Assembly: GCA_029906985.1 (NCBI GenBank)
Contig: JARYMT010000002.1
Coordinates: 124,001-188,000, forward strand
Length of the DNA stretch: 64,000 bases
DNA from: Microgenomates group bacterium
Lineage (GTDB): Bacteria > Patescibacteriota > Microgenomatia > UBA1406 > GWC2-37-13
Direction of reading: 5' to 3'
Shown here: in pieces, positions 1 through 64,000 of the stretch
Layout: every line of letters begins with the position of its first letter
How positions within the stretch are numbered: the stretch's first letter is position 1
Translations under genes and position numbers: made by a program
The notes under the pieces: model-generated
The model's input: the letters and a program-made list of their open reading frames with translations, nothing else
What the model was told of the DNA's origin: nothing
The model's database searches: none

Positions 1-1
1 G

Positions 2-1816
2 ATTGGGTTTATGGGAATAATGGTGCCAATGGTTTTCCTTATCAACGGATTAACCAAGGGAAACTGGTTTGAGGCCTTTTTATTCGGAATATCAATCGCT
101 GTTGGTTTAACCCCGGAGATGTTACCGGCAATAATTACCGTTAATTTATCAAGAGGATCTGTAAATATGTCTAAGAAAAAGGTTATTGTCAAACAGTTAA
201 GCTCCATACAAAATTTTGGGGCAATGAATATACTTTGTACTGATAAAACCGGAACACTGACTTTAAATAAAATTGTTTTGATTGAAAATATCAATATATT
301 AGGAAAGGACGATCCGCAAGTATTACATTACGCCTACATTAACAGCTATTACCAAACAGGTTTTAAAAATCTTCTTGATACGGCAGTTCTTAAACATGCA
401 AAAGACAATAAAGTTAATAATGTAGATATTGATTACAAAAAAATCGATGAGCTTCCGTTTGATTTTAAACGTAGACGCGTATCAATTATCGTTGAAGATA
501 AAAAAGGGAAAAAAATCCTTATTTGTAAAGGAGCGGTTGAGGAAGTCTTAAGTATCTGCAGTTATTATGAGCTTGATAAGAAAGAACATCCACTTGACTC
601 AAAAGCTCTGAGAGAAATCAAACAGATGAATGAAAGATACAGTAAAGAAGGCTATCGCGTGATTGCCGTTGCCCATCAGCATGTAAACGGTGAACTTGAT
701 GGAGAAATCAACCAAAAAGAGAAAAATTTGGTATTTTCAGGTCTTATGACTTTTTTAGACCCTCCTAAAAAAAGTGCTATTGAAGCAATAAAAAAATTAA
801 ATCAATATGGTATAGAAGTTAAGATCTTAACCGGTGACAACGAACTGGTAACCAATAAAATCGCCAAAGATGTTGGAATAGATATTAAAGGAACTCTTTT
901 AGGAAAAGACGTTGAAAAAATGGATGATGCAACTCTACGAAAAAAGGCAGAAAACACCACTATTTTTGCCAAACTATCACCTGACGATAAAAGACGGGTA
1001 GTTGAAGCTTTAAAAAGTTCTGATCATGTGGTTGGATTTTTAGGCGATGGAATAAATGACGCTCCGGCTTTACGATCGGCCGATGTAGGAATTTCCGTTG
1101 ATGGCGGGGTTGATATTGCCAAAGAGTCGGCCGGTATCATTCTTCTTGAAACAAGCTTAAACATATTGGTTGATGGAGTCGTTGAAGGAAGAAAAGTATT
1201 CGGTAATATTACAAAGTATATAAAAATGGGGGCAAGTTCAAACTTTGGCAATATGTTTAGTGTCTTGGGTGCCAGTATATTTCTTCCGTTTTTACCGATG
1301 ACTGCAGCTCAAATTCTGGTTAATAATCTTCTTTATGATATCTCCCAGACTGCAATTCCACTTGACAACGTTGATCAAGAATATATTGAGAAACCAAGAA
1401 AATGGCAAATTAAAGACATAGGTCGCTTCATGTTATTCATCGGACCTATCAGTTCAATTTTCGATTATATGACTTACTTCATTATGCTCTTTGTTTTTCA
1501 TGCCTGGAATAATCCTTCACTATTTCAAACAGGCTGGTTTGTTGAATCGTTAGTCACCCAAACAATGATTGTTCATGTTATCCGAAGTCGAAAAATGCCT
1601 TTTTTTCAAACCTGGGCAAGTTTACCCCTAATAGCAACGACGTTTACAATAGTTGCAACAGGAATATTTATCACTTTCTCTCCTTTTGCCCATTTCTTTA
1701 GCTTTGTAAGATTGCCCGTATTCTACTGGCCGCTTCTTGGCTTAATGCTTTTAAGTTACATTATATTAACCCAATTAGTTAAAACGTGGTATATCAAAAA
1801 GTTTGGATATAATTAA
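2..1816 (+). CDS. mgtA: Mg2+-transporting P-type ATPase (MgtA-like), 3' part
   Basis: The frame is open at the left edge, so the N-terminus lies outside the window. Visible parts in order are membrane helix 4 with GLTPEMLPA, the phosphorylation loop DKTGTLTLNK, the nucleotide-binding domain, TGDN, the hinge GDGINDAPALRSADVG, and about six C-terminal membrane helices including NNLLYD and PLDNVD. This arrangement is typical of the MgtA/MgtB (type IIIB) magnesium importers in the inner membrane. The hinge and C-terminal helices match MgtA better than Ca2+ or Cu+ pumps, but transport specificity is inferred from family resemblance. Two tiny hydrophobic reading frames and a broken gene follow on the same strand. 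Confidence 0.9.
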   Translation: MGFMGIMVPMVFLINGLTKGNWFEAFLFGISIAVGLTPEMLPAIITVNLSRGSVNMSKKKVIVKQLSSIQNFGAMNILCTDKTGTLTLNKIVLIENINILGKDDPQVLHYAYINSYYQTGFKNLLDTAVLKHAKDNKVNNVDIDYKKIDELPFDFKRRRVSIIVEDKKGKKILICKGAVEEVLSICSYYELDKKEHPLDSKALREIKQMNERYSKEGYRVIAVAHQHVNGELDGEINQKEKNLVFSGLMTFLDPPKKSAIEAIKKLNQYGIEVKILTGDNELVTNKIAKDVGIDIKGTLLGKDVEKMDDATLRKKAENTTIFAKLSPDDKRRVVEALKSSDHVVGFLGDGINDAPALRSADVGISVDGGVDIAKESAGIILLETSLNILVDGVVEGRKVFGNITKYIKMGASSNFGNMFSVLGASIFLPFLPMTAAQILVNNLLYDISQTAIPLDNVDQEYIEKPRKWQIKDIGRFMLFIGPISSIFDYMTYFIMLFVFHAWNNPSLFQTGWFVESLVTQTMIVHVIRSRKMPFFQTWASLPLIATTFTIVATGIFITFSPFAHFFSFVRLPVFYWPLLGLMLLSYIILTQLVKTWYIKKFGYN

Positions 1817-1833
1817 ATCAACGATTATGGATT

Positions 1834-1902
1834 ATGAAGAAAATAATTATTCCTGTAATTTTAAGGGTAGTTTTTGCTTATTTAATATTTAGATTACTAT
1901 GA
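1834..1902 (+). CDS. Possible 22-residue hydrophobic peptide after mgtA
   Basis: ATG to TGA gives a 22-residue peptide starting MKKIIIPVILRVV and ending FRLL, one short hydrophobic segment after two lysines. Its stop overlaps the start of the next tiny frame as ATGA. It lies 18 bases after the mgtA stop. Small membrane peptides that bind MgtA-type pumps are known in enterobacteria (MgtS, MgtR), but no sequence similarity is claimed here. It could equally be chance in AT-rich DNA. Confidence 0.25.
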   Translation: MKKIIIPVILRVVFAYLIFRLL

Positions 1903-2009
1903 TTTATATTTTTATATTTGTGGCGGTAATAATAATTTTGTTTTGTATCTACAAAGTAACAAGGAAAAATAATGATAAATTAATAGAAATTAAATCAATT
2001 ATGTTATAA
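1899..2009 (+). CDS. Possible 36-residue single-helix membrane peptide
   Basis: The frame codes for MIYIFIFVAVIIILFCIYKV followed by a polar tail rich in Lys, Asn and Glu. It is one convincing membrane helix with a charged C-terminal tail. It starts inside the stop of the preceding 22-residue frame (ATGA), a layout that suggests translational coupling. No Shine-Dalgarno sequence is obvious. It may be a real small membrane protein, the dislocated N-terminus of the broken gene that follows, or chance. Confidence 0.3.
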   Translation: MIYIFIFVAVIIILFCIYKVTRKNNDKLIEIKSIML

Positions 2010-2463
2010 CATCAGATGGATATTTTAGAAAAAAATGGCGAAGACATCATTATAAAAACCTTACTAATTTTGGATTAAGTATTATTGTTGGATTAATTTT
2101 TCTAAAGACACCTTTTTTTCGAGAACTGGTATTTCATATTGGTAACCTTGGATATATTGGCGCTTTTTTTGGAGGAATTTTATTTGTTTCAACATTTACA
2201 GTATCTATAGGAACAGCACTACTTCTTTTATTAGCCGAGACTCTTCATTCAATCGAAATCGGATTGATTGTGCTGGTTTAGGTGCGGTAGTCGGAGATTT
2301 GACAATATTTCATTACATTAGAAACAAAGGTTTGGATAGCGAAATAAAACATTTAGTTAAAGTGCTCGGTGGAGATAAGATAATCCATCTTATCCATACT
2401 AAATACTTTAGCTGGACTCTGCCTGTATTTGGAGCAATTATTGTATTGCACCGAGCTACATAA
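1994..2463 (+). pseudogene. Broken small polytopic membrane protein gene
   Basis: Two frames together spell a familiar small membrane protein of Patescibacteria. The first, from about 2018 to 2281, reads FRKKWRRHHYKNLTNFGLS and then hydrophobic helices ending TLHSIEIGLIVLV. The second, from about 2271 to 2463, continues AGLGAVVGDLTIFHYIRNK and ends FSWTLPVFGAIIV before running into a stop. One base is missing near 2270. The normal C-terminus, which in relatives continues after the GAxII segment, is absent. No ATG is found in frame at the front, so the N-terminus may also be damaged. Function is unknown. Confidence 0.65.
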
Positions 2464-3089
2464 TCTATTTTCAATAAGCCTCTTCCAATAATATCATCTA
2501 TTAATTTGTCCGAAACATAACCGTTATAGTCCGCTCGAATAAAAAGTTCAAGAATTTGTCCGATAAGAGATTTTCTGGTTATATTTTTTATGTACGTACC
2601 CTCTATGGTAAATCCATTATCTTCTACCTGAATTGCAGTTAAAGGAAGTTTATATTTTCGTTTAGGTGTTGGAAAAAACTTTGGTGCAACATAAGGTTTA
2701 TCGGGTTGAATAAATTTACGAAGAGGCTTTTCCATTTCCGGATATGATTTTGTATCGTCAAATTTACTAGTGGGAATAATGAATTTAGGAAATTGAATTA
2801 GTGCTGTGATTTTTCCAACCGCTTCCAGTCCTGCAAAAAGATTTTTCAAACTTTTGGCAAATTGAAGTTGCATTTCTGCCATCTGTTTAAAAACTCCAGT
2901 TACCGATTCAGCAGTTTCCGTATAGCTTTGAACAAGCTCTCTTAGTCCTTCAGTTAAAGCCTTGAATTGATTGCTTGATACAACAATAAATTGATATGCT
3001 TCCTGTTCCTTTTTAGTTAGAACTATGCCTTGTTCGGCTTTTTTGACGATTGCTCCAATTGAATTTTTGCTATTTCTTAATTTTGGCAT
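2313..3089 (-). CDS. Unrecognised soluble protein with displaced C-terminus
   Basis: I chose the MPKLRNSKNS start at 3089 because GGGG sits a few bases upstream. An earlier ATG at 3104 would add only five residues. The first roughly 205 residues look genuine: a helical, Gln-rich middle (EMQLQFAKSLKNLFAGLEAV) and a Lys/Pro-rich linker before a domain ending IIGRGLLKIDYV. From about 2465 to 2313 the frame runs antisense through the broken membrane protein gene, so the last 50 or so residues are almost certainly read-through of foreign sequence. The gene has therefore lost its natural 3' end. I do not recognise the family. Confidence 0.6.
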   Translation of the reverse strand: MPKLRNSKNSIGAIVKKAEQGIVLTKKEQEAYQFIVVSSNQFKALTEGLRELVQSYTETAESVTGVFKQMAEMQLQFAKSLKNLFAGLEAVGKITALIQFPKFIIPTSKFDDTKSYPEMEKPLRKFIQPDKPYVAPKFFPTPKRKYKLPLTAIQVEDNGFTIEGTYIKNITRKSLIGQILELFIRADYNGYVSDKLIDDIIGRGLLKIDYVARCNTIIAPNTGRVQLKYLVWIRWIILSPPSTLTKCFISLSKPLFLM

Positions 3090-3104
3090 GTCCCCATTAT
3101 ACAT

Positions 3105-3560
3105 CTCGTTGTTTGTCCTTAAAAGAGCTTGTTTTGCCTTTTTTATATGTGTGGCATTTGTGACATTTTTGCCTCAGATTACAGGATTAAAGCTTCAAAG
3201 AATGTTCTATAATATTAGGTAAGTATCCTGGAGAAGGATCGAGACTATAAGGATTAAAAAATTCCAGATCAGGATGCTCCGCCAGTAGTAGAACATCTCT
3301 TTAGTTCGATAGGCAAACTAAAGAAAGGACCGATGGCAATTAAAAACAAAAACAAAAAAAATATACTCCGCTTTCAGAAAAATTTTAACTGATACAAAAA
3401 AGGCTGCCAACTGCTTTTGTATCAATTTTTTAGCCCCGGCGTTAAAAGAAAAATTTTTCATGAGCCGTTTTATTTTTTTATTAGCTTGTCAAGACGTGCT
3501 TAAAAAAATAAGAAGGGAAGTTAAGACTTCCAAAATAATCTGATTTTTTCTTACGATGCA
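3105..3560. other. Intergenic stretch with short hairpins
   Basis: No gene is apparent here. It contains a weak ATCC/GGAT hairpin near 3228, an 8-bp hairpin (CTTTAGTT at 3299-3306 with AACTAAAG at 3316-3323), and two copies of the word CGAT(A)GGCAA at about 3307 and 3331. It also holds the 10-bp terminator-like hairpin listed separately and an AT-only inverted repeat (TATTTTTTTA at 3471-3480 with TAAAAAAATA at 3501-3510). I could not match it to a known riboswitch class. Confidence 0.5.
3390..3431 (+). terminator. Intrinsic terminator-like hairpin
   Basis: A perfect 10-bp stem (TGATACAAAA at 3390-3399 with TTTTGTATCA at 3415-3424) encloses a 15-nt loop and is followed by six T residues at 3426-3431 on the plus strand. 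The form is that of a Rho-independent terminator, although no plus-strand gene is evident immediately upstream. Confidence 0.5.
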
Positions 3561-4442
3561 TCAACGACAATGCTGACACAGATCTACGAGCTTTTTGCCA
3601 GCTTCAACAGATACCAGCTGAATCGTCGAATGGTTAATGTTATATTTCGATAAAAGCATCTGTTTAATCTCTGTTAGTTTTTCTGCATAAACGGAATCTG
3701 AAGAAAGCCCGTTAGCTATAATATGAGTAGTAAGTAAAGTATCTTTCGAACCGGTTTTCCACACGTGCAAATCTTCTAGTGATTTCACACCTTCGATAGA
3801 CAATAAATTTTTCTTCAATTTTTCAATGTTTACATCTGTGGGGACTACTTCCATGAGGACATGAACTGTTTCCATGACTAAAGTAATAGCTTCCTTGGCA
3901 AGTAACACTGATAATATCAATGAAATCCCCGCATCAGCCCATTGCCAGTTAAAAACCAATACAAGAACTGCTGCTACAATCACACCCGCCGAAAACAAAA
4001 CGTCCTGAAGAGAATGAAGAAAGGCGGATTTAATATTCATACTTTCCTTTGCATGATCGTGGAGAAGTTTTGTTGCAATCATATTGCCGATAAACGCAAC
4101 AACTGCTATAGCCAACATCCATCCTCCTAAAATTAATTGAGGATGTAACAAGCGTTGTATTGCTTCATATCCGATAACAATTATGGAAACAAGCAAAAAA
4201 ACACTGTTTAGGAGTGCTACAAGAACTTCTGTCCGTTTATATCCATATGAGTGCTTTATATCTATTTTCTTGGAACTTGCCCGTTCACCAAATAAACTGA
4301 TGACCATAGCTCCCGCATCAAAGAAGTTATGAACCGCGTCAGAAATGATTGCCAAACTGCCAATAAAAAGTCCAATAATAATTTCAACCATCGTAATGAT
4401 GACGTTAATACCGATTGAAATGAGTAAATTTTTTTCTTTCAT
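3561..4442 (-). CDS. Cation diffusion facilitator (Zn2+ or similar efflux)
   Basis: This 293-residue protein has the CDF layout of six membrane helices and a C-terminal cytoplasmic domain. The metal-site motifs are visible: DAVHNFFD in helix 2 and HSLQD in helix 5, the His/Asp pattern of the ZitB/CzcD branch. It should exchange Zn2+ (or Cd2+/Co2+) for protons across the membrane. Its start overlaps the stop of the DUF134 gene by four bases (ATGA), so the two are translated together. The C-terminus ends DLCQHCR, a possible extra metal-binding Cys/His tail. Confidence 0.9.
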   Translation of the reverse strand: MKEKNLLISIGINVIITMVEIIIGLFIGSLAIISDAVHNFFDAGAMVISLFGERASSKKIDIKHSYGYKRTEVLVALLNSVFLLVSIIVIGYEAIQRLLHPQLILGGWMLAIAVVAFIGNMIATKLLHDHAKESMNIKSAFLHSLQDVLFSAGVIVAAVLVLVFNWQWADAGISLILSVLLAKEAITLVMETVHVLMEVVPTDVNIEKLKKNLLSIEGVKSLEDLHVWKTGSKDTLLTTHIIANGLSSDSVYAEKLTEIKQMLLSKYNINHSTIQLVSVEAGKKLVDLCQHCR

Positions 4443-4729
4443 GTTTGGTTATTTTCCCTCTTTTCTATTTTTATGGCTTTTCCTTTAATGATCGCCTCAG
4501 CCACTTTTTTCTGGGCGCTGGCCAAAATCCGGGCAAATGTCGGCTGGGAGATATTCATTTTTAAAGCGGCTTTTGTCTGTTCCAGGCCGTCTATTTCATA
4601 GAGTTTAAGCGCTTCAATTTCATCCGGCAAAAGAACTATCTCCTCAAGAAGATGCATTGGAACTCCTTGGGGTTTGAAATATAAAGCGTTTGGCCGAAAA
4701 CGCAAACGGCGGCAAAGTTTTGGTCTCAT
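4439..4729 (-). CDS. DUF134 (UPF0251) helix-turn-helix DNA-binding protein
   Basis: The 96-residue protein begins MRPKLCRRLRF and contains a helix-turn-helix around residues 40-75 (EIDGLEQTKAALKMNISQPTFARIL). This is diagnostic of DUF134, which occurs in anaerobes beside metal and iron-sulfur genes. It is probably a local transcriptional regulator. It lies in one run with the DUF5320 gene upstream and the CDF gene downstream. The start lacks a clear Shine-Dalgarno sequence. Confidence 0.88.
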   Translation of the reverse strand: MRPKLCRRLRFRPNALYFKPQGVPMHLLEEIVLLPDEIEALKLYEIDGLEQTKAALKMNISQPTFARILASAQKKVAEAIIKGKAIKIEKRENNQT

Positions 4730-4755
4730 ATATTTTTTGATAAAATAACTATTAA

Positions 4756-4804
4756 AGTCCCTGTCTGGTCTTAATCTTTTTTTGCTCTCGACCAGACAGG
4801 GACT
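4756..4804 (-). terminator. Perfect 15-bp inverted repeat between DUF5320 and DUF134 genes
   Basis: AGTCCCTGTCTGGTC (4756-4770) pairs perfectly with GACCAGACAGGGACT (4790-4804) around a 19-nt loop. Read on the minus strand it follows the DUF5320 gene and is followed by TTTAATAG, a poor U-tract. It could be a partial terminator or processing hairpin that lowers expression of the downstream DUF134-CDF pair. Confidence 0.55.
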
Positions 4805-4814
4805 CCTGTTCCCG

Positions 4815-5072
4815 TTACTTACCGATCGAATTTAATTCTTTTTCCACATCTTCCAGTTCTTCCTGAAGAGCCTTTTGATAATCTTCCAGATCTTTCCGTT
4901 TTTCTTCAGCGGTTTCCGGCTCGTTCCAACCGTAGCAGCGGCCTAAACCCCGTCCATAACGACCTCTAAAATAATAACCCATTCTTCTTTCGAAACCTAT
5001 TCCGCATCGTCCTAATCCTCGACCAGTCATTGGTCCTTGACCTTGCGGCCCTGTTTTGTCCATGTTTGGCAT
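4815..5072 (-). CDS. DUF5320 Gly/Arg-rich small protein
   Basis: The start is set at MPNMDKTG (5072) because AAAGGAGGTGAG lies just upstream. The longer frame from 5093 begins inside that ribosome-binding site. The N-terminal half carries GPMTGRGLGRCG and a second GRGLGRCYGW, the signature of DUF5320. The C-terminal half is a charged coiled coil (EDYQKALQEELEDVEKEL). Members are found next to DUF134 and metal-cofactor genes in anaerobes. The molecular role is unknown. Confidence 0.85.
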   Translation of the reverse strand: MPNMDKTGPQGQGPMTGRGLGRCGIGFERRMGYYFRGRYGRGLGRCYGWNEPETAEEKRKDLEDYQKALQEELEDVEKELNSIGK

Positions 5073-5095
5073 ATTTATCTCACCTCCTTTCAATT

Positions 5096-5138
5096 ATGAA
5101 TACCTATTCATTATAGATAGGGGGGGTGGTTTTGTCAA
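5096..5138 (-). promoter_or_regulatory. Consensus sigma-70 promoter with palindromic operator
   Basis: On the minus strand TTGACA (5133-5138) and TATAAT (5110-5115) are both perfect and separated by 17 bp. Directly downstream, over the expected transcription start, lies a perfect 16-bp palindrome ATGAATACCTATTCAT (5096-5111). Its core is TGAA-N6-TTCA, the half-site and spacing used by SmtB/ArsR-type metal sensors. It is followed by the strong Shine-Dalgarno of the DUF5320 gene. Repression released by metal is inferred. No ArsR gene is in this window. Confidence 0.75.
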
Positions 5139-5233
5139 GGGGAATTAGAATATTTTTAAATGTCTCAAAGTGGATTGCTGCGCCAATCCTTTAAACCGGC
5201 GCCGGCAGCTGTCTGCCACCACCGCGGCTTTCT

Positions 5234-6259
5234 TCAACCCTGTTTCAACGATAGCAATATAAAATTTTTCGATTTATTTATAAAATAGACGATAAATACG
5301 CTGATTAAAAAAACCAGGACAAAAATTTCCAGTGGAGAAAAACTTTTTTTAAAATTGATTAAAGGATCTAAAACCAAATAATGAATAAAATATAAAGAGT
5401 AAGAATTGCCCGCCAAAAAATTAATTATTTTTTTAGAAAAATTGAGTTTTAAAAATTTCAATTGACTTAAAAAAATTAGTAAAAAACAAGTCATTAAGCC
5501 ATAAATCAAAAAATATATATCCGGTGGATATTTTTTTTGAATCAACACATAATTTGAATCAAAAAAGAGATTTTTTTGGAAAATAAAAAGGGAAAAAGCC
5601 AGGAGGGTAAAAAAAACCAAATACTTTTGGTAATCTTTTTTTCTTTGATCAAAAAAGGCAAAAAAGAAGGCGATAAAATAAACCAACAACCAGGGGAAAA
5701 ACATCAAAAACCGATAATTTTCTCCTGTCGGACGAAAATTAATAAAATAAATAGAAAAAAAACAAGAATTTAGAAATAATAAATAATAAAGAAATTTTTT
5801 GTGATTTTTTAAATAAATTAATATCGGAAAGAATAAGGTTAGCTGAATAAAAAGCAACACAAACCAATTGTGATTTACTCCGCCAATTAAAAACAAGGAT
5901 TTAATAAAAAAGGGGCGGTTGTTTTGCAGACCGAGCCCTTTGAAAAAATTGGGAAAAAACCACCATAAAAAATAATGCGAGAAAAGATAAATATAATAAG
6001 GAACAAGCAGCCTTTTTAATCTCTTACCAATCCAGTATCCTGCTTTTTGTAAATCTTTAAAACCCGTCTGATATTTTAAATATAAAATATATGCTGAAGC
6101 AAAAACAAAAGCGACGACAACAAAATGCAAATAATTCCATATCTCAAATATCAATTTCTGGTCGGTGAAATAGGAAAGACTATGAATTAAAATCAACGCC
6201 GCGATGCTTATCGATTTTAACCAGTCTAAAAAAAATAATCTTTGATTAATTTCCTTCAT
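5234..6259 (-). CDS. Acyltransferase 3 family membrane protein
   Basis: The start is taken at MKEINQRL (6259), preceded by AAAGGGG. A longer GTG-initiated frame from 6295 runs through that site. The protein is strongly hydrophobic, with about ten helices. It opens with LFFLDWLKSISIAALILIHS, the family pattern with its conserved His. It also shows GNSYSLYFIHYLVL near the C-terminus. Such proteins move acyl groups onto surface sugars or lipids. The acceptor is unknown. Confidence 0.8.
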   Translation of the reverse strand: MKEINQRLFFLDWLKSISIAALILIHSLSYFTDQKLIFEIWNYLHFVVVAFVFASAYILYLKYQTGFKDLQKAGYWIGKRLKRLLVPYYIYLFSHYFLWWFFPNFFKGLGLQNNRPFFIKSLFLIGGVNHNWFVLLFIQLTLFFPILIYLKNHKKFLYYLLFLNSCFFSIYFINFRPTGENYRFLMFFPWLLVYFIAFFFAFFDQRKKDYQKYLVFFTLLAFSLFIFQKNLFFDSNYVLIQKKYPPDIYFLIYGLMTCFLLIFLSQLKFLKLNFSKKIINFLAGNSYSLYFIHYLVLDPLINFKKSFSPLEIFVLVFLISVFIVYFINKSKNFILLSLKQG

Positions 6260-6399
6260 AAAAAATTTACCCCTTTCGCTTATTTTGTCAACCACTGCCC
6301 CAAAAAAAAATTATATCTTTAAATCCGGGCTGCTTTGGTTACACGTCTTGCGCCGCCTGAATTCTATTGGCCATCTTATTGGTAAATTGTTTGTTTAAT

Positions 6400-7497
6400 T
6401 TAAGAGAAGCTTTGGGCAATGATTTTTTTCCCGGCTTCTGAAATATAATAGTCTTTAAAATAATCTCCAATTTGGGCAACAATCTTTTTTTTAACCGTCA
6501 AGGCTAATTGACGGTTTTTAACAATTACAAACATCGATGGTCCGGCCGAACTCATTCCGGCGTAGATGGCATTATTTTCTTTGGCAATTTTTAAAAATTT
6601 ATTTATTATTGTTGCCCCATAAGTCCAGCGTAAAAATTCAGTAATTCCATTTTCATGTAAATTCCATAGGTTTGAATAAAGCTTTTTTTTATTTTTTTTT
6701 AAAAAAATAGGAATTAAAATATTTTCTAAATATGATTCTAATTTTTTTCCATATTTTGCCTGAAATTTTTTAACATATTTTTCGGCAGTTTCCAGACAAA
6801 GGGTTTCGCTTTTTTGAGCGCTGTTCTTGTTTGAATAACCATCAGCCAAGATAAATTTCTCTTTATTGGCGATTGCCACCAAGACATAAATATCCGGCGC
6901 CTCGATGTTGCCTGTATATTTTCCCTTTGTGTCGGTCAAAACAAAGCCGCCAAAAAGAATACTCGCTTCTCCAATACCCGTATCCGGCTCCATAAATATT
7001 TTTAAATGATTGCTTTCATCGTTTTCTACATAATTGTGGGTTAAAATGTCAAAGATTTCTTGTTTATTAAACGGTCGATAGAATAATTCATTTAAGCCGT
7101 AAAAAACTGCGGTATTAAATGAGACATTTGAACCTAAACCGGTATGCAATAGAGAATTAGATCGGCAGTGGGTAATTTGGATTTTTTTTGGATCGTTATT
7201 AGTCAATTGACAAAATAAAAGTCGCAAATGTTTGGCGGTCGCCGGAACACTTGATTCTTTTTCATGGTCAAATTTATCAGCATATCTAATTATTACTTCA
7301 GAATTTTTCATCGAAACAGAGATTCCGATCCCTCCACCGCCGGGTTGTGGCGGTTTCATTGCTAAAAAATTAAAAACGCTAAAGTGAAGTCTGGCCGGCG
7401 CTTTTACCTTTACCAATCGGCAATGTTTCGAAGTTTTCTTATACCATTTTTTTGAGATATGAAAATAGTTGCCGGGATAAAAAGTAACGTTTTCCAT
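6400..7497 (-). CDS. GHMP kinase-fold protein, beta-RFAP synthase-like
   Basis: The N-terminal part reads VKAPARLHFSVFNF and then GGGGIGISV, and the nucleotide loop is HTGLGSNVSFNTAV. Both resemble beta-ribofuranosylaminobenzene 5'-phosphate synthase (the first enzyme of methanopterin-type side chains) more than homoserine or mevalonate kinases. Later motifs are DTGIGEASILFGGFVL and AGMSSAGPSMFV, typical of GHMP proteins. The length (365) is slightly above the usual. No other pterin-pathway gene is nearby, so the substrate is uncertain and a sugar-kinase role remains possible. Confidence 0.7.
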   Translation of the reverse strand: MENVTFYPGNYFHISKKWYKKTSKHCRLVKVKAPARLHFSVFNFLAMKPPQPGGGGIGISVSMKNSEVIIRYADKFDHEKESSVPATAKHLRLLFCQLTNNDPKKIQITHCRSNSLLHTGLGSNVSFNTAVFYGLNELFYRPFNKQEIFDILTHNYVENDESNHLKIFMEPDTGIGEASILFGGFVLTDTKGKYTGNIEAPDIYVLVAIANKEKFILADGYSNKNSAQKSETLCLETAEKYVKKFQAKYGKKLESYLENILIPIFLKKNKKKLYSNLWNLHENGITEFLRWTYGATIINKFLKIAKENNAIYAGMSSAGPSMFVIVKNRQLALTVKKKIVAQIGDYFKDYYISEAGKKIIAQSFS

Positions 7498-7635
7498 CGG
7501 TTTTGTTTTTTTAATATTTTTTTATTTTACTAAAAATGTTTTAAAAATTAATCAGAATTCTTGTTTATCAAGTTCAACCAATAAATTATCTCAAAAAAAA
7601 AACTAAAATCACACATTTATATTTGGCGTTAGAAA

Positions 7636-7644
7636 TGATAAAAT
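7636..7644 (+). promoter_or_regulatory. Extended -10 element TGATAAAAT
   Basis: TGATAAAAT lies 15 bases before the ATG of the alpha/beta hydrolase gene. The same 9-mer precedes the aminotransferase at 17037, tRNA-His at 55337 and the gene at 63309. It fits an extended -10 box giving a very short leader. Confidence 0.5.
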
Positions 7645-7659
7645 AACTAGAGAAAAAAT

Positions 7660-8382
7660 ATGGCCGAATATCAATACATAAATGTTTTAGGAAAAAAAGT
7701 CAGATATTTTAAAAAAGGCCGCGGCCGGCCGATTGTTTTTGTCCATGGCTGGGGAGGAACGATTGAAAGCCTGAAGCCGCTGGCCAACTTATTGGCTGAA
7801 AATTTTCAATCGATTGTTATCGAACTTCCGGGCTTTGGCCAAAGTGATCCTCCGGATAAGGATTGGGGAGTAGAGGAGTACGCCCAATTAGTCAGGGAGA
7901 TAATCCAAAAATTAAAACTCAACCAAATAATTTACTTTGGCCATTCTTTTGGCGGTGGTTTGGGAATTTTTTTAGCTGCCCAACAACCATCGATAATTGA
8001 AAAACTAATTCTTTGCAATAGTTCATTTAAAAGGGAGGTCAGGCGTTCAAGATTGGCTAAATTTTTCCGAAGCACCCCCCGTCAAATTAAACTTTTAATC
8101 TATAAAATTTTTTTCCCCAGCTCTGATTTAGCAAAATTTCCTCATTTGGAAAACAACTTCCGCAAAATTGTTGTCACTGATTTGACAAAATATTTACCAA
8201 AAATAAAATCGCCGACCTTTATTCTTTGGGGAGAAAACGATGAAATTACTCCTTTAGGTTTAGCTTATGAATTAAAAGAAAAAATTCGCCAATCCCGATT
8301 AAAAATATTTTCCAAAGAAAAGCATAATCTACCTCTTAAATCACCCCAGTTAGTATATAATGAGGTAAGAAAATTTCTATGA
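7660..8382 (+). CDS. Alpha/beta hydrolase
   Basis: This 240-residue protein has the alpha/beta-hydrolase order: oxyanion HGWGG near residue 30, nucleophile elbow GHSFGG near 97, Asp in GENDEITP near 195, and His in KHNLPLKSP near 222. All three catalytic residues are present. There is no signal peptide. Its stop overlaps the start of the membrane Mur ligase by four bases, which links it to cell-wall assembly, though the substrate cannot be read from sequence. Confidence 0.88.
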   Translation: MAEYQYINVLGKKVRYFKKGRGRPIVFVHGWGGTIESLKPLANLLAENFQSIVIELPGFGQSDPPDKDWGVEEYAQLVREIIQKLKLNQIIYFGHSFGGGLGIFLAAQQPSIIEKLILCNSSFKREVRRSRLAKFFRSTPRQIKLLIYKIFFPSSDLAKFPHLENNFRKIVVTDLTKYLPKIKSPTFILWGENDEITPLGLAYELKEKIRQSRLKIFSKEKHNLPLKSPQLVYNEVRKFL

Positions 8383-9818
8383 TTGATTTTCCAAAAATCT
8401 TTATTTTGGTAGTCTCGCTTTTAGTTTTTTTAAAAACCTTTTATTTTGTTTATCTTTTTCAAATCAAGGAATATCGACTCGATCGATTGTTTTCGTCTTT
8501 AAAAGAAGAGGGTTTTTTCCGCCTTTTTTATTTTCGGGAAATCAGGTTACCGGCGAAAAGTCTGCATAATTATGGTTTAATTTTTCTTTCTTTTATTTTT
8601 TCTTTTTGTCTTTTTTTATTCCTTTTAAAAACCAATTTTCTAATCATTTCGGTGATTTTTATTTTTATCCCCCTGGTCGCTTTTTTATTTGTTTTGATTG
8701 GCGTAGGATTAACCAGCATTCCGGTGATAATATATCGTCAACATTTAATTGATTCGGCCGCCCAAAAAGTCAATCAGTCAAAAGCAATATTTATCGGTAT
8801 CACCGGCTCATTTGGCAAAACCTCAACCAAGGATTTTTTATTCACTCTTTTATCAACCAGATTCAAGACGGCTAAAAGCGAAGCTAATATGAATACGGCT
8901 ATCGGCGTCGCCCTTTCTGTCTTAAATCATTTGAAAAATTATCATAAAATTTTTATTGCTGAACTAGGTGCTTATAAAATCGGGGAAATTAAAGAAATTG
9001 CCGAATTTATAAAACCAAAATATGGTATTCTGACCGGCATCGGCAATCAGCATTTAGATCTTTTTGGTTCAAGAAAAAACCTTTTGATCGCCAAAAAAGA
9101 ACTTTTTTTATCTTTGCCCAAAGATGGCCGCGCCTATATTAATGCCGATTTTCCAGAATATAAAAGCTTTATTAAAAATATCCGCTGTCCAGTCGTTTCG
9201 TTTTCTTCAACTAATCCAAAAGCCGATATTTTCTCTAAAAAATTAAATTTTAGCCGGGGAAAATTTTCCGCCGAGGTAGTTTACCATCAGCAAGTTTTTA
9301 AAATAACCACTAATCTTATCGGCTTTCATAATATCGTTAATTTGCTTCCTGTCATCGCTTTAGCCAGCGACATCGGTATTGAAAAAAAGACCATCATTGA
9401 CACAATTGCTAAAATTCCACCGACCACCCATCGGCTCTCCCTTCACCGGGGTTTAAATAAAGCTATAATTTTAAGCGATGCTTATAATTCTAATGTCGAT
9501 GGATTCATCGCCGCCATTCAAGCCGGCCAGTTTTTTGACCAACCAAAAAAATTTATTATCTCCCGCGGCATTATTGAATTGGGAAAAGAAAAAAGAATTT
9601 CTTACCAAAAAATTTTGAACCAGTTAAGGAATAATCAGATACCTCTTTTCACGACTGATAAGTTGTTTAAAATAGAAGATAAGTCCAACCAGGTAATTTA
9701 TTTTAATCAGGAAAAAAAACTTATTGATTTTTTAAAAAAAATCGCCGACCAGAAAACTTTAATTATTGTTGAGGGAAAATTTTCTTTTGACTCGATGAAA
9801 AATCTTTTTAAAAGTTAA
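8379..9818 (+). CDS. Membrane-anchored Mur ligase (MurF-like)
   Basis: The C-terminal three quarters is a Mur ligase: P-loop ITGSFGKTST near residue 142, NMNTAIGV, AELGAYKIGEIKEIA, GNQHLDLFGS and later DAYNSNVDGF, closest to MurF (D-Ala-D-Ala adding). Instead of the usual UDP-sugar binding domain, the first 125 residues hold about four membrane helices. It therefore probably adds an amino acid or dipeptide to a membrane-bound, lipid-linked precursor. Neighbours are a hydrolase, a DegT aminotransferase and a FemAB transferase, all consistent with wall precursor modification. Confidence 0.8.
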   Translation: MIDFPKIFILVVSLLVFLKTFYFVYLFQIKEYRLDRLFSSLKEEGFFRLFYFREIRLPAKSLHNYGLIFLSFIFSFCLFLFLLKTNFLIISVIFIFIPLVAFLFVLIGVGLTSIPVIIYRQHLIDSAAQKVNQSKAIFIGITGSFGKTSTKDFLFTLLSTRFKTAKSEANMNTAIGVALSVLNHLKNYHKIFIAELGAYKIGEIKEIAEFIKPKYGILTGIGNQHLDLFGSRKNLLIAKKELFLSLPKDGRAYINADFPEYKSFIKNIRCPVVSFSSTNPKADIFSKKLNFSRGKFSAEVVYHQQVFKITTNLIGFHNIVNLLPVIALASDIGIEKKTIIDTIAKIPPTTHRLSLHRGLNKAIILSDAYNSNVDGFIAAIQAGQFFDQPKKFIISRGIIELGKEKRISYQKILNQLRNNQIPLFTTDKLFKIEDKSNQVIYFNQEKKLIDFLKKIADQKTLIIVEGKFSFDSMKNLFKS

Positions 9819-9830
9819 TTTGGTGTTTTT

Positions 9831-11060
9831 ATGATTTCCGCTGATTTTGCCCCAAATGAAAGAATCGATGACGCTCTATTAAGCGCTTCTCTTCTTCTTA
9901 TGCCTTGGCGGTGGAAGAGGGGAGAGGTAATAAAAAAAGTAAAAAAGCAGTTGTCCGACCTGTTTGCTAACGACAACGTTTACTTATTTTTAACCGGAAG
10001 AGGAGCGCTATATAATTTATTGTCTCAACTTAATTTAGCCAAAGGTAGCGAAGTGGTCGTCCAGGCCTTTACCTGTGAAGCAGTGGTACTACCAATCATT
10101 GCCAATCAATTAAAGCCGGTTTATGTCGACATCGAAACTGAAACTTTATCTCTTGATCTTTATGACCTAGAAAAAAAACTATCTTCTAAAACAAAAGTCT
10201 TAATCCTCCAGCACACTTTTGGCTTAATACCAAAATATCGATCACAAATTGTCTCCTTGGCGACTCGGCATAATGTGATAATTATCGAAGACTTGGCTCA
10301 TGGATTTGATCTGTCCCTATTTAAAAACCGCCAAACAAAGACGATAAAATTACTTTCTTTTGGTCGCTCTAAAGCTCTATCATCTGTTTTCGGCGCTGCC
10401 CTAATTACCAATAATGACCTTATAGCTGATAAATTAAGCCATTTGGAAAAATCATTAGCTTATCCTGACAATCTTTTTATTTTTAAACTCCTTTTATATA
10501 AACCGTTTTCTTTGATCATTAAATCAACTTATGATTTTGGGTTAGGGAAACTCATTCATCAATTAATAAAAATACTTAATCTTTTGGTGCCGGAAATTAG
10601 TGCCAAAGAAAAAGCAGCCGCCTTTGATCCCTTGATGAACAAAGCTTATCCCAACGCGCTGGCTATTCTTTTAGCTCAGCAATTAAAAAAATTTGACCTT
10701 TTTTATCATCTTAGGGCTCAAATATCAAGGTTTTACCAAGAAAATCTTCCCAAAAATCTTCTTTTGAATCCCAGCCATTATCTTAAAGGATCTTTTTTGC
10801 GCTTTCCTTTACTGGTTAATGATCGCCATGAAATACTCAATGGGGCTCGGCAGCATAATATCTTTTTAGGCAAATGGTACGACCAAGTAGTTGCTCCGAA
10901 AGCCCTAAATTTAAAAAAAGTTGGCTATCAAATTGGCAGTTGTCCCAAAGCGGAAAAAATCTGCCAAAAAATTATTAACCTTCCCACCAACATTGGTCAA
11001 AAACAAGCCAAAATTGTCACCGAAACTTTAAAAACTATTATAAAAAACATCGTCAACTGA
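9831..11060 (+). CDS. DegT/DnrJ/EryC1/StrS family aminotransferase
   Basis: The PLP-dependent fold is visible as LTGRGALYNLL (cofactor phosphate contacts), VVQAFTCEAVVLPI, the Asp of IIEDLAHGFD, and the Schiff-base lysine in SFGRSKALSSVFGAA. The family transaminates keto-sugars attached to nucleotides. The gene begins 12 bases after the Mur ligase and is followed by FemAB, so an amino-sugar for the cell envelope is a reasonable product. The exact sugar is unknown. Confidence 0.82.
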   Translation: MISADFAPNERIDDALLSASLLLMPWRWKRGEVIKKVKKQLSDLFANDNVYLFLTGRGALYNLLSQLNLAKGSEVVVQAFTCEAVVLPIIANQLKPVYVDIETETLSLDLYDLEKKLSSKTKVLILQHTFGLIPKYRSQIVSLATRHNVIIIEDLAHGFDLSLFKNRQTKTIKLLSFGRSKALSSVFGAALITNNDLIADKLSHLEKSLAYPDNLFIFKLLLYKPFSLIIKSTYDFGLGKLIHQLIKILNLLVPEISAKEKAAAFDPLMNKAYPNALAILLAQQLKKFDLFYHLRAQISRFYQENLPKNLLLNPSHYLKGSFLRFPLLVNDRHEILNGARQHNIFLGKWYDQVVAPKALNLKKVGYQIGSCPKAEKICQKIINLPTNIGQKQAKIVTETLKTIIKNIVN

Positions 11061-11177
11061 TTGGATCAAAATGCTGTTTATACTATTTTAATAATCAGGT
11101 AAAAAAACAAGTTAAGAAAATTAAAGAGAAAAAAACAAAGCAGAGACCAGCAAATTAAAAATTCCAGCCATGTTTAG

Positions 11178-11202
11178 TACAATTAATTAATTAATTGTAG
11201 TG
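11178..11202. repeat. Palindromic AATTAATT element, copy 1
   Basis: A 22-bp perfect palindrome (11178-11199, arms TACAATTAATT) plus GTG forms a 25-bp sequence that recurs identically at 37623-37647. Here it ends seven bases before the FemAB start codon, so it could act as an operator or as a hairpin covering the initiation region. Confidence 0.65.
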
Positions 11203-11209
11203 AAAAATT

Positions 11210-12232
11210 ATGAATGTCCAAATGGTTGAAAATAAAAATGATTGGGAGAAGTTTTTTAATGATTATGGATCAGCCTCTTTTCTTCAATCTTGGCAGTGGG
11301 GCGAGTTTCAAAAAACATTAGGCTATGATATAAGCCGCTTGGGTTTTTGGGAAAAAGGGGAGTTAAGAATGATTGCCCAAGTAATTAAAATCAAATCAAA
11401 AAGAGGTAATTTTCTCTTTATTCCCCATGGGCCGGTGATTAACTGCCGCCAGTTTTCTTGTCAAAAAAGTTATTTAAAAACTTTGAGGGATTTTTTGGTT
11501 AATTTGGCAAAAAAAGACAATTTCAGCTTCATCAGAATTTCGCCCTTAGCCCTTGATGATCATCAAAATCAAAAACTTTATCGAGATTTGGGTTTTAAAA
11601 CTGCTCCGGTTTACATGCATGCGGAAACCATGTGGATTTTGAACCTTAATCCAAGTGAAGAAACGTTAATGGCCAATATGCGCAAAACAACACGTTATTT
11701 AATAAAGAGAGCCGGCCGGGAAAATGTCGTTATTGAAAAAAGAACCGATGAAAAGGCCGTTGATGATTTTTATCGACTCTACGAAGAAACCGCCCGCCGG
11801 GAAAAATTTGTTCCTTTTTCAAAAAAATACATCAGCAATGAGTTTAAAGCTTTTAACCAAACCGGTGACGCTGTTTTTTTATTTGGCTATCAAAAAAAAA
11901 CCACCCTCGCTTCGGCTTTAATCATTTTTACCCGCTCAACGGCTTTTTATCATCAAGGCGCCTCAATCCATAGCAAAATACCAGTGACCTATCTTCTCCA
12001 ATGGGAAGCAATTAAAGAAGCCAAAAAACGAGGCTGTCAGTTTTATAATTTTTGGGGAATTATGAAAAAAGGCCGGACGCCAAAAAGCTGGTCGGGTTTA
12101 ACTCTTTTCAAACAAGGGTTTGGCGGTCAACAGGTTGATTATTTACCTACCCAGGATTATCCAGTAAAAAAACTTTCTTACACAATGACAGTTTTTCTGG
12201 AAAAAATTTTAAACTGGAAAAGGGGAGTTTAA
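11210..12232 (+). CDS. FemAB-family aminoacyltransferase
   Basis: This 340-residue protein has the paired GNAT-like domains of Fem transferases. SFLQSWQWGEFQKTLGY is at the front, LNPSEETLMANMRKTTRYLI in the middle, and FYNFWGIMKKGRTPKSWSGLTLFKQGFGG at the end, which is the C-terminal signature. Fem proteins use aminoacyl-tRNA to add residues to the peptidoglycan stem peptide, usually as cross-bridges. The last 24 bases overlap the opposing MurG-like gene tail to tail. Confidence 0.88.
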   Translation: MNVQMVENKNDWEKFFNDYGSASFLQSWQWGEFQKTLGYDISRLGFWEKGELRMIAQVIKIKSKRGNFLFIPHGPVINCRQFSCQKSYLKTLRDFLVNLAKKDNFSFIRISPLALDDHQNQKLYRDLGFKTAPVYMHAETMWILNLNPSEETLMANMRKTTRYLIKRAGRENVVIEKRTDEKAVDDFYRLYEETARREKFVPFSKKYISNEFKAFNQTGDAVFLFGYQKKTTLASALIIFTRSTAFYHQGASIHSKIPVTYLLQWEAIKEAKKRGCQFYNFWGIMKKGRTPKSWSGLTLFKQGFGGQQVDYLPTQDYPVKKLSYTMTVFLEKILNWKRGV

Positions 12233-13609
12233 ACTATTAGTTGGAGACGGTAAAATTTTTGCCAAAGCTTCCTTGACCCTCTCCCGCCAATTATAGGGAA
12301 ATGGCGGCTCTTGATTAAGTTTTGTTAATAATCTTTCAATTTGACCAACCAAATCTTTATGACGGTGATAATCAAAAAGTTCTGTTCCTATCTTTGATAA
12401 GTTTTTTATTGGTATTACCGCTCCGGTTTCTTCCAGTATTTCTCTAATTCTTGCTTCATGTCTTCCCCAATTGGCAAGGGCGACAAAAAGTTTCCCCGCC
12501 ATTAGGCTCTCTATTCCAATATCGCCGGAGGGTTTACTGCAGACAACCTGCGACCAATTTAACGCCTGATAAGATAAAGGCAAAAGACTGGTTAAATTTT
12601 CTCCGAAAATTATTACTGCTTGATCATCCTTTTTGACAGTCAATGACTCGTTAACATCGTGAATTCTATAAGCAATTCCTTTTCTTTTTAATTCTCTTAC
12701 CAGTTTCTCCTTCAAATCAGCATTGGTGCCGCAATAAAAAACTCCTTGCTGAAAACGATAATCCAAATTTTTAGCAATGGTTAAAATCTCTTCCTGATTA
12801 CCGCCCAGTCCGCCGGTAAACACGCCAACTCTTAATTTTTTTCTGCCGCCTAAAAAATAATTATATTCTTGTTTTTTTGTTTCTAAATTTGCCAAATCAA
12901 TATTTACCTCCAATTCTTTTGCCAGTGGAAAGCCAGTGCAAAAAACTCTTTCCGGCGGCACTCCTTGTTTAATTAACGAAACTCTTGTCGCCTCATCAAA
13001 AGTAAAGTAATAAACAAAGGGTAAATTTTTATATTTCAAATAATTGGGGTGAACATAAGGATCAGTGACATAATGAATGACTGGAATATCGCTTCGATGA
13101 TTCCTTGATAAAAAATCAGCGGCAAGATTGCCGACAGCATAGTGGAAAGTGACAATCGGCTTAGCTGGTACTCCGCTAATTACCGCTTCAATAATCGCTT
13201 CTGTTTCTGCTCTTAAATATTCTTCAAGCGGCAATCCTTGTCTTAAAATCGGGGCCATCAACTCATGGCCTTTTCTTAATAATAAAGAGCGAGCAACCCG
13301 CCGGCCTTGTTCGCCGACAAAACTCATTTTTTGCCACGCATCCGTCAGCAAATATCGGCCAACATCGACCACCGGCAATCGAGAGTTTTTTTCTTCCAAT
13401 TGAGCAAACGCCAACGGCATTGATAAATGAGCCCTTGATAAAACCAGTTCTTTTTCTTTACCGGTTAATCCCGGTTCTTCAACCACCGAGGCGGTTAAAA
13501 TCAGCATGCTTGCCCCAATCAATTCTCTTAGTTCTTTTGAATCAGCTAATCTTAGCGCAGTTAACCGCTTAGGAACATTGGTTTCGGGTAATGATCCCTC
13601 AACGTTCAT
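12209..13609 (-). CDS. MurG/MGDG synthase-like glycosyltransferase
   Basis: The protein has a two-domain GT-B layout. The N-terminal part holds IVTFHYAVGNLAADFLSR and IPVIHYVTDPYVHPNYL. The C-terminal part has VGVFTGGLGGNQEEIL, then SQVVCSKPSGDIGIESLMAGKLFV, which matches the donor-binding PxGxxxxExxxxG region of the GT28/MurG superfamily. The first 100 residues are an unusual extension. It is last in a minus-strand run with the kinase fusion and ABC genes. The acceptor is unknown; a lipid-linked sugar is likely. Confidence 0.72.
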   Translation of the reverse strand: MNVEGSLPETNVPKRLTALRLADSKELRELIGASMLILTASVVEEPGLTGKEKELVLSRAHLSMPLAFAQLEEKNSRLPVVDVGRYLLTDAWQKMSFVGEQGRRVARSLLLRKGHELMAPILRQGLPLEEYLRAETEAIIEAVISGVPAKPIVTFHYAVGNLAADFLSRNHRSDIPVIHYVTDPYVHPNYLKYKNLPFVYYFTFDEATRVSLIKQGVPPERVFCTGFPLAKELEVNIDLANLETKKQEYNYFLGGRKKLRVGVFTGGLGGNQEEILTIAKNLDYRFQQGVFYCGTNADLKEKLVRELKRKGIAYRIHDVNESLTVKKDDQAVIIFGENLTSLLPLSYQALNWSQVVCSKPSGDIGIESLMAGKLFVALANWGRHEARIREILEETGAVIPIKNLSKIGTELFDYHRHKDLVGQIERLLTKLNQEPPFPYNWRERVKEALAKILPSPTNSLNSPFPV

Positions 13610-13633
13610 AAAAGATAAATTAAAATTTTTAAA

Positions 13634-15241
13634 TTATTTTGGCCCTCGCCGGCAGCTAAAATGCTCCTCCTGACAAACCGGTTCATAAGTGCTGTCGCCG
13701 GGTAAAAAAACTGTATCATGGTAATCAGCGATGATAATTTTGCCGTCTTTGCCGATTTTATTCCTTCTGGTCCCTTTAGCCCTCCGGTCGCAATATCGAC
13801 ACCGGGTCGAAGTTTCTATTTCATGCCAAAATTTATTTTTTTTAACCTCTTTTAATAAATGTTTCATAAAAGTAAAATATTCTCCCCGAAAAGTAAAATC
13901 AATCCCATTGGCGATTATATGAAAACCTTTTTTTCTCAAAGAGTCAAGAACAGCGATTGCTTTTTTTGGTTGAGAAGCTTGAGCGATAAACAACATTACT
14001 TCATCAATAAATATATAAGGAAATTGTTTGGGAGAAAGTCTTTTTTTGCGGATATATTTAATTATTGTTTCAAGATCATTGTCTTCGATAATTTTTGCTT
14101 TGAGCCGATAACCATCCCGGCTGACAATCGCTTTTTCTTGACTTTGATATCTGACCGCTGCCCGCGGCTGGAAGGCTAGCGTTTTTCTTTTTCCTAATTC
14201 TGAAGCCAAAAGACAACTAACAGTCGTTTTACCGCTGAACATACTTTTACTGTGAATGAGAATTACTGTCCGGCCCCGTGATTCAGCCATTTTCCGCAAA
14301 ATTTCTTTGACCGCTTCTTGTGGTTGCGGTTCTAATAATTCTCCCAAAAGATTAAGTTCGCGTCTTATCTGATAAACATAATCATAGCTTAAAGACGGAT
14401 TTTCATAAGCAGCCACCGGATTGACAGTAATTTTTAAAACCGGCACCCCCCATTGATCGGTAATCTTTTGGCAAAGTTCATCAACTCTTTGGATTTGAAT
14501 CTTTAAGTCTTTAAAGCCAAAATTTAATTCTCCTTTTCGCCAGGGCTCATCTTTTTGTCGTCTTTTTATTCCTTCGATTAAATTTTCAATTTTATCGGGC
14601 AACAAAATTACCAAAAGGTTAGGGGAGGGAATAATTGGCTTAAAAAGTCTGACCACTTCTTGATACATCGAATATTCCTCGGAAGTTAAAAAACCAACCT
14701 CGTAGTACCATTTTGCCCACATTAAAATATCAGTTAAAGTACTCGTGTCGGAGACAGCAATCCCCGAAGAAGCTTTAGCTTTGATATCGGAAAAAATATT
14801 GCTTAATAAAAAATAAATCTGCGAGCGAAGCATATAATCGGGATTTTGCTGGGATTTCGCCCAAAAAGGATTTTTCCGATGGGGCTCTTTGACAACAAAA
14901 TTTGCTTTAAGATCTTTGATTAAAATTTGGCTGATCGTACTTTTACCCACTCCCAAAGGTCCTAAAAAACCAATGTATTTATTGGCATTTTTATTGATAA
15001 TCGAGGTAAAAATTTTATTTAAATTAATTTTATGCTTCAAAGCGAAAAGGTCAATGAGGCGATAAAAAATTAATTTTTCATTAATTGGTAGGTTTAAAAC
15101 TTGGGTTAATAATTTTTCTTTAAGAGCAAAAAAATTTTTTTCCGTAACTAGACGGTTTTTTTTCTCCCAAAAATTAATTTCTTCAACCACTTTCGCCAGC
15201 TTTTGACAAAATTGTTGACGGTCAGAAGTGGCGTGAACCAT
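13634..15241 (-). CDS. Fused deoxynucleoside kinase and type II thymidine kinase
   Basis: Two unrelated nucleoside kinases sit in one 535-residue chain. Residues about 90-300 form a dNK-family kinase: P-loop GPLGVGKST, SDTSTLTDILMW where relatives have ERS/DRS, and a lid with IKRRQKDEPW. Residues about 325-535 form a type II thymidine kinase: MFSGKTT, the catalytic Glu of YIFIDEVMLF, GIDFTFRGEYF and a zinc ribbon (CRYCDRR with CQEEHFSC). The Arg of the first kinase's DRS motif appears replaced. It would salvage deoxynucleosides, which suits a host-dependent cell. It follows the ABC permease by two bases. Confidence 0.8.
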   Translation of the reverse strand: MVHATSDRQQFCQKLAKVVEEINFWEKKNRLVTEKNFFALKEKLLTQVLNLPINEKLIFYRLIDLFALKHKINLNKIFTSIINKNANKYIGFLGPLGVGKSTISQILIKDLKANFVVKEPHRKNPFWAKSQQNPDYMLRSQIYFLLSNIFSDIKAKASSGIAVSDTSTLTDILMWAKWYYEVGFLTSEEYSMYQEVVRLFKPIIPSPNLLVILLPDKIENLIEGIKRRQKDEPWRKGELNFGFKDLKIQIQRVDELCQKITDQWGVPVLKITVNPVAAYENPSLSYDYVYQIRRELNLLGELLEPQPQEAVKEILRKMAESRGRTVILIHSKSMFSGKTTVSCLLASELGKRKTLAFQPRAAVRYQSQEKAIVSRDGYRLKAKIIEDNDLETIIKYIRKKRLSPKQFPYIFIDEVMLFIAQASQPKKAIAVLDSLRKKGFHIIANGIDFTFRGEYFTFMKHLLKEVKKNKFWHEIETSTRCRYCDRRAKGTRRNKIGKDGKIIIADYHDTVFLPGDSTYEPVCQEEHFSCRRGPK

Positions 15242-15243
15242 AA

Positions 15244-16029
15244 TTAAAAAACTTTGATTAATCCTTTATTTAAAACTTTTTTATAACTTTGGCGCAAAAA
15301 AACCAAAGCCAAAAGCAAATAAATGATATTAAGAATAAAACTAAATATCAAGTCTAAATAGTCAACTTTACCTTGATTAAGCAATTTTCTTGCTCCTTCA
15401 AAAACGTAACTCGTCGGGACAAAAGCTGCCACCTTTTGCGCCCAGGGCGGTAAAACTGATAAAGGATAATAAATCGCCGAAAAAGGAGCAATAATCATGA
15501 TTGCCGTCCAGGCAAAAGTTTGCACTTTAGTTCCAAAGCGAAGGATGACTCCAGCGACCAAAAAACCAACCCACCAGCCGGTAATAATTAAAAGAAAAAT
15601 AAAAGGCAAAAAATAAAAACCGAGATAAAAAATTTTCACCCGATAAAGAAGAAAGGCAATAATTATGGCAAAACCAAGGCTTAAAAAAGCTTTGATAATT
15701 CCGACAATTAAAACAGTAACAATCCACTCGGAAAATTTTAACGGCGAGCCAAAAAGATTAATTAAATTTCTATTCCAAATTTCCTCAAGCAAATTGACGG
15801 TGATTTCATACTGGCCCCTCCAGACAACAATCCATAAAAGAATCCCCGAGACAATCATTAAAATTACTTTGGAATTTAGTGGCGTATATTGTTTAAAATA
15901 AGCGCTGGTTAAACCCCAAAGTAAAAGATCGACTGTCGGCCAATAAAAAGCGTCGCTCATTCTGTCTAAACTATGGCGAAAATAATAAAAATAACGCAAC
16001 ACCATGGCATATATTCGATTGATTTTCAT
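15244..16029 (-). CDS. ABC-2 type exporter permease
   Basis: This 261-residue protein has six membrane helices and the ABC-2 pattern with a conserved loop PFSAIYYPLSVLPPWAQKVAAFVP before the last helices. It starts within the stop of the ATPase gene (ATGA overlap), so the two form a single exporter. The substrate, perhaps a lipid-linked glycan, cannot be determined. Confidence 0.82.
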   Translation of the reverse strand: MKINRIYAMVLRYFYYFRHSLDRMSDAFYWPTVDLLLWGLTSAYFKQYTPLNSKVILMIVSGILLWIVVWRGQYEITVNLLEEIWNRNLINLFGSPLKFSEWIVTVLIVGIIKAFLSLGFAIIIAFLLYRVKIFYLGFYFLPFIFLLIITGWWVGFLVAGVILRFGTKVQTFAWTAIMIIAPFSAIYYPLSVLPPWAQKVAAFVPTSYVFEGARKLLNQGKVDYLDLIFSFILNIIYLLLALVFLRQSYKKVLNKGLIKVF

Positions 16030-16949
16030 TTTTTCCTCTTGGCAACTTCTAAAAAATAATCTTCAAGACTTGGTTTATCAATCGCTATTTCGTCATAAAA
16101 AACTCCCCGATCAATCAAAGTTTTTAGAAAATTGGGGATTTGTCTTTCTTTTAAATCAACAATAATATATCTTCCCTCCAATCGGTATAACAACTGGTTT
16201 TTTTGGCATTCTTCAATGGTTCTTTTTAACCCATCTTTAACCAAAAGGGTCAGATGACTGATTTCAATTGTTCTGGCTAAATTTTCCGGCGTATCATCGG
16301 CAATAATTTTTCCTTTATTTATAAAAATTACCCGGTCGCAGATTTCTTCGACTTCGGCCATATTGTGGGAAGTAAAAATCAGGCTGACTTTAAATTGTTT
16401 TCTCTCGTTTAATATAAATTGGCGGATATAATTGGCAATATCCGGATCCAAAGAGGCGGTTGGTTCGTCTAAAAGCAGCACCCGGGGGAAATTTATAAAC
16501 GCCTTGGCCAGATTAACCCGGGTTCTTTGACCGGCAGATAAATCTTGAATCTGAAGATCCAAAAGCTGATATAAATTAAAAATATCAATTAATTTATTCA
16601 GTCTTTTTTTTCGGTCATCAATTTGGTAAAGATATGACAAAAAAGTCAGGTTTTCTTTGACGGTTAAATCCCACGGTAAATTAACATCGGTCAGGGAAAA
16701 ATTGATTTCGGTTAAAATTTCCTCACGGGCGGTCTTTAAATTTTTGCCAAAATAAAAAATATCGCCGGCTGTAGGCGTTAAAACACCTAAAAGCATTTGA
16801 ATTGTTGTTGTCTTTCCAGCTCCATTTGGCCCAAGAAGTCCCAAGATTTCTCCCTCTTTCAAAGAAAAAGAAACATTATCCACCGCCAAAAATCCACTAT
16901 CAGCCGGTCCGAATCTTTTAGTTAGATTTTTAACCTGTAAAATATCCAT
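16026..16949 (-). CDS. ABC exporter ATP-binding protein
   Basis: All nucleotide-binding motifs are present: Walker A GPNGAGKTT, signature LSAGQRTRVNLAKAF, Walker B VLLLDEPTASLDP, and the switch His in FTSHNMAEVEEICD. The C-terminal 80 residues form the small domain common in ABC-2 exporter ATPases. It is the first gene of the minus-strand run that continues with the permease, kinase fusion and MurG-like gene. Confidence 0.9.
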   Translation of the reverse strand: MDILQVKNLTKRFGPADSGFLAVDNVSFSLKEGEILGLLGPNGAGKTTTIQMLLGVLTPTAGDIFYFGKNLKTAREEILTEINFSLTDVNLPWDLTVKENLTFLSYLYQIDDRKKRLNKLIDIFNLYQLLDLQIQDLSAGQRTRVNLAKAFINFPRVLLLDEPTASLDPDIANYIRQFILNERKQFKVSLIFTSHNMAEVEEICDRVIFINKGKIIADDTPENLARTIEISHLTLLVKDGLKRTIEECQKNQLLYRLEGRYIIVDLKERQIPNFLKTLIDRGVFYDEIAIDKPSLEDYFLEVAKRKK

Positions 16950-17036
16950 ACCGAAATTATAATATAAACCAAATTTAAATAAGCCTCTATAAAAAATTTG
17001 TGTGATAAAATATTTCTTATATCAATTGACACCTTT

Positions 17037-18248
17037 ATGGTAGTAAAAATTTCTCAACGGCTGTTGGCGATGCCGGCTTCACCGATACGCAAACTGGTCC
17101 CTTATGCGTTAATGGCCAAAAAACAAGGAGTCAAAGTCTATCATTTGAACATTGGTGATCCAGATATAAAAACACCTGAAGTCATTATTCAGTCACTTAA
17201 AAATTGGCGGATAAATCCGATTGGCTACGGCCAGTCTCAAGGACAACCAGAATTAATAGAAGCGGTTAAATGGTATTATCACCGGTTAGGTTTTAATTTT
17301 ATTGAAGAAAAAAACATTCAGATCACCAGTGGCGGTTCTGAAGGAATTTCTTTGGCTTTTTTTGCTGTCACCAATCCCGGTGATGAAATTATTACTTTTG
17401 AGCCGCTTTATACTAATTATAATTCCTATGCGGTATTTAACGGGATAAAAATTGTCCCTGTTTTGACGGTGGCTGAAAACGGGTTCCATTTGCCTCCAAA
17501 GGCAAAGATTGAAAAGAAAATTACTAAAAAAACTAAAGCCATTCTTATTTGTAATCCCAACAATCCCACCGGCACTGTTTATACCAAGCAAGAAATCGAA
17601 ATGCTACTTGGTCTGGCTAAAAAACATCGTTTATTTGTCATTTCTGACGAAGTTTACCGGGAATTTACTTATGATGGCCGTCGGCAAATCTCTCTTTTTA
17701 ATTACATGAAAACAATGGCTGACCAGATAATCGTCATCGACAGTCTTTCTAAACGCTATAGTCTTTGCGGCGCCCGGCTTGGCGCTTTGGTTTCTCTTAA
17801 TCAAGAGGTTATGGCTGGGGCGCTTCGGATTGCCCAAAGTCGACTGTCTGCTGGCTTGATTGATCAAACTATTGCCGCTGAAATTAAAAAAGTGCCGTTT
17901 TCCCATTTCCAAAAAATCAAAAAAGAATATCAAAAACGCCGAGATATTATCTATAGTGGCCTAAAAAAAATTCCCGGCGTTTTTATCCCCAAACCCGAAG
18001 GAGCTTTTTATACGATTGTTACTTTGCCAGTTGACGATGCCGAAGACTTTTGCCGCTGGCTTTTAACTGATTTTAGATTAAACAATGAAACAGTGATGCT
18101 CGCTCCGGCCAATGGTTTTTATGCTACTCAAGGTTTGGGTAAAAATCAGGTTCGCTTGGCTTATGTAATTAATGCCAATGATTTAAAAAAGAGCATCAAA
18201 ATAATCCAAAAAGCTTTGGCAGTCTACAATAAAAAAATCCAAAATTAA
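17037..18248 (+). CDS. Class I/II PLP-dependent aminotransferase
   Basis: The start is placed at MVVKISQRLL (17037). A TTG-initiated frame from 16998 would run through the likely promoter TGATAAAAT (17003-17011). Motifs are LNIGDPDIKTP, TSGGSEGISLAFF, CNPNNPTGTVYT, SDEVYREFTY and the cofactor lysine in DSLSKRYSLCGARLG. It resembles aspartate aminotransferase of the archaeal/thermophilic subgroup. It stands alone, divergent from the ABC operon. Confidence 0.87.
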   Translation: MVVKISQRLLAMPASPIRKLVPYALMAKKQGVKVYHLNIGDPDIKTPEVIIQSLKNWRINPIGYGQSQGQPELIEAVKWYYHRLGFNFIEEKNIQITSGGSEGISLAFFAVTNPGDEIITFEPLYTNYNSYAVFNGIKIVPVLTVAENGFHLPPKAKIEKKITKKTKAILICNPNNPTGTVYTKQEIEMLLGLAKKHRLFVISDEVYREFTYDGRRQISLFNYMKTMADQIIVIDSLSKRYSLCGARLGALVSLNQEVMAGALRIAQSRLSAGLIDQTIAAEIKKVPFSHFQKIKKEYQKRRDIIYSGLKKIPGVFIPKPEGAFYTIVTLPVDDAEDFCRWLLTDFRLNNETVMLAPANGFYATQGLGKNQVRLAYVINANDLKKSIKIIQKALAVYNKKIQN

Positions 18249-18730
18249 GGCTCGCCCACTAAGAAAAAAATTGGAGAACAGTTGGGGATAGGGGACTATA
18301 ACAATCTAATTTTTAATTTTACCCTTCTTATTTACCGGAAAAAAAGAGGCCGGTTTGGTTTTGGGTAAGACAAGCAAAAAAAAGGGAATTATTTTAGGTA
18401 AAAAAAAATAAAAAAAATAATAATTAATTTATTTTATTTTTATTTAATTTAAATTTTTTTGGTCTCCTCCACCAATTAGCCATGGCAGACGTCGTAAAAG
18501 ATCCATTTTACGACGTTATACAACCTTATTTCCCTGGCCAAGGCAGTCGCTAAAAAATCTTTCTACCAAAATGCCGGTTTTTTACCATTTTTAAATAAGA
18601 GAAGTAAACCAGCTGTCCCTCTTCTCATATTGTGTCTTTTAAAATCTAAAGTGTTTTCTGTTATTCACAATAAATTATGATTATTAAGTTAAAAGCACCT
18701 CTTCTCCCAATAAAGGAAGGATCTTGCAAA
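18249..18730. other. Gene-free stretch with strong inverted repeat and AT-only tract
   Basis: No gene is visible. A perfect 11-bp inverted repeat (ACGTCGTAAAA at 18489-18499 with TTTTACGACGT at 18506-18516) has a 6-nt loop. A tract made almost only of A and T spans about 18393-18460. TTATTCACA at 18661-18669 matches the DnaA-box consensus TTATNCACA. The purpose is unknown; part of a replication or maintenance site is one option. Confidence 0.45.
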
Positions 18731-19250
18731 TTTAGCGCAATATTATGCTATAAATATTAAAAATTGAGGCTAAAAGATTGACGTTTTGGTTGGTATCAGA
18801 CAAAAGAGAATAATCCTGTTTTAGATTTAGATTGTCATATCAGTATAAAGTATTATTTTTGAGGCTAAAAATATTTATTTGATAATATGGTTTTATTATA
18901 ATTTAGAGCATAAAAACAATCTAAATATAAATATTTAAGGCTATTTTGATCTTCTTTCGCCATTGGTTTATATCGTTGTTTAGAGCATAATAACAATATC
19001 TTTATTAAATTTTGAGCTCAAAAATTACTTAATTTTATTAAGAATCAATTTTAATTTAGATTGTTTTATCAATCTAATTATTTAAAAATGAGGCTCGCTT
19101 CTTCGTTTTGTCTGATAAATTATTATTTATATTTAGCTTGTCTTAATAAGCTAAGTATAAATAATCGAGGCTATTTTTTCTTCTTTATCCACAAAGGTTG
19201 CCTCTAACTTTAGAGCATAGAGGCGCTATATACTTAAAAATTAGCCTCAA
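18731..19250 (+). repeat. Array of seven divergent 42-bp units, period 76-77 bp
   Basis: Units start at 18731, 18826, 18902, 18979, 19055, 19132 and 19209, each 42 bp. Apart from the first, the spacing is 76 or 77 bp. Each unit opens with TTTAG, forms a small hairpin whose arms differ between units but still pair (TTAGATTG/CAATCTAA in unit 5, TTAGCTT/AAGCTAA in unit 6, TTTAGA/TCTAAA in unit 3), runs through an A/T tract and closes with GAGGCTA or a variant. Intervals of 34-35 bp are AT-rich and partly alike. The units are too divergent for a CRISPR and the period is not a multiple of three. Confidence 0.75.
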
Positions 19251-19427
19251 TAATTTTGCATTGTAAGCTTTTTCCGAATTAAAAATTTCATTATAAATTA
19301 TAATTTTATAATAAATATATTATAGGATAATAATTATTATAGGATATATAATGCACGTCCGTATTTTTTTAAAAAAAACTAAAAAGTAGTTTCCCCTCTT
19401 CCCTATTTTTGGTGAAGGCTAAAAATT
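19251..19427. other. AT-rich tail of the repeat region
   Basis: After the last unit the sequence is almost pure A/T. It includes two tandem copies of TATTATAGGAT at about 19318-19346. No gene or terminator is evident before the opposing membrane protein gene. Confidence 0.4.
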
Positions 19428-20237
19428 TTACCAACCTAAAGATAATAATCCAATAATCAATATAAAACCCAAGACAATTAAGTATTCGCGAACAGTTTCT
19501 TTAAATAATCTCTGGTCCAAAAAGCTGTAAGTCAATCCCCCCAAAGAATAATAAGAGGCGGTCAAAATCAAAGCCAGAATTGAAGACTGAAAAGGGACAA
19601 AAGATAAAACAACCACCTCTTCCATTAAAATCAAACCGATAAATAAAGCATGAAGATAATATTTTTTCTCTAACCGAAGATTAAGAGTAATACTCCAAAG
19701 GAGCTGGTTGGCTAAAATAAAAGCTATCAGAAAAGTAATAAAACCATTTAAAAAAACCCCCAACCGTGAAGCAAAAAGAAGATTGCCAATTAAAAAAACA
19801 ATTAAAGTTTGATAAAAATAATTGACAGAAAAAGCCGCCCGATAAAGCTGAAGGCTCTTCTCCACTCCAACATTAAAAATATTAGATACCAAAAATAACG
19901 CGTAAACGGAAACAGCAAAAATTAAAGTAAATGGCAGACGGGTAAGCCAACGGACCGGAAAAAGAAAATAAAATAAATAAAAAGAAACCGAAAAGACCAC
20001 TGGCATAATAAAAAGCATCAACCATTCAATCTTCTCAATTCCCTCAAGAATAGAAAAATAAGTTAAAAGATAACTGGCGATAATAAAAATTGGGATAAAA
20101 AGCCAAGCTTTTTCAAAGAAAAAAAAAGTTGAAAAAAGCATAAGGAAAGTAAGAAGCAAGGTACTGATAACGAAACGAAAACGTTTTTCTATTTTGAGAA
20201 ACGAATTTGTTAATTGCCTAAAAAGATTCTTAATCAT
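19428..20237 (-). CDS. Polytopic membrane protein of unknown function
   Basis: The 269 residues form about eight membrane helices after a basic N-terminus. No motif is recognised. It begins seven bases after the stop of the YebC gene and is probably co-transcribed with it. Phe, Leu and Tyr content is high, as in other membrane proteins here. Confidence 0.6.
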   Translation of the reverse strand: MIKNLFRQLTNSFLKIEKRFRFVISTLLLTFLMLFSTFFFFEKAWLFIPIFIIASYLLTYFSILEGIEKIEWLMLFIMPVVFSVSFYLFYFLFPVRWLTRLPFTLIFAVSVYALFLVSNIFNVGVEKSLQLYRAAFSVNYFYQTLIVFLIGNLLFASRLGVFLNGFITFLIAFILANQLLWSITLNLRLEKKYYLHALFIGLILMEEVVVLSFVPFQSSILALILTASYYSLGGLTYSFLDQRLFKETVREYLIVLGFILIIGLLSLGW

Positions 20238-20244
20238 AAATTAT

Positions 20245-20982
20245 TTAATTAAGAAATTCATCGGGGATGTCGAAATTGCTGTAAACTCGCTGTACTTCAT
20301 CTAAAGATTCCAGCTCGTCAACCAATTTAAGAATTTTATTGGCCTCTTCTTTGTCTTCGATTCTTATCAATGACAGAGGTTTATAATCAATTTCCGTCTC
20401 CTTTGGCGATATATTGCCAAGATAATCTTTAATTCGACCTAAATTTTCAAATGGAAAATAAACTGAAAAATTATCTTTATCCTCTTCGATATCAAAAGCG
20501 TTGATTTTTTCGGCAAAACTAAAAATGTCATTTTCAGAAACAGTTTTTTTATCAAAGATAACCAAACCACATTTTTTAAAAAGATAAGCAACCGAGCCAT
20601 TGACCCCCAGTTTTCCTTCATTCTTATCCAAAACGCTTCTTATTTCCGATAGGGTTCGATTGGGATTATCAGTGGCGGCTGTGATCAAAAGAGCAATTTT
20701 AGCCGGACCAAAGGCTTCATAAATCGCCTCTTTAAAATTGGCTTTGTTTGGCCCCAAACCATTTTCAATAGCCCTTTTGATATTTTCTTTAGGCATGTTT
20801 TCCAATTTGGCTTTTTCGATTGCCAACCGAAGTTTAAAATTATTTTCCGGATCAGTAATTCCTCCTCCTTCAATGACTGCCAAAGTAATTGTCCTTGATA
20901 GTTTGGAAAAAATATTTCCTTTTTGTTTATCTTTAGTTTGTTTTTTTCTTTTTATTTGTGACCATTTAGAATGACCGCTCAT
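20245..20982 (-). CDS. yebC: YebC/PmpR/TACO1 family protein
   Basis: The N-terminus MSGHSKWSQIKRKKQTKDKQKG is the family signature, followed by RLAIEKAKLENMPKENIKRAIENG and the three-domain body, total 245 residues as usual. Members bind DNA or assist translation of proline-rich stretches. Its cytosolic role here is inferred from the family only. Confidence 0.93.
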   Translation of the reverse strand: MSGHSKWSQIKRKKQTKDKQKGNIFSKLSRTITLAVIEGGGITDPENNFKLRLAIEKAKLENMPKENIKRAIENGLGPNKANFKEAIYEAFGPAKIALLITAATDNPNRTLSEIRSVLDKNEGKLGVNGSVAYLFKKCGLVIFDKKTVSENDIFSFAEKINAFDIEEDKDNFSVYFPFENLGRIKDYLGNISPKETEIDYKPLSLIRIEDKEEANKILKLVDELESLDEVQRVYSNFDIPDEFLN

Positions 20983-21085
20983 ATTTAAAATATTTTAAAA
21001 TTATTTGATAATTATTATACTTGACAATCGTTAAAAATTAAATATACTTTAACCTAATTCAAATTTTAAAAAAATACAAATCTTT

Positions 21086-21877
21086 ATGAATGAAATAGAT
21101 TTTTTGGAACAGCAGGCAATTGAGGCGGCCGTCAAATTAAGATGGAATGAAGCGATTGAAATAAATAAAAAAATTCTCGCTTTAGACAAAAAAAACTTAT
21201 CGGCTTTACTTCGGTTGGGTTATTGTTATTGGCAGCTTGGTAAATTAAAAGAAGCTAAATCATACTATTTAAAAGTCCGGAGGCTCCAACCAGGCAATCA
21301 GCTAGCCAAAGAAAATCTTGAAAGAATCAAAGTCCTTGAGGGAAAAAGATTAAAAAAAATCAAAGAAGTTCCTAATTTAGACCCTAATCTTTTTATCGAA
21401 TCTCCTGGTAAAACAAAAAGTGTTAAATTAATTAATCTTGGTCAAAAAAATATTTTAGCCCAACTGATGATCGGCCAAGAAGTCATTTTGAGGCAAAAAA
21501 AAAGAAAAATTGAAGTTCGCACCAGGTCGAATGAATATATTGGCTCCCTGCCCGACGATATTTCCAAAAGATTAATTCTTTTTTTAAAAGCCGGTAGCCA
21601 ATATCGTGGATTTATAAAAGAAGCAGAAATAAACCGGGTGGTGATTTTTATTCGCGAAGAAAAAAAGGGGAAAAAAGTGATGAATTATCCTTCCTTTCCT
21701 AAAACTTCCACTGAAAATATCTTAAAAGTGCAAAACGCCGAAGAAGCGACCGAACCAGAAGAAGAAGAAATCGCTGAAAATGATTTGGAAAAATTGGCGG
21801 AAATTATTGCCAATGAAGAAAAAGATTATTTGCCTTTTTCTCCCGAAGAAGAACCTGATGAAGACATGGAAGAATAA
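21086..21877 (+). CDS. TPR-containing cytosolic protein
   Basis: Two to three tetratricopeptide repeats occupy residues 1-90 (WNEAIEINKKILALDKKNLSALLRLGYCYWQLGKLKEAKSYY is one full repeat and more). A small basic domain (VRTRSNEYIGSLPDDISKRL) follows and the C-terminus is a run of Glu and Asp. It probably acts as a protein-protein adaptor. It diverges from yebC across about 100 bases. Confidence 0.75.
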   Translation: MNEIDFLEQQAIEAAVKLRWNEAIEINKKILALDKKNLSALLRLGYCYWQLGKLKEAKSYYLKVRRLQPGNQLAKENLERIKVLEGKRLKKIKEVPNLDPNLFIESPGKTKSVKLINLGQKNILAQLMIGQEVILRQKKRKIEVRTRSNEYIGSLPDDISKRLILFLKAGSQYRGFIKEAEINRVVIFIREEKKGKKVMNYPSFPKTSTENILKVQNAEEATEPEEEEIAENDLEKLAEIIANEEKDYLPFSPEEEPDEDMEE

Positions 21878-22038
21878 TGCATGATTTTATTTTTAAAAAA
21901 CAAAATTGTCCCCTTGATTGTTTTGTTTTTATTGATAATGCTACTAATCTCTTTTGGCAGTTGAAAATCGTTCATTGATTTTAACGTCACCAAAAAGGAA
22001 ATAATAAAAATAATAAAAAAGTATATTGCCATAGGTAT

Positions 22039-22971
22039 TTAATTTACCGCCCATTCATCTTCGAGCTTACCTAATTTAAAAATTATATCAGAAATTTCCG
22101 GTTTTCCGATTGTAAGCTGACAATTAAAAAAAGATGCTAGCCCCCGGGCACTTTTTAACACCGATGTGTTTTTATATATTATTTGACAATTTTCTTTGGT
22201 TTTTTTGTTTTTCTCGAAAGAAAAATCTACTACTCTTATCCCCTCTCCCTCGATGATGTTGCTAATTGAAACAGCGGTTTCATCACTCTTTGTATAAATG
22301 ATTTGAACATTGGCTTTCTCATTTCTATAGGTTTTTTTGTAAAAAAAACCGAAATAAGTTTTTGCTTGATCATTTATTGAGATTGTCTTTTCTTGATCGA
22401 CTATTTCTATTTGATTTTTCAAGCGGATAAAGTCGCTTTTTTTCCTTGTTATAAGATTAAAAAAAAGATAAAGTCGGTCAAAAAATCTGGCGTTGGAACA
22501 AGAGAAGAAAAAACTTTGAACTGGGGGAAGAAAATTGTCGTCTTTTTCTAAATTATTGCCATAATAAACTTGGTCACCTGGCAAATAAAAATAATAATCG
22601 ATAAAAGAAGAAGTAGCTAAAGAAAAAGTTTTTTTAAATAATTCTGGTTTTTTTTCTAAATTAACCAATTTTTTTATCCCGCCAACCCGATACCGACCAT
22701 AACCACCGGGAACGACTACTTTGATATCGGGATAAAAATAAATTAAATAATTAAGGTTGTCTGCCAATCCTAATGAATAAAAAATTGTGTCCCGACCATA
22801 AAAAACGACATTGATCCGCTCTTTTTGATTGATAAATGGCGAACTGATTATTTCTTTTGTTATATAAACTAATAAAATTATGCCGGCGATAAACCAGCCG
22901 TTGATAAAAAATTTACTTTTTTTTGATTGAAGCCTGGGTTTTAATTTTTGAGGATGAAATTTTTCTTTCAT
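22039..22971 (-). CDS. Membrane-anchored protein with LytR C-terminal-like domain
   Basis: A basic cytoplasmic head is followed by one membrane helix (residues about 26-45), placing the rest outside. The last 85 residues (VQIIYTKSDETAVSISNIIE and onward, with VLKSARGLASFFNCQL) resemble the LytR_C domain found after LCP domains. The central region is not a recognisable LCP catalytic domain. Its start overlaps the antiporter stop by four bases, an odd partnership that may link envelope and ion balance. Confidence 0.6.
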   Translation of the reverse strand: MKEKFHPQKLKPRLQSKKSKFFINGWFIAGIILLVYITKEIISSPFINQKERINVVFYGRDTIFYSLGLADNLNYLIYFYPDIKVVVPGGYGRYRVGGIKKLVNLEKKPELFKKTFSLATSSFIDYYFYLPGDQVYYGNNLEKDDNFLPPVQSFFFSCSNARFFDRLYLFFNLITRKKSDFIRLKNQIEIVDQEKTISINDQAKTYFGFFYKKTYRNEKANVQIIYTKSDETAVSISNIIEGEGIRVVDFSFEKNKKTKENCQIIYKNTSVLKSARGLASFFNCQLTIGKPEISDIIFKLGKLEDEWAVN

Positions 22972-24695
22972 ATCCCTTCCTGTTCTAATCTAAAATAACG
23001 GATTTTTTTATGATATTCTTCTTTAGAAATATTTTTTAAAAGAAAAATTTTTCTAATGATCGATAAAGAAGCTTCAAATTCCGGCTGAATAATCATTTTG
23101 ACCCCCAAATCTTTCATTCTCTTTTGATCATTTTTTTTGTGAACCCGGCTGATAATATGAATATTTTTGTTAAGCTTGCGGGCATTGAGAATAATTGCTT
23201 CTTGAGAAAACCTGTCTGGGACAGCTAAAACCAAAATTGAGGCGTTTTCTGTCTCGGCATAATCCAAAATATCGATATCGGTCGGGTCACCATAAATAAT
23301 ATTAATGCCTTCTTTTTTGGCTTTCTCAACGATTTGGATATTATAATCAATCGCCACAAAAGGAATGTTGGCCAGCATTAAGGCCCGACCAATATACGCC
23401 CCTACCCGACCATAACCGCAGATAACAACATGCTGTTTGATTTGAAAAACATCGATTGGCGAAGGACTGAAATCCAGCCGGTATTTAATAAATTTATGGA
23501 CAAATGGTAAATATCTTTTTATCCAGTCGCGAAGACCGAAATAAATTTTTTCCTTGCTATTTATTAGAATTGGAGTAAGGATAAGACTCAAAAGTACCGA
23601 GGTGATAATAAAAAGGTATCCTCGCTGGTCAAAAATTTGATTGACAAAAGCAAGAGACATTAAGATAAAGGCATCTTCATCTATTTGAAAAAGATAAAGA
23701 GAAAGGTAAAACGACATTCTTGTGTTGAGCTTAAAGTAAAGAAAAATCGCCAAAACAATTAAAGCTTTTATTAAGACTACAAGTAAAGTGAATAATAAAA
23801 TTTGCGGCAGCATTGGTAAAACCAGATTAAATTTGATATTGGTGCCGATATAGATGAAAAAAATTATTGCTAAAAGATCTCTCAATGGCCTAATTTGAGA
23901 GAAAATATGATAATGTTCGAGGGTTTGGGAGACCAAAATCCCGGCGATAAAAATACTCACTAGTATCGGCAAACCAAAAAAGGTTGAAATATAGGCGACA
24001 AAAAAAATAAAGACAATGATAAATAGATTAAGAACCTCCCGGGAAATGCGAGCAATTTTTTCAAAAACTAGAGGAATAATTTTTTTGCCCAGATAATAAA
24101 TCAGCCAGAGAATAATTAGGGAAAACAACATATCGATAAGGATTTTTTTTCCTACTTCCGAGAAAGTAAAATATCTTGTGGAAATCGAATTAAAAATTAT
24201 CATGAAAGGAATAAAGGCAAGATCTTGAAACATAAGGACCCCCAAAGTCAATTCTCCCTGAAAAGAGTTCTCTTCTCCCCGCTCTTCAATGATTTTGGCC
24301 ACTAAAGAAGTTGAGGAAGAAGAAAGAGCCAGACCAATAAGAAAAGACTGAATAATGTCAAAATGAAAAAAAGTCGATAAAAGGCTAATAAAAACAATTG
24401 AAAGAAGCACTTGAAGAAGGCCACCGAAAATTATGAATTTTTTAATTGTCAGCAGCCTCTCGAAATTGATTTCCAAACCGATGGTAAAAAGAAGAAGAAT
24501 AATGCCAAAATAAGCAAAGTTATTAATAATTTCTTGGGAGACAAACCCATTGAAAAAATTATTGATGACAATTCCCCCAAAAATATAGCCGATAATCGGC
24601 GAAATATTTTTCTTTTTAAAAATTAAAGCAAAAATAAAAGGAATAAATAAGAAAATAAAAAAATTAAAAAACAAACTGGCAGAAATATTAGCCAT
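22968..24695 (-). CDS. KefB-like monovalent cation/proton antiporter
   Basis: I set the start at MANISASLFF (24695). The TTG-initiated frame from 24722 runs through a likely -10 box. Twelve or so membrane helices form a CPA2 exchanger, with LLLFTIGLEINFERL, SSSSTSLVAKI and the DLAFIPF segment. A cytoplasmic TrkA-N/RCK domain follows: VVICGYGRVGAYIGRAL binds NAD(H), then DPTDIDIL. It would exchange K+ or Na+ for H+ under nucleotide control. Confidence 0.88.
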   Translation of the reverse strand: MANISASLFFNFFIFLFIPFIFALIFKKKNISPIIGYIFGGIVINNFFNGFVSQEIINNFAYFGIILLLFTIGLEINFERLLTIKKFIIFGGLLQVLLSIVFISLLSTFFHFDIIQSFLIGLALSSSSTSLVAKIIEERGEENSFQGELTLGVLMFQDLAFIPFMIIFNSISTRYFTFSEVGKKILIDMLFSLIILWLIYYLGKKIIPLVFEKIARISREVLNLFIIVFIFFVAYISTFFGLPILVSIFIAGILVSQTLEHYHIFSQIRPLRDLLAIIFFIYIGTNIKFNLVLPMLPQILLFTLLVVLIKALIVLAIFLYFKLNTRMSFYLSLYLFQIDEDAFILMSLAFVNQIFDQRGYLFIITSVLLSLILTPILINSKEKIYFGLRDWIKRYLPFVHKFIKYRLDFSPSPIDVFQIKQHVVICGYGRVGAYIGRALMLANIPFVAIDYNIQIVEKAKKEGINIIYGDPTDIDILDYAETENASILVLAVPDRFSQEAIILNARKLNKNIHIISRVHKKNDQKRMKDLGVKMIIQPEFEASLSIIRKIFLLKNISKEEYHKKIRYFRLEQEGI

Positions 24696-24811
24696 AATAA
24701 CAGTATATATAAGCTCTGCCAAAAATCAAAATCAAACCAATCCCCCACTTTGGCCATCAAAAGGTTGACCCCCGCGGTTAAATACATATGGCTGTAGCTG
24801 TCTAAAATGGA

Positions 24812-25177
24812 TTATTTTCTTAGTTTTTGTTCGCAGGTGATACAAAATCTTGCTTCAGGAATTAATTTCAACCGAGCTAAAGGAATGACTAGATGGCATT
24901 TCTCGCACACCCCGTAAGAGCCGCGGTCAATTTTTTTTAAGGCAATTTCTATATAATCTAATTTTTTCAGTAAGTCATTGATCTGCGCCTCAATTGTATC
25001 ATGTCCAACCTGTTCCCTGACATCGGTGTCAACCGCCGCATTATCCGAAGCATGATCCGGATCAGAAAAAGGATCGCTTTTTTTAAGTTCTTCTATCTGT
25101 TTTTGAATGAGATTCTTTTCTTTTATTAATCTGTCTTTTTGCCTGGCTAAAAATTTTTTTGAAAGTTTTGTGACCAT
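24812..25177 (-). CDS. DksA/TraR-type C4 zinc-finger protein
   Basis: The 121 residues contain an N-terminal coiled coil and a C-terminal zinc finger CEKCHLVIPLARLKLIPEA followed by CITCEQK, the DksA/TraR form. The family binds the RNA polymerase secondary channel. The two acidic residues at the coiled-coil tip (DPDHASDNAAVDTD region) are plausible. Its first 95 bases overlap the 3' end of the Lgt-like gene in another frame. Confidence 0.87.
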   Translation of the reverse strand: MVTKLSKKFLARQKDRLIKEKNLIQKQIEELKKSDPFSDPDHASDNAAVDTDVREQVGHDTIEAQINDLLKKLDYIEIALKKIDRGSYGVCEKCHLVIPLARLKLIPEARFCITCEQKLRK

Positions 25178-25964
25178 AATTTTTTATTGTCTTGATAATT
25201 ATTAAAGTTTCTGCAAATATTAAGCTTCTGAAATAATACAGGAAATAAAAACTAAATGTCAAGAGTAATATTGCCGATAACCCATAATTAAAATTATACT
25301 TTTTGAGATATAAATGATTGGCTTTAATTTTGTCAAATAAAAAATAACTTAAACTAAAAAACCAACCAAAAAATTTTAAATTAAAACCGTATGGAAATTT
25401 TTCTCTTCTTATCTCAAAAAGGATTTTATAACTTAAATACAGCCCTAAAAAGAAAAACATCGCCTCATAAAAACTTGTCAAATGCCTCATTCCTTCAAAC
25501 CCAACATATTTAATAGAAAATAAAAATTTGGTTTTTGTCCCTACCTCAACTCCGGAAAAAAAACTTCCCAGCTTGCCAAAAGCCAAAGCGATCATTAAAG
25601 CGGGAACAAAATAATCTACCACTTCTAAAAACTTAATATTTTTCAGAGAAAAATAAAAGTATAAGAAGATTAATCCGCCAAAAAGCGCCCCATAAAGAGA
25701 CAATCCCGGATAACCATTGATCAAAATAAATTTAATAAAACTAAAGCCAAAATCCTTAAAATTTAAAATTACATAAAAAAGTCGGCCAAAAAAAAGAGCG
25801 CCGATTAATCCAACAAACATCCCGTCAAACACCTCTTCTTCTTTAAAACTTGTTAGTCTAATTAATTTCCATAAAATAAAAGTTCCCCAAAAAAATGCCA
25901 AAACCAAAAAAACACCAAAAGTATAAATCTTTATCGGACCAATGGTAAAAAGGACCGGTAACAT
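25083..25964 (-). CDS. Degenerate Lgt-like (prolipoprotein diacylglyceryl transferase fold) protein
   Basis: Seven or so helices follow the Lgt order: IGPIKIYTFGVFLVLAF at the front, GLIGALFFGRLFYV, and SLYGALFGGLIF. Key positions differ: relatives have HGG where this has YGA, and GRIGNFINGE is replaced by GKLGSFFSGVE. The lipoprotein-modifying activity is therefore doubtful. The basic C-terminal tail of about 30 residues is read from DNA that also encodes the start of the DksA-like protein (95-base overlap), so the true stop or function of the tail is uncertain. Confidence 0.65.
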   Translation of the reverse strand: MLPVLFTIGPIKIYTFGVFLVLAFFWGTFILWKLIRLTSFKEEEVFDGMFVGLIGALFFGRLFYVILNFKDFGFSFIKFILINGYPGLSLYGALFGGLIFLYFYFSLKNIKFLEVVDYFVPALMIALAFGKLGSFFSGVEVGTKTKFLFSIKYVGFEGMRHLTSFYEAMFFFLGLYLSYKILFEIRREKFPYGFNLKFFGWFFSLSYFLFDKIKANHLYLKKYNFNYGLSAILLLTFSFYFLYYFRSLIFAETLIIIKTIKNYGHKTFKKIFSQAKRQINKRKESHSKTDRRT

Positions 25965-25968
25965 AAAC

Positions 25969-25992
25969 CATCTAACATCTAACTTCTAACAT
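25969..25992. repeat. Left inverted word-repeat of the HAD cassette
   Basis: This 24-bp stretch built of CATCTAA words is the reverse complement of 26731-26754 at 23 of 24 positions. Related words continue to about 26030. The pair encloses one gene, the HAD phosphatase. Confidence 0.7.
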
Positions 25993-26162
25993 TTAATAAC
26001 ATCAAACATCTAAAGTCTAACGTCTTACAAACAACTTTAATCAAATGACCAATTTTCAATTTTTAATTTTTAATTGTAATTTTTAACTTTTAACCATGTC
26101 TGACGTGGTTTTGACATTTGGGCTTTGAGTTTTGACATCTTACTTAGTATAATTCATTGTTA

Positions 26163-26744
26163 ATGAAAAATAAAGTCTTAAAAGTTGGTTTTGATTTAGA
26201 TGGAGTTTTGCTTTATAATCCAGCTCGAATTGCCAGACCAATTATTTATTTTTTAAAAAAATATCTTTTAAAAAGAAAAACTGATCAGTTTTATTATCCA
26301 AAAAACCGCTTGGAACAGTTTATCTGGCTTTTGCTTCATAAAACTAGTCTTTTCCCCCAACCTGGCATAAATGAATTAAAAAATCTTATTAAAGAAAAAA
26401 AGATTAAAGCCTATGTGATTTCAGCTCGTTATGAATCTTTAAAAGAAGACTTTAATTATTGGAAAAAAAGAATTGATCCGGATAATCTTTTTTCCGGTTG
26501 GTATTACAATGAAAAAAATCAGCAACCATATGATTTTAAAACCCGGATGATAAAAAAGTTTAATCTTGATATTTTTGTTGAAGATAATTGGGACATAGTT
26601 AAAAAGTTAAAAGTTAAAAGTCAAAAGTCAAAAGTGAAAACAAAAATTTTTTGGATATATAATTTGTTTGATAAAAATATAAAATATCAATATAAATTTA
26701 AAAATTTAAAAGAAGTGGTTTTATTTTTAGATGTTAGACGTTAG
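26163..26744 (+). CDS. HAD-superfamily phosphatase (5'-nucleotidase C-like)
   Basis: Start chosen at ATG 26163 (MKNKVLKVG); a TTG six bases earlier is less likely. TATAAT at 26148-26153 lies just upstream. The motifs are GFDLDGVLLYNP (nucleophile Asp), VISARYES (motif II), a Lys in FKTRMIKKF and VEDNWD (motif IV). A run KKLKVKSQKSKVKTK interrupts the last third and is written by repeated GTTAAAAG words. The final residues fall inside the right inverted repeat, so the C-terminus was shaped by the flanking repeat. Confidence 0.75.
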   Translation: MKNKVLKVGFDLDGVLLYNPARIARPIIYFLKKYLLKRKTDQFYYPKNRLEQFIWLLLHKTSLFPQPGINELKNLIKEKKIKAYVISARYESLKEDFNYWKKRIDPDNLFSGWYYNEKNQQPYDFKTRMIKKFNLDIFVEDNWDIVKKLKVKSQKSKVKTKIFWIYNLFDKNIKYQYKFKNLKEVVLFLDVRR

Positions 26745-26754
26745 ATGTTAGATG
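26731..26754. repeat. Right inverted word-repeat of the HAD cassette
   Basis: ATGTTAGACGTTAGATG and seven further bases pair with 25969-25992 (one mismatch). It contains the last codons and stop of the HAD gene and ends five bases before the epimerase start. Confidence 0.7.
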
Positions 26755-26758
26755 ATCT

Positions 26759-27739
26759 ATGAAAATTCTTATTACCGGCGGAGTTGGATTTATTGGGACT
26801 AACGCGGCTATTTATTTTGCTAATAAAAAACACCAAATTGTTTTAGTTGATAATTTTTCAAGAAAAGGTGTCGAAATTAATGCTTTGTTTTTAAAGAAAA
26901 ACTATCAAAAAATAAAAATTATTAAATCAGATGTTTTTGAAGTTAAAAATTACCTTTCATGTCTTAAAAAAACTGATGTTGTTATTCATTTGGCTGGTCA
27001 AACAGCGGTAACCACCTCAATTCAAAACCCAGAAAATGATTTTAAAAATAATCTTTTAGATAGTTTCACTCTGCTTGAAAATATCAGAAAACATAATCCA
27101 AAAGCAATAATTATTTACTCCTCAACTAATAAAGTTTATGGCGATCTATCCAAATTAAAAAAATTTTCACCGGTTGATGAATCTGCTCCTCTTGATTTTA
27201 TCTCGCCTTATGGCTGTTCAAAAGGGGCAGCTGATTGTTATTTTCTGGACTATCAGCGAGTTTTTGGATTAAACACGGTAGTTTTTCGCCAATCCTGTAT
27301 TTATGGCCCCCATCAGATCGGCGTTGAAGACCAAGGTTGGGTCGCCCATTTTTCAAAACAATTTTTACTTCAAAAACCTATTACTATTTTCGGCCATGGC
27401 AAACAAATAAGAGATTTACTTTATGTTGGAGATTTAATTGAAGCCTATGAAAAAGCTATTTTTAATATTGAAAAAGTCAAAGGTCAAGCGATAAATATTG
27501 GTGGCGGAAAAACCAATGCTTTTTCTTTGCTTGAAGTAATTGAAATTTTGGCAAAAGAGTTTGGTTATAAAATCAAAATCAATTTTGATAAAATGCGAGT
27601 TGGTGATCAAAAATATTTTGTTTCAAACAATCAAAAAGCAAAAAAACTTCTTAAATGGAAACCAAAAACCCCATTTTTGAAAGGATTAAAAAATCTAATT
27701 TACTGGCAAAAACAAAACTTAAACAATTTAATCATTTAA
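26759..27739 (+). CDS. NAD-dependent sugar epimerase (CDP-tyvelose 2-epimerase-like)
   Basis: An extended SDR enzyme of 326 residues. The NAD loop is ITGGVGFIGTNAA, the catalytic Ser/Tyr/Lys are in SSTNKVYG and YGCSKGAADCY, and CIYGPHQIGVEDQGWVAHF is distinctive of CDP-paratose/tyvelose 2-epimerases. It probably makes a dideoxy or epimerised sugar nucleotide for surface glycans. The GT4 gene follows after two bases. Confidence 0.83.
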   Translation: MKILITGGVGFIGTNAAIYFANKKHQIVLVDNFSRKGVEINALFLKKNYQKIKIIKSDVFEVKNYLSCLKKTDVVIHLAGQTAVTTSIQNPENDFKNNLLDSFTLLENIRKHNPKAIIIYSSTNKVYGDLSKLKKFSPVDESAPLDFISPYGCSKGAADCYFLDYQRVFGLNTVVFRQSCIYGPHQIGVEDQGWVAHFSKQFLLQKPITIFGHGKQIRDLLYVGDLIEAYEKAIFNIEKVKGQAINIGGGKTNAFSLLEVIEILAKEFGYKIKINFDKMRVGDQKYFVSNNQKAKKLLKWKPKTPFLKGLKNLIYWQKQNLNNLII

Positions 27740-27741
27740 CA

Positions 27742-28884
27742 ATGAGGATTCTCTTTTTTTCACCATATTATTATCCATACACGTCGGGAATAACTACCTA
27801 TCCGCAAAAAATCTTTAAATTTCTTGCAAAAAAACATGAGATTGAAGTATTAACTTTTAAAGATAATAAAAAATTGAAAAAAGTTGAAAAACTAAATGGT
27901 TATTTAATAATTCGAATGAACTATTTGTTTAAAGTCTCTAAAGGTTTTATTTCACCCCAATCAATTTTATATTTCTATAAAAAGGCAGCCCAGTCGGATA
28001 TAGTAATTTTAAATCAACCAAACTTTGAAGGATTATTATTAGCGGTTTTTGCCAAAATGATGAAGAAAAAAATCTATTCAATTTTTCACTGTCAAGTGTT
28101 TTTAAACGACAACTGGGTAACGAAATTAATAAATTTTTTTCTAAATAAATCAATGATTATTCAGCTTATATTATCAGATAAAATCATTATCTATACAAAA
28201 GACTACGCTAATTCTCTTCCTTATTTTTTAAAACTGAGAGAAAAAACATTAACCGTTTTACCGCCAATTGAATCATTTAGTATCGATAAAAAATTTTATA
28301 ACCAATTATTAAAATTAAAAGCAAATAAAATTTGGCTTGGTTTTGCTGGAAGGATTGCCACAGAAAAAGGAATCGAATACCTTGTACAATCGATTAATCA
28401 ATTGACGGTCGGTGCTGAAAAAATCTCCCTTGTATTCGCCGGACCTTACGGTAAAAATGTTGCTGGAGAAAATAATTATTACAATAAAATAACCAGACTT
28501 TTAAATGGAAAAAAAATAAACCATTTATTTCTTGGAAACCTATTTAAAAATAAACTGTTTTCTTTCTATAAAGCTATTGATGTTTTGGTTTTACCTTCAA
28601 TTAATTCAACTGAGGCTTTTGGGATGGTTCAGGCTGAGGCAATGTTGGTCGGTACCCCGGTTATTGCAACCAATTTGCCGGGAGTACGTATGCCAATTAA
28701 ATTAACAAAAATGGGTACAGTCGTTGAGCCAAAAAATGAAAAACAATTAGCTGAAGCAATTTTTGAAATCATTAACAATCGAAAAAAATATACCAATCCT
28801 ACTCTTATCAAAAACGCTCAAAAAATCTTTGATATTAAAAAGGTTTATCAGTTTTGGGAGAAAATAATAAATGAAAAAAATTAA
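27742..28884 (+). CDS. GT4-family glycosyltransferase
   Basis: Start taken at MRILFFSPYYYPYTSG (27742), the usual N-terminal strand and Gly loop; the longer frame from 27655 overlaps the epimerase. The C-terminal donor-binding region reads LPSINSTEAFGMVQAEAM, giving the GT4 EX7E motif, followed by GTPVIATNLPGV. It likely adds a sugar on the cytosolic face. It overlaps the methyltransferase by 14 bases. Confidence 0.87.
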   Translation: MRILFFSPYYYPYTSGITTYPQKIFKFLAKKHEIEVLTFKDNKKLKKVEKLNGYLIIRMNYLFKVSKGFISPQSILYFYKKAAQSDIVILNQPNFEGLLLAVFAKMMKKKIYSIFHCQVFLNDNWVTKLINFFLNKSMIIQLILSDKIIIYTKDYANSLPYFLKLREKTLTVLPPIESFSIDKKFYNQLLKLKANKIWLGFAGRIATEKGIEYLVQSINQLTVGAEKISLVFAGPYGKNVAGENNYYNKITRLLNGKKINHLFLGNLFKNKLFSFYKAIDVLVLPSINSTEAFGMVQAEAMLVGTPVIATNLPGVRMPIKLTKMGTVVEPKNEKQLAEAIFEIINNRKKYTNPTLIKNAQKIFDIKKVYQFWEKIINEKN

Positions 28885-29770
28885 TTTTTTTATTAAAAAA
28901 TATCTAGAAAATCGGCCGGCATTTTTTTCTTTTATTAGACCACAAGAGGCTTTTTATTTTTATAAAAATCAAGATTTAATTAAATCGCCAGTTTTAGATT
29001 TTGGCTGTGGTGATGGCTTTTTTGCTAATCTTGTTTTTGGTAAAGGAAAAATTGATGTTGGCTTAGATTTGATAAATAATCCTCGAGTTAATGAAGCTTT
29101 AAAAAATAAAATTTATAAAAAAATCATTCTTTATGATGGCTTAAAAATTCCTTATAAAAACAACCATTTTAAAACTGTTATTTCAAATTGTGTTTTGGAG
29201 CATATACCAAAAATTGATTTTTCATTAAAAGAAATCTATCGAATAATAAAACCAAATGGCTATTTTTTAACAACAGTAATGACTGATAACTGGGAAAAAT
29301 ATATGTTTGGAAAAAAAATATTAGGAAAAAAATATCTTGAATGGCTTAGAAAAAAACAAGAGCATTTTAATCTTTTGTCTTTTAATCAATGGTCAAATAA
29401 ATTTAAAAAAATTGGTTTTAAAATCGAAAAAATTGATGGTTATATTGACAAAAAAAATGCTCAATTTTTAGAGTTAATGCACTTTGTATCATTTGATTCA
29501 CTTGTCTCTTACCAGCTATTTAAAAAATGGGTCCTTTTCCCAAAACTAAATTCACTTCTCTACTTTAAACTCGCCTTAAAAAATATAAAATTGAAGCTCC
29601 CACGATCTAATAGTCAAGCAATCTTTACAAACGCTTCGTCGGAGCTGAAATCCGCCGAAGCGAAAAACATCTATTCATTCCGTAATCTAACAATTAAAGA
29701 ATCCCGCGAAGGCGGATTAAATGTTGATACTAAAAAAAGTTGCGGGTTGTTTTTTGTGTTGAAAAAATGA
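28871..29770 (+). CDS. Class I SAM-dependent methyltransferase
   Basis: VLDFGCGDGFFANLV is the SAM-binding motif I, GLDL motif II, and SNCVLEHIPKIDFSLKEIYR with IIKPNGYFL the later motifs of a Methyltransf_11-type domain in residues 35-150. The last 60 residues look unlike the rest: they are encoded by a stretch with a GC-rich hairpin (29632-29662) and overlap the opposing gene by 54 bases. The native protein may once have ended near 29600. It probably methylates a sugar or lipid in glycan assembly. Confidence 0.8.
   Translation: MKKINFFIKKYLENRPAFFSFIRPQEAFYFYKNQDLIKSPVLDFGCGDGFFANLVFGKGKIDVGLDLINNPRVNEALKNKIYKKIILYDGLKIPYKNNHFKTVISNCVLEHIPKIDFSLKEIYRIIKPNGYFLTTVMTDNWEKYMFGKKILGKKYLEWLRKKQEHFNLLSFNQWSNKFKKIGFKIEKIDGYIDKKNAQFLELMHFVSFDSLVSYQLFKKWVLFPKLNSLLYFKLALKNIKLKLPRSNSQAIFTNASSELKSAEAKNIYSFRNLTIKESREGGLNVDTKKSCGLFFVLKK
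29632..29662. repeat. GC-rich palindromic element inside the methyltransferase gene
   Basis: CGCTTCGTCGGA and TCCGCCGAAGCG pair at 11 of 12 positions around a 7-nt loop. The GC content is far above its surroundings and it sits in the odd C-terminal extension. A related word (CCGCGAAGGCGGA) recurs 40 bases later. Confidence 0.6.
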
Positions 29771-31366
29771 TTTTATTTTTTTATACAATAAATAAATTGA
29801 CAAAAAAATTAATGAAAAAATTACTGGAATCCAAAAATTTTCCCTATTCATAAAAGTAGCATCTAAATACTCTTTAAAAGAATGTTTAAATAAATTTCTT
29901 GGCAAATCATAAATATCCATCCAAATTCTTCTTTCACCGGTTAAGGCCGGCTTATACATATTAATAACACCCAACCAACCCATTATTAATGAAAATATAT
30001 AGCTTAAAATAAAAATAATAGCTATAAAATATTTATAAAAAATATTTTTATTTTTAAATACGTAATTTAAAAATATTGCTAATGGTATAACTAATGAAAT
30101 TGAATACGAATAAAAATATCTTATATCATATTGATTTCCGCCCCAAAAATTAAAGAATTTTAAATTCATTAATATACTGACAAAAAATATAATAAAAGAG
30201 TAATTTATGATTGGCCAGTATTTTTTTATACTTTTGTTTTTTGTAAATAAAAAAATGAAAAAAGATACTAATAAAGTTGGTGTTATAAAAAAAACTCCAA
30301 AAAAATTATACATCTTAGCATAGTCTACCGAATTATAGATGGCAATATTCTTAGGAATAAACTTATAATTATCAAAAGCAGATTGGGGTATTTTTCCAAA
30401 TCCAAATAAAACAATAAAAAATGTTGGCAATATCGGTGTACTAAAAAGTATCTTGATTATCTGTGTTCTACTTAAGTTAGTAAAAATAGATAATTTATTA
30501 TATTGAAAAGCTGTAATAGAACCATAAAAAAATAAATTCAAAGATATTTCAATTATCATTATTAAAACACATATTGCAAAATATATTAACAGCTTTCTTT
30601 TATTTTTTAAATAAAAATTATAAATCTTGGGCTTTGACACAAATATGTAAAAACACGTAAAAATCATTGTAATAAAAAAAAACAAATCAAGTCCAAAAGA
30701 TAAAACACATAAAATTAATAAAATTAAGAAGTAGCTTAATTGATTCTTTAACAAAATATAATAAAAACAATATAGCACTATTGATAAAAATAAAACAATT
30801 AAGCCGTGTCGAGTATAATAAGCACTATATTTCCAGCAATATGTTCCAAAAGCTAATAATATTATTAAAAAAAATGAAATGTATTTACTATTAGTTATTT
30901 CTTTAATTAATTTCCATATAATCATTAACCCAAAAGCTGTAATAACAGTATATAAAGAAACAATTGTTAATTCGTATGGGAAGTTAGCAGATCTTATTTC
31001 TTGAGGAAAGTTATTAATATTTATTAATCCTTTAATAGAATAAGAAAGCAAATGAAAAGGTATCATAAATAAACTTAACATATATCCTCTCATACTTAAA
31101 ATCTGGTTGTTATAATTAATAATATCTGGAAAGACAAAAAAATGCGGATCTCTACTAAAAACTGAAATGTCTAAGTTCTTATTTTTCAACAATGCTTCAG
31201 TAGTAAAAAATTGAGGAGTATCACCGGAGTTAATCAATCCAACACTTGAACAAAAATAAACAGTAAAAATTATAGTAAAAACTAACCAATTAATAAAAAT
31301 CTCGCTCTTTAAAAATGAAAAAAAAATCGTTGTTATTTTATTATTTTTTTTATTTCCTTTTTTCAT
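29717..31366 (-). CDS. Polytopic membrane protein, probable GT-C glycosyltransferase
   Basis: The 549 residues make about eleven helices. The first external loop carries INSGDTPQFFTTEALL, an acidic loop placed like the catalytic loop of GT-C enzymes. RDPHFFVFPD follows. Such enzymes take sugars from lipid carriers on the outside of the membrane. No sequence family is certain. The gene begins the minus-strand end of a cluster with two similar proteins. Confidence 0.6.
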   Translation of the reverse strand: MKKGNKKNNKITTIFFSFLKSEIFINWLVFTIIFTVYFCSSVGLINSGDTPQFFTTEALLKNKNLDISVFSRDPHFFVFPDIINYNNQILSMRGYMLSLFMIPFHLLSYSIKGLININNFPQEIRSANFPYELTIVSLYTVITAFGLMIIWKLIKEITNSKYISFFLIILLAFGTYCWKYSAYYTRHGLIVLFLSIVLYCFYYILLKNQLSYFLILLILCVLSFGLDLFFFITMIFTCFYIFVSKPKIYNFYLKNKRKLLIYFAICVLIMIIEISLNLFFYGSITAFQYNKLSIFTNLSRTQIIKILFSTPILPTFFIVLFGFGKIPQSAFDNYKFIPKNIAIYNSVDYAKMYNFFGVFFITPTLLVSFFIFLFTKNKSIKKYWPIINYSFIIFFVSILMNLKFFNFWGGNQYDIRYFYSYSISLVIPLAIFLNYVFKNKNIFYKYFIAIIFILSYIFSLIMGWLGVINMYKPALTGERRIWMDIYDLPRNLFKHSFKEYLDATFMNRENFWIPVIFSLIFLSIYLLYKKIKSFFQHKKQPATFFSINI

Positions 31367-31475
31367 ACACCATCACTGTCTGCTGATCATAGACAGTAAA
31401 AGTCTCCTCGACCCAACTGTCTGGATAGTGAATAAATTTATAATAAAAAGGCAAAAATTCTTTGATTTTTTTATT

Positions 31476-33074
31476 TTATTTAAACACTAATAAAGTTCTA
31501 TCTGTTTTAAAATTAAAAACTCCTATCTTTTGTTTTCTACTTACCAATTGCCATAATAATTCGTTTGATAAATCATCATTTGTTAAAAAAAAGACCGCAT
31601 TTTCAGAATTAATCCCTTTTGTTAAATAATCACTAATAGAGCCATATTTAAAATTTGGTAAAAAATACTGCAAAATATCGTGTAAAGAAATATACTCAGA
31701 GTTTAGACGGTCACTAAAAATTATCTCTTCTTTATAGGTCAATGTTCCTTCTTTTATTTTTTCTTTCAAAAAATTAATAAAAATTAAATGTCTCCCCGGA
31801 TCTCTTAAATTTAACATATTTAATTGAAAAATTAAGCCGGTAAAAACCAAAAATATCAATAAGCCGGTTAATGGCTTTTTAAAAAAATCTAATTTTTTAA
31901 TATAAGGTTTAATCATGAGAATTATCATCAAAAAAAGAATCGGAAAAATTATTGTTGCTCGATGGACTCTAAAATCAATTCCATAATAACTATAACCTTT
32001 GGCAATTACACTGGCGATGATTACCGCCAGCATCCAAATTGAGCCGATAAACATTGTTTTACCAAAAACCAAAAATAAAGGAATAAACAGAACTGATAAA
32101 AAAATAAAATTAAAAACTGGACTAACCATTGGATTACCGTTTTTTTGCAAAATCAGGTGATAAAAAGTGTCGGTTAAGTCTTTTAAAATATTTATCGCTG
32201 GCGGCTGATTAAAATCAAAAAAATTAATATCTCCTCTAACTTTTAAAGAAAAAAGATAACTTACCAAAGTAATAATAATAATCAAAGCAATGGTAATTTT
32301 TTGATAAAAATTGATTTGTTTGGAGTAAAGAAAACCAAGCAAAACAAACACGATCAGAAAATAAACTGCTATTCCTGGCGTGTAAGCAAAAATCAAGAAA
32401 AGACAGGTGAAACCAATTAAAATTAATATAGGCCATGATTTTTTGGATAAATAATGAAGAAAAAGCCCGACCGCAAGCAAACTAAAACAAAAAGGATAAA
32501 TACTTTGTTCATACAAAAACATAAAATGGTTAAAGTAGTAAAGATGAAAAATAAAGGACAAAATAATAGCGGTGATCAAATCAGCAACTTTATTTTTTCC
32601 TAAAAAACTTAAAGTTCCGGAAGCAAAAATTATTAAGCCAATAATAAAATAAATCGCTCCCCCCAAATTTAAGGCGAAAAGCGAGCGGCCAAAAATTAAA
32701 GAAGGCAAAACCGGTAAAATAAATTGCCTGCTCGGATAACCCAAAAAACAAGATTTATTAAATCCCCAATCTTTTTCAAACTTAAAATGAGTCAACATAC
32801 AATTGATTTCTTGAGTTGTTTCACCGCTTATATTTTTGGGATTGTCTATGTTGATTAAAACAATTGCCGCCGTAAGTAAAATTAAAGTTAGGGCAACAAA
32901 TATTTTTTTATTAACTACCAGTTTAATCATTTCAATAAGCTGTCTAATAAAAAACAAAAAAATAAAAAACCACGACATTAGCCAAAAAATTGTTCCCGCC
33001 TTGCCAAAAAAAGGGTATCTGCTAGTCAATATACCGGCGATAAAAATTCCCAAAAAAGTTATCAAATACAACAT
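31476..33074 (-). CDS. Polytopic membrane protein, GT-C-like
   Basis: About twelve membrane helices in 532 residues, with a large loop between helices 3 and 4 (NISGETTQEINCMLTHFKFE) in the place where GT-C enzymes hold their acidic catalytic residue. The C-terminal 100 residues are soluble and probably extracytoplasmic. It lies eight bases downstream of the PMT-like gene. Function is inferred from topology and neighbours only. Confidence 0.5.
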   Translation of the reverse strand: MLYLITFLGIFIAGILTSRYPFFGKAGTIFWLMSWFFIFLFFIRQLIEMIKLVVNKKIFVALTLILLTAAIVLINIDNPKNISGETTQEINCMLTHFKFEKDWGFNKSCFLGYPSRQFILPVLPSLIFGRSLFALNLGGAIYFIIGLIIFASGTLSFLGKNKVADLITAIILSFIFHLYYFNHFMFLYEQSIYPFCFSLLAVGLFLHYLSKKSWPILILIGFTCLFLIFAYTPGIAVYFLIVFVLLGFLYSKQINFYQKITIALIIIITLVSYLFSLKVRGDINFFDFNQPPAINILKDLTDTFYHLILQKNGNPMVSPVFNFIFLSVLFIPLFLVFGKTMFIGSIWMLAVIIASVIAKGYSYYGIDFRVHRATIIFPILFLMIILMIKPYIKKLDFFKKPLTGLLIFLVFTGLIFQLNMLNLRDPGRHLIFINFLKEKIKEGTLTYKEEIIFSDRLNSEYISLHDILQYFLPNFKYGSISDYLTKGINSENAVFFLTNDDLSNELLWQLVSRKQKIGVFNFKTDRTLLVFK

Positions 33075-33082
33075 ATGAGTCT

Positions 33083-34924
33083 TTAATTATTTTTGGAAAT
33101 GTTTTTAAAAATTAAGACCTTCGGGTGATCGTAAACAGTAAATGATTCATCTGCCCAGTCATCGGCAAATTCCAATTTCCAATTACCGATTTTCAATTGA
33201 GGATAAGAAGTAAATTCTTTTACCAATCGATATGACTGATTTTTTCCGCTTAATAAATCACTGTAAAATTTAGACATTTTCGGATATTTTTCCGGCACAG
33301 TGGTAATGCTTCCCCACCCCCGGTTTGAAGAAAGGATGTAATAATCGGCCCGCCTTAATAAATCATTCATTTTTTGCCATTTTTCTGACGTGTCCGGATC
33401 AAAAATTGGCAACTGTTCGATCTTAAATTGTTTATTGAAATTGTTTTCGACAAATAAAGGAAGCGGGTCATCCCAACTTTCTCCCAAAATAAAACTATTG
33501 TCAGGAAGATTTTGGTAGATCCATTCAGAAGCAGTCACCCGAGAAACCGGCCGAAGATAAATTGAGGAAAAACTAACCGGCCAAATCAATAATAACATTA
33601 ACAAGAAAAAAAACATTGGTCGTAAAATTTTTTTAAAAACCCAATTCAATCCATAAGCCGCCAATATTGCCAAAAATGGATAAATAAAGATGAAATAACG
33701 CATCGCTTTGACAAATTGGGTTGATTGATAAAGAAAAAAGGCTAAAATCCAAAATAAAGTTGCCTCGACAATATAATTAGCTGATTTACCTCTTTTAAAA
33801 ATTGAAACTCGTTTGCCTTTTTTCGAAAGAAAAAAATTAATTATTAACCCAATCGCCAAAATTATAAAAGCAAAATAAAATAAACCGACGCCGAAAAAAG
33901 CCAAATTAACCAAGGAAAAAATTACTGGTTTTTTATTAATCCACTGAATCCCCGGCGGGTACCAAATATCTTTTCCTTCAAATGATTTTAAAGATTTAAG
34001 ACTGGCAACAAAATGTTCATTTAAATTTAGATCAAAAAAATTAGCCGAAGAAAAAATATAAGGATCGGCGAGACGGAGAGTAAAATAAGAAATTAATAAA
34101 TAACCTAAGATTAAAAAAAATTTATTTAACACATTATCAAATTTTAGATTTCGAAACAAATTCGGGACGATAAGTATAAATAAATTAAGCGGTAAAATAA
34201 TAATAGCATTAATTTTACTTGACATCGCTAAACCAAAAAAAATGGCGCTCATAAATAAATACGTTATCATTTGGGCCTTTCGAGAACCAGCTTTCCCTAC
34301 TATTTGAACTTGTCGCGAACTATTTTTTATTACTGCTCGAGCTTGCCGAGAATTATCAATTGTTTCTCGACTCGGTCGCTTGGCTTGCTCGCTCGAAAAA
34401 TAATTGTATTTCAAAGAAAAATAAAAACTAGCGAACATGAAAAAATTTAAAAAGGTATCGACAGCAAAAAAATGGGACAGTTGAATCGGCAAAACAGCAA
34501 TTGTATAAAAAAAAGCGGCAAAATATTTTAAAAAATTGCTCCAACGGTATTTTTTCTCCAGAATTTCTCCTGTCTTATAAACCAAAAAAATAATTAATAA
34601 GTCAAAAAAACCCGATAAAAAACGACCAAGAAGAGTAAAATCATTATAATTGTCTAAATTAAAAAATCCTGCCAGCACCTTGTTAAAAAGAATCGGAAAA
34701 ATTCCGTAGACAAAAAAAGTATAATTATGATTAGCTGGATTAAGGGGAGAAAGATCAGGATTAAAATACTCTTTGAGATTTTGGGGCATCTTAATAGCGT
34801 TGCCAACCATTGTTAAAAATCTCTCATCGGGGTGAAGATGATGGTTGGCGTCCCAATTTAGATTATTAAAACGGAAAATTATCCCCAAAAAAATAATTAG
34901 CAAAAGAGTTAAAGATTTTTTCAT
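33083..34924 (-). CDS. GT39/PMT-like glycosyltransferase
   Basis: A GT-C protein of 613 residues. Residues 25-40 read NWDANHHLHPDERFLTMV, with the paired acidic residues of the family's first external loop. Ten or more helices follow, then a soluble extracytoplasmic domain. Between helices at about residues 190-230 there is a hydrophilic, Arg/Gln/Ser-rich insertion (EQAKRPSRETIDNSRQARAV and more) written by repeated palindromic DNA. The usual loop at this point is short. Confidence 0.8.
   Translation of the reverse strand: MKKSLTLLLIIFLGIIFRFNNLNWDANHHLHPDERFLTMVGNAIKMPQNLKEYFNPDLSPLNPANHNYTFFVYGIFPILFNKVLAGFFNLDNYNDFTLLGRFLSGFFDLLIIFLVYKTGEILEKKYRWSNFLKYFAAFFYTIAVLPIQLSHFFAVDTFLNFFMFASFYFSLKYNYFSSEQAKRPSRETIDNSRQARAVIKNSSRQVQIVGKAGSRKAQMITYLFMSAIFFGLAMSSKINAIIILPLNLFILIVPNLFRNLKFDNVLNKFFLILGYLLISYFTLRLADPYIFSSANFFDLNLNEHFVASLKSLKSFEGKDIWYPPGIQWINKKPVIFSLVNLAFFGVGLFYFAFIILAIGLIINFFLSKKGKRVSIFKRGKSANYIVEATLFWILAFFLYQSTQFVKAMRYFIFIYPFLAILAAYGLNWVFKKILRPMFFFLLMLLLIWPVSFSSIYLRPVSRVTASEWIYQNLPDNSFILGESWDDPLPLFVENNFNKQFKIEQLPIFDPDTSEKWQKMNDLLRRADYYILSSNRGWGSITTVPEKYPKMSKFYSDLLSGKNQSYRLVKEFTSYPQLKIGNWKLEFADDWADESFTVYDHPKVLIFKNISKNN
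34275..34400. repeat. Repetitive palindromic insertion within the GT39 gene
   Basis: The stretch contains several near-copies of a CTCGA-rich word, for example GCTCGAGCTTGCCGAGAA at 34335-34352. A relative of this word (14 of 18 positions, opposite strand) occurs in the intergenic DNA at 55233-55250. It is in frame and encodes a 35-40 residue loop of the form xSRQxxx repeated. Confidence 0.6.
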
Positions 34925-34932
34925 TTTTTGTC

Positions 34933-35994
34933 TTAACTTCCCTTAATCTTTTTTAAGACTTTTCGCAGGTTTTTCCCTTCTTTTTTGATGATTGTCGGTT
35001 GGCCTTTTCTATAAATTAAGGAAAGAACGACTTCAAAAAGGCCACCTTTTTTTTCTTCTTTGACAAAAAGTTTTGCTTTCGTTACATCAGGAATTTTTTT
35101 TACCCAATTGCTTAGATATTCAAAAAAACCGCCTAAAATTTGGCGGTTTTCTTTGGAGAGATTTTTTTCAGTAATCTCAATTTTTTTTTCATTGTTTTTT
35201 TTGCTTAAAAGTCGAAGAAAATCCCGGGTGGTAATGATACCGATTGGATATTTTTTATTATCGACAATGACGACGCTGCCGATTTTTTTATCTAAAATTA
35301 ATTCTAATGCTTGATTAAGATAATCGTTTTCCGTAAGAGTCAGCACGTAGCTTTTGGCAAAATTTTTTATCTGTTGATAGTTTAAATTGACTTTATTCCC
35401 TGCTCTTTCTCCCAAAGCCTCTTTTGATTTTGGAGCAATTAAAAATGAAATTAAATCAAAATAAGTTAAAATGCCTCTTAATTTCATATCTTTGCCAATA
35501 ACTATCAGTTTGGAAATTTTATATTTTTTAAATAAATTAAGGGCGTTGGCGATTAAATCATTGTCATAAATTGTAATCATTGGTTGTTTTTTTTCTGTTA
35601 AAACTTCTTTGATTTTTATTTTGAAAATTGGGCTGTCTTTTAAATCAGCCAAAAGATGACGTGCAGAAAAAATTCCGATAAAATTTTCTTTTTTATCAAA
35701 TACCGGTAAATAATGGACTTTTGACTCAATCATCAATTGAGCGATTTTGGTTATCGGAAAGTTTACTTTCAATCGGGGGGCGTGAAAAAGGCAGTGACCA
35801 ACTTTGGCATTGCCAGGAAAAGAATTTCTAATTAAACAATGATAGGGATTAACTACTCCCAAATAGTGTTTGTCTTGGGAAAAAACAAATCCGGCATCAT
35901 GAGAGCTATGAAGTTTGCTTAAAGCCGATGACAAGGTCTCTTCGGGATTAATTATAATGATATTTTTAGTTTTTATCGCATTTTGGATCGTCAT
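34933..35994 (-). CDS. Four-CBS-domain protein with HPF/RaiA-like C-terminus
   Basis: Residues 1-265 hold two CBS pairs (AGFVFSQDKHYLGVV, HYLPVFDKKENFIGIF, KLIVIGKDMKLRGIL, SVVIVDNKKYPIGII). CBS domains bind adenyl nucleotides. The last 75 residues (VTKAKLFVKEEKKGGLFEVVLSL then KEGKNLRKVLKKI) resemble the beta-alpha fold of ribosome hibernation factors (HPF/RaiA). The protein may couple energy state to ribosome idling; that is inference. Its start overlaps the PepA stop by one base. Confidence 0.7.
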   Translation of the reverse strand: MTIQNAIKTKNIIIINPEETLSSALSKLHSSHDAGFVFSQDKHYLGVVNPYHCLIRNSFPGNAKVGHCLFHAPRLKVNFPITKIAQLMIESKVHYLPVFDKKENFIGIFSARHLLADLKDSPIFKIKIKEVLTEKKQPMITIYDNDLIANALNLFKKYKISKLIVIGKDMKLRGILTYFDLISFLIAPKSKEALGERAGNKVNLNYQQIKNFAKSYVLTLTENDYLNQALELILDKKIGSVVIVDNKKYPIGIITTRDFLRLLSKKNNEKKIEITEKNLSKENRQILGGFFEYLSNWVKKIPDVTKAKLFVKEEKKGGLFEVVLSLIYRKGQPTIIKKEGKNLRKVLKKIKGS

Positions 35995-37571
35995 TATTTT
36001 TTCAAAAGAAAATTAATAATACTGGTCACTCCCCAACCAGTGGCACCTTTACTCCTAATATCTTCGATTTTATCCCAATTGTAGGCTGAACCGGCAATAT
36101 CCAAATGAAGCCAGGCGGTTTTAGAAACAAAATTTTCTAAAAATAAGGCGGCAGTAATCGCTCCGCCGTATCTGCCACCAACATTTTTATAGTCGGCAAT
36201 GTCGCTTTCGAGCATTCTCTTATAATCTTGATATAATGGTAGCTCCCATAATTCTTCGCCTTCTTCTTTAACGCTTTTTTTAAATTTTTCCAACCATTTT
36301 TTATTATTGCCAAAAAGACCGGTGATTTCTCTTCCTAAAGCCACCATACAGGCGCCAGTTAAAGTGGCCAGATCAATAATTAAATCTGGCTTAAGATGCT
36401 TTTCGGCAAAACAAAGAGCATCGGCTAAAGTCAGTCTTCCTTCGGCGTCGGTATTTAAAACTTCGATAGTTTTTCCGTTTAGTGCCTGCAAAACATCACC
36501 CGGCTTCAAAGCTTTTCCCGAAGGCATATTTTCGCAGGCCGGCAAAATTCCATATATTTCATAATTAACCGGGTAAATTTTCTCATCAAGCTGAGTAAGG
36601 ATTTGAAAAACACCCAAAACTGCCGCTCCACCCGCCATATCAATCTTCATTGCCTCCATTGCCTCCGAAGGCTTAAGCGATAAACCGCCGGAATCAAAAG
36701 TTATTGATTTACCAATCAAACATATTCGAGGAATACGGGAAGAGGAGATACCAACAGACCGTATTTTTCCGGCCCTGGGGGTAAGGGAATCAGAATTAAG
36801 AGATCTGTTTGGATAATGTAAAATGATAAACTTCGGTTTTCTTTCACTTCCTTGACTAACCCCCAAAAAAGCTCCCATACCTAATCTTTGACATTCGTCT
36901 TCGTCTAAAATCTCCACTTGAATTTTTCCTCGACTGGCTTTCTCGATTTTAAAAGCCTCTTCGACTAAAGTTTCCGGATGAACCTGCGATGCCGGGAAGT
37001 TGACCAAATCGCGGGTTAAATAAACTCCCTGGCTGATAATTTGTCCCAAATTAATTCCCTCTTCAATTTTTTTAATTTGGTTACCATTAGGTACCGAAAA
37101 AATAAATTCCCGAAGATGATGAAGTTTCTTTTTTTCTTCGCTGCTTTTGTAAAAATCAAAGTAATAATTAGATAAATAAAAAGCTTCGGCGATTGTTTTT
37201 CCTAATTGAACCCAATTTTTTCCTAGTTGTTCAAAATATCTTAAAATCGCTGAATTATATTTTTCGCCAATAATTTTTTTAATCGCCAAGGCTAAAAATT
37301 TTTTAAACTTAACCAAGTTAAAGTCACTTCTCTTCCCTGCCCCAACTAAAACAATCGATTGATAAGGAGCGATATTTTCTATCATTAAAATTTGTTTTTC
37401 TTTTCCCTGAAAGTCTTTTTTTTGGGTAATTTGTTTTATCCGCTCAAGCTGAAGTTTATCAAAGAAATTTAAGCTTTGGTTTTTTTCTAGTTTTTCCTCA
37501 AAAGAAAAAAAAATCGCCGTTTCTGGCTGGATTGGGAGTGTTCCTGTTACCACCCTTATCTTTAAATCCAT
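35994..37571 (-). CDS. pepA: Leucyl aminopeptidase, M17 family
   Basis: The catalytic C-terminal domain is intact: GKSITFDSGGLSLKPS, MKIDMAGGAAVLG and NTDAEGRLTLADAL supply the metal ligands and catalytic Lys/Arg. Total length is 525, somewhat above the common 480-500. About 20 extra residues lie just before the GK(S)ITFDSGG motif (SLTPRAGKIRSVGISSSRIP), encoded by DNA holding an AATACGG/CCGTATT palindrome. The enzyme removes N-terminal residues from peptides in the cytosol. Confidence 0.93.
   Translation of the reverse strand: MDLKIRVVTGTLPIQPETAIFFSFEEKLEKNQSLNFFDKLQLERIKQITQKKDFQGKEKQILMIENIAPYQSIVLVGAGKRSDFNLVKFKKFLALAIKKIIGEKYNSAILRYFEQLGKNWVQLGKTIAEAFYLSNYYFDFYKSSEEKKKLHHLREFIFSVPNGNQIKKIEEGINLGQIISQGVYLTRDLVNFPASQVHPETLVEEAFKIEKASRGKIQVEILDEDECQRLGMGAFLGVSQGSERKPKFIILHYPNRSLNSDSLTPRAGKIRSVGISSSRIPRICLIGKSITFDSGGLSLKPSEAMEAMKIDMAGGAAVLGVFQILTQLDEKIYPVNYEIYGILPACENMPSGKALKPGDVLQALNGKTIEVLNTDAEGRLTLADALCFAEKHLKPDLIIDLATLTGACMVALGREITGLFGNNKKWLEKFKKSVKEEGEELWELPLYQDYKRMLESDIADYKNVGGRYGGAITAALFLENFVSKTAWLHLDIAGSAYNWDKIEDIRSKGATGWGVTSIINFLLKK
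36732..36765. repeat. Palindromic insertion within pepA
   Basis: AATACGG (36732-36738) and CCGTATT (36759-36765) form a perfect 7-bp stem around a 20-nt loop. It is in frame and coincides with extra residues not usual for M17 peptidases. Confidence 0.5.
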
Positions 37572-37619
37572 ATCGATATAATAAACTCAAATATTTATTT
37601 AGTCAAGAACTAAAAATCT

Positions 37620-37647
37620 CACTACAATTAATTAATTAATTGTAGTG
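37620..37647. repeat. Palindromic AATTAATT element, copy 2
   Basis: A perfect 28-bp palindrome with arms CACTACAATTAATT. Positions 37623-37647 are identical to 11178-11202. It lies 49 bases upstream of the pepA start on the minus strand and about 150 bases before tRNA-Leu on the plus strand. Confidence 0.7.
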
Positions 37648-37797
37648 GCAACTAGTGGGGTGTTTTTTTGATATAATTTGAAAAAGGAATGGTCAAATAT
37701 AATTTTTTTAAATTTGAAATAGATAAACAAATATTTGCCGATGATGAGACGGCCTGAGCAGTAAGAGTAATAATTATTACCTTGCCCCCCAAATTTT

Positions 37798-37881
37798 GCC
37801 GCGGTGGCGGAACTGGTAGACGCGTAGGTCTCAAAAACCTATGAGAGCAATCTCATGGGGGTTCGATTCCCCCCTGCGGCA
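37798..37881 (+). tRNA. tRNA-Leu (CAA)
   Basis: A full cloverleaf with a long variable arm: acceptor GCCGCGG/CTGCGGC (one G-U), D arm GCGG...CGC, anticodon stem TAGGT/ACCTA with loop CTCAAAA (anticodon CAA), variable arm TGAGAGCAATCTCAT, T arm GGGGG-TTCGATT-CCCCC. CCA is not encoded. It decodes UUG. Confidence 0.96.
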
Positions 37882-38010
37882 CAAAATTTTGGACCAAAAA
37901 GCTCTAAGACCAACTCCTGAAAGTTTGACTCTTCTTTATACTATTGTTAAATTTTTAACTTATTAAAAAAACTCTCTCTATCGCTTTGAAACGCAATTGC
38001 AAATTTTTAT

Positions 38011-38065
38011 AAAATAGTCAGTTTGTTTGGTCTCCCATTTACCTTAAACTATGACTGGCTATTTT
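38011..38065 (-). terminator. Hairpin downstream of the 258-residue protein gene
   Basis: AAAATAGTCAGT (38011-38022) pairs with ACTGGCTATTTT (38054-38065) at 11 of 12 positions. On the minus strand it lies after the stop at 38122 and is followed by TATAAAAATTTGC. The long loop makes it a weak terminator candidate. Confidence 0.4.
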
Positions 38066-38121
38066 AACTGTCCTACCAAAAATGGTTTCATCGTCAATTT
38101 GTCGTGTCTCAATATCTTCTC

Positions 38122-38898
38122 CTAACCAAAAATCTGAATGACCCGGGTAAACGATTTGACATATCCTTTTATTTCTTCAATGGAAGAGTAAAGAATTCGA
38201 AGCAGAGATCTTCCCTGTTGAGAAGCTGCGATATTTTTATCATTATCATGAAAAACCAATAAATGATCAATCGTTTTTGGTGGCCGTTGTCTATCTTCTT
38301 CTGGCAAAGTCTTTGCCCAATCACTTAGATAAATAATTGTTTTAATTTTATCTTGAGGAAGTCTTTGAATTACCTCAGCGTCCTGCCGGTATAAATACAA
38401 TATGCCTTTTATTAGCTGTACTTCTTTGTCTGGGTTTTTGTCTAACCAATAATTTTGAGTCTGATGATCTGCCAATAACTGAAGAATTTGCTGATCTGAA
38501 GGAGGAGCAGTATATAAAGCATAAAAATGGTTAATAATATCTTTGGGATTGGCCGGCTTTCCTCCCATTAAAATATCACCGCCTCTGGTTTTACCAGAAT
38601 GAAGTTCAATACTTCGGTAAAGCCTATATAATTCACAAAATTTTGATATATCAACTTCTTCTCTTAATTTTGGGTTATTTAAAACTAAGGCCAAAGCCTC
38701 AACCGTCGCCATTGCTTGAGCCTCTTCCCAGCTTAATTTAGTTTGATGTCGTTCTTGGTGTTTCCTAAGTATATTTATGCTATGGAGCTGTTGAGACGTT
38801 CTGCTGAATCTGTCTAAAACTGGCTTGGCCAATCTTATTTCATCTCTTAAATCACGATCCTCGTTGTTTGGTTTTGGTAACTCTTGAGAAGAATCCAT
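38122..38898 (-). CDS. Unrecognised soluble helical protein
   Basis: A 258-residue, mostly helical, charged protein with no signal peptide or membrane segment. Features are a Gln/His-rich early region (RKHQERHQTKLSWEEAQAMA) and GGDILMGGKPANPKDIINHF in the middle. I do not recognise a family. It starts nine bases after the stop of the DUF2207 gene and is probably in one transcript with it. Confidence 0.55.
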   Translation of the reverse strand: MDSSQELPKPNNEDRDLRDEIRLAKPVLDRFSRTSQQLHSINILRKHQERHQTKLSWEEAQAMATVEALALVLNNPKLREEVDISKFCELYRLYRSIELHSGKTRGGDILMGGKPANPKDIINHFYALYTAPPSDQQILQLLADHQTQNYWLDKNPDKEVQLIKGILYLYRQDAEVIQRLPQDKIKTIIYLSDWAKTLPEEDRQRPPKTIDHLLVFHDNDKNIAASQQGRSLLRILYSSIEEIKGYVKSFTRVIQIFG

Positions 38899-38907
38899 TA
38901 TAAATTT

Positions 38908-40602
38908 TTACCAACTTCCTCCGCCGCCCCCTCCTCCACCGCCGCCGGAAAATCCACCGGATGATCCAGAAGAAAAACCAGAAGATGAGGTTGTGGGAGT
39001 AGCCGAGGCCCGGAAACTTGATAACGACGAATTAAGGCTCGAGGCAAAAACAGCACTGTTAAAAGGTTGCCGATCATAAGTCTGGTACCAACTGGGTGTT
39101 CTTAAAGCAAAATCACTAAATCTCTTAATCCAGATTTTCTCTACTCCAAAAGCGACTGCGTAAGGCAAAAGTTTTTCAAAAAACATCTGTTTATCGGCTT
39201 GAAAAGTCAGTTGTCTTTCTTGAGAGGTTAAAAAATTAAAAAGAGATTTGGCGACATCGGCTTGTTCTTTGCCCAACCGGGTTTTTCGTGGCATTGCTCG
39301 ACCGAAAATTAGCGCACTCAAGACTAAAGGAAAATTTAATGTTATTAAAGCAAAAAAAGCGATAAAATTATAAAAAGTTCTGATTTTCTGGGGATTTTCC
39401 GGAAAAAATTCTTCTTTAACAAGGTGATTATAAATTGATTTTTTAACGCGGGAAACTGTCTCTACCAGTTCGGCATCTTTTATGCGGACCTCTGATTCGC
39501 CACCGGCAAATATATCATCAAAAAGCATTCTCTCAAAAGGCAAAAGGTCGACATCGGCTTCTTTCTCTTTGATTAAATAAAAATCATTTTTTTTCTTTTC
39601 AACAATTTTAAAATAACCCCGACGAGCTAAATCAACGACGGTGGCCAAAATATCAGGCATATCGACACTTTCGTCTATTAAAGTCCCGGTTTCCGCCGGA
39701 GTTAATGGTCGGCCTGATTTAGTTTTTGGCGGATCATACCAAGCTCGCGTCGGCCCAGAGCCGGTTGAGGGATCTCGACCCAGCCGATACCATTTGATCG
39801 GCAGCGATAAAGGATAAATTAAATACCAGAAAACTGTCAATAATATTAAGAAAAAAATAACAACTTTACCGATGATTGTATCTAAAAAATTGACAACCGG
39901 TTTTGGTTCTAGTCTGGCCACCTGATTAATTGGAAAACCGGCGACAATTGTTAATCCCTGACTGGGACTTAACATTTTGGTTGTCCTAAAAACCCATTGG
40001 CTATCTTCAAAAGTCGCCAAACACTGCTGTTCACTCGCTCCCAATGAACCGGTGTAACAAATTTTGCTGATATTGTTTAAATTGACTGCCTCTGGAAAAT
40101 TGACCACAGCCTTGGCTGATAAAATCGGTACCGTCCAGTCGTTGCCGGTAACATTCCAGTAAAGCTCATCATGATCGGAGAAATAAGTTAAAGCCCCTGA
40201 AATTACGTAATTAATAATATATTGGTGTATGCCGGTAATTGTGTTATTGGGATCGCCTATTTTTATTTTTAAATAATTTTTATCATCCGTGGTTGAATAT
40301 TGATATGACCGTCCAGATTCATCGGTGACCGACAAAAGATTAATATCCATCTTAAACTTTTTTCCCTCTTTATTGGTCTTTATGTATGGGATATTTCGAT
40401 AAATTCCGTGACGATAAAGAAAGCCAAAATCATAAATTATTTTTTCCTCAATTTTAACCCGGCCATCTTTTTGGATATTAATAGTTGCGGTAAATTCATT
40501 AATCTGCTCGGCAAAAATTTTGGCAAAGATTGTTGGAGTGAAAAAAAAAGTAATTAAAACAAAGAAAATGATAAAAAAAATTTTTTTTATCGGGTTTTTC
40601 AT
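38908..40602 (-). CDS. DUF2207 membrane protein with Gly-rich tail
   Basis: A signal peptide or first helix (residues 8-30) precedes an extracytoplasmic DUF2207 domain (EFTATINIQKDGRVKIEEKI, YRHGIYRNIPY). A second helix near residue 260 and a pair near 400-425 follow, and the tail ends in SGGFSGGGGGGGGGGSW, a common DUF2207 ending. The stretch RDPSTGSGPTRAWYDPP looks like a trace of the PSTSSG-type in-frame repeats of candidate-phylum genomes. Function is unknown. Confidence 0.85.
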   Translation of the reverse strand: MKNPIKKIFFIIFFVLITFFFTPTIFAKIFAEQINEFTATINIQKDGRVKIEEKIIYDFGFLYRHGIYRNIPYIKTNKEGKKFKMDINLLSVTDESGRSYQYSTTDDKNYLKIKIGDPNNTITGIHQYIINYVISGALTYFSDHDELYWNVTGNDWTVPILSAKAVVNFPEAVNLNNISKICYTGSLGASEQQCLATFEDSQWVFRTTKMLSPSQGLTIVAGFPINQVARLEPKPVVNFLDTIIGKVVIFFLILLTVFWYLIYPLSLPIKWYRLGRDPSTGSGPTRAWYDPPKTKSGRPLTPAETGTLIDESVDMPDILATVVDLARRGYFKIVEKKKNDFYLIKEKEADVDLLPFERMLFDDIFAGGESEVRIKDAELVETVSRVKKSIYNHLVKEEFFPENPQKIRTFYNFIAFFALITLNFPLVLSALIFGRAMPRKTRLGKEQADVAKSLFNFLTSQERQLTFQADKQMFFEKLLPYAVAFGVEKIWIKRFSDFALRTPSWYQTYDRQPFNSAVFASSLNSSLSSFRASATPTTSSSGFSSGSSGGFSGGGGGGGGGGSW

Positions 40603-40665
40603 TATTGTTATTGAAAGTATATCTAATTTAAAACCGATTTTCCATTTCTTACATTAATAGGAAAC

Positions 40666-41286
40666 TTAAAGGTTGAGAAGTTGATTGGGGTCATCTATTA
40701 AGAATGTCGGTCGATATTTTTCTAAAATTTTTTTTGAATTAAATCCCCAGGTGACAGCAATAATATCGATACCAACCTTACGACAAGCTTCGATGTCCCG
40801 CACTTCATCGCCAACATAAATTATCTCTTCTTTTTTTAATTTATATTCTTTTATGATTGTCTGCAGCGCCCACGCTTTACCAAAAAAATTATTGGATGAT
40901 TTAATAAAATCAAAAATTTCAATCTTGTTTTTTTTAAAAAATAAATTTAAATTTTCAATCGAATTTGAGCTCAAAACACCCAATCGATAACCTTTTTCCT
41001 TTAAACTTAGCAATCCATCTTTTATCTTGGGATAAAGTTTAATCTTAAGGATGTTTTCCTTTAACATTCTTTGCCCTTTGACTATCAAAAAGGGCAATTT
41101 TAAAAGAGGAAGATTAAACATTTTGATAATATCAATCGGGCTTTTGTCTCTCGCTTGTTGAATTTGCCGATCGTTTATTTCAATCCCTTCGTCATTCGCT
41201 AACTTTTTAATGATTTTAAAAATATAAGGCAAGGTGTCAGCAATTGTGCCGTCAAAATCGAAAATTATTGTCTTTTTTTTAACCAT
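40666..41286 (-). CDS. HAD-family hydrolase (phosphoglycolate phosphatase-like)
   Basis: The start is set at MVKKKTIIFDFDGTIADT (41286); the longer frame overlaps the divergent gene. Motif I FDFDGTIADT, motif II VLSSNS, a conserved Lys in FFGKAW and motif IV YVGDEVRDIEACRKVG are all present, with an alpha-helical cap domain between I and II. It is a small-molecule phosphatase; the substrate is not clear. Confidence 0.88.
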   Translation of the reverse strand: MVKKKTIIFDFDGTIADTLPYIFKIIKKLANDEGIEINDRQIQQARDKSPIDIIKMFNLPLLKLPFLIVKGQRMLKENILKIKLYPKIKDGLLSLKEKGYRLGVLSSNSIENLNLFFKKNKIEIFDFIKSSNNFFGKAWALQTIIKEYKLKKEEIIYVGDEVRDIEACRKVGIDIIAVTWGFNSKKILEKYRPTFLIDDPNQLLNL

Positions 41287-41306
41287 TGATCTGTTAGAAT
41301 TTTTTA

Positions 41307-41948
41307 ATGATATTGATCGCGGTAACAATAATTTTAATTTTTATTATTATTTTTATTTTTTCTTCGCCCAAACTCTCCCCCATTCCTTACTATCCCTCAA
41401 ATAAAAAAGATCTTCCCCTTATTATAAAAGCCCTCAATCTGAAAAACAACCAGCTAGTCTTTGATCTTGGAGCTGGCGACGGCATAATTATTTTTGAAGC
41501 GGCCAAAATAGCCTACGGGAAAAAAATTAATGCTGTTTTTGTTGCGGTTGAAATTAATCCAATATTGGTATTAATTTTACATCTCAAGCGTTTTTTTCAT
41601 CAAAATAAAAAAAATATCAAAATTGTTTGGGGAGACATGTTTAAAATTAATATCAAGAATCAAATATCAAAAATCAAACCAGACGATAATCCTAAAATTG
41701 ATAATAAAAAAAATCTCCGCCGTCAAAGTAAAAAATTAGCAATAAAAAAATATAGTAACATAACAATATATCTTTATATTTCACCGTGGTTAATAGAAAA
41801 AATTCTTGCCGTGTTAAAAAAACAGCTTCCCCGCTTTAGTCTTATCTCTTATTACTATCCGGTAAAAACCCTCAAAGAAAAAGAAAAAATTACCTCCGGA
41901 ATTCATCAAATACACACCTACGAGGTGTGTAACGAGGTGTGTAAATGA
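41307..41948 (+). CDS. Membrane-anchored SAM methyltransferase-like protein
   Basis: One N-terminal helix (residues 1-20) anchors a Rossmann domain with VFDLGAGDGIIIFEAA (motif I), VEINP (motif II) and VWGDMF. The central part has a Lys/Asn-rich insertion (QISKIKPDDNPKIDNKKNLR). The last residues HTYEVCNEVCK come from REP palindromes at 41911-41942, so the original stop was probably lost when these inserted. Confidence 0.7.
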   Translation: MILIAVTIILIFIIIFIFSSPKLSPIPYYPSNKKDLPLIIKALNLKNNQLVFDLGAGDGIIIFEAAKIAYGKKINAVFVAVEINPILVLILHLKRFFHQNKKNIKIVWGDMFKINIKNQISKIKPDDNPKIDNKKNLRRQSKKLAIKKYSNITIYLYISPWLIEKILAVLKKQLPRFSLISYYYPVKTLKEKEKITSGIHQIHTYEVCNEVCK

Positions 41949-41985
41949 GGTGTGTAAAACACAAACACACCTACGAGGTGTGTTT
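41911..41985. repeat. REP palindrome cluster
   Basis: A full palindrome TACACACCTACGAGGTGTGTA (41911-41931) is followed by two half copies (ACGAGGTGTGT at 41932-41942 and TGAGGTGTGT at 41946-41955), then a second full palindrome with a 10-bp stem (41963-41985). Copies occur at 53826 and 54617 beside a Y1 transposase, and the half-copy pattern is repeated there. Confidence 0.85.
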
Positions 41986-42032
41986 AATGGCTTTAAGAGA
42001 CTACAAAGGATAAAAGAAGTCGGTAAAATGTT

Positions 42033-43283
42033 TTAAGTCCCCTCTTGCCAGCTGGCAAGATATTTTTTTTGTTCTTTTGTCAACTTGTCAATTTCTATTC
42101 CCAGACTTTTTAATTTCAGTTCGGCTACTTTTTGATCAATTTCTTTTGGTACTTCATATACTTTTGGTTTAAGTTTTTGATGATTTTCAACAATCCAACG
42201 ACTGCATAAGGCTTGATCGGCAAAAGACATATCCATCACCGAAGAAGGATGGCCCTCTGCTGCCGCTAAATTTACCAAACGGCCTTCTGCCAGAAGATAA
42301 ATTTTTCGGCCGTTTTTTAACTGATATTCTTTAATATGATTACTAATTTTAATTTTTTTTCTACTGATTTTTTCCAAATCTGGAATTGAGATTTCGACAT
42401 TAAAATGACCTGCATTGGCTAATATTGCTCCCTTTTTCATCTTTAAAAAATGTTCTCCCCGAATGACATTTTTATTGCCTGTGACTGTAATAAAAACATC
42501 CCCTTCTTGGGCCGCCTGATCGGCGTCTTTTACTATAAATCCGTCCATCGTCGCCTGAAGCGCCTTCAGCGGATCAACCTCGCAGATAATCACTTTTGCT
42601 CCCATTCCCCGGCCGCGATTAGCGACTCCTCGACCGCAATACCCATAACCAAATACAACCAATGTCTTACCGGCCAATAAAATATTGGTGGCCCGGATAA
42701 GGGCATCGATCGTACTTTGGCCCGTCCCATAAACATTATCAAACATATGTTTTGTCGGCGTATCATTGACGGCGATTATCGGATATTTTAAAAATCCTTC
42801 GTTGGCCATTGCCCTTAGTCGAATCACGCCGGTAGTCGTCTCCTCTTGGCCGGCAAAAATATTTTTAATTAAATTTTTTCTTTTGGTGTGGATGGCCGAA
42901 ACTAAATCTGCTCCGTCATCGATAGTTATTTGTGGCTTACCATCAAGCACTTTTTCAATACACCAGTAATATTCTTTATCATTTTGCTCTCTCCAAGCAA
43001 ACACCTCAATTCCTTTTTTTACTAAATAAGCGGCGACGTCATCTTGGGTAGATAAGGGATTGGAGCCAGCTAGAAAAATTTTTGCTCCACCGGCCTGAAG
43101 GGTTTCAATCAAAACCGCTGTCTCTTTGGTGACATGAAGACAGGCGCCAATAACAATATTTTTAAAAGGTTTTTCTTTGATAAATTCTTCTTTGATGATC
43201 TGTAAAACTGGCATTTGGCTTGCGGCCCAACCAACTCTTAATTGACCTTCTTTGGCGAGATTTAGATTTTTTACTTTGCTCAT
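42033..43283 (-). CDS. ahcY: Adenosylhomocysteinase
   Basis: Start set at MSKVKNLNLAKEGQLRVGWA; the frame from 43322 starts with TTG upstream. Motifs are NDTPTKHMFDNVYGTGQS (catalytic Lys/Asp) and VVFGYGYCGRGVA (NAD site). The chain ends WQEGT and lacks the usual Lys/Tyr tail, as in archaeal and Thermotoga enzymes. It splits S-adenosylhomocysteine to adenosine and homocysteine. The divergent PfkB kinase could remove the adenosine. Confidence 0.95.
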   Translation of the reverse strand: MSKVKNLNLAKEGQLRVGWAASQMPVLQIIKEEFIKEKPFKNIVIGACLHVTKETAVLIETLQAGGAKIFLAGSNPLSTQDDVAAYLVKKGIEVFAWREQNDKEYYWCIEKVLDGKPQITIDDGADLVSAIHTKRKNLIKNIFAGQEETTTGVIRLRAMANEGFLKYPIIAVNDTPTKHMFDNVYGTGQSTIDALIRATNILLAGKTLVVFGYGYCGRGVANRGRGMGAKVIICEVDPLKALQATMDGFIVKDADQAAQEGDVFITVTGNKNVIRGEHFLKMKKGAILANAGHFNVEISIPDLEKISRKKIKISNHIKEYQLKNGRKIYLLAEGRLVNLAAAEGHPSSVMDMSFADQALCSRWIVENHQKLKPKVYEVPKEIDQKVAELKLKSLGIEIDKLTKEQKKYLASWQEGT

Positions 43284-43343
43284 AATGGCTTTTAATTTAA
43301 CAAATCTTTTTATAAAATACAATAGTGTTAAAAACTTCTTATT

Positions 43344-44324
43344 ATGACATTTAAAAAGAATTTAACCCTAAACAAAATTGTGATTAACGGAGCGCTCGCT
43401 TTTGATTTTATTTTCCTTTTTAACAATTATTTTTCCAATTATATTCTTCCAGACAAAATCCACCAAATCAATATTTCCTTGGCTACCGAAGATCATCAGC
43501 GGACTTTTGGCGGCACCGGTGGCAACCAGGCGTTTTATTTGGGAAAGCTTGGTATGGCCCCATATATTTTAACAACGGCTGGTTTTGACTTTAAAGACTA
43601 CAAAAATTTTTTGAACAAAAATGGAGTAAAAACCGATTACATCAAAATAATCAGAAAAAAACCAACAGCGATGGGGTCGGTCCTCACCGATAAACGCAAT
43701 AATCAAATTTGGGTTTTTTCTCAAGGAGCAATCAAGGATTCGGCTAGATTAACTTTAGCTCCCTTAATCAAAAAATTAGGCAATTTTTTTTTGGTTATTA
43801 CCGCCAATTATCCAAAAACAATGATAAAATTCCTTTTTGAGGCAATAAAAAATAAAATTCCTTTTGCCTTTGATCCGGCATTTTATATTCCGATTTTGCC
43901 CAAAGAAATTTTGCTTTCAGGAATCAAAAATGCCACCATCATTTTTGGCAATGATTATGAAATCAGTTTTTTGGAAAAAATTTCTGGTTTAGGGCTTATT
44001 AGAAATCTAAAATCTCATCAAATTCTTGTTAAGACTTTGGGCGAAGACGGCTCGGAAATTTACCAAAATCATAAAAAAATTAAAATCGGCATCTATCGGG
44101 TGAGAAAAACCATCGATCCAACCGGTGCCGGCGATGCCTATCGGGCTGGTTTTCTTTATGGCTTTCTTAATCATTATTCTCTTGCCGACTGCGGTCGGCT
44201 GGCGGCAGCAACTGCTTCTTTTGCCGTCGAGGTTAAAGGAACAATGAATAAAAAGTTCAATAAGAAACTTCTTTTAAATCGTTTTGTTAAAGTTAAAACC
44301 CATTCATTCTCTTTTTTTGGATAA
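43344..44324 (+). CDS. PfkB-family kinase, possible adenosine/nucleoside kinase
   Basis: A 326-residue ribokinase-fold protein. GGTGGNQAFYLGKLG is the N-terminal PfkB signature and DPTGAGDAYRAGFLYG the C-terminal one with catalytic Asp. The lid region is present. It is divergent from the AdoHcy hydrolase by about 60 bases. Adenosine kinase activity is inferred from that neighbour, since the sequence alone cannot separate sugars from nucleosides. Confidence 0.85.
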   Translation: MTFKKNLTLNKIVINGALAFDFIFLFNNYFSNYILPDKIHQINISLATEDHQRTFGGTGGNQAFYLGKLGMAPYILTTAGFDFKDYKNFLNKNGVKTDYIKIIRKKPTAMGSVLTDKRNNQIWVFSQGAIKDSARLTLAPLIKKLGNFFLVITANYPKTMIKFLFEAIKNKIPFAFDPAFYIPILPKEILLSGIKNATIIFGNDYEISFLEKISGLGLIRNLKSHQILVKTLGEDGSEIYQNHKKIKIGIYRVRKTIDPTGAGDAYRAGFLYGFLNHYSLADCGRLAAATASFAVEVKGTMNKKFNKKLLLNRFVKVKTHSFSFFG

Positions 44325-44449
44325 AGTAATTTAGGGTTTTTTAATTTATTGAGCTTTCCCATCAATCTAAAAACCATTTTTTTGTCAAAACTTAAGCTTA
44401 TGAATTTTTTCCCTTTTCTCAATTTAACTGCTATTGTAATATTAAAATT

Positions 44450-45019
44450 ATGAGAAGCGTTATTATTTCCCTGGATCAATCGATAACAATTTTTTTCAAC
44501 CGGCTTTTACCTCATAATTTCTTTTTCGATGGTTTTTTTTCTTTTTTTTCCATCCGGGGAATAAATACAATTTTCTGGATTATTTTAGCCCTGTTTTGGA
44601 TTTATTTGGCGGAAAAAAAATCACCGGGCCTTAAGAAAAAAGACATAAAATTTATTTTAATTTTTTCTTCCAGTCTTTTAATAACGGCGTTTTTTGTTAA
44701 TATAATTTTAAAAAATCTCATTGCCCGAACTCGGCCATCACTTAACCGGTTTCAAACTGCCCCAGCGTCAACCTCACTGATTTGTCCCGTCGATTTCTCT
44801 TTTCCTTCCGGTCATGCCGCGATTGCGTTTGCCGCCGCTTCTGTTTTATCGGCTTTTGATAAAAAAAGAAAATATCTTTATTACTTTATTGCTTTCCTTA
44901 TTGCCTTTTCAAGAATTTATCTCGGCTGCCATTATTTTTTGGATGTTTTTGGCGGTGGATTATTGGGTTATTTGATTGCTAAGTGGTTATTAATAAAACA
45001 ACGGGCCGGGAATAACTAA
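44450..45019 (+). CDS. PAP2-family lipid phosphatase
   Basis: Six helices and the three phosphatase motifs: KNLIARTRP, SFPSGHAAIAF and SRIYLGCHYFLDVFGG. The active-site His, Ser and Arg are present. It would dephosphorylate undecaprenyl diphosphate or a similar lipid at the outer face. Its last 30 bases overlap the opposing HD gene. Confidence 0.88.
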   Translation: MRSVIISLDQSITIFFNRLLPHNFFFDGFFSFFSIRGINTIFWIILALFWIYLAEKKSPGLKKKDIKFILIFSSSLLITAFFVNIILKNLIARTRPSLNRFQTAPASTSLICPVDFSFPSGHAAIAFAAASVLSAFDKKRKYLYYFIAFLIAFSRIYLGCHYFLDVFGGGLLGYLIAKWLLIKQRAGNN

Positions 45020-46213
45020 TTCCCCGCTTTTCCGGTTTTCTTTTGCCTTTAAATGAAAGGCATGAAAAATTGCTTCGGGCCGAACGCCAACTAATTGAGC
45101 AACAATGGCTATTAAAGCTTTGTCTCTTTCCATCGTAAAAAAAGATAAAATGAAATTGGGATTTAATCGATTTTTGAAATCGTGGATACCGTTTATCCGG
45201 CTGTTTTCTTTAAAATATCTCTCAATTTGTTTGATCATCAGCCGGAACCAGACCAACCCTTCAATCAATTTTTTTCGCCTTTCCGGCCATTGCTGAAGAT
45301 AATAATAACCGTCATCTCTCAAAACCATATCGGTATAGACATTGTCGGTCCGATCGGCATCCTTAACAAGTAGCAGTATCAAGGCGGCGTCTCGGCCCCA
45401 ATCTGAATATTTTTTACGGATTTCTTCGGCTTTTTCCAAAAGGTGGGTAAATTGCCTCTTTGATTTTTTCTTTGGATTGGTCTCTTTAATTTCGGGCTTG
45501 GTTAATCCGTCAAGCATCATCAGAAAAAGGTCGATCTCTTCTTGGGTACTGAAATCAAGACTACAAGTCAAGTTTTTACCTTCTAAAGTTGACTGGTAAC
45601 AAAAAGTTATTTTATTTCCATGATCATTTTTTTTGATATTTAAGCCGCTAATATCTTCTTGAGCATCATGAAATAAAGCGGCCAAAAGACCGATATTTAT
45701 AAGCCGACTTAAGCTTTCCGGATCCTTAAACCATTTTGGATTATACCGGCTGACAATTTTTAATTCTCTGGCTCTTAATAAAAAATACATCAGGGTTCTG
45801 CAGGCATGGCTGGCCTTTGACTCGCCGGTTCTTCTTTTTCCATCGCTTAATGCGGCAAAAACGCTGTCTAAAAAATCCATCCCGGCAGATATGTTTTTTA
45901 AAAACGCCCCAGATTCTTCTTGAGATTGTTCTTCTTTCATCATCTCTTGATATAATCCGTTTATTGAAGTTTTTACTTTTTTTTTAAATTCTGCTTCAGA
46001 AGACTGGCCAAAAAAAATTAATTCTCTGACTAATTCCTGATCAACTGGCGATGGCTGATTTAAAATCTTCTGACTAAGGCGATCGTTTTGATGAACTACC
46101 AACAGTCCCCACGGCCACCGGAGATGGATTTGCACCCAATCATAAAAAAAGGCTTCGGAAAGAAAAAGTATTTTGGGATGAATTCCTGATAAATCTAGTC
46201 TTTCTGCTGCCAT
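44990..46213 (-). CDS. HD-domain protein resembling the SpoT/RelA hydrolase domain
   Basis: Residues about 135-300 carry a SpoT-type HD domain: SHACRTLMYFLL (first His), LLAALFHDAQED (HD), MLDGLTKPEIKE and LLVKDADRTDNVYTD. Flanking helical segments do not match the synthetase, TGS or ACT domains, so it is a hydrolase-only form similar in outline to Mesh1-like enzymes. A role in (p)ppGpp breakdown is inferred. The N-terminal 130 residues are unique. Confidence 0.72.
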   Translation of the reverse strand: MAAERLDLSGIHPKILFLSEAFFYDWVQIHLRWPWGLLVVHQNDRLSQKILNQPSPVDQELVRELIFFGQSSEAEFKKKVKTSINGLYQEMMKEEQSQEESGAFLKNISAGMDFLDSVFAALSDGKRRTGESKASHACRTLMYFLLRARELKIVSRYNPKWFKDPESLSRLINIGLLAALFHDAQEDISGLNIKKNDHGNKITFCYQSTLEGKNLTCSLDFSTQEEIDLFLMMLDGLTKPEIKETNPKKKSKRQFTHLLEKAEEIRKKYSDWGRDAALILLLVKDADRTDNVYTDMVLRDDGYYYLQQWPERRKKLIEGLVWFRLMIKQIERYFKENSRINGIHDFKNRLNPNFILSFFTMERDKALIAIVAQLVGVRPEAIFHAFHLKAKENRKSGELVIPGPLFY

Positions 46214-46261
46214 AAAGTCGTAATTTTACCATAAAATTGATTAAAGTTCCTGTCGCTTGTT

Positions 46262-47035
46262 TTAAAATCCCGGCAGTCCCAACTGGTTATTCCCGAAAAA
46301 AATCGTGGCGTGAGGATATTGGGCAAAAAATTCCTCAAGACTTTTTTCCAGTTCTTCGAGAGCCAACATTAAAGTTTCTTTTACTGCTTCTAAAAAATCC
46401 TTTTTGTTATCTTTGTTATAAGAATTTTTTCTCGCCTCTCTTAATCCTTCAACCGATTCCAAAAGCGGCTTGACCCTGATCCGTCCTTTGGGGAAAAAAG
46501 AATCAAATATTTCACGTGGATCTGTCAATATAACTCCATCACTAATTTTTTCTAAAAATTTTTTTACGGTAAACCTTTCAAGTTGAAGCTCCAAAAGCAA
46601 AACTGCCAAAGGCAATAATCCCTGATAATCGTTAATCAATTTTTTAAATTCCTCCATTTTTAACTCAACCGTCTTGGAAAAATCTGCTGCCTGCGTACAA
46701 TATTTTTTTGACATCGCCTCGACCACCGCCATTGTCCGCCCGACTTGTTTTGGATCGGTATTTGCAGCGACTAAATTGATTGCCGTCATAATATCTGGAA
46801 AAGCCAACCAAATAGGAATATCGTTTTTACCGGGAGTAATCGTTACTGAATGAGGTTCGCTATAAGATACATATCCGGGAAAATATATTGCCCCATTAAA
46901 AGGATTAGTTCTTATTTCGGTCGCCAATAAGAAGGGCATTTTATTAATTTCTTCGACAGTTTTTGGGTCTTTTACTTCATAAGCTTCTAAACCTTTTGAA
47001 GGCAAAAAAATACCTGGCTGATATCGTTCTATCAT
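46262..47035 (-). CDS. Unrecognised soluble protein upstream of HD gene
   Basis: A 257-residue protein of mixed fold with RTNPFNGAIYFPGYVSYSEP and a highly acidic helical C-terminus (ALEELEKSLEEFFAQYP). It has no signal peptide or membrane helix. It lies 48 bases upstream of the HD protein start and may be in the same transcript. No family recognised. Confidence 0.5.
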   Translation of the reverse strand: MIERYQPGIFLPSKGLEAYEVKDPKTVEEINKMPFLLATEIRTNPFNGAIYFPGYVSYSEPHSVTITPGKNDIPIWLAFPDIMTAINLVAANTDPKQVGRTMAVVEAMSKKYCTQAADFSKTVELKMEEFKKLINDYQGLLPLAVLLLELQLERFTVKKFLEKISDGVILTDPREIFDSFFPKGRIRVKPLLESVEGLREARKNSYNKDNKKDFLEAVKETLMLALEELEKSLEEFFAQYPHATIFFGNNQLGLPGF

Positions 47036-47088
47036 TTATTATAGGATTATTTTACCATAAAAAGCAAAAAAAGAAGAAAAATATTTTT

Positions 47089-47847
47089 TTATTCAGCCAG
47101 CCAGCCACCATCAACATAAATTACCGAACCGGTCAGATAATCAGATTCATCTGAAGCTAAAAACACCGCCGCCGCCCCGATATCTTCCGGCTTGCCAAAA
47201 CGGCCTTTTGGGATTCTTGATAATAATCCTGTCCTCGTTTTTTCATCGGACAAAAGACCAGTAGTCATATCAGTCTCAATTATTCCGGGAGCAATGGCAT
47301 TGATATTGATTCCCCGCGGTCCAAGCTCAATTGCCAAATCTTCGGTCAAAGCGACTACCGCTCCTTTTGAGGCGGCGTAGTGAGCGATATTGCCAAAACC
47401 GACGCCAACGCCGCCGGAAGCAATTGAAGCGATATTAATAATTTTTCCGCCCGAAGGCATAATTTTTACTGCCTCCTGAATACATAAAAACTGGCTTTTT
47501 AAATTAGTATCAAGAACTTTGTCCCACTCCTCTTGGGTAATTTTCTCAAAAGGATTCATAAAAACTATTCCGGCGTTGTTAACCAAAATATCAAGCCGGC
47601 CAAAACGATTTTTTATTTCGGCAAACATTTTTGTCACTGAATCTTTTTGCGAGACATCGGCCTGAAGAGCAACCGATTCTCCACCTAATTTTTTTATCTC
47701 CGCCACCACTGCTTCTGCTTCTTGGGTTTGAGAACGATAATTAATAATCACCGTCGCCCCGGCTTTTGCCAAAGACAAAGCAATTCCCCTGCCGATTCCC
47801 CGGGAGCCGCCGGTAACCAAAGCCTTTTTACCATGTAAATCAAACAT
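47089..47847 (-). CDS. fabG: Short-chain dehydrogenase/reductase, FabG-like
   Basis: Classic SDR of 252 residues: NADP loop VTGGSRGIGRGIA, NNAG, catalytic Ser in INIASIASGG and YxxxK in YAASKGAV, and the ending DYLTGSVIYVDGGWLAE. The Arg in NYRS and length favour 3-oxoacyl-ACP reductase or a sugar/alcohol dehydrogenase. No fatty-acid gene is adjacent, so substrate remains open. Confidence 0.88.
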   Translation of the reverse strand: MFDLHGKKALVTGGSRGIGRGIALSLAKAGATVIINYRSQTQEAEAVVAEIKKLGGESVALQADVSQKDSVTKMFAEIKNRFGRLDILVNNAGIVFMNPFEKITQEEWDKVLDTNLKSQFLCIQEAVKIMPSGGKIINIASIASGGVGVGFGNIAHYAASKGAVVALTEDLAIELGPRGININAIAPGIIETDMTTGLLSDEKTRTGLLSRIPKGRFGKPEDIGAAAVFLASDESDYLTGSVIYVDGGWLAE

Positions 47848-48004
47848 ATGTTAAAAATAAAACTCAATAAAAAAAACTTAATTTAAGAATAAAAAAAACC
47901 CTTGCTGTTTGTCAATCGCTTTTGAGTTTTTTGGCTTTCAATGATTAAGCTTTTAGTTATTTTAAAACCTATAATTATAAAATTAGCCTATATATAAATT
48001 TTTA

Positions 48005-48032
48005 TTGAAAAATAGAAAAAATATAGTATAAT
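48005..48032 (+). promoter_or_regulatory. Promoter of the 299-residue protein
   Basis: TTGAAA (48005-48010), 16 bp, TATAAT (48027-48032), followed by AC. The ATG lies 12 bases downstream, so the transcript is nearly leaderless. The arrangement matches the promoter at 48978. Confidence 0.7.
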
Positions 48033-48044
48033 ACTATATAAATT

Positions 48045-48944
48045 ATGGCTTCTCCAGATACAAGACCCCAAATAGGAATGGTTCTTAGTGATCCTGGTTA
48101 TGAGTTTTTTATTTTAGATGTATTAAAAAAAGGTCTTCCACCACCCGTTTATGAATATGTTTTAAATCTAGCACGTGGGGTTGCCGATCCTCAAGGACCG
48201 GGTTTTGACCAAAGAACTGGATTAACGTGGTACCAACTTCATGATCGCGATTTTGGGGGCCCCGCTTTACCTGATTGGCTAAAAAGAGATCTATTAATAT
48301 TGGCAGCGTTAACTTTACCAGGAACTCTTTGGACTTTACTATCACCACCTTCTCCACCTGCAGTATTTCTAGATGTTGCTCCAAGAATAACACCAATAAA
48401 TACAAGACGAGAAGTTTGGCAAATAAGTCCAGTAGTTGCTTTGCCGTTTCCGGAAGTGGCAGAGAGGAATCAATTAATAAATCTTCAAACTGGGCTTATA
48501 AAAGACTTTATTAAAGCGGCAAAAGCAATGCTTAGCGATATAGCTGACCCTTGGGTTGTTGAAGCTTTATGTCATGATCCAAACATACCACTAGTATTAA
48601 GAGATAGGTGGCGTCAAATTCGTGAAATTAGACCCGTTCATCCTTGGGTAGATCCTTTTCAATTTTTAGAAGCTTTAAAACACATTATAGATAATTTTTC
48701 TCAACTAACACAACAGACCGTAGCAAAACTTTTATCAGGCCCGGATAATGATTTGGCACAATGTCGGACTGCTGTGGCTGCTGCTTCCGTAACCTGGTTG
48801 GCCCGACTTTTACGTCTTAGAGAACAATTATCTGCGCCTGAAAAATGGCCTCCAATGCTTAAGAATACGGAAAATCTAGTCATTGCTGCCAAGTCTCCAC
48901 CAGTAAACTGGGGAAAACAAACTTCAGGAAGGCCATTAGGATAA
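48045..48944 (+). CDS. Unrecognised protein, partner of the 891-residue protein
   Basis: The 299 residues include Pro-rich segments (LLSPPSPPAVFLDVAPRI) with a short hydrophobic stretch near residue 90 (LLILAALTLPGTLWTLL) that may be a membrane helix. No family or catalytic motif is recognised. Codon use is less A/T-biased at position 1 and richer in Pro/Arg than neighbours. It is transcribed from its own promoter, which is nearly the same as that of the next gene. Confidence 0.6.
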   Translation: MASPDTRPQIGMVLSDPGYEFFILDVLKKGLPPPVYEYVLNLARGVADPQGPGFDQRTGLTWYQLHDRDFGGPALPDWLKRDLLILAALTLPGTLWTLLSPPSPPAVFLDVAPRITPINTRREVWQISPVVALPFPEVAERNQLINLQTGLIKDFIKAAKAMLSDIADPWVVEALCHDPNIPLVLRDRWRQIREIRPVHPWVDPFQFLEALKHIIDNFSQLTQQTVAKLLSGPDNDLAQCRTAVAAASVTWLARLLRLREQLSAPEKWPPMLKNTENLVIAAKSPPVNWGKQTSGRPLG

Positions 48945-48977
48945 ATTATCTTATTAAATTTTTTTATCTTATAGAAT

Positions 48978-49005
48978 TTGAAATTCTGAAGTTTTTTTAT
49001 ATAAT
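48978..49005 (+). promoter_or_regulatory. Promoter of the 891-residue protein
   Basis: TTGAAA (48978-48983), 16 bp, TATAAT (49000-49005), followed by AC. The ATG is 10 bases downstream. It is the same architecture as at 48005, suggesting shared control. Confidence 0.7.
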
Positions 49006-49015
49006 ACATAACACT

Positions 49016-51691
49016 ATGTCAATTAATCAAGAAGGTGACGGTAAAAGAAGGGGTCATACTAAATGGCAGATATGGCGAAGAGAACTGCCCCCACTATGTT
49101 TTCTTTTACATACTAATGAACCTATAGGACCAGCACTTATAAACGATGCTCAACGCTTTCCTTTTTTGAAAGATCCTTCTCTTGTTTTGCTTGCCCTTCT
49201 TGATGCTTTCGCCTACGTTAGCTCGGGAGCAACCAACTTGGAATCGCTAAGGTCAATGTGGTTAGAGATAATTAAAGGGGCTGTAATTGGACCAGATGGT
49301 ATTATCGACGCAACAAATTTCCGTAGAGAAAAACCCTCCATAGTCCCGAAAGCATTAAAACCATTAATCAAAGGGTTTGCCGAAGGGGAAATTAAGCTTG
49401 GTCCTGAAGACTTTCAACCAAGCCAGTTTTTTGAACAACGTGGAAGAATTGCATCACAAAAATGGGATTTTTTATTAAGAACCGCCGCCGTCTCTATGCT
49501 GGCTGGCCTCTTGGCGTATAGTCACTATGATCATCTTCGTTCATTACCACCTTATACAACCATTATTGATAATACCGGTTTTAAGACTGCAGTCAGATGG
49601 GGTTTGGCTGGATTAGGAGCTTTAGGAGGCAGTTATCTTGGAGTTAAATCGAAGAATCTGCCAGTGTTTGTGCTAACCGCGCTTGGTGGTTTAGCTGCCG
49701 GAGCGGCAACCGGATTTTATTTAACCCGAAAAATTCTTGATAGATATCCTGTTACCCATTACCCCCTCCAAGAAAGATCAGCAGAAATCTGGCTAATCGG
49801 GGTGGGAGTTTTTTTAGCAGGAGAGGCCGCTGCCATCGCCAGCACTATTTTAAAATGGCGAAGAATCAATGATTTTGTAAATCGCTTTCCTGATTGGGAA
49901 CCAATGATGACTGTAATGTTTGATCAACTTGGATTCTTAGGAGAATATAGACAACACTTCCCTAATCAGCTGGCTTCATTTCGTTTGGGAGAAGGAATAG
50001 GTCGCAGATTCATGGAATTTCAACGCAGAATGGAGGAAACGATTCCCCCCGGGTTGAAGACCGCAGTTAAAAAATTTAATTATAAAGATCCACATACCTG
50101 GAGAGCATTTTCAGACATTCTTCCTGAAGGTATAAATGGACTACCTGAGATTTTATTCTGGGCAGAATATTTAAGCCAAAAAAGTTCAAGAAAAAGTGGT
50201 GAACCACGCAATACAGATTGGCTTCCTAATCCGATGGCCGTCTTATTTTCTTTGGCTAATGAACCTGATATCTATGCTAAAATTGCTTCAAAACCCTTTA
50301 ATGATTTAAAGGGTTTAGCCGCTAGTACTCCTGAAGCGGCTCTTCTTGCTTTAACCGGTTTTTTTCCGTCTTTGGCATTCCAATTACAAACACCCAAATT
50401 AATCACCGACGGCGACCAACTGGCAAAAATGTTGTTTTTTGGTCAATCCGGAGATACTCTTGCTACTCAAGGTGTCTCTCTAGCAATTTTAAGAGAATGG
50501 TATTTGCGTTTTAGATCAACAATTCTTGATGCCCATAGTCAAGAGTTTACTGGTGATCCATTCTTTAACGGTGGAGAAATCTATGACCGAATTACTAAAA
50601 TTGGTGGGCATTTTAATACGGTCAACTTGCCGCCGGCAATGAAAGTGGCGATGTGTATGGGAGCGGCATTAACAGGAGGAAGAGAAGTTACGCCGATGCA
50701 AGATGGAACCCGAGGTTTTGATGAACACATTTTAAAAGCAGTAAGAAATGCTACTAATTTATATCCATTGACTCCCTTTCTTGTGATTGCGGATTTAAAT
50801 GCCACAATTCATATTGCCACATCCATTTTTGCAAATAACCAATCAAGCTCGGCTTCGTCAATTTTACAAACATTAATAGCCACCCGAAGACAAATTATAG
50901 ATTATATAATTGAGTCAGCGTTGCCTAAAACAAAGGCTGAATTTATGTTATTGGTAAAAGACCCAGATTCTATCAAAAGATTTAACATCGCCTTCCGTAA
51001 CTTAATTGATGTTTTACCCGAATCAGAAGCATATCTTATAACTGATGCCCTAAATCGATTTAATATTATTTCAAGATCTGGATTAATAAAAGAAGGAGTT
51101 TTATATCCAGTTAGTTTTATCGACGCCATCCGGTTTTGCCGCCAAAAATCTGAATGCCTTCCCGCCGAACAGCAGTGTAATAAAGAGGCACTAAATAAAT
51201 TAATCGACGTTATTGAAGAAACTATTCATGTAATGACTTGGGAAGGCCTTGATTTATTTAAACCGGGATCTGGTATTTCTTTTACTCAGGAAAAACGAAA
51301 TTGGGCGCTGGAATTTATTCCTTATGCATTAGAAAATCTTAGCCAGAGATATTTTGAACGTTTAATTGCCCAACTAATTAATAATATCAATGCAGCTTAT
51401 GACGCTATAGAATCTCTTGCCGCTTTTAATGACCCTGAAAGTGGCCGTCGATATAATGCTTTAAATCAATTAGCTTCATCAGTTGTTTACTCTGATGAAA
51501 TTGCTAAAAAATTTCAATCCTTTGGATTAAACGATCAACTTGAAGACTTAAAGAAAGCACAAAAGAGATTATCGATTTTATTAGGTGGCGAAAATCCCGA
51601 AAGCTACGTAATATATCCTCCGTTGTCACCAGATCAAAAACCACCTCCTCCCGGTGATGAAGTTGTTGATGGAGAATTTAGGGTCATCTAG
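49016..51691 (+). CDS. Large unrecognised protein with central membrane helices
   Basis: An 891-residue protein. Residues 1-140 are soluble. Residues 150-280 hold about four hydrophobic helices, including WGLAGLGALGGSYLGV, ALGGLAAGAATGFYLT and AEIWLIGVGVFLAGEAAAIA. The remaining 600 residues are helical and soluble. The tail is Pro-rich (PPLSPDQKPPPPGDE). I do not recognise it. The preceding gene has the same promoter form, so the two probably act together at the membrane. Confidence 0.65.
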   Translation: MSINQEGDGKRRGHTKWQIWRRELPPLCFLLHTNEPIGPALINDAQRFPFLKDPSLVLLALLDAFAYVSSGATNLESLRSMWLEIIKGAVIGPDGIIDATNFRREKPSIVPKALKPLIKGFAEGEIKLGPEDFQPSQFFEQRGRIASQKWDFLLRTAAVSMLAGLLAYSHYDHLRSLPPYTTIIDNTGFKTAVRWGLAGLGALGGSYLGVKSKNLPVFVLTALGGLAAGAATGFYLTRKILDRYPVTHYPLQERSAEIWLIGVGVFLAGEAAAIASTILKWRRINDFVNRFPDWEPMMTVMFDQLGFLGEYRQHFPNQLASFRLGEGIGRRFMEFQRRMEETIPPGLKTAVKKFNYKDPHTWRAFSDILPEGINGLPEILFWAEYLSQKSSRKSGEPRNTDWLPNPMAVLFSLANEPDIYAKIASKPFNDLKGLAASTPEAALLALTGFFPSLAFQLQTPKLITDGDQLAKMLFFGQSGDTLATQGVSLAILREWYLRFRSTILDAHSQEFTGDPFFNGGEIYDRITKIGGHFNTVNLPPAMKVAMCMGAALTGGREVTPMQDGTRGFDEHILKAVRNATNLYPLTPFLVIADLNATIHIATSIFANNQSSSASSILQTLIATRRQIIDYIIESALPKTKAEFMLLVKDPDSIKRFNIAFRNLIDVLPESEAYLITDALNRFNIISRSGLIKEGVLYPVSFIDAIRFCRQKSECLPAEQQCNKEALNKLIDVIEETIHVMTWEGLDLFKPGSGISFTQEKRNWALEFIPYALENLSQRYFERLIAQLINNINAAYDAIESLAAFNDPESGRRYNALNQLASSVVYSDEIAKKFQSFGLNDQLEDLKKAQKRLSILLGGENPESYVIYPPLSPDQKPPPPGDEVVDGEFRVI

Positions 51692-51718
51692 TGGCAGTCT
51701 TGTCGTTATAAAAATTCC

Positions 51719-53053
51719 TTACTTCTCCACGCTATAAAATTTCACCCGGTCGCCTCTGAACATAAGATCCAGCTCGCCTGTCGGACCGTTGCGGTGCTTG
51801 GCGATATAAAGTTTGACCATTCTTTTGTTTTGATCAAGAAGGTCTTCGGACTCTTCTTCAAGATATAAAAACATCACGACATCGGCATCTTGCTCAATCG
51901 CTCCTGACTCACGAAGATCAGCTAATTGGGGTTTTTTTGTCCCTCTCTGCTCCACCGCTCGCGACAATTGAGAAACGGCCATGACGGGAATTTTCAATTC
52001 TCGGGCTAAATTTTTAAGGCCTTGGGAAACAAAGGAAACTTCCTGAACTCTTGATTCAAAGCGGCGGCCAGAATCAGCCAGTTGAAGATAATCGACGATT
52101 AGAAATTTCAGATTTTTTTCCACTTTAAGTTTTCTTGCTTTGGTACGCATTTCCAAAATTGAAATCCCCGGCGTATCATCGATAAAAATGGGTGCTTCCG
52201 AAAGCTCACCCATCGCTTCAGTCAGCCTTTTATAATCGTCGTCAGAAAGCTTGCCGGTTTTCAAACGCCAAGCGTCAATATCGGCCTGACCAACCAGCAT
52301 CCGGTCAACCAGTTCTTCTTTGCTCATCTCCAAAGAAAAAAATCCAACCGGCTGCTTTCCTTTGACAGCAACATTCATGGCAATATTTAATGCCAGGGTG
52401 GTTTTTCCGATCCCCGGTCTGGCCGCCAAAATCAATAAATTAGAATCCTGCATTCCGGCCAAACGGTTATCAAGATCTTTAAAGCCGGTTGGAATACCGC
52501 GGTATTGGGCTCCTTTTTTGACAAATTCTTCCAGTCTTTCAAAACTTTCTGCCAAAACTTCTTTCAGTTCAATAAAATCGCGGTGAAGATGCTGTTGAGC
52601 CAAAGCAAAAATTTCAATTTCCGCCTGGTCAATTAATTTTTTGACATCGCCTTTTTCGTCAAAAGCTTTTTCAACCATTCTTGAAGAAAGATCAATTAGT
52701 TTTCTTTTGACATAATTGTCTTTGACAATCCGGCCATAGTGCTCGATATAGGCAGAAGTGGGAACAGTATTAATTAACTCGGAAAGATAAGTGGCACCAC
52801 CAATCTTGCGAAGGACCCCTTGGTGTTGTAATTCATTTTTTATTGTCACCAAATCAATTGGCTGCTGTTTTTCAAAAAGGACAAGCATCGCTGAATAAAT
52901 AATTTGGTGTTCGGGTAAATAAAAATGGTCGGCTTTTAAAAATTCTGCCACTAAATTAATTGCCGCCGAATCGATAAGAATCGCACCCAGAACTGATTTT
53001 TCCGCCTCAAGATTATGAGGAGGAATTTTAATTGCTTCTGATGAAGTGGGCAT
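51719..53053 (-). CDS. dnaB: Replicative DNA helicase DnaB
   Basis: At 444 residues it is of normal length. The N-terminal collar domain reads PPHNLEAEKSVLGAILID, the RecA-like domain has ARPGIGKTTLALNIA (Walker A), FLIVDYLQLAD (Walker B) and SQLSRAVEQR, and DLRESGAIEQDADVV. It unwinds DNA at the fork as a hexamer. Its neighbours are not replication genes. Confidence 0.96.
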   Translation of the reverse strand: MPTSSEAIKIPPHNLEAEKSVLGAILIDSAAINLVAEFLKADHFYLPEHQIIYSAMLVLFEKQQPIDLVTIKNELQHQGVLRKIGGATYLSELINTVPTSAYIEHYGRIVKDNYVKRKLIDLSSRMVEKAFDEKGDVKKLIDQAEIEIFALAQQHLHRDFIELKEVLAESFERLEEFVKKGAQYRGIPTGFKDLDNRLAGMQDSNLLILAARPGIGKTTLALNIAMNVAVKGKQPVGFFSLEMSKEELVDRMLVGQADIDAWRLKTGKLSDDDYKRLTEAMGELSEAPIFIDDTPGISILEMRTKARKLKVEKNLKFLIVDYLQLADSGRRFESRVQEVSFVSQGLKNLARELKIPVMAVSQLSRAVEQRGTKKPQLADLRESGAIEQDADVVMFLYLEEESEDLLDQNKRMVKLYIAKHRNGPTGELDLMFRGDRVKFYSVEK

Positions 53054-53115
53054 AAAAAATAAAAAAATAAATAATCAGCTTTTCATTGTTGATCCAAACT
53101 AGTTCCCTGCCTTAT

Positions 53116-53778
53116 TTATATTTCCAGTAATACAATTTTTAGTTCTTCTCCAAGTTCTTCTTTTCTGACGACTAATTTTGGCTCTGGTTTTAAAGTTTCT
53201 ACCCCAAATTTTTTCAAAAAATCATTGACCGTGGCCAACTCAGTCAAACCTTTTTGATCAGCGGTTTTATAATGCATGGGAACAACTATTGATGGCTCGA
53301 TTTTTTTGACTAACTCGGCCGCTTCTGAAGCATCGATTGTATAATAACCACCAACCGGCACCAAAAGAATATTAATTTCTCCTAAATCATCCAAAAAAGA
53401 TTCTTCCGGAATATAACCCAAATCGCCACAATGAAGGATAGTGATTCCTTCAGCTTCAATTTTGTAAAGAATGTTTTCTCCCCGCTCCTGACCGTTTTTT
53501 TTATCATGGTAACTTCGGTAACCATAAATTCTTATATTTTGCTTCTCGAATTGCCCCGGCCAGTCGATGACCAAAGGCCGACCTCCAACTAAATTCCATT
53601 GATTGTGATCGGCATGATTATGGGAAACCGTGACAATTTCCGCTTCCACTTTTGGGAATCGCCGGCCAACCATCGCCGGATCGAAAGGATCGGTGACCAA
53701 ACGAGTTTCCGGTTTGCCTGCCAATTTTGATCGGATAAAAAATGAAGAATGACCCAAATATTTAATTTCCATATGCAT
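53116..53778 (-). CDS. UlaG-like metallo-beta-lactamase-fold hydrolase
   Basis: Start taken at MHMEIKYLGHSSF (53778); a longer frame upstream runs through REP DNA. Metal ligands are in SHNHADHNQW (HxHxDH), LHCGDLG and VPMHYKT, as in the UPF0173/UlaG-like group. The length (about 220) is normal. It is likely a cytosolic Zn2+ hydrolase of unknown substrate. Confidence 0.88.
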   Translation of the reverse strand: MHMEIKYLGHSSFFIRSKLAGKPETRLVTDPFDPAMVGRRFPKVEAEIVTVSHNHADHNQWNLVGGRPLVIDWPGQFEKQNIRIYGYRSYHDKKNGQERGENILYKIEAEGITILHCGDLGYIPEESFLDDLGEINILLVPVGGYYTIDASEAAELVKKIEPSIVVPMHYKTADQKGLTELATVNDFLKKFGVETLKPEPKLVVRKEELGEELKIVLLEI

Positions 53779-53825
53779 ATAAATTACCAAATGAAAACGG
53801 TTTTGTAAACCACAACATAAAAAAA

Positions 53826-53844
53826 ACACACCTACGAGGTGTGT
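53826..53844. repeat. REP palindrome downstream of the transposase
   Basis: ACACACCTACGAGGTGTGT, an 8-bp stem around ACG, sits 25 bases after the transposase stop and 48 bases before the hydrolase start. Confidence 0.85.
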
Positions 53845-53868
53845 CTTTTGGCTTAGCATCAGTGTTTT

Positions 53869-54510
53869 TTAATCTAAAATTCTTTTTTGAATTAATTTCA
53901 ATTTTCTTTGGTAATCTTTTTGGTTCTCAACAAATTTTTTATAATTATCGGCTGATTTAATCAAAATTTCTGGAAAATCTTTTTCTAAAACTTTTTTATT
54001 TGTAATAAATTCTCTATAGGAAGAAAATATCCAATCTTCTGGTTTTTTAACCAAAGCTGCAGTTGTCGGATTAAGATGAATATAACGAGAAACATGAAGT
54101 AGTTGTTCATCGGTATTTATTTTAACCGTCTTAAATCTTCCTTGCCAAAGCGGACCCTTTCGTTTGAATTTTATATTAAAAAAACGAGAATAACTATTTT
54201 CTACATCGCTTATATATTTTGACAAAGAATAGTCACTAATCAATTTAGCTAACAAATGGTAATGATCAGGCATTATACAATATGAAATAATTTTAATTAT
54301 TGCAGAGCTTTTTGGGTAAATTATATTTTGTTTATAAGTATATTGATTTTTTCTCAAGGCCTCAGAAAATTTTTTATTTAAATTTAGATCGTTATAATAA
54401 TCTAAAGTTGATATAAATCTTCGACAATTACTTGCCCGTTTAAAAATACCGAATTGGGCAATACTTTTATTAAAAATATGAAAAATTTCATCGCAATAAA
54501 ATCTTTTCAT
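53869..54510 (-). CDS. REP-associated tyrosine transposase (Y1, RAYT)
   Basis: A 213-residue Y1 transposase of the IS200-like group. MPDHYHLLAKL carries the metal-binding His pair, and the catalytic Tyr is in helix SYRE or the earlier VSRYIHLNP region. GPLWQGRFKTVKI is typical. REP palindromes flank it on both sides (53826 and 54617), the layout of a RAYT locus in which the enzyme nicks and moves short palindromes. The gene is intact. Confidence 0.87.
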   Translation of the reverse strand: MKRFYCDEIFHIFNKSIAQFGIFKRASNCRRFISTLDYYNDLNLNKKFSEALRKNQYTYKQNIIYPKSSAIIKIISYCIMPDHYHLLAKLISDYSLSKYISDVENSYSRFFNIKFKRKGPLWQGRFKTVKINTDEQLLHVSRYIHLNPTTAALVKKPEDWIFSSYREFITNKKVLEKDFPEILIKSADNYKKFVENQKDYQRKLKLIQKRILD

Positions 54511-54616
54511 AAAATTATTTTTCTTAAAAACTAAAATTTTTTCAATCGACTATAATCGACAAAACACTTATTTAAGAGCATTAAATCAATCTTTTTTTTC
54601 TGTATTAGCCCCAAAA

Positions 54617-54672
54617 ACACACCTACGAGGTGTGTCACGAGGTGTGTCAAGGTGTGTCATATCAGAAGTGTG
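54617..54672. repeat. REP palindrome cluster upstream of the transposase
   Basis: A full palindrome ACACACCTACGAGGTGTGT (54617-54635) is followed by half copies CACGAGGTGTGTC, AAGGTGTGTC and AGAAGTGTGTC up to 54672. The order full-half-half matches the cluster at 41911. Confidence 0.85.
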
Positions 54673-54737
54673 TCAAAAGTTTGTCAAGATGCGGTAAATT
54701 ACCTATTGGTCAAATAGTTGAGCGGTGAAGTAGTTGA

Positions 54738-55187
54738 TTAACGACAGATTTCTTTTTTTATTTGTTCTTTTTGCTCCGGCGGTAGTTTTTCTATTTGTTT
54801 AAGCAAATTACCAATTGTATTCTCAAAAACAAATTCAGAAACTACTCCGGCTGATTTGGAGGCGGTATCAACCACCGTTTCGCTGACCGTACTTAAAATA
54901 TTTTTAACCCCGGATGTAACAATTTCTTCGGCATTGCTACCGGTTTTTTTTAAAAAATGACCGATTTTATTTTCGATATTTTCTTGATAATTTTCCGCTT
55001 TGGCGCCTAAAATCCGATTTTGTTCGGCTAATTTCCTTTGAGCAAACTTAGCAAAAATAAATCCAAAAATCAGAAGAATGATAATCAAACTTATTTTTAA
55101 AAAAATAAGTTTATTTGAAGTCTTTCCCGCTCTTTTTCTTGACGGTTTTTTTTCTAACTTAGGCGATTCTAAATTTCCCTCGATCAT
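54738..55187 (-). CDS. Single-helix membrane protein with amphipathic tail
   Basis: Start set at MIEGNLESPK (55187); the frame upstream of it is read from palindromic DNA. A Lys/Arg-rich head precedes one helix (residues about 30-50: IFLKISLIIILLIFGFIFAKF). The rest is predicted helical and ends EKLPPEQKEQIKKEICR. No family is recognised. It is probably anchored with its tail outside. Confidence 0.6.
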   Translation of the reverse strand: MIEGNLESPKLEKKPSRKRAGKTSNKLIFLKISLIIILLIFGFIFAKFAQRKLAEQNRILGAKAENYQENIENKIGHFLKKTGSNAEEIVTSGVKNILSTVSETVVDTASKSAGVVSEFVFENTIGNLLKQIEKLPPEQKEQIKKEICR

Positions 55188-55317
55188 AAATATAATAATA
55201 TAATACATACATAAACAGTAACAGAGGAATGGTTCTCGACAGGCTCGAAGGATAAAAAAAGATATCCGACTCGAAAAACTCAAACGGAAACAAATTATCC
55301 ATAACTGCCGTAATTTA

Positions 55318-55326
55318 TGATAAAAT
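55318..55326 (+). promoter_or_regulatory. Extended -10 element before tRNA-His
   Basis: TGATAAAAT ends 10 bases before the tRNA 5' end, consistent with an extended -10 box. Confidence 0.45.
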
Positions 55327-55336
55327 TATCTTCAAT

Positions 55337-55414
55337 GGTGGTATTAGCTCAACCGGTTAGAGCGTCTGCCTGTGGAGCAGAAGGTTGGCGGTTCGACTCC
55401 GCTATACCACCCCA
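55337..55414 (+). tRNA. tRNA-His (GUG) with encoded G-1 and CCA
   Basis: The acceptor GTGGTAT/ATACCAC pairs fully when an extra 5' G (55337) opposes C73 (55411), the tRNA-His identity feature. D arm GCTC...GAGC, anticodon arm TCTGC-CTGTGGA-GCAGA, T arm GGCGG-TTCGACT-CCGCT. CCA is encoded at 55412-55414. Confidence 0.96.
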
Positions 55415-55488
55415 GAATTAAAAAATTGTCAATATAATCCTTTCATTGCTGTATAATATCTATCAATTAACTAGATTATTAGCAAGAT

Positions 55489-56403
55489 ATGTTTCAAACT
55501 TTACCGCTTGTATTTATTCCGGTACATATTAATTTTGACGATCGCGATAAAAATTTACATCATACTCGTTTTTTTCTCGCCGGTTTAAGATATCTCCTGC
55601 GGTCAAACAGCCGTTTTTTTAAATATCTAATTGATATTAATCACTCCGACTCCGAATCCGCCAACCATATTTCTCAAGTGTTGGGTCCTTATCCCAATGT
55701 TCAAATACATATTGTTGATACCATAGGAAGAAGTCATGCCTTAAATCGTGGTTTAGAATACGCATTATTTAATCGTTATCCGGGTTGTATTTTTGTCAAT
55801 GATGATGTTTTTGTTACCAAAGGCGGATTGGACAAAATAGCTTATTATCTCCAAGAACATCCTTTGGTTGGGGCCAAAGTTTTCCCCAGAGGATTGATTA
55901 GGCCTTCTTTTCCACCGCCAGATTATTTTGAAGCTAATTACGCCTATTATCAGTATTACCGTAATAAAATAAAACCGCCTTTTAAAGGTAATTGTTTTGG
56001 CATAGATATTGCCCGTATTGATCCTTCTTTCAGGTTCCCTGAAATCCGGGCCGATGGCAGTTATCTTCTTGCCTACTATAAAGCCCGACACAAAAAAGAT
56101 CCTTTCATATGCCCCGACGTTGCGGTAATGACAACAATTCCTTTAAATCCAGCCGAATTCGAACGATCGGTAAGAAATCACCTGGCCGGCAGACAACAGC
56201 TTATTGATTATTGCCAACAATATTGTCCTGATCTACTTCCCTTTTTACCAAAAATGCCCACTTGTGAAGAGTTAATGCAAGAAACTCAAAGAATTAATGA
56301 TCCGTTAATACAAAAATGTAACGAAATTTTTGCCGCTATTTTAGCCCAAATGATTAGTGAGGGCAATTTTTCTCAAGTATCAGGTTCATACTGGCGGCGT
56401 TAA
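55489..56403 (+). CDS. Glycosyltransferase-like GT-A fold protein
   Basis: The first half resembles GT2 enzymes: LPLVFIPVHINFDDRD at the N-terminus, GRSHALNRGLEYALF (sugar-nucleotide contact) and CIFVNDDVFVTKGGL with a DxD-like NDDV. The second half is less typical. The gene has TATAAT at 55452-55457 and lacks a Shine-Dalgarno. Its stop interlocks with the Nudix gene's stop in TTAA. Confidence 0.65.
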   Translation: MFQTLPLVFIPVHINFDDRDKNLHHTRFFLAGLRYLLRSNSRFFKYLIDINHSDSESANHISQVLGPYPNVQIHIVDTIGRSHALNRGLEYALFNRYPGCIFVNDDVFVTKGGLDKIAYYLQEHPLVGAKVFPRGLIRPSFPPPDYFEANYAYYQYYRNKIKPPFKGNCFGIDIARIDPSFRFPEIRADGSYLLAYYKARHKKDPFICPDVAVMTTIPLNPAEFERSVRNHLAGRQQLIDYCQQYCPDLLPFLPKMPTCEELMQETQRINDPLIQKCNEIFAAILAQMISEGNFSQVSGSYWRR

Positions 56404-56918
56404 ATTTTTAAAAAATAACTCTTCCCCAAAATAGGAATCTTAAATTTTTTTTTAAGATATTTTTTATAAAGCCCTAAGTCGTCGGCATGGTCAAATGCCA
56501 GCTGTTTTTTTGGCGGCAGTCTATCAAGGTCAAACCAGCACAATTCAACCATTTCTTCGTCAGAATCTTTGATTTTTTTTCCGGGGTTGGCCAGAAAACA
56601 AAAGTCCACATTTTGCTTGTCTTCATGAGGTCGGTCAGGATTATCTTTAATCCGAAAGAGCTTGATATTTTTGATCTGGTATCCGCTTTCTTCTAAGGCC
56701 TCCCTCCTGATTGCCTGAATTAAGTTTTCATCCCGGCCAAGATAGCCGCCGATCAGTCCCCATTTACCAAATTCGGCAATTTTTCTTCCCTGAAAAGTGC
56801 CCCTTTTTCCCAGTAAAACCCGGCCTTCTTTGATAATAATGACATTGCAAGTAACATGACGCAAAAAAGCTTTTCCCCCGTTTTCAAAACAACAGGTAAT
56901 CATTCTAATAAGCGCCAA
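56400..56918 (-). CDS. Nudix hydrolase
   Basis: The Nudix box GGYLGRDENLIQAIRREALEESG fits GX5EX7REXXEEXGU, and the fold (VIIIKEGRVLLGKR, LCWFDLDRLP) is complete in 172 residues. It hydrolyses a nucleoside diphosphate linked compound. It overlaps the preceding membrane protein by 14 bases. Confidence 0.9.
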   Translation of the reverse strand: MALIRMITCCFENGGKAFLRHVTCNVIIIKEGRVLLGKRGTFQGRKIAEFGKWGLIGGYLGRDENLIQAIRREALEESGYQIKNIKLFRIKDNPDRPHEDKQNVDFCFLANPGKKIKDSDEEMVELCWFDLDRLPPKKQLAFDHADDLGLYKKYLKKKFKIPILGKSYFLKI

Positions 56919-57228
56919 TTTTTGCTGATAAAGCGGCGATAAATAATATTAAATCGGCTGGGTCTAGGTAACTTCGATGGGCAATCGATGAGATTATCCC
57001 AATTAAAGCAAACATACCAATAAAAGTATTTATTATCTGTGCCCAGCGGAGATTTTTGCTGATTCCCATGATTAGTAAAATAATTAAAAATAAAAAAATA
57101 ATATATATACTGGAGATTGCTTTAATAACCGGAAGGCTTGGTCTTAAAAAAATCAAGGCAATCAAATATATTAAATATATACATAAAACCGAATATAAAA
57201 AAATTGATATTTTTTTGTAATTATTCAT
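56905..57228 (-). CDS. Small four-helix membrane protein
   Basis: A 107-residue, very hydrophobic protein with about four membrane helices and no recognised family. It overlaps the upstream gene by four bases (ATGA) and the downstream Nudix gene by 14. Confidence 0.6.
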   Translation of the reverse strand: MNNYKKISIFLYSVLCIYLIYLIALIFLRPSLPVIKAISSIYIIFLFLIILLIMGISKNLRWAQIINTFIGMFALIGIISSIAHRSYLDPADLILFIAALSAKIGAY

Positions 57229-57938
57229 TGTGGTTGGAATTTTAAACTTTTAACAACCATTTGTAATTGTTTAATTGTCAAACTGTTCTGTTTTGTTGAT
57301 CGAGGAACAATCAGATCAACTGTACAGGCGATTTTATGATTGACAAGCAAAAGATATTCTTTTTTTACCAAAAGATCTTCTTCCAAACCATAATCGGGCG
57401 AAAAATGATATGGGGCGATTTCAACCGCCGTCAAATTTGATCCGGTAAATTCTTGAGAAGCGTCGCCTAAATAATTTTGGCTAACGCCCGGAATCCTTGG
57501 TCCACAAGGCTCATTCTCATTAAGGTGGTTTTGCCGGCGAAATTCTTGACAAGATTGTTTCTCCTCCTCCAAAGCTATTTGCTGTCGTTTGAGAAGGTAT
57601 GCTTTTGCCGATGAAGAATCATCAACCGCCGTTAATCGATCACATTGAATATAAAATTCTGAATAAGATTTAATTTCTTCCTGATTGCCGTCTTTTTCTA
57701 TTTCGGTAGCTGGCCGGCGTGAATTATAAACAAGGACACTGCTTTGGCTGGGTACATCGATAGACCAAGATGAAGGATATTTAAAACTAAATGAAAAATT
57801 TTTGTTGGAGAAATTTTTCCAACCAAAATAAAAACTGCCTTTTTTGAGAAAAAAAAGAATTATCAAAAAAATTCCAATAAAAAAAGCAAACAAAAAAAAT
57901 ATTTTTTTTAATTCACGAATGATTATATCTTTGTTCAT
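57225..57938 (-). CDS. Membrane-anchored PsbP-like lipoprotein-type protein
   Basis: A membrane helix at residues 10-30 is followed by an external domain beginning NFSFKYPSSWSIDVP, the KYPxxW pattern common in small PsbP-like envelope proteins of candidate phyla. Four Cys in the outer part (CDR, CQEF, CGPR, CTVD) may form disulfides. It begins eight bases after tRNA-Thr, so it may share its transcript. Confidence 0.6.
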   Translation of the reverse strand: MNKDIIIRELKKIFFLFAFFIGIFLIILFFLKKGSFYFGWKNFSNKNFSFSFKYPSSWSIDVPSQSSVLVYNSRRPATEIEKDGNQEEIKSYSEFYIQCDRLTAVDDSSSAKAYLLKRQQIALEEEKQSCQEFRRQNHLNENEPCGPRIPGVSQNYLGDASQEFTGSNLTAVEIAPYHFSPDYGLEEDLLVKKEYLLLVNHKIACTVDLIVPRSTKQNSLTIKQLQMVVKSLKFQPQ

Positions 57939-57945
57939 AAAGCTT

Positions 57946-58020
57946 TGGAGCCCAGAGGGGGAATCGAACCCCCGATCTCTTTCTTACCAAGAAAGCGTTC
58001 TACCACTGAACTATCTGGGC
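57946..58020 (-). tRNA. tRNA-Thr (GGU) with encoded CCA
   Basis: On the minus strand: acceptor GCCCAGA/TCTGGGC, D arm GTTC...GAAC, anticodon arm CTTTC-TTGGTAA-GAAAG (anticodon GGT), T arm GGGGG-TTCGATT-CCCCC, then T73 and CCA. It decodes ACC/ACU. Confidence 0.96.
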
Positions 58021-58181
58021 ATCAATAATCAAAAATTCTTCTGTTTAATCTGGAATCATAAAATCATTAATTATAAAATTATTTTATTTTATCATATTTT
58101 ATTCACTTGAAAATAATTGGGTTATTTACCTAATTTAAACGGGATGAACCACCTGAAAAAAACAAATCCTAAGCTCTGGCC

Positions 58182-58787
58182 TTAATTTCTGGCGAAGACA
58201 ACAAAATAGCCCACTATTGCTGCAGCAATAATCACGTTTAAAGATTTATTTACTCCATACATCGGAATCTCAACAATCTGATCAACCATTTTTAAAGTCT
58301 CTTCTTTTACGCCAAAACTTTCATTACCAAAAATTAAGGCTAAAGGAAAATGATATTTTGCCTTGTTATAAGGTACTGATTTGGGACTTTGCTCAACCGC
58401 CACAATGTGCAACGTCGAACGTGGAGTATCGAGTATATTGTTTTCTGGTTTTTTATTTTTAAGTTTTGGTCCACCAGCTGGCGGATTGAGTTTTGAGTTT
58501 AGTTCGTTGATTGCTTCACTGGTGGTTTTGAAATACTGCCAATCAACGATTTTATACGTCCCAATCGACGCCTTCTTGATCCTTGAGTTTGGCGGTGTCT
58601 CGGTCTCTCCTACCAAGTACATTTTTTCGACTGCCAAAGCATCAGCCAGACGGAACAAACCGCCAATATTATATGTGTCGTAAATATCCTCTAATATAAA
58701 ATAAATTGGATTTCTTTTTACCTTTTTTATCACTCCCCTCGCCCTCTCTTCCTCAAGCCGACGAAGCTCCTCAGCATTTAATTTCAT
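58182..58787 (-). CDS. SpoU-family RNA 2'-O-methyltransferase
   Basis: Start set at MKLNAEELRRLEEERARG (58787). Motifs are DIYDTYNIGGLFRLADAL (motif 1, with the Arg), LIFGNESFGV (motif 2) and IPMYGVNKSLNVIIAAAIVGY (motif 3), forming the SPOUT knot. A segment NSKLNPPAGGPKLKNKKPEN and nine further residues interrupts the usual order between motif 1 and motif 2 and is written by a TCCACCAGCTGGCGGA palindrome at about 58470. It methylates tRNA or rRNA ribose. Confidence 0.9.
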   Translation of the reverse strand: MKLNAEELRRLEEERARGVIKKVKRNPIYFILEDIYDTYNIGGLFRLADALAVEKMYLVGETETPPNSRIKKASIGTYKIVDWQYFKTTSEAINELNSKLNPPAGGPKLKNKKPENNILDTPRSTLHIVAVEQSPKSVPYNKAKYHFPLALIFGNESFGVKEETLKMVDQIVEIPMYGVNKSLNVIIAAAIVGYFVVFARN

Positions 58788-58804
58788 AGGGTAAATTATA
58801 CAAT

Positions 58805-58852
58805 AATGATACGAATCTACTAATAAATGCGAATGTTGCAAATATGCGAATG
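58805..58852. repeat. Left inverted repeat of the GxxExxY cassette
   Basis: About 48 bp of words such as ATGCGAAT. Its outer 12 bases AATGATACGAAT are perfectly inverted at 59316-59327 and its inner ATATGCGAAT at 59281-59290. Confidence 0.75.
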
Positions 58853-58859
58853 AAAAAAA

Positions 58860-59252
58860 TTAAAATTGTGAGTTGAGAATTCTTTTAATTTTCAAATACT
58901 TATCTCTGAAATTAACTAACAAACCTAGTTTTCTATTGAGTGTAACTAAATATCTTTTTATCTGATAATAATCTTCTTTTTCAATAATCCTTTTTACTTT
59001 TATCTCTAAAATAATTGAGTCTTCAATTAAAAAATCAACCTTATTTCGGCCGATTTTTTCTCCTTCAAATGAAATTGGTAATATTTTCTCTCTTTCAAAC
59101 TTTATATTTAATTTTTTAAAATTATTTTCAATATAATCGCCATATTCTTTTTCATTTCTAAATCTTCCCAAATCATTATGAACTTTAAATAAAATCCCAT
59201 TAATTAAATAAGAAAGATCAGGATAAATAAATCTTTCCCATAAACTAATCAT
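58860..59252 (-). CDS. GxxExxY-type PD-(D/E)XK nuclease-fold protein
   Basis: Residues 15-45 read INGILFKVHNDLGRFRNEKEYGDYI, close to the GxxExxY motif that names the family. VDFLIEDSIILEIKV follows, which holds the nuclease-like D...ExK residues. Length (130) is usual. Its biological role is not known. It is a single gene inside a 48-bp inverted repeat pair, so it may be mobile. Confidence 0.8.
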   Translation of the reverse strand: MISLWERFIYPDLSYLINGILFKVHNDLGRFRNEKEYGDYIENNFKKLNIKFEREKILPISFEGEKIGRNKVDFLIEDSIILEIKVKRIIEKEDYYQIKRYLVTLNRKLGLLVNFRDKYLKIKRILNSQF

Positions 59253-59280
59253 ATCAAAATCTAAAATTTATTCATAAATT

Positions 59281-59327
59281 ATTCGCATATTCGTAGATTC
59301 GCATAAATTCGCATAATTCGTATCATT
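59281..59327. repeat. Right inverted repeat of the GxxExxY cassette
   Basis: ATTCGCATAT words, complementary in order to 58805-58852 with outer 12 and inner 10 bases perfect. Confidence 0.75.
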
Positions 59328-59354
59328 CAATCCTCATTCAATCCTATCCTATAG

Positions 59355-59383
59355 TTGACTTTTAAATAATCCCGTAGTATAAT
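59355..59383 (+). promoter_or_regulatory. Promoter of the surface protein gene
   Basis: TTGACT (59355-59360), 17 bp, TATAAT (59378-59383), then AAGGAG (59384-59389) five bases before the ATG. The -10 and the ribosome-binding site almost touch, so the leader is extremely short. Confidence 0.7.
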
Positions 59384-59393
59384 AAGGAGCGTT

Positions 59394-60050
59394 ATGAAAA
59401 AATTTCTGATCTTTTTGTTATTGATTGCCGGTTATTTGTCATCGGCCAACAGCGTCATTGCTCAATACGGCGCTTATGAAGGCGGAACTCCTTCTCAGGA
59501 TATTTTAGTAGATAAATTAGTGGGGAAAATCACCTCTTTTACCAAAGGCGGCGTTGCTCAAATTGTCTATGTTGATAATCTATCTGCCGGTGATAAAAGG
59601 TTTTCTCCCGGCCAAGACATTATGTTTAAAATTAAAGTAAAAAACATTTCTTCCAAAAAGATTAACAATGTGATTGTCGATGATTTTGTCCCCTCGTACG
59701 TCACGCCAATCGAGGGCCCCGGTTCTTTTGATGAAGCCACCAGAAGAATTAGTTTTAATGCCGGTGACTTTGATCCCGATCAAACCAAAGAATTTACCAT
59801 AAAAATGAGAGCATTACCTTTAAGCGATTTACCCGCTGATCAGTCGATCTTCTGTCCAACCAATAAAGTAAGAGCCACTGGTGAAACTTCAGCTGATGAA
59901 GATACGTCTCAATTTTGCATTGAAAAATTTGTAGCTGCCGGTGTAAGTACTGTTCCTTCAGCCGGACCTGAATTTGGAATCATTCTTCTTTCAGGCGAGG
60001 TTTTGGCTTTAGGAACAGGAATCTATCTTAGAAAGAGTTCCTCAAAATAA
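59394..60050 (+). CDS. Secreted surface protein with DUF11-like domain and C-terminal anchor
   Basis: A signal peptide (residues 1-23, cut after VIA) leads to a beta-sandwich DUF11-like domain (FSPGQDIMFKIKVKNISSKKI, VDDFVP, FNAGDFDPDQTKEFTIK). The C-terminus PSAGPEFGIILL and a helix ending RKSSSK resembles a sortase-like or other C-terminal anchor; similar PxTGPE endings occur in candidate phyla. It is likely exposed on the cell surface. Confidence 0.75.
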   Translation: MKKFLIFLLLIAGYLSSANSVIAQYGAYEGGTPSQDILVDKLVGKITSFTKGGVAQIVYVDNLSAGDKRFSPGQDIMFKIKVKNISSKKINNVIVDDFVPSYVTPIEGPGSFDEATRRISFNAGDFDPDQTKEFTIKMRALPLSDLPADQSIFCPTNKVRATGETSADEDTSQFCIEKFVAAGVSTVPSAGPEFGIILLSGEVLALGTGIYLRKSSSK

Positions 60051-60264
60051 CAAATTAATAATAAATCTCTACTAACAAGTCTATAAACCATAGTCAACAA
60101 AATATTAAATATAGATTGTTAAACCAACTAAATAATTATGATATACCAAAGTTTCAGGTTTGAAGTTCTACTCTCCACCCCTTATATCTTATAGCTTCAC
60201 TTTTTGAGTTTGTGTGTCTGTCATGTGGATAAAAATATCTGGATTGTCGAAGCCTTAACTATAG
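60051..60264. other. AT-rich upstream region of the ncRNA
   Basis: No gene or repeat is evident. The region leads into the ncRNA promoter at 60265. Confidence 0.4.
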
Positions 60265-60293
60265 TTGAAATGTATCATTCCATTTGATATACT
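60265..60293 (+). promoter_or_regulatory. Promoter for the large structured RNA
   Basis: TTGAAA (60265-60270), 17 bp, TATACT (60288-60293) with an upstream TGA that makes it an extended -10. The predicted start is at about 60297, exactly where the first stem of the RNA begins. Confidence 0.7.
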
Positions 60294-60296
60294 ATA

Positions 60297-60803
60297 GGGC
60301 ATATGTTTAAGAAACGAAACATATGCCAATCTCGAAGGGTTCCGTATTACAAATACCCAAAAATTAGGGGTCGCTTAACGACCTTTGATTCTTGGGCTTT
60401 TTTATAGCCTAAGATAATTGTTTCGTCCCGGGCGGGGACCAGCTTCCCGCCTAGAGGCGGGACAATATAACTAGTCCCCGCCCCCATGGGTTTTTCAAAA
60501 AAATGGGGAAAGGGAAAAGTGTTGAGGGGAAGCTTGTTTTAAGCAAAGCTTGCCAACTCGACGCACTTTAATAAAATGGGTATAGACATCTTAAGTCCGA
60601 AACGGACCGGATCAGCTCTGGTCCGGAAAAGATAAAAGGATGTCTATTTTAGTCTGAAATGACTAAATCAGGTTACTTAGGGCAAAGGCCATATGGGCAA
60701 AGCGGTTGAAAAATCATGGCGCCTCCTAAAGCTAACCTCCTTTCTTTCCGAAAAATAACACTAATGTCATCTGAACTTGTTTCAGGATCTAAATGGTGTT
60801 ATT
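60297..60803 (+). ncRNA. Candidate large structured non-coding RNA (~500 nt)
   Basis: No reading frame is present, but helices are dense. GGCATATGTTT/AAACATATGCC (60298-60308/60317-60327) is an 11-bp 5' hairpin. GGTCG/CGACC is near 60369, and TCTTGGGC/GCCTAAGA near 60390. GGGCGGGGAC/GTCCCCGCCC encloses CCCGCCT/AGGCGGG (60430-60484). AGACATC/GATGTCT encloses GTCCG/CGGAC and CCGGATCAG/CTGGTCCGG (60583-60644). TTTAGTC/GACTAAA is near 60650, GGTTA..TTAGG/CCTAA..TAACC around 60671-60737, and AATAACACTA/TGGTGTTATT (60754-60763/60794-60803). No RNase P, tmRNA, SRP or 6S signature was found. Confidence 0.6.
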
Positions 60804-60852
60804 GAGTAGGGAAAGATTGGTACTTGCACTTTGGAACTAAGAGAATTTGACG

Positions 60853-60875
60853 CTGGAAACTAGAGGCTTGAGGTT
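60853..60875. repeat. Left word repeat of the four-helix-bundle cassette
   Basis: CTGGAAACTAGAGGCTTGAG and three more bases. Segments GCTTGAGG and AGAGGCT are found inverted at 61302-61309 and 61280-61286. Confidence 0.55.
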
Positions 60876-60904
60876 AAAAAAACAATATTTGTTATTATTT
60901 ATTT

Positions 60905-61267
60905 ATGATAAAATCATTTCGTGATCTTGAAGTCTATCAAGAAAGCTACAAATTAATGATTTTAATCCATAAAAAAATAAAAGAATTTCCAATTTATGAA
61001 AAAATGGATCTAACTTCACAAATGAGACGAGGATCAAAATCTATTCCAGCAAATATCGCTGAAGGTTGGGCAAAAAGAAATCATGAAAAAGAATTTAAAA
61101 AACATCTCAATATAGCAATAGGATCAGCTAACGAAATGGAAGTACACATAGAAACAGCTAGAGATCTTAATTATTTAAACAAAGATTTTGCAGAAGATGT
61201 CCTTAAAAGATACAATATTTTAGGTAGAAAATTATTTAAATTAAGACAAAATTGGAAATCTTTCTAG
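60905..61267 (+). CDS. Four-helix-bundle protein (23S rRNA intervening-sequence family)
   Basis: 120 residues with FRDLEVYQESYKLMILIHKK, LTSQMRRGSKSIPANIAEGW and NIAIGSANEMEVHIETARDL, the signature of the S23/IVP four-helix bundle. The family is found in intervening sequences of 23S rRNA and, in candidate phyla, as single-gene units; bAvd, the DGR accessory protein, shares the fold. No reverse transcriptase is here. Short inverted words flank the gene. Confidence 0.9.
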   Translation: MIKSFRDLEVYQESYKLMILIHKKIKEFPIYEKMDLTSQMRRGSKSIPANIAEGWAKRNHEKEFKKHLNIAIGSANEMEVHIETARDLNYLNKDFAEDVLKRYNILGRKLFKLRQNWKSF

Positions 61268-61316
61268 CTTCAAGCATCCAGCCTCTTAATCAAACTTCCG
61301 GCCTCAAGCATCAAGT
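61262..61316. repeat. Right word repeat of the four-helix-bundle cassette
   Basis: Words CTAGCTTCAAGC, AGCCTCT, CTTCCGG, CCTCAAGC, related in inverse orientation to the left repeat. Confidence 0.55.
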
Positions 61317-61365
61317 GTCACTCTCTTGCTTAGTTTCAGAGAGCAAGTGCCAAATCTAATTGAAA

Positions 61366-61475
61366 GGAGGCGAAAAGAAAAGGGGCAACCTTGCGACAAT
61401 CGTGTCGCGCCCTCCAACCCTAATCCGGTTGGTTAACCACAATAGTGGAAGAGGGAGAAAATCCATAATCTCGGG
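61366..61475 (+). promoter_or_regulatory. Structured leader of the lipoprotein gene
   Basis: Hairpins GCGACA-ATCG-TGTCGC (61393-61408), CCAACC-7nt-GGTTGG (61414-61432) and CCAC-AATA-GTGG (61437-61448) occur in order, ahead of the GGGAGGAAG ribosome-binding site. The GC content is above that of nearby intergenic DNA. Confidence 0.5.
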
Positions 61476-61484
61476 AGGAAGAAA

Positions 61485-62174
61485 ATGAGACACCAAAGAA
61501 TCAAACAAGTAACAATGTGCATCACAATGATTCTGTTGATGGCGTCGGCCTCGGCCTGCAGCGGTGTGATAGCGCTGCCGGAAGGTATGACAGTAAATGG
61601 AACAGCAATTCCTGCAGGGGAATATGCTGTATCAATCACGAAAGCGGAGACGTCCGCACCGACCCAAACGGCAACATCGACCGACACGCCAACGCCGACC
61701 ATTCCGCCAACGCCCGCCCCGACGGCCACACCGACGCCGACCAACACGCCGACGGCCACGCCGATGCCAACAGGCATACCGACCATCCGGACGACGCCGA
61801 CCGCGCCCGCCGCGCCGACCACAACCACGCCATTGTCCTACACATCGACTGCCGCACCCGTATCCGCATGTGTAGTCATTCATGACTACCAACTAAAAGA
61901 TCTGCCGGAAGTTGCTACGTCAAGCGGCAACTACCTCCATGTGGAATACTGGATCGGTGGCTCTTTTCCAGAGTATGAAACCATCCTGCCGGGTGGCCGA
62001 TACCTTCTGAAAATCAATTTTTCAGGAGGTCACGTCTGGGAATACGCAGGCTGTACCTTTGATCAGGTATTTGAACAGGTCAAAGCCCACATAGGACGCC
62101 GATTGGCTCAAAACGCCAACAACGGTGGTTACGTGTACTGGGAGGCTACGGGGTTCTTTAAGCCTGTTCGGTAA
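61485..62174 (+). CDS. GC-rich lipoprotein with Thr/Pro-repeat linker, probable foreign origin
   Basis: The signal segment MTMILLMASASACSG-like (CITMILLMASASAC) suggests a lipobox Cys. A 75-residue linker of TPT, TPTP and TNTPTATP repeats follows, then a C-terminal domain (VEYWIGGSFPEYETILPGGRY, HVWEYAGCTFDQVFEQVK). The base composition is far more GC-rich than the window and codons end in C/G. Such Thr/Pro linkers are common in Chloroflexota and other wall-bearing bacteria. A strong GGAGG ribosome-binding site is present. Function is unknown. Confidence 0.75.
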   Translation: MRHQRIKQVTMCITMILLMASASACSGVIALPEGMTVNGTAIPAGEYAVSITKAETSAPTQTATSTDTPTPTIPPTPAPTATPTPTNTPTATPMPTGIPTIRTTPTAPAAPTTTTPLSYTSTAAPVSACVVIHDYQLKDLPEVATSSGNYLHVEYWIGGSFPEYETILPGGRYLLKINFSGGHVWEYAGCTFDQVFEQVKAHIGRRLAQNANNGGYVYWEATGFFKPVR

Positions 62175-62195
62175 CCTGACCCTAATAATCGAAAG

Positions 62196-62306
62196 GGGGA
62201 GACTTCAACCGAAAGGTTGATTTGATAAGCTATTTTCGAAATCCTACCAATCTTTGGTAGGCTCGTCGCCAAAAGCGACTAGAAAATAAGCTTATCTATA
62301 CTCCCC
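62196..62306 (+). ncRNA. Structured leader element with multiway junction
   Basis: An outer stem GGGGAG/CTCCCC (62196-62201/62301-62306) encloses hairpin CAACC-GAAA-GGTTG (62206-62219) and a 13-bp helix with one bulge (GATAAGC-T-ATTTTC at 62224-62237 with 62282-62296). That helix encloses CCTACC/GGTAGG (62243-62261) and GTCGC/GCGAC (62265-62279). All helices are nested without conflict. It has the look of a riboswitch aptamer but matches no class I know. Confidence 0.6.
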
Positions 62307-62350
62307 TTCATTCTTAAGCTAACAAATATTCTTGTTGGCTGAAGAATGAA
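62307..62350 (+). promoter_or_regulatory. Start-codon-sequestering hairpin
   Basis: TTCATTCTT (62307-62315) pairs perfectly with AAGAATGAA (62342-62350), and inside it AGC/GCT and AACAA/TTGTT extend to 17 bp with two 1x1 mismatches. The ATG of the GT2 gene (62346) is inside the 3' arm, so initiation is blocked while the hairpin stands. Confidence 0.65.
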
Positions 62351-63284
62351 AAATCAAAATAATAAAAAAAATCAACCATTAGTCTCCGTAATTATGCCGG
62401 TTTATAACGCCGGCTCTTTTTTAGTGGAAGCAATTGAGTCAATATTAAACCAAACTTATAAAAATTTTGAGTTTATTATTGTTGATGATGCTTCAACTGA
62501 TAACTCGTGGGAAATAATTAAAAAATACAATAAGAAATACTCAAAAAAAATTAAAGCTTATAGATTATCAAAAACACTAAATCGAGGCGGTGATGCCTGT
62601 GCTAACTACGCTTTAAAAAAAGCTAAAGGAAAATATATCGCTCGTATGGACGCTGATGATATTTCTCATCCTGAAAGATTAGAAAAACAAGTGAAGTTTT
62701 TGCAAAAAAACAAAAATGTTTGGCTGGTTGGCAGTAATGCTTGGGTAATAGATAAAAAAGGAAAAAAAATTGGCGAAAAAAAAGTCCCCACTTCATATCA
62801 AGAAATTTATAAACAATATTTTATTTTCCACCCAATTATCCATCCATCAGTAATGTTTAAAAGTAAAATAAACGGTAAAAAATTTTTTTATCCTAAAAAA
62901 TTTAGCGCCAATAATGATTATTATATTTTTTTTAAACTTTTAGTGACTAAAGGTTTCATCTTTGCCAATTTATCTGATAAACTACTTTTTTATAGAATTC
63001 ATGGCAAAAATGATACTTTTTCTAAAATAAAAGAAAAATTTTTAAATACTTTAAAGATTAGATTACTTATGGTTAAAGCTGGGTATGAACCAAAAATTAA
63101 TCAATGGATTATTAATTTTTTTCAAGCAATACTTTTTTTAATTTTTCCAGAAAAAATATTAAAATATATATACTTATTAAGTCGTGGTATTCTTAAAAAA
63201 GAAAAACTTCTCAACATAATTAAATTAACTTTTAAAAATTCAATAAAAATTCCAAAAAAATTAATCAGACTCGCCTACTCTTAA
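62346..63284 (+). CDS. GT2-family glycosyltransferase
   Basis: The GT-A fold is clear: VSVIMPVYNAGSFLVEAIES, NFEFIIVDDASTDNSWEII, SKTLNRGGDACANYALKKA, IARMDADDISHPERL (DxD) and HPIIHPSVMF. The C-terminal part is basic with one likely membrane-associated helix. No Shine-Dalgarno precedes the start; the leader is the structured element described above. It probably elongates a surface glycan. Confidence 0.88.
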   Translation: MKNQNNKKNQPLVSVIMPVYNAGSFLVEAIESILNQTYKNFEFIIVDDASTDNSWEIIKKYNKKYSKKIKAYRLSKTLNRGGDACANYALKKAKGKYIARMDADDISHPERLEKQVKFLQKNKNVWLVGSNAWVIDKKGKKIGEKKVPTSYQEIYKQYFIFHPIIHPSVMFKSKINGKKFFYPKKFSANNDYYIFFKLLVTKGFIFANLSDKLLFYRIHGKNDTFSKIKEKFLNTLKIRLLMVKAGYEPKINQWIINFFQAILFLIFPEKILKYIYLLSRGILKKEKLLNIIKLTFKNSIKIPKKLIRLAYS

Positions 63285-63293
63285 TGAAAAAGA

Positions 63294-63302
63294 TGATAAA
63301 AT
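63294..63302 (+). promoter_or_regulatory. Extended -10 element before the last gene
   Basis: TGATAAAAT ends six bases before the ATG at 63309, implying a leaderless mRNA. Confidence 0.45.
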
Positions 63303-63308
63303 CAAATT

Positions 63309-64000
63309 ATGAATAAAAAAATAAACAATCTTCTGCCAGTTTTTTTTCTTGCTTTAATAGTTTTTTTACTTTTTTTTTTGAATTATAAACCGAATACATT
63401 TCTAGTAGGTTGGGATAACTTAATGCCGGAATTTGATATTTCAACTAATATTAAAAGATCTATTTTAGGAGTATGGCAAGAATATCGAGGTTTAGGACTT
63501 TATGACGGTATGGCTCACACTGCTAATTTAATTCATACATTAGTAATATTTTTACTTTCTTTAGTCTTTCCCTTAAACACTCTTCGTTACATTTTTATTT
63601 TCACTAGTTATTTTTTAGGAGGATTGTTTTTTTATCTTTTTGTTTTAAAATTAACCAATAATAAGAAATCATCTTTTCTTTCTTCTTTATTTTATATTTT
63701 AAATATTGGTACAATTCAAATGTTTTTTGCACCTTTAGAGGTTTTTGCATTTCATTTTTTTGCTTTACCACTTATTTCACTAACTACAATTAACTTTTTT
63801 ATTCAAACAACAAAAAAAAATTTATTAGTTTTATTTTTAAGCTTTATTTTAAGTACTCCTCAAAGTTTTGTCCCTACAATTTTTATTGTTTTTTCAATAT
63901 TTTATTTATCTTTAATTACTGGGCTAGGTTTAAAATATAAAAACATCAAAAAATCATTAATTATTTTTTTTATTTTTTTAAGTGTTAATTCTTTTTGGTT
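63309..64000 (+). CDS. Polytopic membrane protein, GT-C-like, 5' part
   Basis: The frame begins MNKKINNLLPVFFLALIVFLL and stays open to the right edge (about 230 residues visible). The first external loop has FLVGWDNLMPEFDIS, an acidic loop seen in large membrane glycosyltransferase-like proteins of candidate phyla. Several helices follow. The protein is incomplete. Confidence 0.7.
   Translation, partial: MNKKINNLLPVFFLALIVFLLFFLNYKPNTFLVGWDNLMPEFDISTNIKRSILGVWQEYRGLGLYDGMAHTANLIHTLVIFLLSLVFPLNTLRYIFIFTSYFLGGLFFYLFVLKLTNNKKSSFLSSLFYILNIGTIQMFFAPLEVFAFHFFALPLISLTTINFFIQTTKKNLLVLFLSFILSTPQSFVPTIFIVFSIFYLSLITGLGLKYKNIKKSLIIFFIFLSVNSFW

Follow-up and report, generated by a model that had tools for sequence, protein, structure and literature searches.

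A rare dNK-type kinase and type II thymidine kinase fusion in a Microgenomates group bacterium

Introduction

Deoxynucleoside kinases comprise two families that are normally found as separate proteins. Where nature has joined them, a broad-range nucleoside kinase would be available ready-made, for use in the synthesis of nucleotide analogues and the labelling of uncultured cells. Such a protein would also provide a direct test of whether a kinase domain added in cis raises substrate affinity in scavenging organisms, an idea for which the tandem thymidine kinases (TKs) of parasites are so far the known case. In the window (the whole stretch of 64,000 nucleotides analysed here, from a Microgenomates group bacterium), an earlier note made from the sequence alone proposed one such protein, with a dNK-type kinase joined to a type II (TK1-like) TK. 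Is this join genuine, how widely does it occur, and does the protein carry one working kinase or two?

The relationship between the two families is described differently by different sources. In the kinase classification of PMC1079889, PF00265 and PF01712 both fall within one Rossmann-like group of P-loop kinases, so the note's statement that the families belong to different folds is too strong, although passages of PMC11662666 treat TK1-like and non-TK1-like dNKs as structurally unrelated families. The latter passages also associate a larger number of subunits or domains with a gain of affinity. With regard to the tandem TKs of parasites, sections of PMC10208901 and PMC9190010 report that activity of the Trypanosoma brucei enzyme resides in its C-terminal repeat, affinity being raised by the N-terminal one, and that Giardia TK likewise combines one active and one degenerate part.

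Gene and domain architecture

The fusion gene (15241..13634, minus strand) is a single uninterrupted frame of 535 amino acids with an ATG start, a TAA stop and no internal stop. In the source assembly, which is 98% complete (953 kb in 16 contigs), no other full-length match occurs, and base composition has no step at the dNK/TK junction. When searched with family HMMs, each half matched its own family above the Pfam gathering cut-off, namely PF01712 (dNK) over residues 94-232 (42.2 bits; cut-off 27) and PF00265 (TK) over residues 331-525 (48.9 bits; cut-off 20.6); no Pfam family matched residues 1-83. NCBIfam thymidine kinase equivalogs also matched the protein, with scores below their cut-offs. 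A sequence search of the PDB recovered TK1-like enzymes and Mycoplasma/Giardia-type dNKs, splitting the protein into the same halves as Pfam.

An AlphaFold model of the whole protein, based on a 15-sequence alignment in which the dNK part was informed by one relative only, had a pLDDT of 82.8 (65.7-72.3 for the other four models). In VIA-align comparisons, residues 85-298 were superposed on human dCK with a Z of 22.4 and an rmsd of 2.3 over 204 residues, and the fold of residues 85-299 gave Z values of 20.2-22.4 to dCK and Mycoplasma mycoides dAK. Because the dNK half filled the whole-model list, from which TK chains were absent, the TK half (residues 321-535) was modelled separately, yielding a pLDDT of 87.0. 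This model matched the Ureaplasma urealyticum TK with a Z of 19.9 over 184 residues (rmsd 3.7); 24 TK entries lay at Z 14.3-19.9, and the next family was RecA, its first row at 11.8. The models thereby predict two complete kinase folds, one dCK-like (85-299) and the other TK1-like (321-535), and the composite protein proposed in the earlier note is upheld by the open frame, both Pfam matches and the agreeing predicted folds.

An in-frame ATG (Met318; window 14288-14290, minus strand) lies immediately ahead of the TK domain, from which internal initiation of a separate TK product is conceivable. Compared by eye, the second fusion described below does not have it at this position.

Table 1. Coordinates of the fusion gene, its parts and its neighbours in the window
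Feature	Position	Strand	Basis
dNK-TK fusion gene, 535 aa	13634..15241	(-)	open frame; Pfam dNK and TK above cut-off; same architecture in G070 (L015/L030)
N-terminal extension, residues 1-82, mainly helical	14996..15241	(-)	modelled secondary structure; 32% identity to second fusion
dNK domain, residues 83-300	14342..14995	(-)	PF01712 42.2 bits; Z about 22 to human dCK
dNK-half P-loop GPLGVGKS, residues 94-101	14939..14962	(-)	alignment
D165-T166-S167 at the ERS/DRS place, without Arg	14741..14749	(-)	alignments
Linker, residues 301-324, largely one helix	14270..14341	(-)	model secondary structure; fusion-fusion comparison
Type II (TK1-like) thymidine kinase domain, residues 325-535	13637..14269	(-)	PF00265 48.9 bits; TK-half model
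TK-half P-loop KSMFSGKT, residues 332-339	14225..14248	(-)	alignment
Glu414, TK1 catalytic-base position (Asp in second fusion)	14000..14002	(-)	alignment
Cys481-x2-Cys484, predicted zinc site, first half	13790..13801	(-)	alignment
Cys523-x3-His527, predicted zinc site, second half	13661..13675	(-)	alignment; spacing matches stand-alone TK of L014
ABC-2 permease gene, directly upstream, 2 bp gap	15244..16029	(-)	PF01061 30.2 bits
ABC ATPase gene, overlapping permease start	16026..16949	(-)	PF00005 107.7 bits
Downstream gene, weakly like glycolipid glycosyltransferases	12209..13609	(-)	matches all below curated cut-offs

A second fusion in the same family

A search for the same architecture in other Patescibacteria revealed one more fusion, in a Candidatus Roizmanbacteria genome (G070) belonging to the same family as the window genome. 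The two proteins are 46% identical over residues 6-534 of the window protein, and the second one also exceeds both Pfam cut-offs (PF01712, 41.6 bits; PF00265, 29.4 bits). Over 4176 bases its locus has the same sequence as PFOE01000052.1 (L030) of Candidatus Roizmanbacteria CG_4_10_14_0_2_um_filter_36_35, and an orthologue of the window permease (59% identical) lies directly upstream. No frameshift or assembly join, which the earlier note had placed as a risk at 14200-14400, was found, and the second genome is colinear across that stretch. Since an independent genome carries a colinear, 46% identical fusion behind the same permease, the sequence comparison indicates that the join is biological and not a product of assembly. 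The probability that an assembly or frameshift artefact joined two genes is negligible: no evidence in its favour was found, the same join recurs in PFOE01000052.1, composition is even across the junction, and 46% identity excludes a copied assembly error.

Identity between the two fusions is unevenly distributed, with 53% in the TK domain (112/211), 47% in the dNK core (72/153), 37% in the C-terminal part of the dNK domain (23/63), 33% in the linker (8/24) and 32% in the extension (26/82). Both catalytic halves therefore look constrained when compared with the extension and linker, which favours two working heads over one.

The second copy carries an in-frame TGA (L015:1240-1242) between the extension and the dNK P-loop, with no ATG, GTG or TTG between this codon and the P-loop. 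Stop-codon reassignment was considered and ruled out, as TGA also terminates further genes of that record; the codon is thus taken to be either a sequence error or a nonsense mutation rather than recoding. Counting this codon, lesions in draft sequence occur at three of the four ABC-2/dNK loci, the other two being a frameshift in the dNK of G062 (L121:4388-5519) and a frame break in the permease of G016 (L120:2801-3588). In view of the TGA and the G062 frameshift, either the gene may be dispensable or these metagenome-assembled genomes (MAGs) may carry errors.

Active-site residues

The dNK half was aligned with 25 other sequences chosen by likeness to the window protein; PF01712 loci that did not match the window half at an E of 1 (L078, L080 and L083-L092) were excluded. 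The roles of the aligned dNK positions, including the ERS motif, are those given in the dCK literature. GK[ST] is intact in the P-loops of both halves of the fusion, and in the alignment the dNK half also retains Glu119 (EP/EEN position) and Asp171 (D-x5-D position). As the earlier note had observed, this half possesses a P-loop and lacks the Arg of the ERS/DRS motif, with DTS in a place where dNKs have E/D-R-S/T. However, Arg is also absent from 24 of the 25 compared relatives (DTP, DTS, DSF, DSG or DTL, with DRS in the remaining one), so its loss is no mark of decay. With the Pfam dNK model, two stand-alone dNKs of the DTP type reach 158.7 and 155.9 bits. The missing Arg is read, from the alignment, as a lineage variant that is ordinary within this part of the dNK family and implies no special defect. 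The lid segment is atypical in the window protein (RRQKDEP) and canonical-looking in the second fusion (KRGRSEE), where Ala replaces the first Gly of the dNK P-loop.

Overall, the dNK half shares its fold with non-TK1-like dNKs such as human dCK, M. mycoides dAK and Giardia dAK (Z 20-22), and resembles canonical dNKs in its P-loop, its catalytic Glu position and the Asp after the ERS position. It departs from them in the missing Arg, the 82-residue helical N-terminus and the attachment to a TK.

The alignments used for structure prediction included 13 (A6) and 15 (A7) viral TKs, out of 61 loci. In the alignment of active-site positions, the TK half retains GKT, Glu414, Thr491 (A-x2-T), Tyr519 (YEP) and four zinc-type ligands. 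The claim that it keeps the catalytic Glu and the zinc ribbon is accordingly sustained by the aligned Glu414, Cys481, Cys484, Cys523 and His527, the zinc site itself being predicted. The Glu of the TK DE motif has a catalytic role, as described for E85 of the Leishmania major enzyme in passages of PMC4433323. The fused half is thus like type II TKs of U. urealyticum, Bacillus cereus and Thermotoga maritima in its fold, GKT, DE, lasso Tyr and zinc-type ligands. Unlike them, it has Lys332 in place of the first Gly of the P-loop motif G-x4-GK[ST], Met416 in place of the DExQ Gln (DExM), an insertion after the DE motif and a location C-terminal to a dNK. The Lys and Met substitutions are common to both fusions; Asp occupies the Glu414 position in the G070 protein.

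Variation at the same motif was observed elsewhere. Stand-alone TKs from one genus of the family (L067:1486-2088, L068:1450-2052 and L069:1465-2058; genomes G035, G059 and G006) have Ser at the catalytic-Glu position, reading IDSTQFF, IDSAQFF and IDSVQFF, yet their Pfam TK scores are about 96-103 bits. A TK on a viral contig (L167:2977-3531) reads IDEASLFLN, which, like the fused half, lacks the DExQ Gln and has a short insert after it.

Rarity and distribution

The full-length fusion was detected in 2 of 72 family genomes (the window genome and G070). The same two accounted for the occurrences in the order (2/83) and class (2/372) samples, and the window genome alone for that in the phylum sample (1/379); these samples overlap and the counts are not additive. 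A contig scan with the single protein yielded 14 stretches and no relative, and a scan with an alignment yielded 138 stretches with the second fusion as the one relative, both scans being insensitive to distant copies. Pattern scans of viral contigs, similarly insensitive, detected no fusion, and tblastn searches of phages and plasmids returned only single-half matches at 25-28% identity and no fusion. Weak PilT-like TK hits (L073-L075) were considered and dropped.

Separately, PF00265 exceeds its cut-off in 17 of the 72 family genomes, including the two with the fusion, and stand-alone TKs are patchy within the family; PF01712 likewise exceeds its cut-off in 17/72. Neither fusion genome encodes a second TK or dNK above the family cut-off. 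The earlier note knew of no standard fusion of the two families, and the open-access literature searched contained no precedent for one. The architecture is real, rare, so far restricted to one family and built of known enzyme families.

Neighbouring genes and origin of the halves

In the dNK tree, from which G062/L016 (split) and L032 and L077 (duplicates) were left out, the window dNK half forms one group (100/100) with its G070 counterpart and a 347-aa dNK of G016 that stands alone. The G016 protein has a long N-terminus comparable to residues 1-82 of the fusion and adjoins the same ABC pair. G062 encodes a similar, frameshift-split dNK with the ABC pair one gene away; the relatives of the window ABC ATPase at these two loci are 66% (G016) and 47% (G062) identical to it. 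The branch order of the three grouped dNKs has a support of 90/71, too weak to decide between a fusion gained twice and one lost in G016. Branches are very long for both halves (3.74 changes per column for the dNK half and 4.77, the longest, for the TK half), so that function may have shifted. A placement of the TK half near the viral TK L167 (85/79) was left unused, as the tree program flagged a possible long-branch join.

An N-extended dNK has an ABC-2 neighbour in all four genomes in which it was seen, with or without a TK; in G070 the evidence is the permease alone, where the contig starts. None of the 13 ordinary dNK loci compared (L107-L119) has the ABC genes. The glycosyltransferase-like gene starts 24 bp past the fusion stop and has no match in the compared loci.

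Six of the 13 ordinary dNK loci, all from other genomes of the class, have a TK gene downstream on the same strand. These clusters (L112, L113, L114, L115, L118 and L119) resemble the fusion in the order of dNK and TK, and differ from it in having separate genes with others between them and an ordinary short dNK. Such a neighbourhood offers a route to the fusion and a shared pathway. A recurrent version in the class (L112, L114, L115 and L119) comprises a GlmS-like gene, the dNK, a dTMP-kinase-like gene and the TK, with a HAD-like phosphatase in most and a nucleoside-phosphorylase-like and a GlyA-like gene in some; names other than dNK and TK were read by eye.

Proposed function and alternatives

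RNR (PF02867), ThyA and dTMP kinase are encoded in the window genome and in three other tested genomes; ThyX was not found in any of the four. A need for salvage for want of de novo synthesis was therefore ruled out, and the suggestion of a salvage enzyme for a host-dependent cell needs the qualification that this cell is not forced to salvage. With RNR and ThyA present, salvage would supplement de novo synthesis rather than serve as the only source. Since dTMP kinase is encoded, dTMP from the TK half would be usable. In passages of PMC7304191, nucleotide salvage genes are described as patchy in CPR bacteria.

The favoured interpretation, to which we give an even chance, is a deoxynucleoside salvage kinase with two functions, its dNK and TK being joined in cis. 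The N-terminal head, with its family-specific helical extension, would most likely phosphorylate purine deoxynucleosides and/or deoxycytidine, and the C-terminal head thymidine or deoxyuridine. One gene could thus supply the first step, generally the limiting one, for most deoxynucleosides, and the fusion would couple both activities to a common expression level and a shared oligomer. Observation supplies the single frame, the family matches, the predicted folds, the second genome and the main active-site positions kept; the activity of both heads, their substrates and the benefit of fusion are what we infer from these.

The earlier note had left a choice between broad salvage and a regulatory dNK half. 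Both remain candidates, with salvage somewhat better supported; readings in which either head is regulatory are together plausible, if less probable. In one of them, unlikely yet worth weighing, catalysis falls to the TK half alone, and the dNK half and its extension act as a pseudokinase-like partner by stabilising the enzyme, standing in for a subunit contact or increasing the affinity for thymidine. The TK half is indeed the better conserved one, and the dNK half has an atypical lid and lacks the ERS Arg; that Arg, however, is missing from nearly all compared dNKs, the P-loop Lys, Glu and Asp are kept, and in the second fusion it is the lid that looks canonical and the TK base that has changed to Asp. 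The precedents of T. brucei and Giardia TK, with one active and one inactive or degenerate part, suggest by analogy a possible split of the fusion into an active and a supporting module. Passages on parasite tandem TKs (Trypanosoma brucei, Giardia, Trichomonas, Ascaris) likewise describe two kinase modules per chain in organisms that scavenge nucleosides, but those are repeats of one family (TK1), whereas the fusion has one TK stretch and a partner from the other dNK family. The converse, with the dNK half catalytic and the TK half turned into a structural module or a sensor that binds thymidine/dTTP, appears quite unlikely. It would accommodate the longest branch and the substitutions in the TK half (P-loop Gly to Lys, DExQ Gln to Met, catalytic Glu to Asp in the second fusion); against it, the window protein retains GKT, Glu414 and the lasso and zinc positions, identity between the fusions peaks in the TK half, and the Glu is variable in three stand-alone family TKs too.

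It is very unlikely that the gene is decaying or died recently, with the fusion an evolutionary accident under loss. The in-frame TGA, the frameshifted dNK of G062, the rarity of the fusion and the presence of a de novo pathway agree with decay, but the window copy has an intact frame of 535 codons, and its 46% identity to the homologue is strongest in the catalytic regions. Over such a time an inactivated gene would have lost its open frame, and the lesions lie in draft MAGs. More speculatively, and with a low probability, the fusion might be a heterotypic pair in which purine or cytosine deoxynucleosides (or their dNTPs) are detected by the dNK head, which in turn governs how active the TK head is or how tightly it binds; if so, a single scavenging enzyme would balance incoming DNA precursors. 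On this reading, the conserved ABC-2 transporter neighbour may be part of the same module for uptake or efflux.

Apart from the dNK-TK fusion, a 397-aa protein encoded directly upstream of the stand-alone TKs with Ser at the catalytic-Glu position (L007:1956-3149 and L017:317-1510) appears to combine an HD phosphohydrolase domain with a dTMP kinase, an assignment made by eye with a weak kinase match as its profile support. It looks like another salvage fusion in this family.

Follow-up and report, generated by a model that had tools for sequence, protein, structure and literature searches.

The RNA that begins near position 60298 of the window, the whole stretch of 64,000 nucleotides that was analysed, belongs to an uncultured Roizmanbacteria lineage and is probably a giant 5' leader of the mRNA for a secreted protein (61485-62174), in which ribosome-coupled attenuation would be followed by Nus-factor antitermination. 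What points to a giant mRNA leader is the position between promoter and ORF, a leader ORF lying over a terminator, a boxA, and loci in which promoter and ORF occur together without the RNA. A preliminary description of 60265-60803 as a large structured RNA driven by a promoter of its own is upheld, with covariation and no Rfam match, while its stand-alone reading in the style of GOLLD, ROOL and OLE is no longer the best explanation. The RNA family is new, and the parts of its mechanism are of known kinds newly combined. The features of the locus are given below.

59394-60050, + strand: syntenic upstream gene for a secreted protein with DUF11, present in 55 of the 72 family genomes
60258-60293, + strand: promoter with conserved ACTATAGTTGA, the same promoter in the syntenic place in many genera
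60298-60327, + strand: 5' hairpin H1 of 11 bp, GGCATATGTTT/AAACATATGCC
60303-60407, + strand: leader ORF of 34 codons, MFKKRNICQSRRVPYYKYPKIRGRLTTFDSWAFL, with an ORF starting at the corresponding position in almost every relative
60356-60403, + strand: intrinsic terminator or attenuator, a hairpin (60356-60396) followed by a U tract (60398-60403, six U)
60391-60414, + strand: hairpin H3, from the fold and read off the alignment
60420-60429, + strand: invariant GUUUCGUCCC, whose complement lies in the loop and 3' arm of H1
60430-60484, + strand: conserved GC-rich stem GGCGGGGAC...GUCCCCGCC with an inner CCGCC/GGCGG hairpin
60563-60579, + strand: boxA, GCACTTTAATAAAATGG, an rRNA-type antitermination sequence (1 match, 0.02 expected)
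60582-60647, + strand: helix after boxA, ATAGACATC.../GATGTCTAT, with inner hairpins (helices 3-5, with covariation)
60648-60668, + strand: covarying hairpin TTTTAGTC/GACTAAAT before CAGGTTA (helix 6, 5 of 7 pairs changed on both sides)
60736-60744, + strand: CCTCCTTTC, complementary to GAAAGGAGG at 61362-61370, the complementarity being kept
60750-60803 (start approximate), + strand: REP-like palindrome of the CTGAACTTGTTTCAG type inside the RNA, with many copies in family genomes
60817-60843 (approximate limits), + strand: 5' arm of the 3' hairpin, GATTGGTACTTGCACTTTGGAACTAAG
60844-61328 (approximate limits), + strand: insertion with an S23 four-helix-bundle ORF at 60905-61267 (PF05635, E 8.6e-31)
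61329-61356 (approximate limits), + strand: 3' arm of the 3' hairpin, CTTAGTTTCAGAGAGCAAGTGCCAAATC
61362-61370, + strand: Shine-Dalgarno-like GAAAGGAGG, which can pair with 60736-60744
61485-62174, + strand: GC-rich ORF (GC 0.55) for a secreted protein with a Thr/Pro linker, the proposed target
62193-62345, + strand: second structured element, after the ORF (z -7.67)

A DNA search of the 72 genomes of the window's family returned relatives of 65-77% identity in several of them and shorter matches elsewhere, and the RNA is kept at a single syntenic locus in at least 4 genera of one Roizmanbacteria family. The relatives are flanked on one side by the secreted DUF11 gene and on the other by a gene block for a glycosyltransferase, a large membrane protein and an ATPase; these shared flanking genes indicate that the RNA was inherited with its locus and is no wandering element. 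Searches of phage, plasmid and IMG/VR viral contig collections gave no match for the RNA, and an origin from such sources was rejected. When about 85,000 species genomes were scanned with a pattern, 20 stretches came up, 11 of them being the family's own relatives (under the labels Roizmanbacteria, Microgenomates or 'bacterium'). The pattern matches in GTDB genomes other than Roizmanbacteria were set aside, their number being close to the chance expectation and L067, the only one of them that was read, containing no further part of the RNA.

The promoter reads TTGAAA-17-TATACT with TG before the -10 (10 of 12 matches), the -35 lying at 60265-60270 and the extended -10 at 60288-60293. Both the strong extended -10 promoter and the 11-bp hairpin at the start site that the preliminary description had reported are present, the former being kept in relatives and the latter, H1, coinciding with a transcription start predicted from the sequence at about 60297-60299. 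The first 30 nt of the RNA are conserved in the alignment of relatives, and the H1 loop reads GGGACG in relatives and GAAACG in the window. The minimum free energy of 60298-60810 is -189.4 kcal/mol vs -134 +/- 6.3 kcal/mol in shuffles, none of which, out of 100, folded as well (z -8.74). The reverse strand of this region also folds strongly (z -6.8); since perfect hairpins fold well on both strands, covariation was tested in addition, and the rich structure claimed earlier is borne out by both lines of evidence. The end formerly set at 60803 has to be moved, the last hairpin there being the REP-like palindrome and the conserved RNA extending to about 61370.

Collection of homologues and a covariation analysis, as the preliminary description had proposed, revealed compensatory changes in two domains. 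In the 5' domain (8 sequences), 13 of 47 pairs were changed on both sides, with 27 cells vs 10.7 in shuffles (0 of 500), and in the middle domain (7 sequences) this held for 18 of 37 pairs, with 27 cells vs 11.3. Sliding the partners by 1-3 columns removed most of the covariation signal. The H1 loop likely pairs with GUUUCGUCCC, possibly as a pseudoknot, as judged by their complementarity; covariation is uninformative for this pairing because the positions hardly vary, and in the window 2 of the 6 loop pairs are A-C mismatches. Searched with a covariance model of the GC-rich stem, the order's 83 genomes gave matches in 13, every one within the window's family. The core thus evolves fast, and the promoter, boxA and GC-rich ORF persist beyond its range; across relatives, promoter, leader ORF, terminator and boxA keep a fixed order.

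The region had been described as holding no frame and its stems simply as those of a structured RNA. Both statements require correction, since a 34-codon ORF opens at 60303 and one of the stems (60356-60396) is an intrinsic terminator. The ORF is nearly leaderless, its ATG lying about 5 nt past the predicted start site, and it reads across the first big stem and through the terminator. The latter has a folding energy of -20.9 kcal/mol (1 of 40 shuffles as good). Among 19 loci, 15 (the window and 14 of 18 relatives) have a hairpin with U tract between +71 and +121 that no more than 1 of 40 shuffles equals. Its stem is supported by changes on both sides in 10 of 17 pairs in the aligned set (helix 2). 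The full forms of H3 and of the terminator are mutually exclusive, as H3 uses the terminator's 3' arm. Leader ORFs are 16-46 codons long in most loci and longer in L047 and L137. In all 15 scored loci, which are related and hence no independent trials but span several genera and differ widely in sequence, the stop codon lies in the apical loop (7), in the 3' arm (3) or past the hairpin (5) and never earlier; L120 was scored with a hand-chosen short hairpin and L051 was left out. The median length of the leader frame is 28 codons vs 15 and 1 in the other two frames, which mostly close before the loop.

As read from the sequence, this layout is the anatomy of a ribosome-coupled attenuator, with a conserved intrinsic terminator between promoter and gene and a short ORF overlapping that terminator. 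Attenuators of the pyrBI type are ribosome-coupled and have a leader peptide over a terminator. The window resembles them in its short ORF just past the start site and in the translation that would cross the terminator hairpin, but differs in that the ORF is nearly leaderless, the target is a secreted protein and more than 1 kb of RNA follows. Ribosomes that stop at or near an intrinsic terminator repress termination (PMC4824070), and this precedent, together with the frequency of the terminator and the position of the stops, supports the leader model. The model is weakened by the loci that depart from the scheme, the terminator search having yielded no hairpin in L050, L111 and L120 and a weak one in L137 (6 of 40 shuffles as good). 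It is also weakened by the absence of the leader ORF in L111, by a leader peptide that is not strictly conserved and by the inspected peptides, which share no common codon run and contain none pointing to a sensed amino acid. A peptide motif IT(T/I)AR or a near variant does recur in several loci. L048 and L051 read the conserved GGGACG in another frame, which implies that the RNA sequence itself is constrained as well.

The motif GCACUUUAAUAAAAUGG at 60563 is the boxA of this organism: 28 of 30 16S leaders in the family match it, mostly 60-165 nt ahead of the 16S. The pattern GCWCYTTDAHAANNDGG has six matches in the window's 953-kb genome, three of which lie inside protein-coding genes, and the only three non-coding matches are before the 16S, between tRNA-Ala and the 23S, and in the RNA studied; the regular expression was written after the RNA had been seen, and the 16S-leader and whole-genome tests were made later. 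This restriction to rRNA leaders and the RNA, along with the NusB and Rho genes encoded in the same genome, supports the leader model, as do the more than 10 genera whose syntenic locus has boxA and, within roughly the next 200-1,200 nt, a GC-rich ORF encoding a secreted or membrane protein, and the lack of an intervening terminator-like site, none being listed on the + strand from 60415 to the end of the ORF. A point against the model is that an AAGUG upstream is able to pair with the first bases of boxA and so might mask it. The 16S (C9:17819, L156) and 23S (C11, L206) are on separate contigs, each with its own boxA; this genome may have a split rRNA operon.

In bacterial rrn leaders, boxA serves NusB-S10-SuhB antitermination (PMC4807359, PMC10250234). 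It is also found in the mRNA leaders of suhB and other genes, with a gamma-proteobacterial consensus GYTCTTTAANA (PMC5725501), and boxA elements precede long non-coding RNA and CRISPR arrays (PMC7862264, which cites Stringer et al. for the arrays). The RNA shares with rrn leaders a boxA like that of the organism's 16S and 23S leaders and a long untranslated RNA behind it, but a leader ORF and a terminator come before its boxA, which is reached only after about 265 nt, and a protein gene follows in place of rRNA. With the suhB-type leaders and CRISPR arrays it has in common a boxA outside rRNA operons; among these we know of no structured leader of some 1 kb that also has a leader ORF and a terminator.

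In the 3' part, relatives have a further hairpin in common, TTGGCTTGCACTTTG.../CTTCAGAGTGCAAGTCA, followed by AAAGGAGG. In the window this hairpin is split by about 485 nt carrying the S23 ORF, and it is found without that insertion in L005-L007. L111 has a different, probably broken S23-like ORF (2149-2355) in the corresponding hairpin, with inverted copies of a TAGAACTTGGAAC-type repeat on either side, and inside the RNA of other relatives there are coiled-coil or small membrane ORFs. A small membrane-protein ORF is inserted antisense at different places within the RNA in L049 (3938-4138) and L050 (4631-4822), on the minus strand, both of genus g2. S23 ORFs occur in hairpins of 23S rRNA (PMC4990558) and, in CPR, in insertions of 16S and 23S rRNA (PMC11270868). 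The insertion at 60844-61328 is like such 23S rRNA intervening sequences in that a large structured RNA holds an S23 ORF within one of its hairpins, but the host here is no rRNA, the window having no rRNA match and the genome's 16S and 23S lying elsewhere, and the window and L111 hold different S23-like ORFs in the corresponding place. In every locus GGAGG could pair with the CCTCC upstream; when this closing helix was examined for covariation, the arms of one genome paired no better than arms swapped between genomes, which counts against the model.

The proposed target ORF gave no Pfam match. GC-rich ORFs behind boxA mostly have a GC of 0.53-0.64 vs a mean of 0.39 over all fetched loci, and the third-position GC of 61485-62174 is 0.58 vs 0.30 for the long genes of the window. 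Codon bias of highly expressed genes is not supported as the source of this GC, as a nearby L28-like ribosomal ORF (L040) has a GC of 0.35. The target ORF is very variable, and C-terminal regions are alike across genera (L111, L122 and L133; L120 with L134), which suggests repeated exchange or import at the locus. In some genera of the window's family that are without the RNA (L115 and L126), this promoter, at the syntenic locus, stands directly ahead of a secreted-protein ORF, in further support of the leader model. The element at 62193-62345 shares 87.5% identity with L111, and compensating changes are seen between the two. It is possibly a separate regulatory RNA, and the start codon of the glycosyltransferase lies next to its last hairpin.

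According to the leader model, RNA polymerase would start at about 60298 on the strong extended -10 promoter and a ribosome would load on the nearly leaderless ORF at 60303. Were translation to keep up, the ribosome would cover the 5' arm of the 60356-60396 hairpin and transcription would continue, as in pyrBI; were it to lag, the hairpin would form and most transcripts would end near 60403. Polymerase that has passed the terminator would then enter the long untranslated folded region with boxA at 60563, where NusB and S10 might bind as on pre-rRNA and keep the polymerase Rho-resistant up to the translated gene. As boxA lies downstream of the attenuator, it would be unable to act on it. The folded RNA would end near the Shine-Dalgarno-like GGAGG, whose pairing with the CCTCC about 620 nt upstream may conceivably gate translation. 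The elements, their positions, conservation and covariation are observed; that they regulate, in answer to a signal and in a given direction, is inferred.

Identification with known RNAs was pursued with Rfam, as had been proposed. No match was obtained at the gathering score, and at relaxed thresholds the best E-values (0.29-0.46) were all far under the families' gathering scores, so that no known class was recognised, GOLLD, ROOL and OLE included. The earlier view that the RNA is neither RNase P RNA nor tmRNA agrees with these searches: the tmRNA identity was rejected for want of an RF00023 match, the genome's tmRNA lying elsewhere, and RNase P RNA of types A and B for want of a match to RF00010 or RF00011 even at the relaxed threshold. 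A very divergent RNase P RNA was considered because RF00010 detects no RNase P RNA in any of 18 family genomes (11 of 14 control genomes being positive) and RF00011 is unmatched in the window's genome; the family's RNase P RNA is either very divergent or missing. The failure of every RNase P model, the ORFs inserted inside the RNA in relatives, and two further genomes (G009 and G010) that lack an RNase P match and also any DNA match to the RNA make this identity extremely improbable. A stand-alone large ornate RNA, a folded particle tagged for antitermination like pre-rRNA and adjacent to the secreted-protein gene by position only, deserves more weight and is still rather unlikely. Size, many stems and the lack of a long frame recall GOLLD, ROOL and OLE, and the strong fold with covariation, the near-invariant GUUUCGUCCC and GC stem, a possible long-range pseudoknot, a boxA typical of long untranslated RNA and peripheral loops that tolerate insertions, as in rRNA, would all suit such a particle. 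It differs from those classes, however, in its lack of an Rfam match, its leader position ahead of a gene, its boxA and its leader ORF. An ORF over a terminator would be unexpected there, no terminator-like site separates the RNA from the target ORF, and the core evolves fast, its GC stem being detected in few genomes of the order while promoter, boxA and GC-rich ORF persist elsewhere.

The remaining readings take only part of the locus as functional. If the product were the 5' RNA of about 105 nt ending at the terminator, as a small RNA or a leader-peptide mRNA, with the remainder being occasional readthrough, the conservation of the promoter, of the terminator and of the first 30 nt would be accounted for, but the covarying stems downstream, boxA and the GC-rich ORF would be left unexplained, and this possibility is held to be very unlikely. 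About as little credence is given to an insertion-prone spacer in which palindromic elements (REP, S23 and coiled-coil ORFs) fold strongly and do little: REP-like palindromes and inserted ORFs in many relatives and the folding of both strands fit it, yet compensatory changes keep the stems paired and promoter, leader ORF, terminator and boxA stand in set order.

The giant leader, if correctly recognised, unites two known controls, leader-peptide attenuation and an rRNA antitermination tag, within a single leader, roughly 1 kb long, of a gene whose secreted product evolves fast, and the RNA is a host for S23 insertions outside rRNA. A broader reading, on which the family would be a new class of large folded RNA in Patescibacteria with an rRNA-like programme (strong promoter, rRNA boxA, S23-type loop insertions) and a folded function of its own besides the control of a hypervariable surface protein, is put forward tentatively and with considerable doubt. 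The loci provide a defined sequence set for work on boxA and attenuation in Patescibacteria, a group in which very little RNA regulation has been studied. If the leader model is true, transcription of rRNA grade would have been put to use for an mRNA, and these tiny bacteria would couple the expression of a surface protein to their translation capacity.
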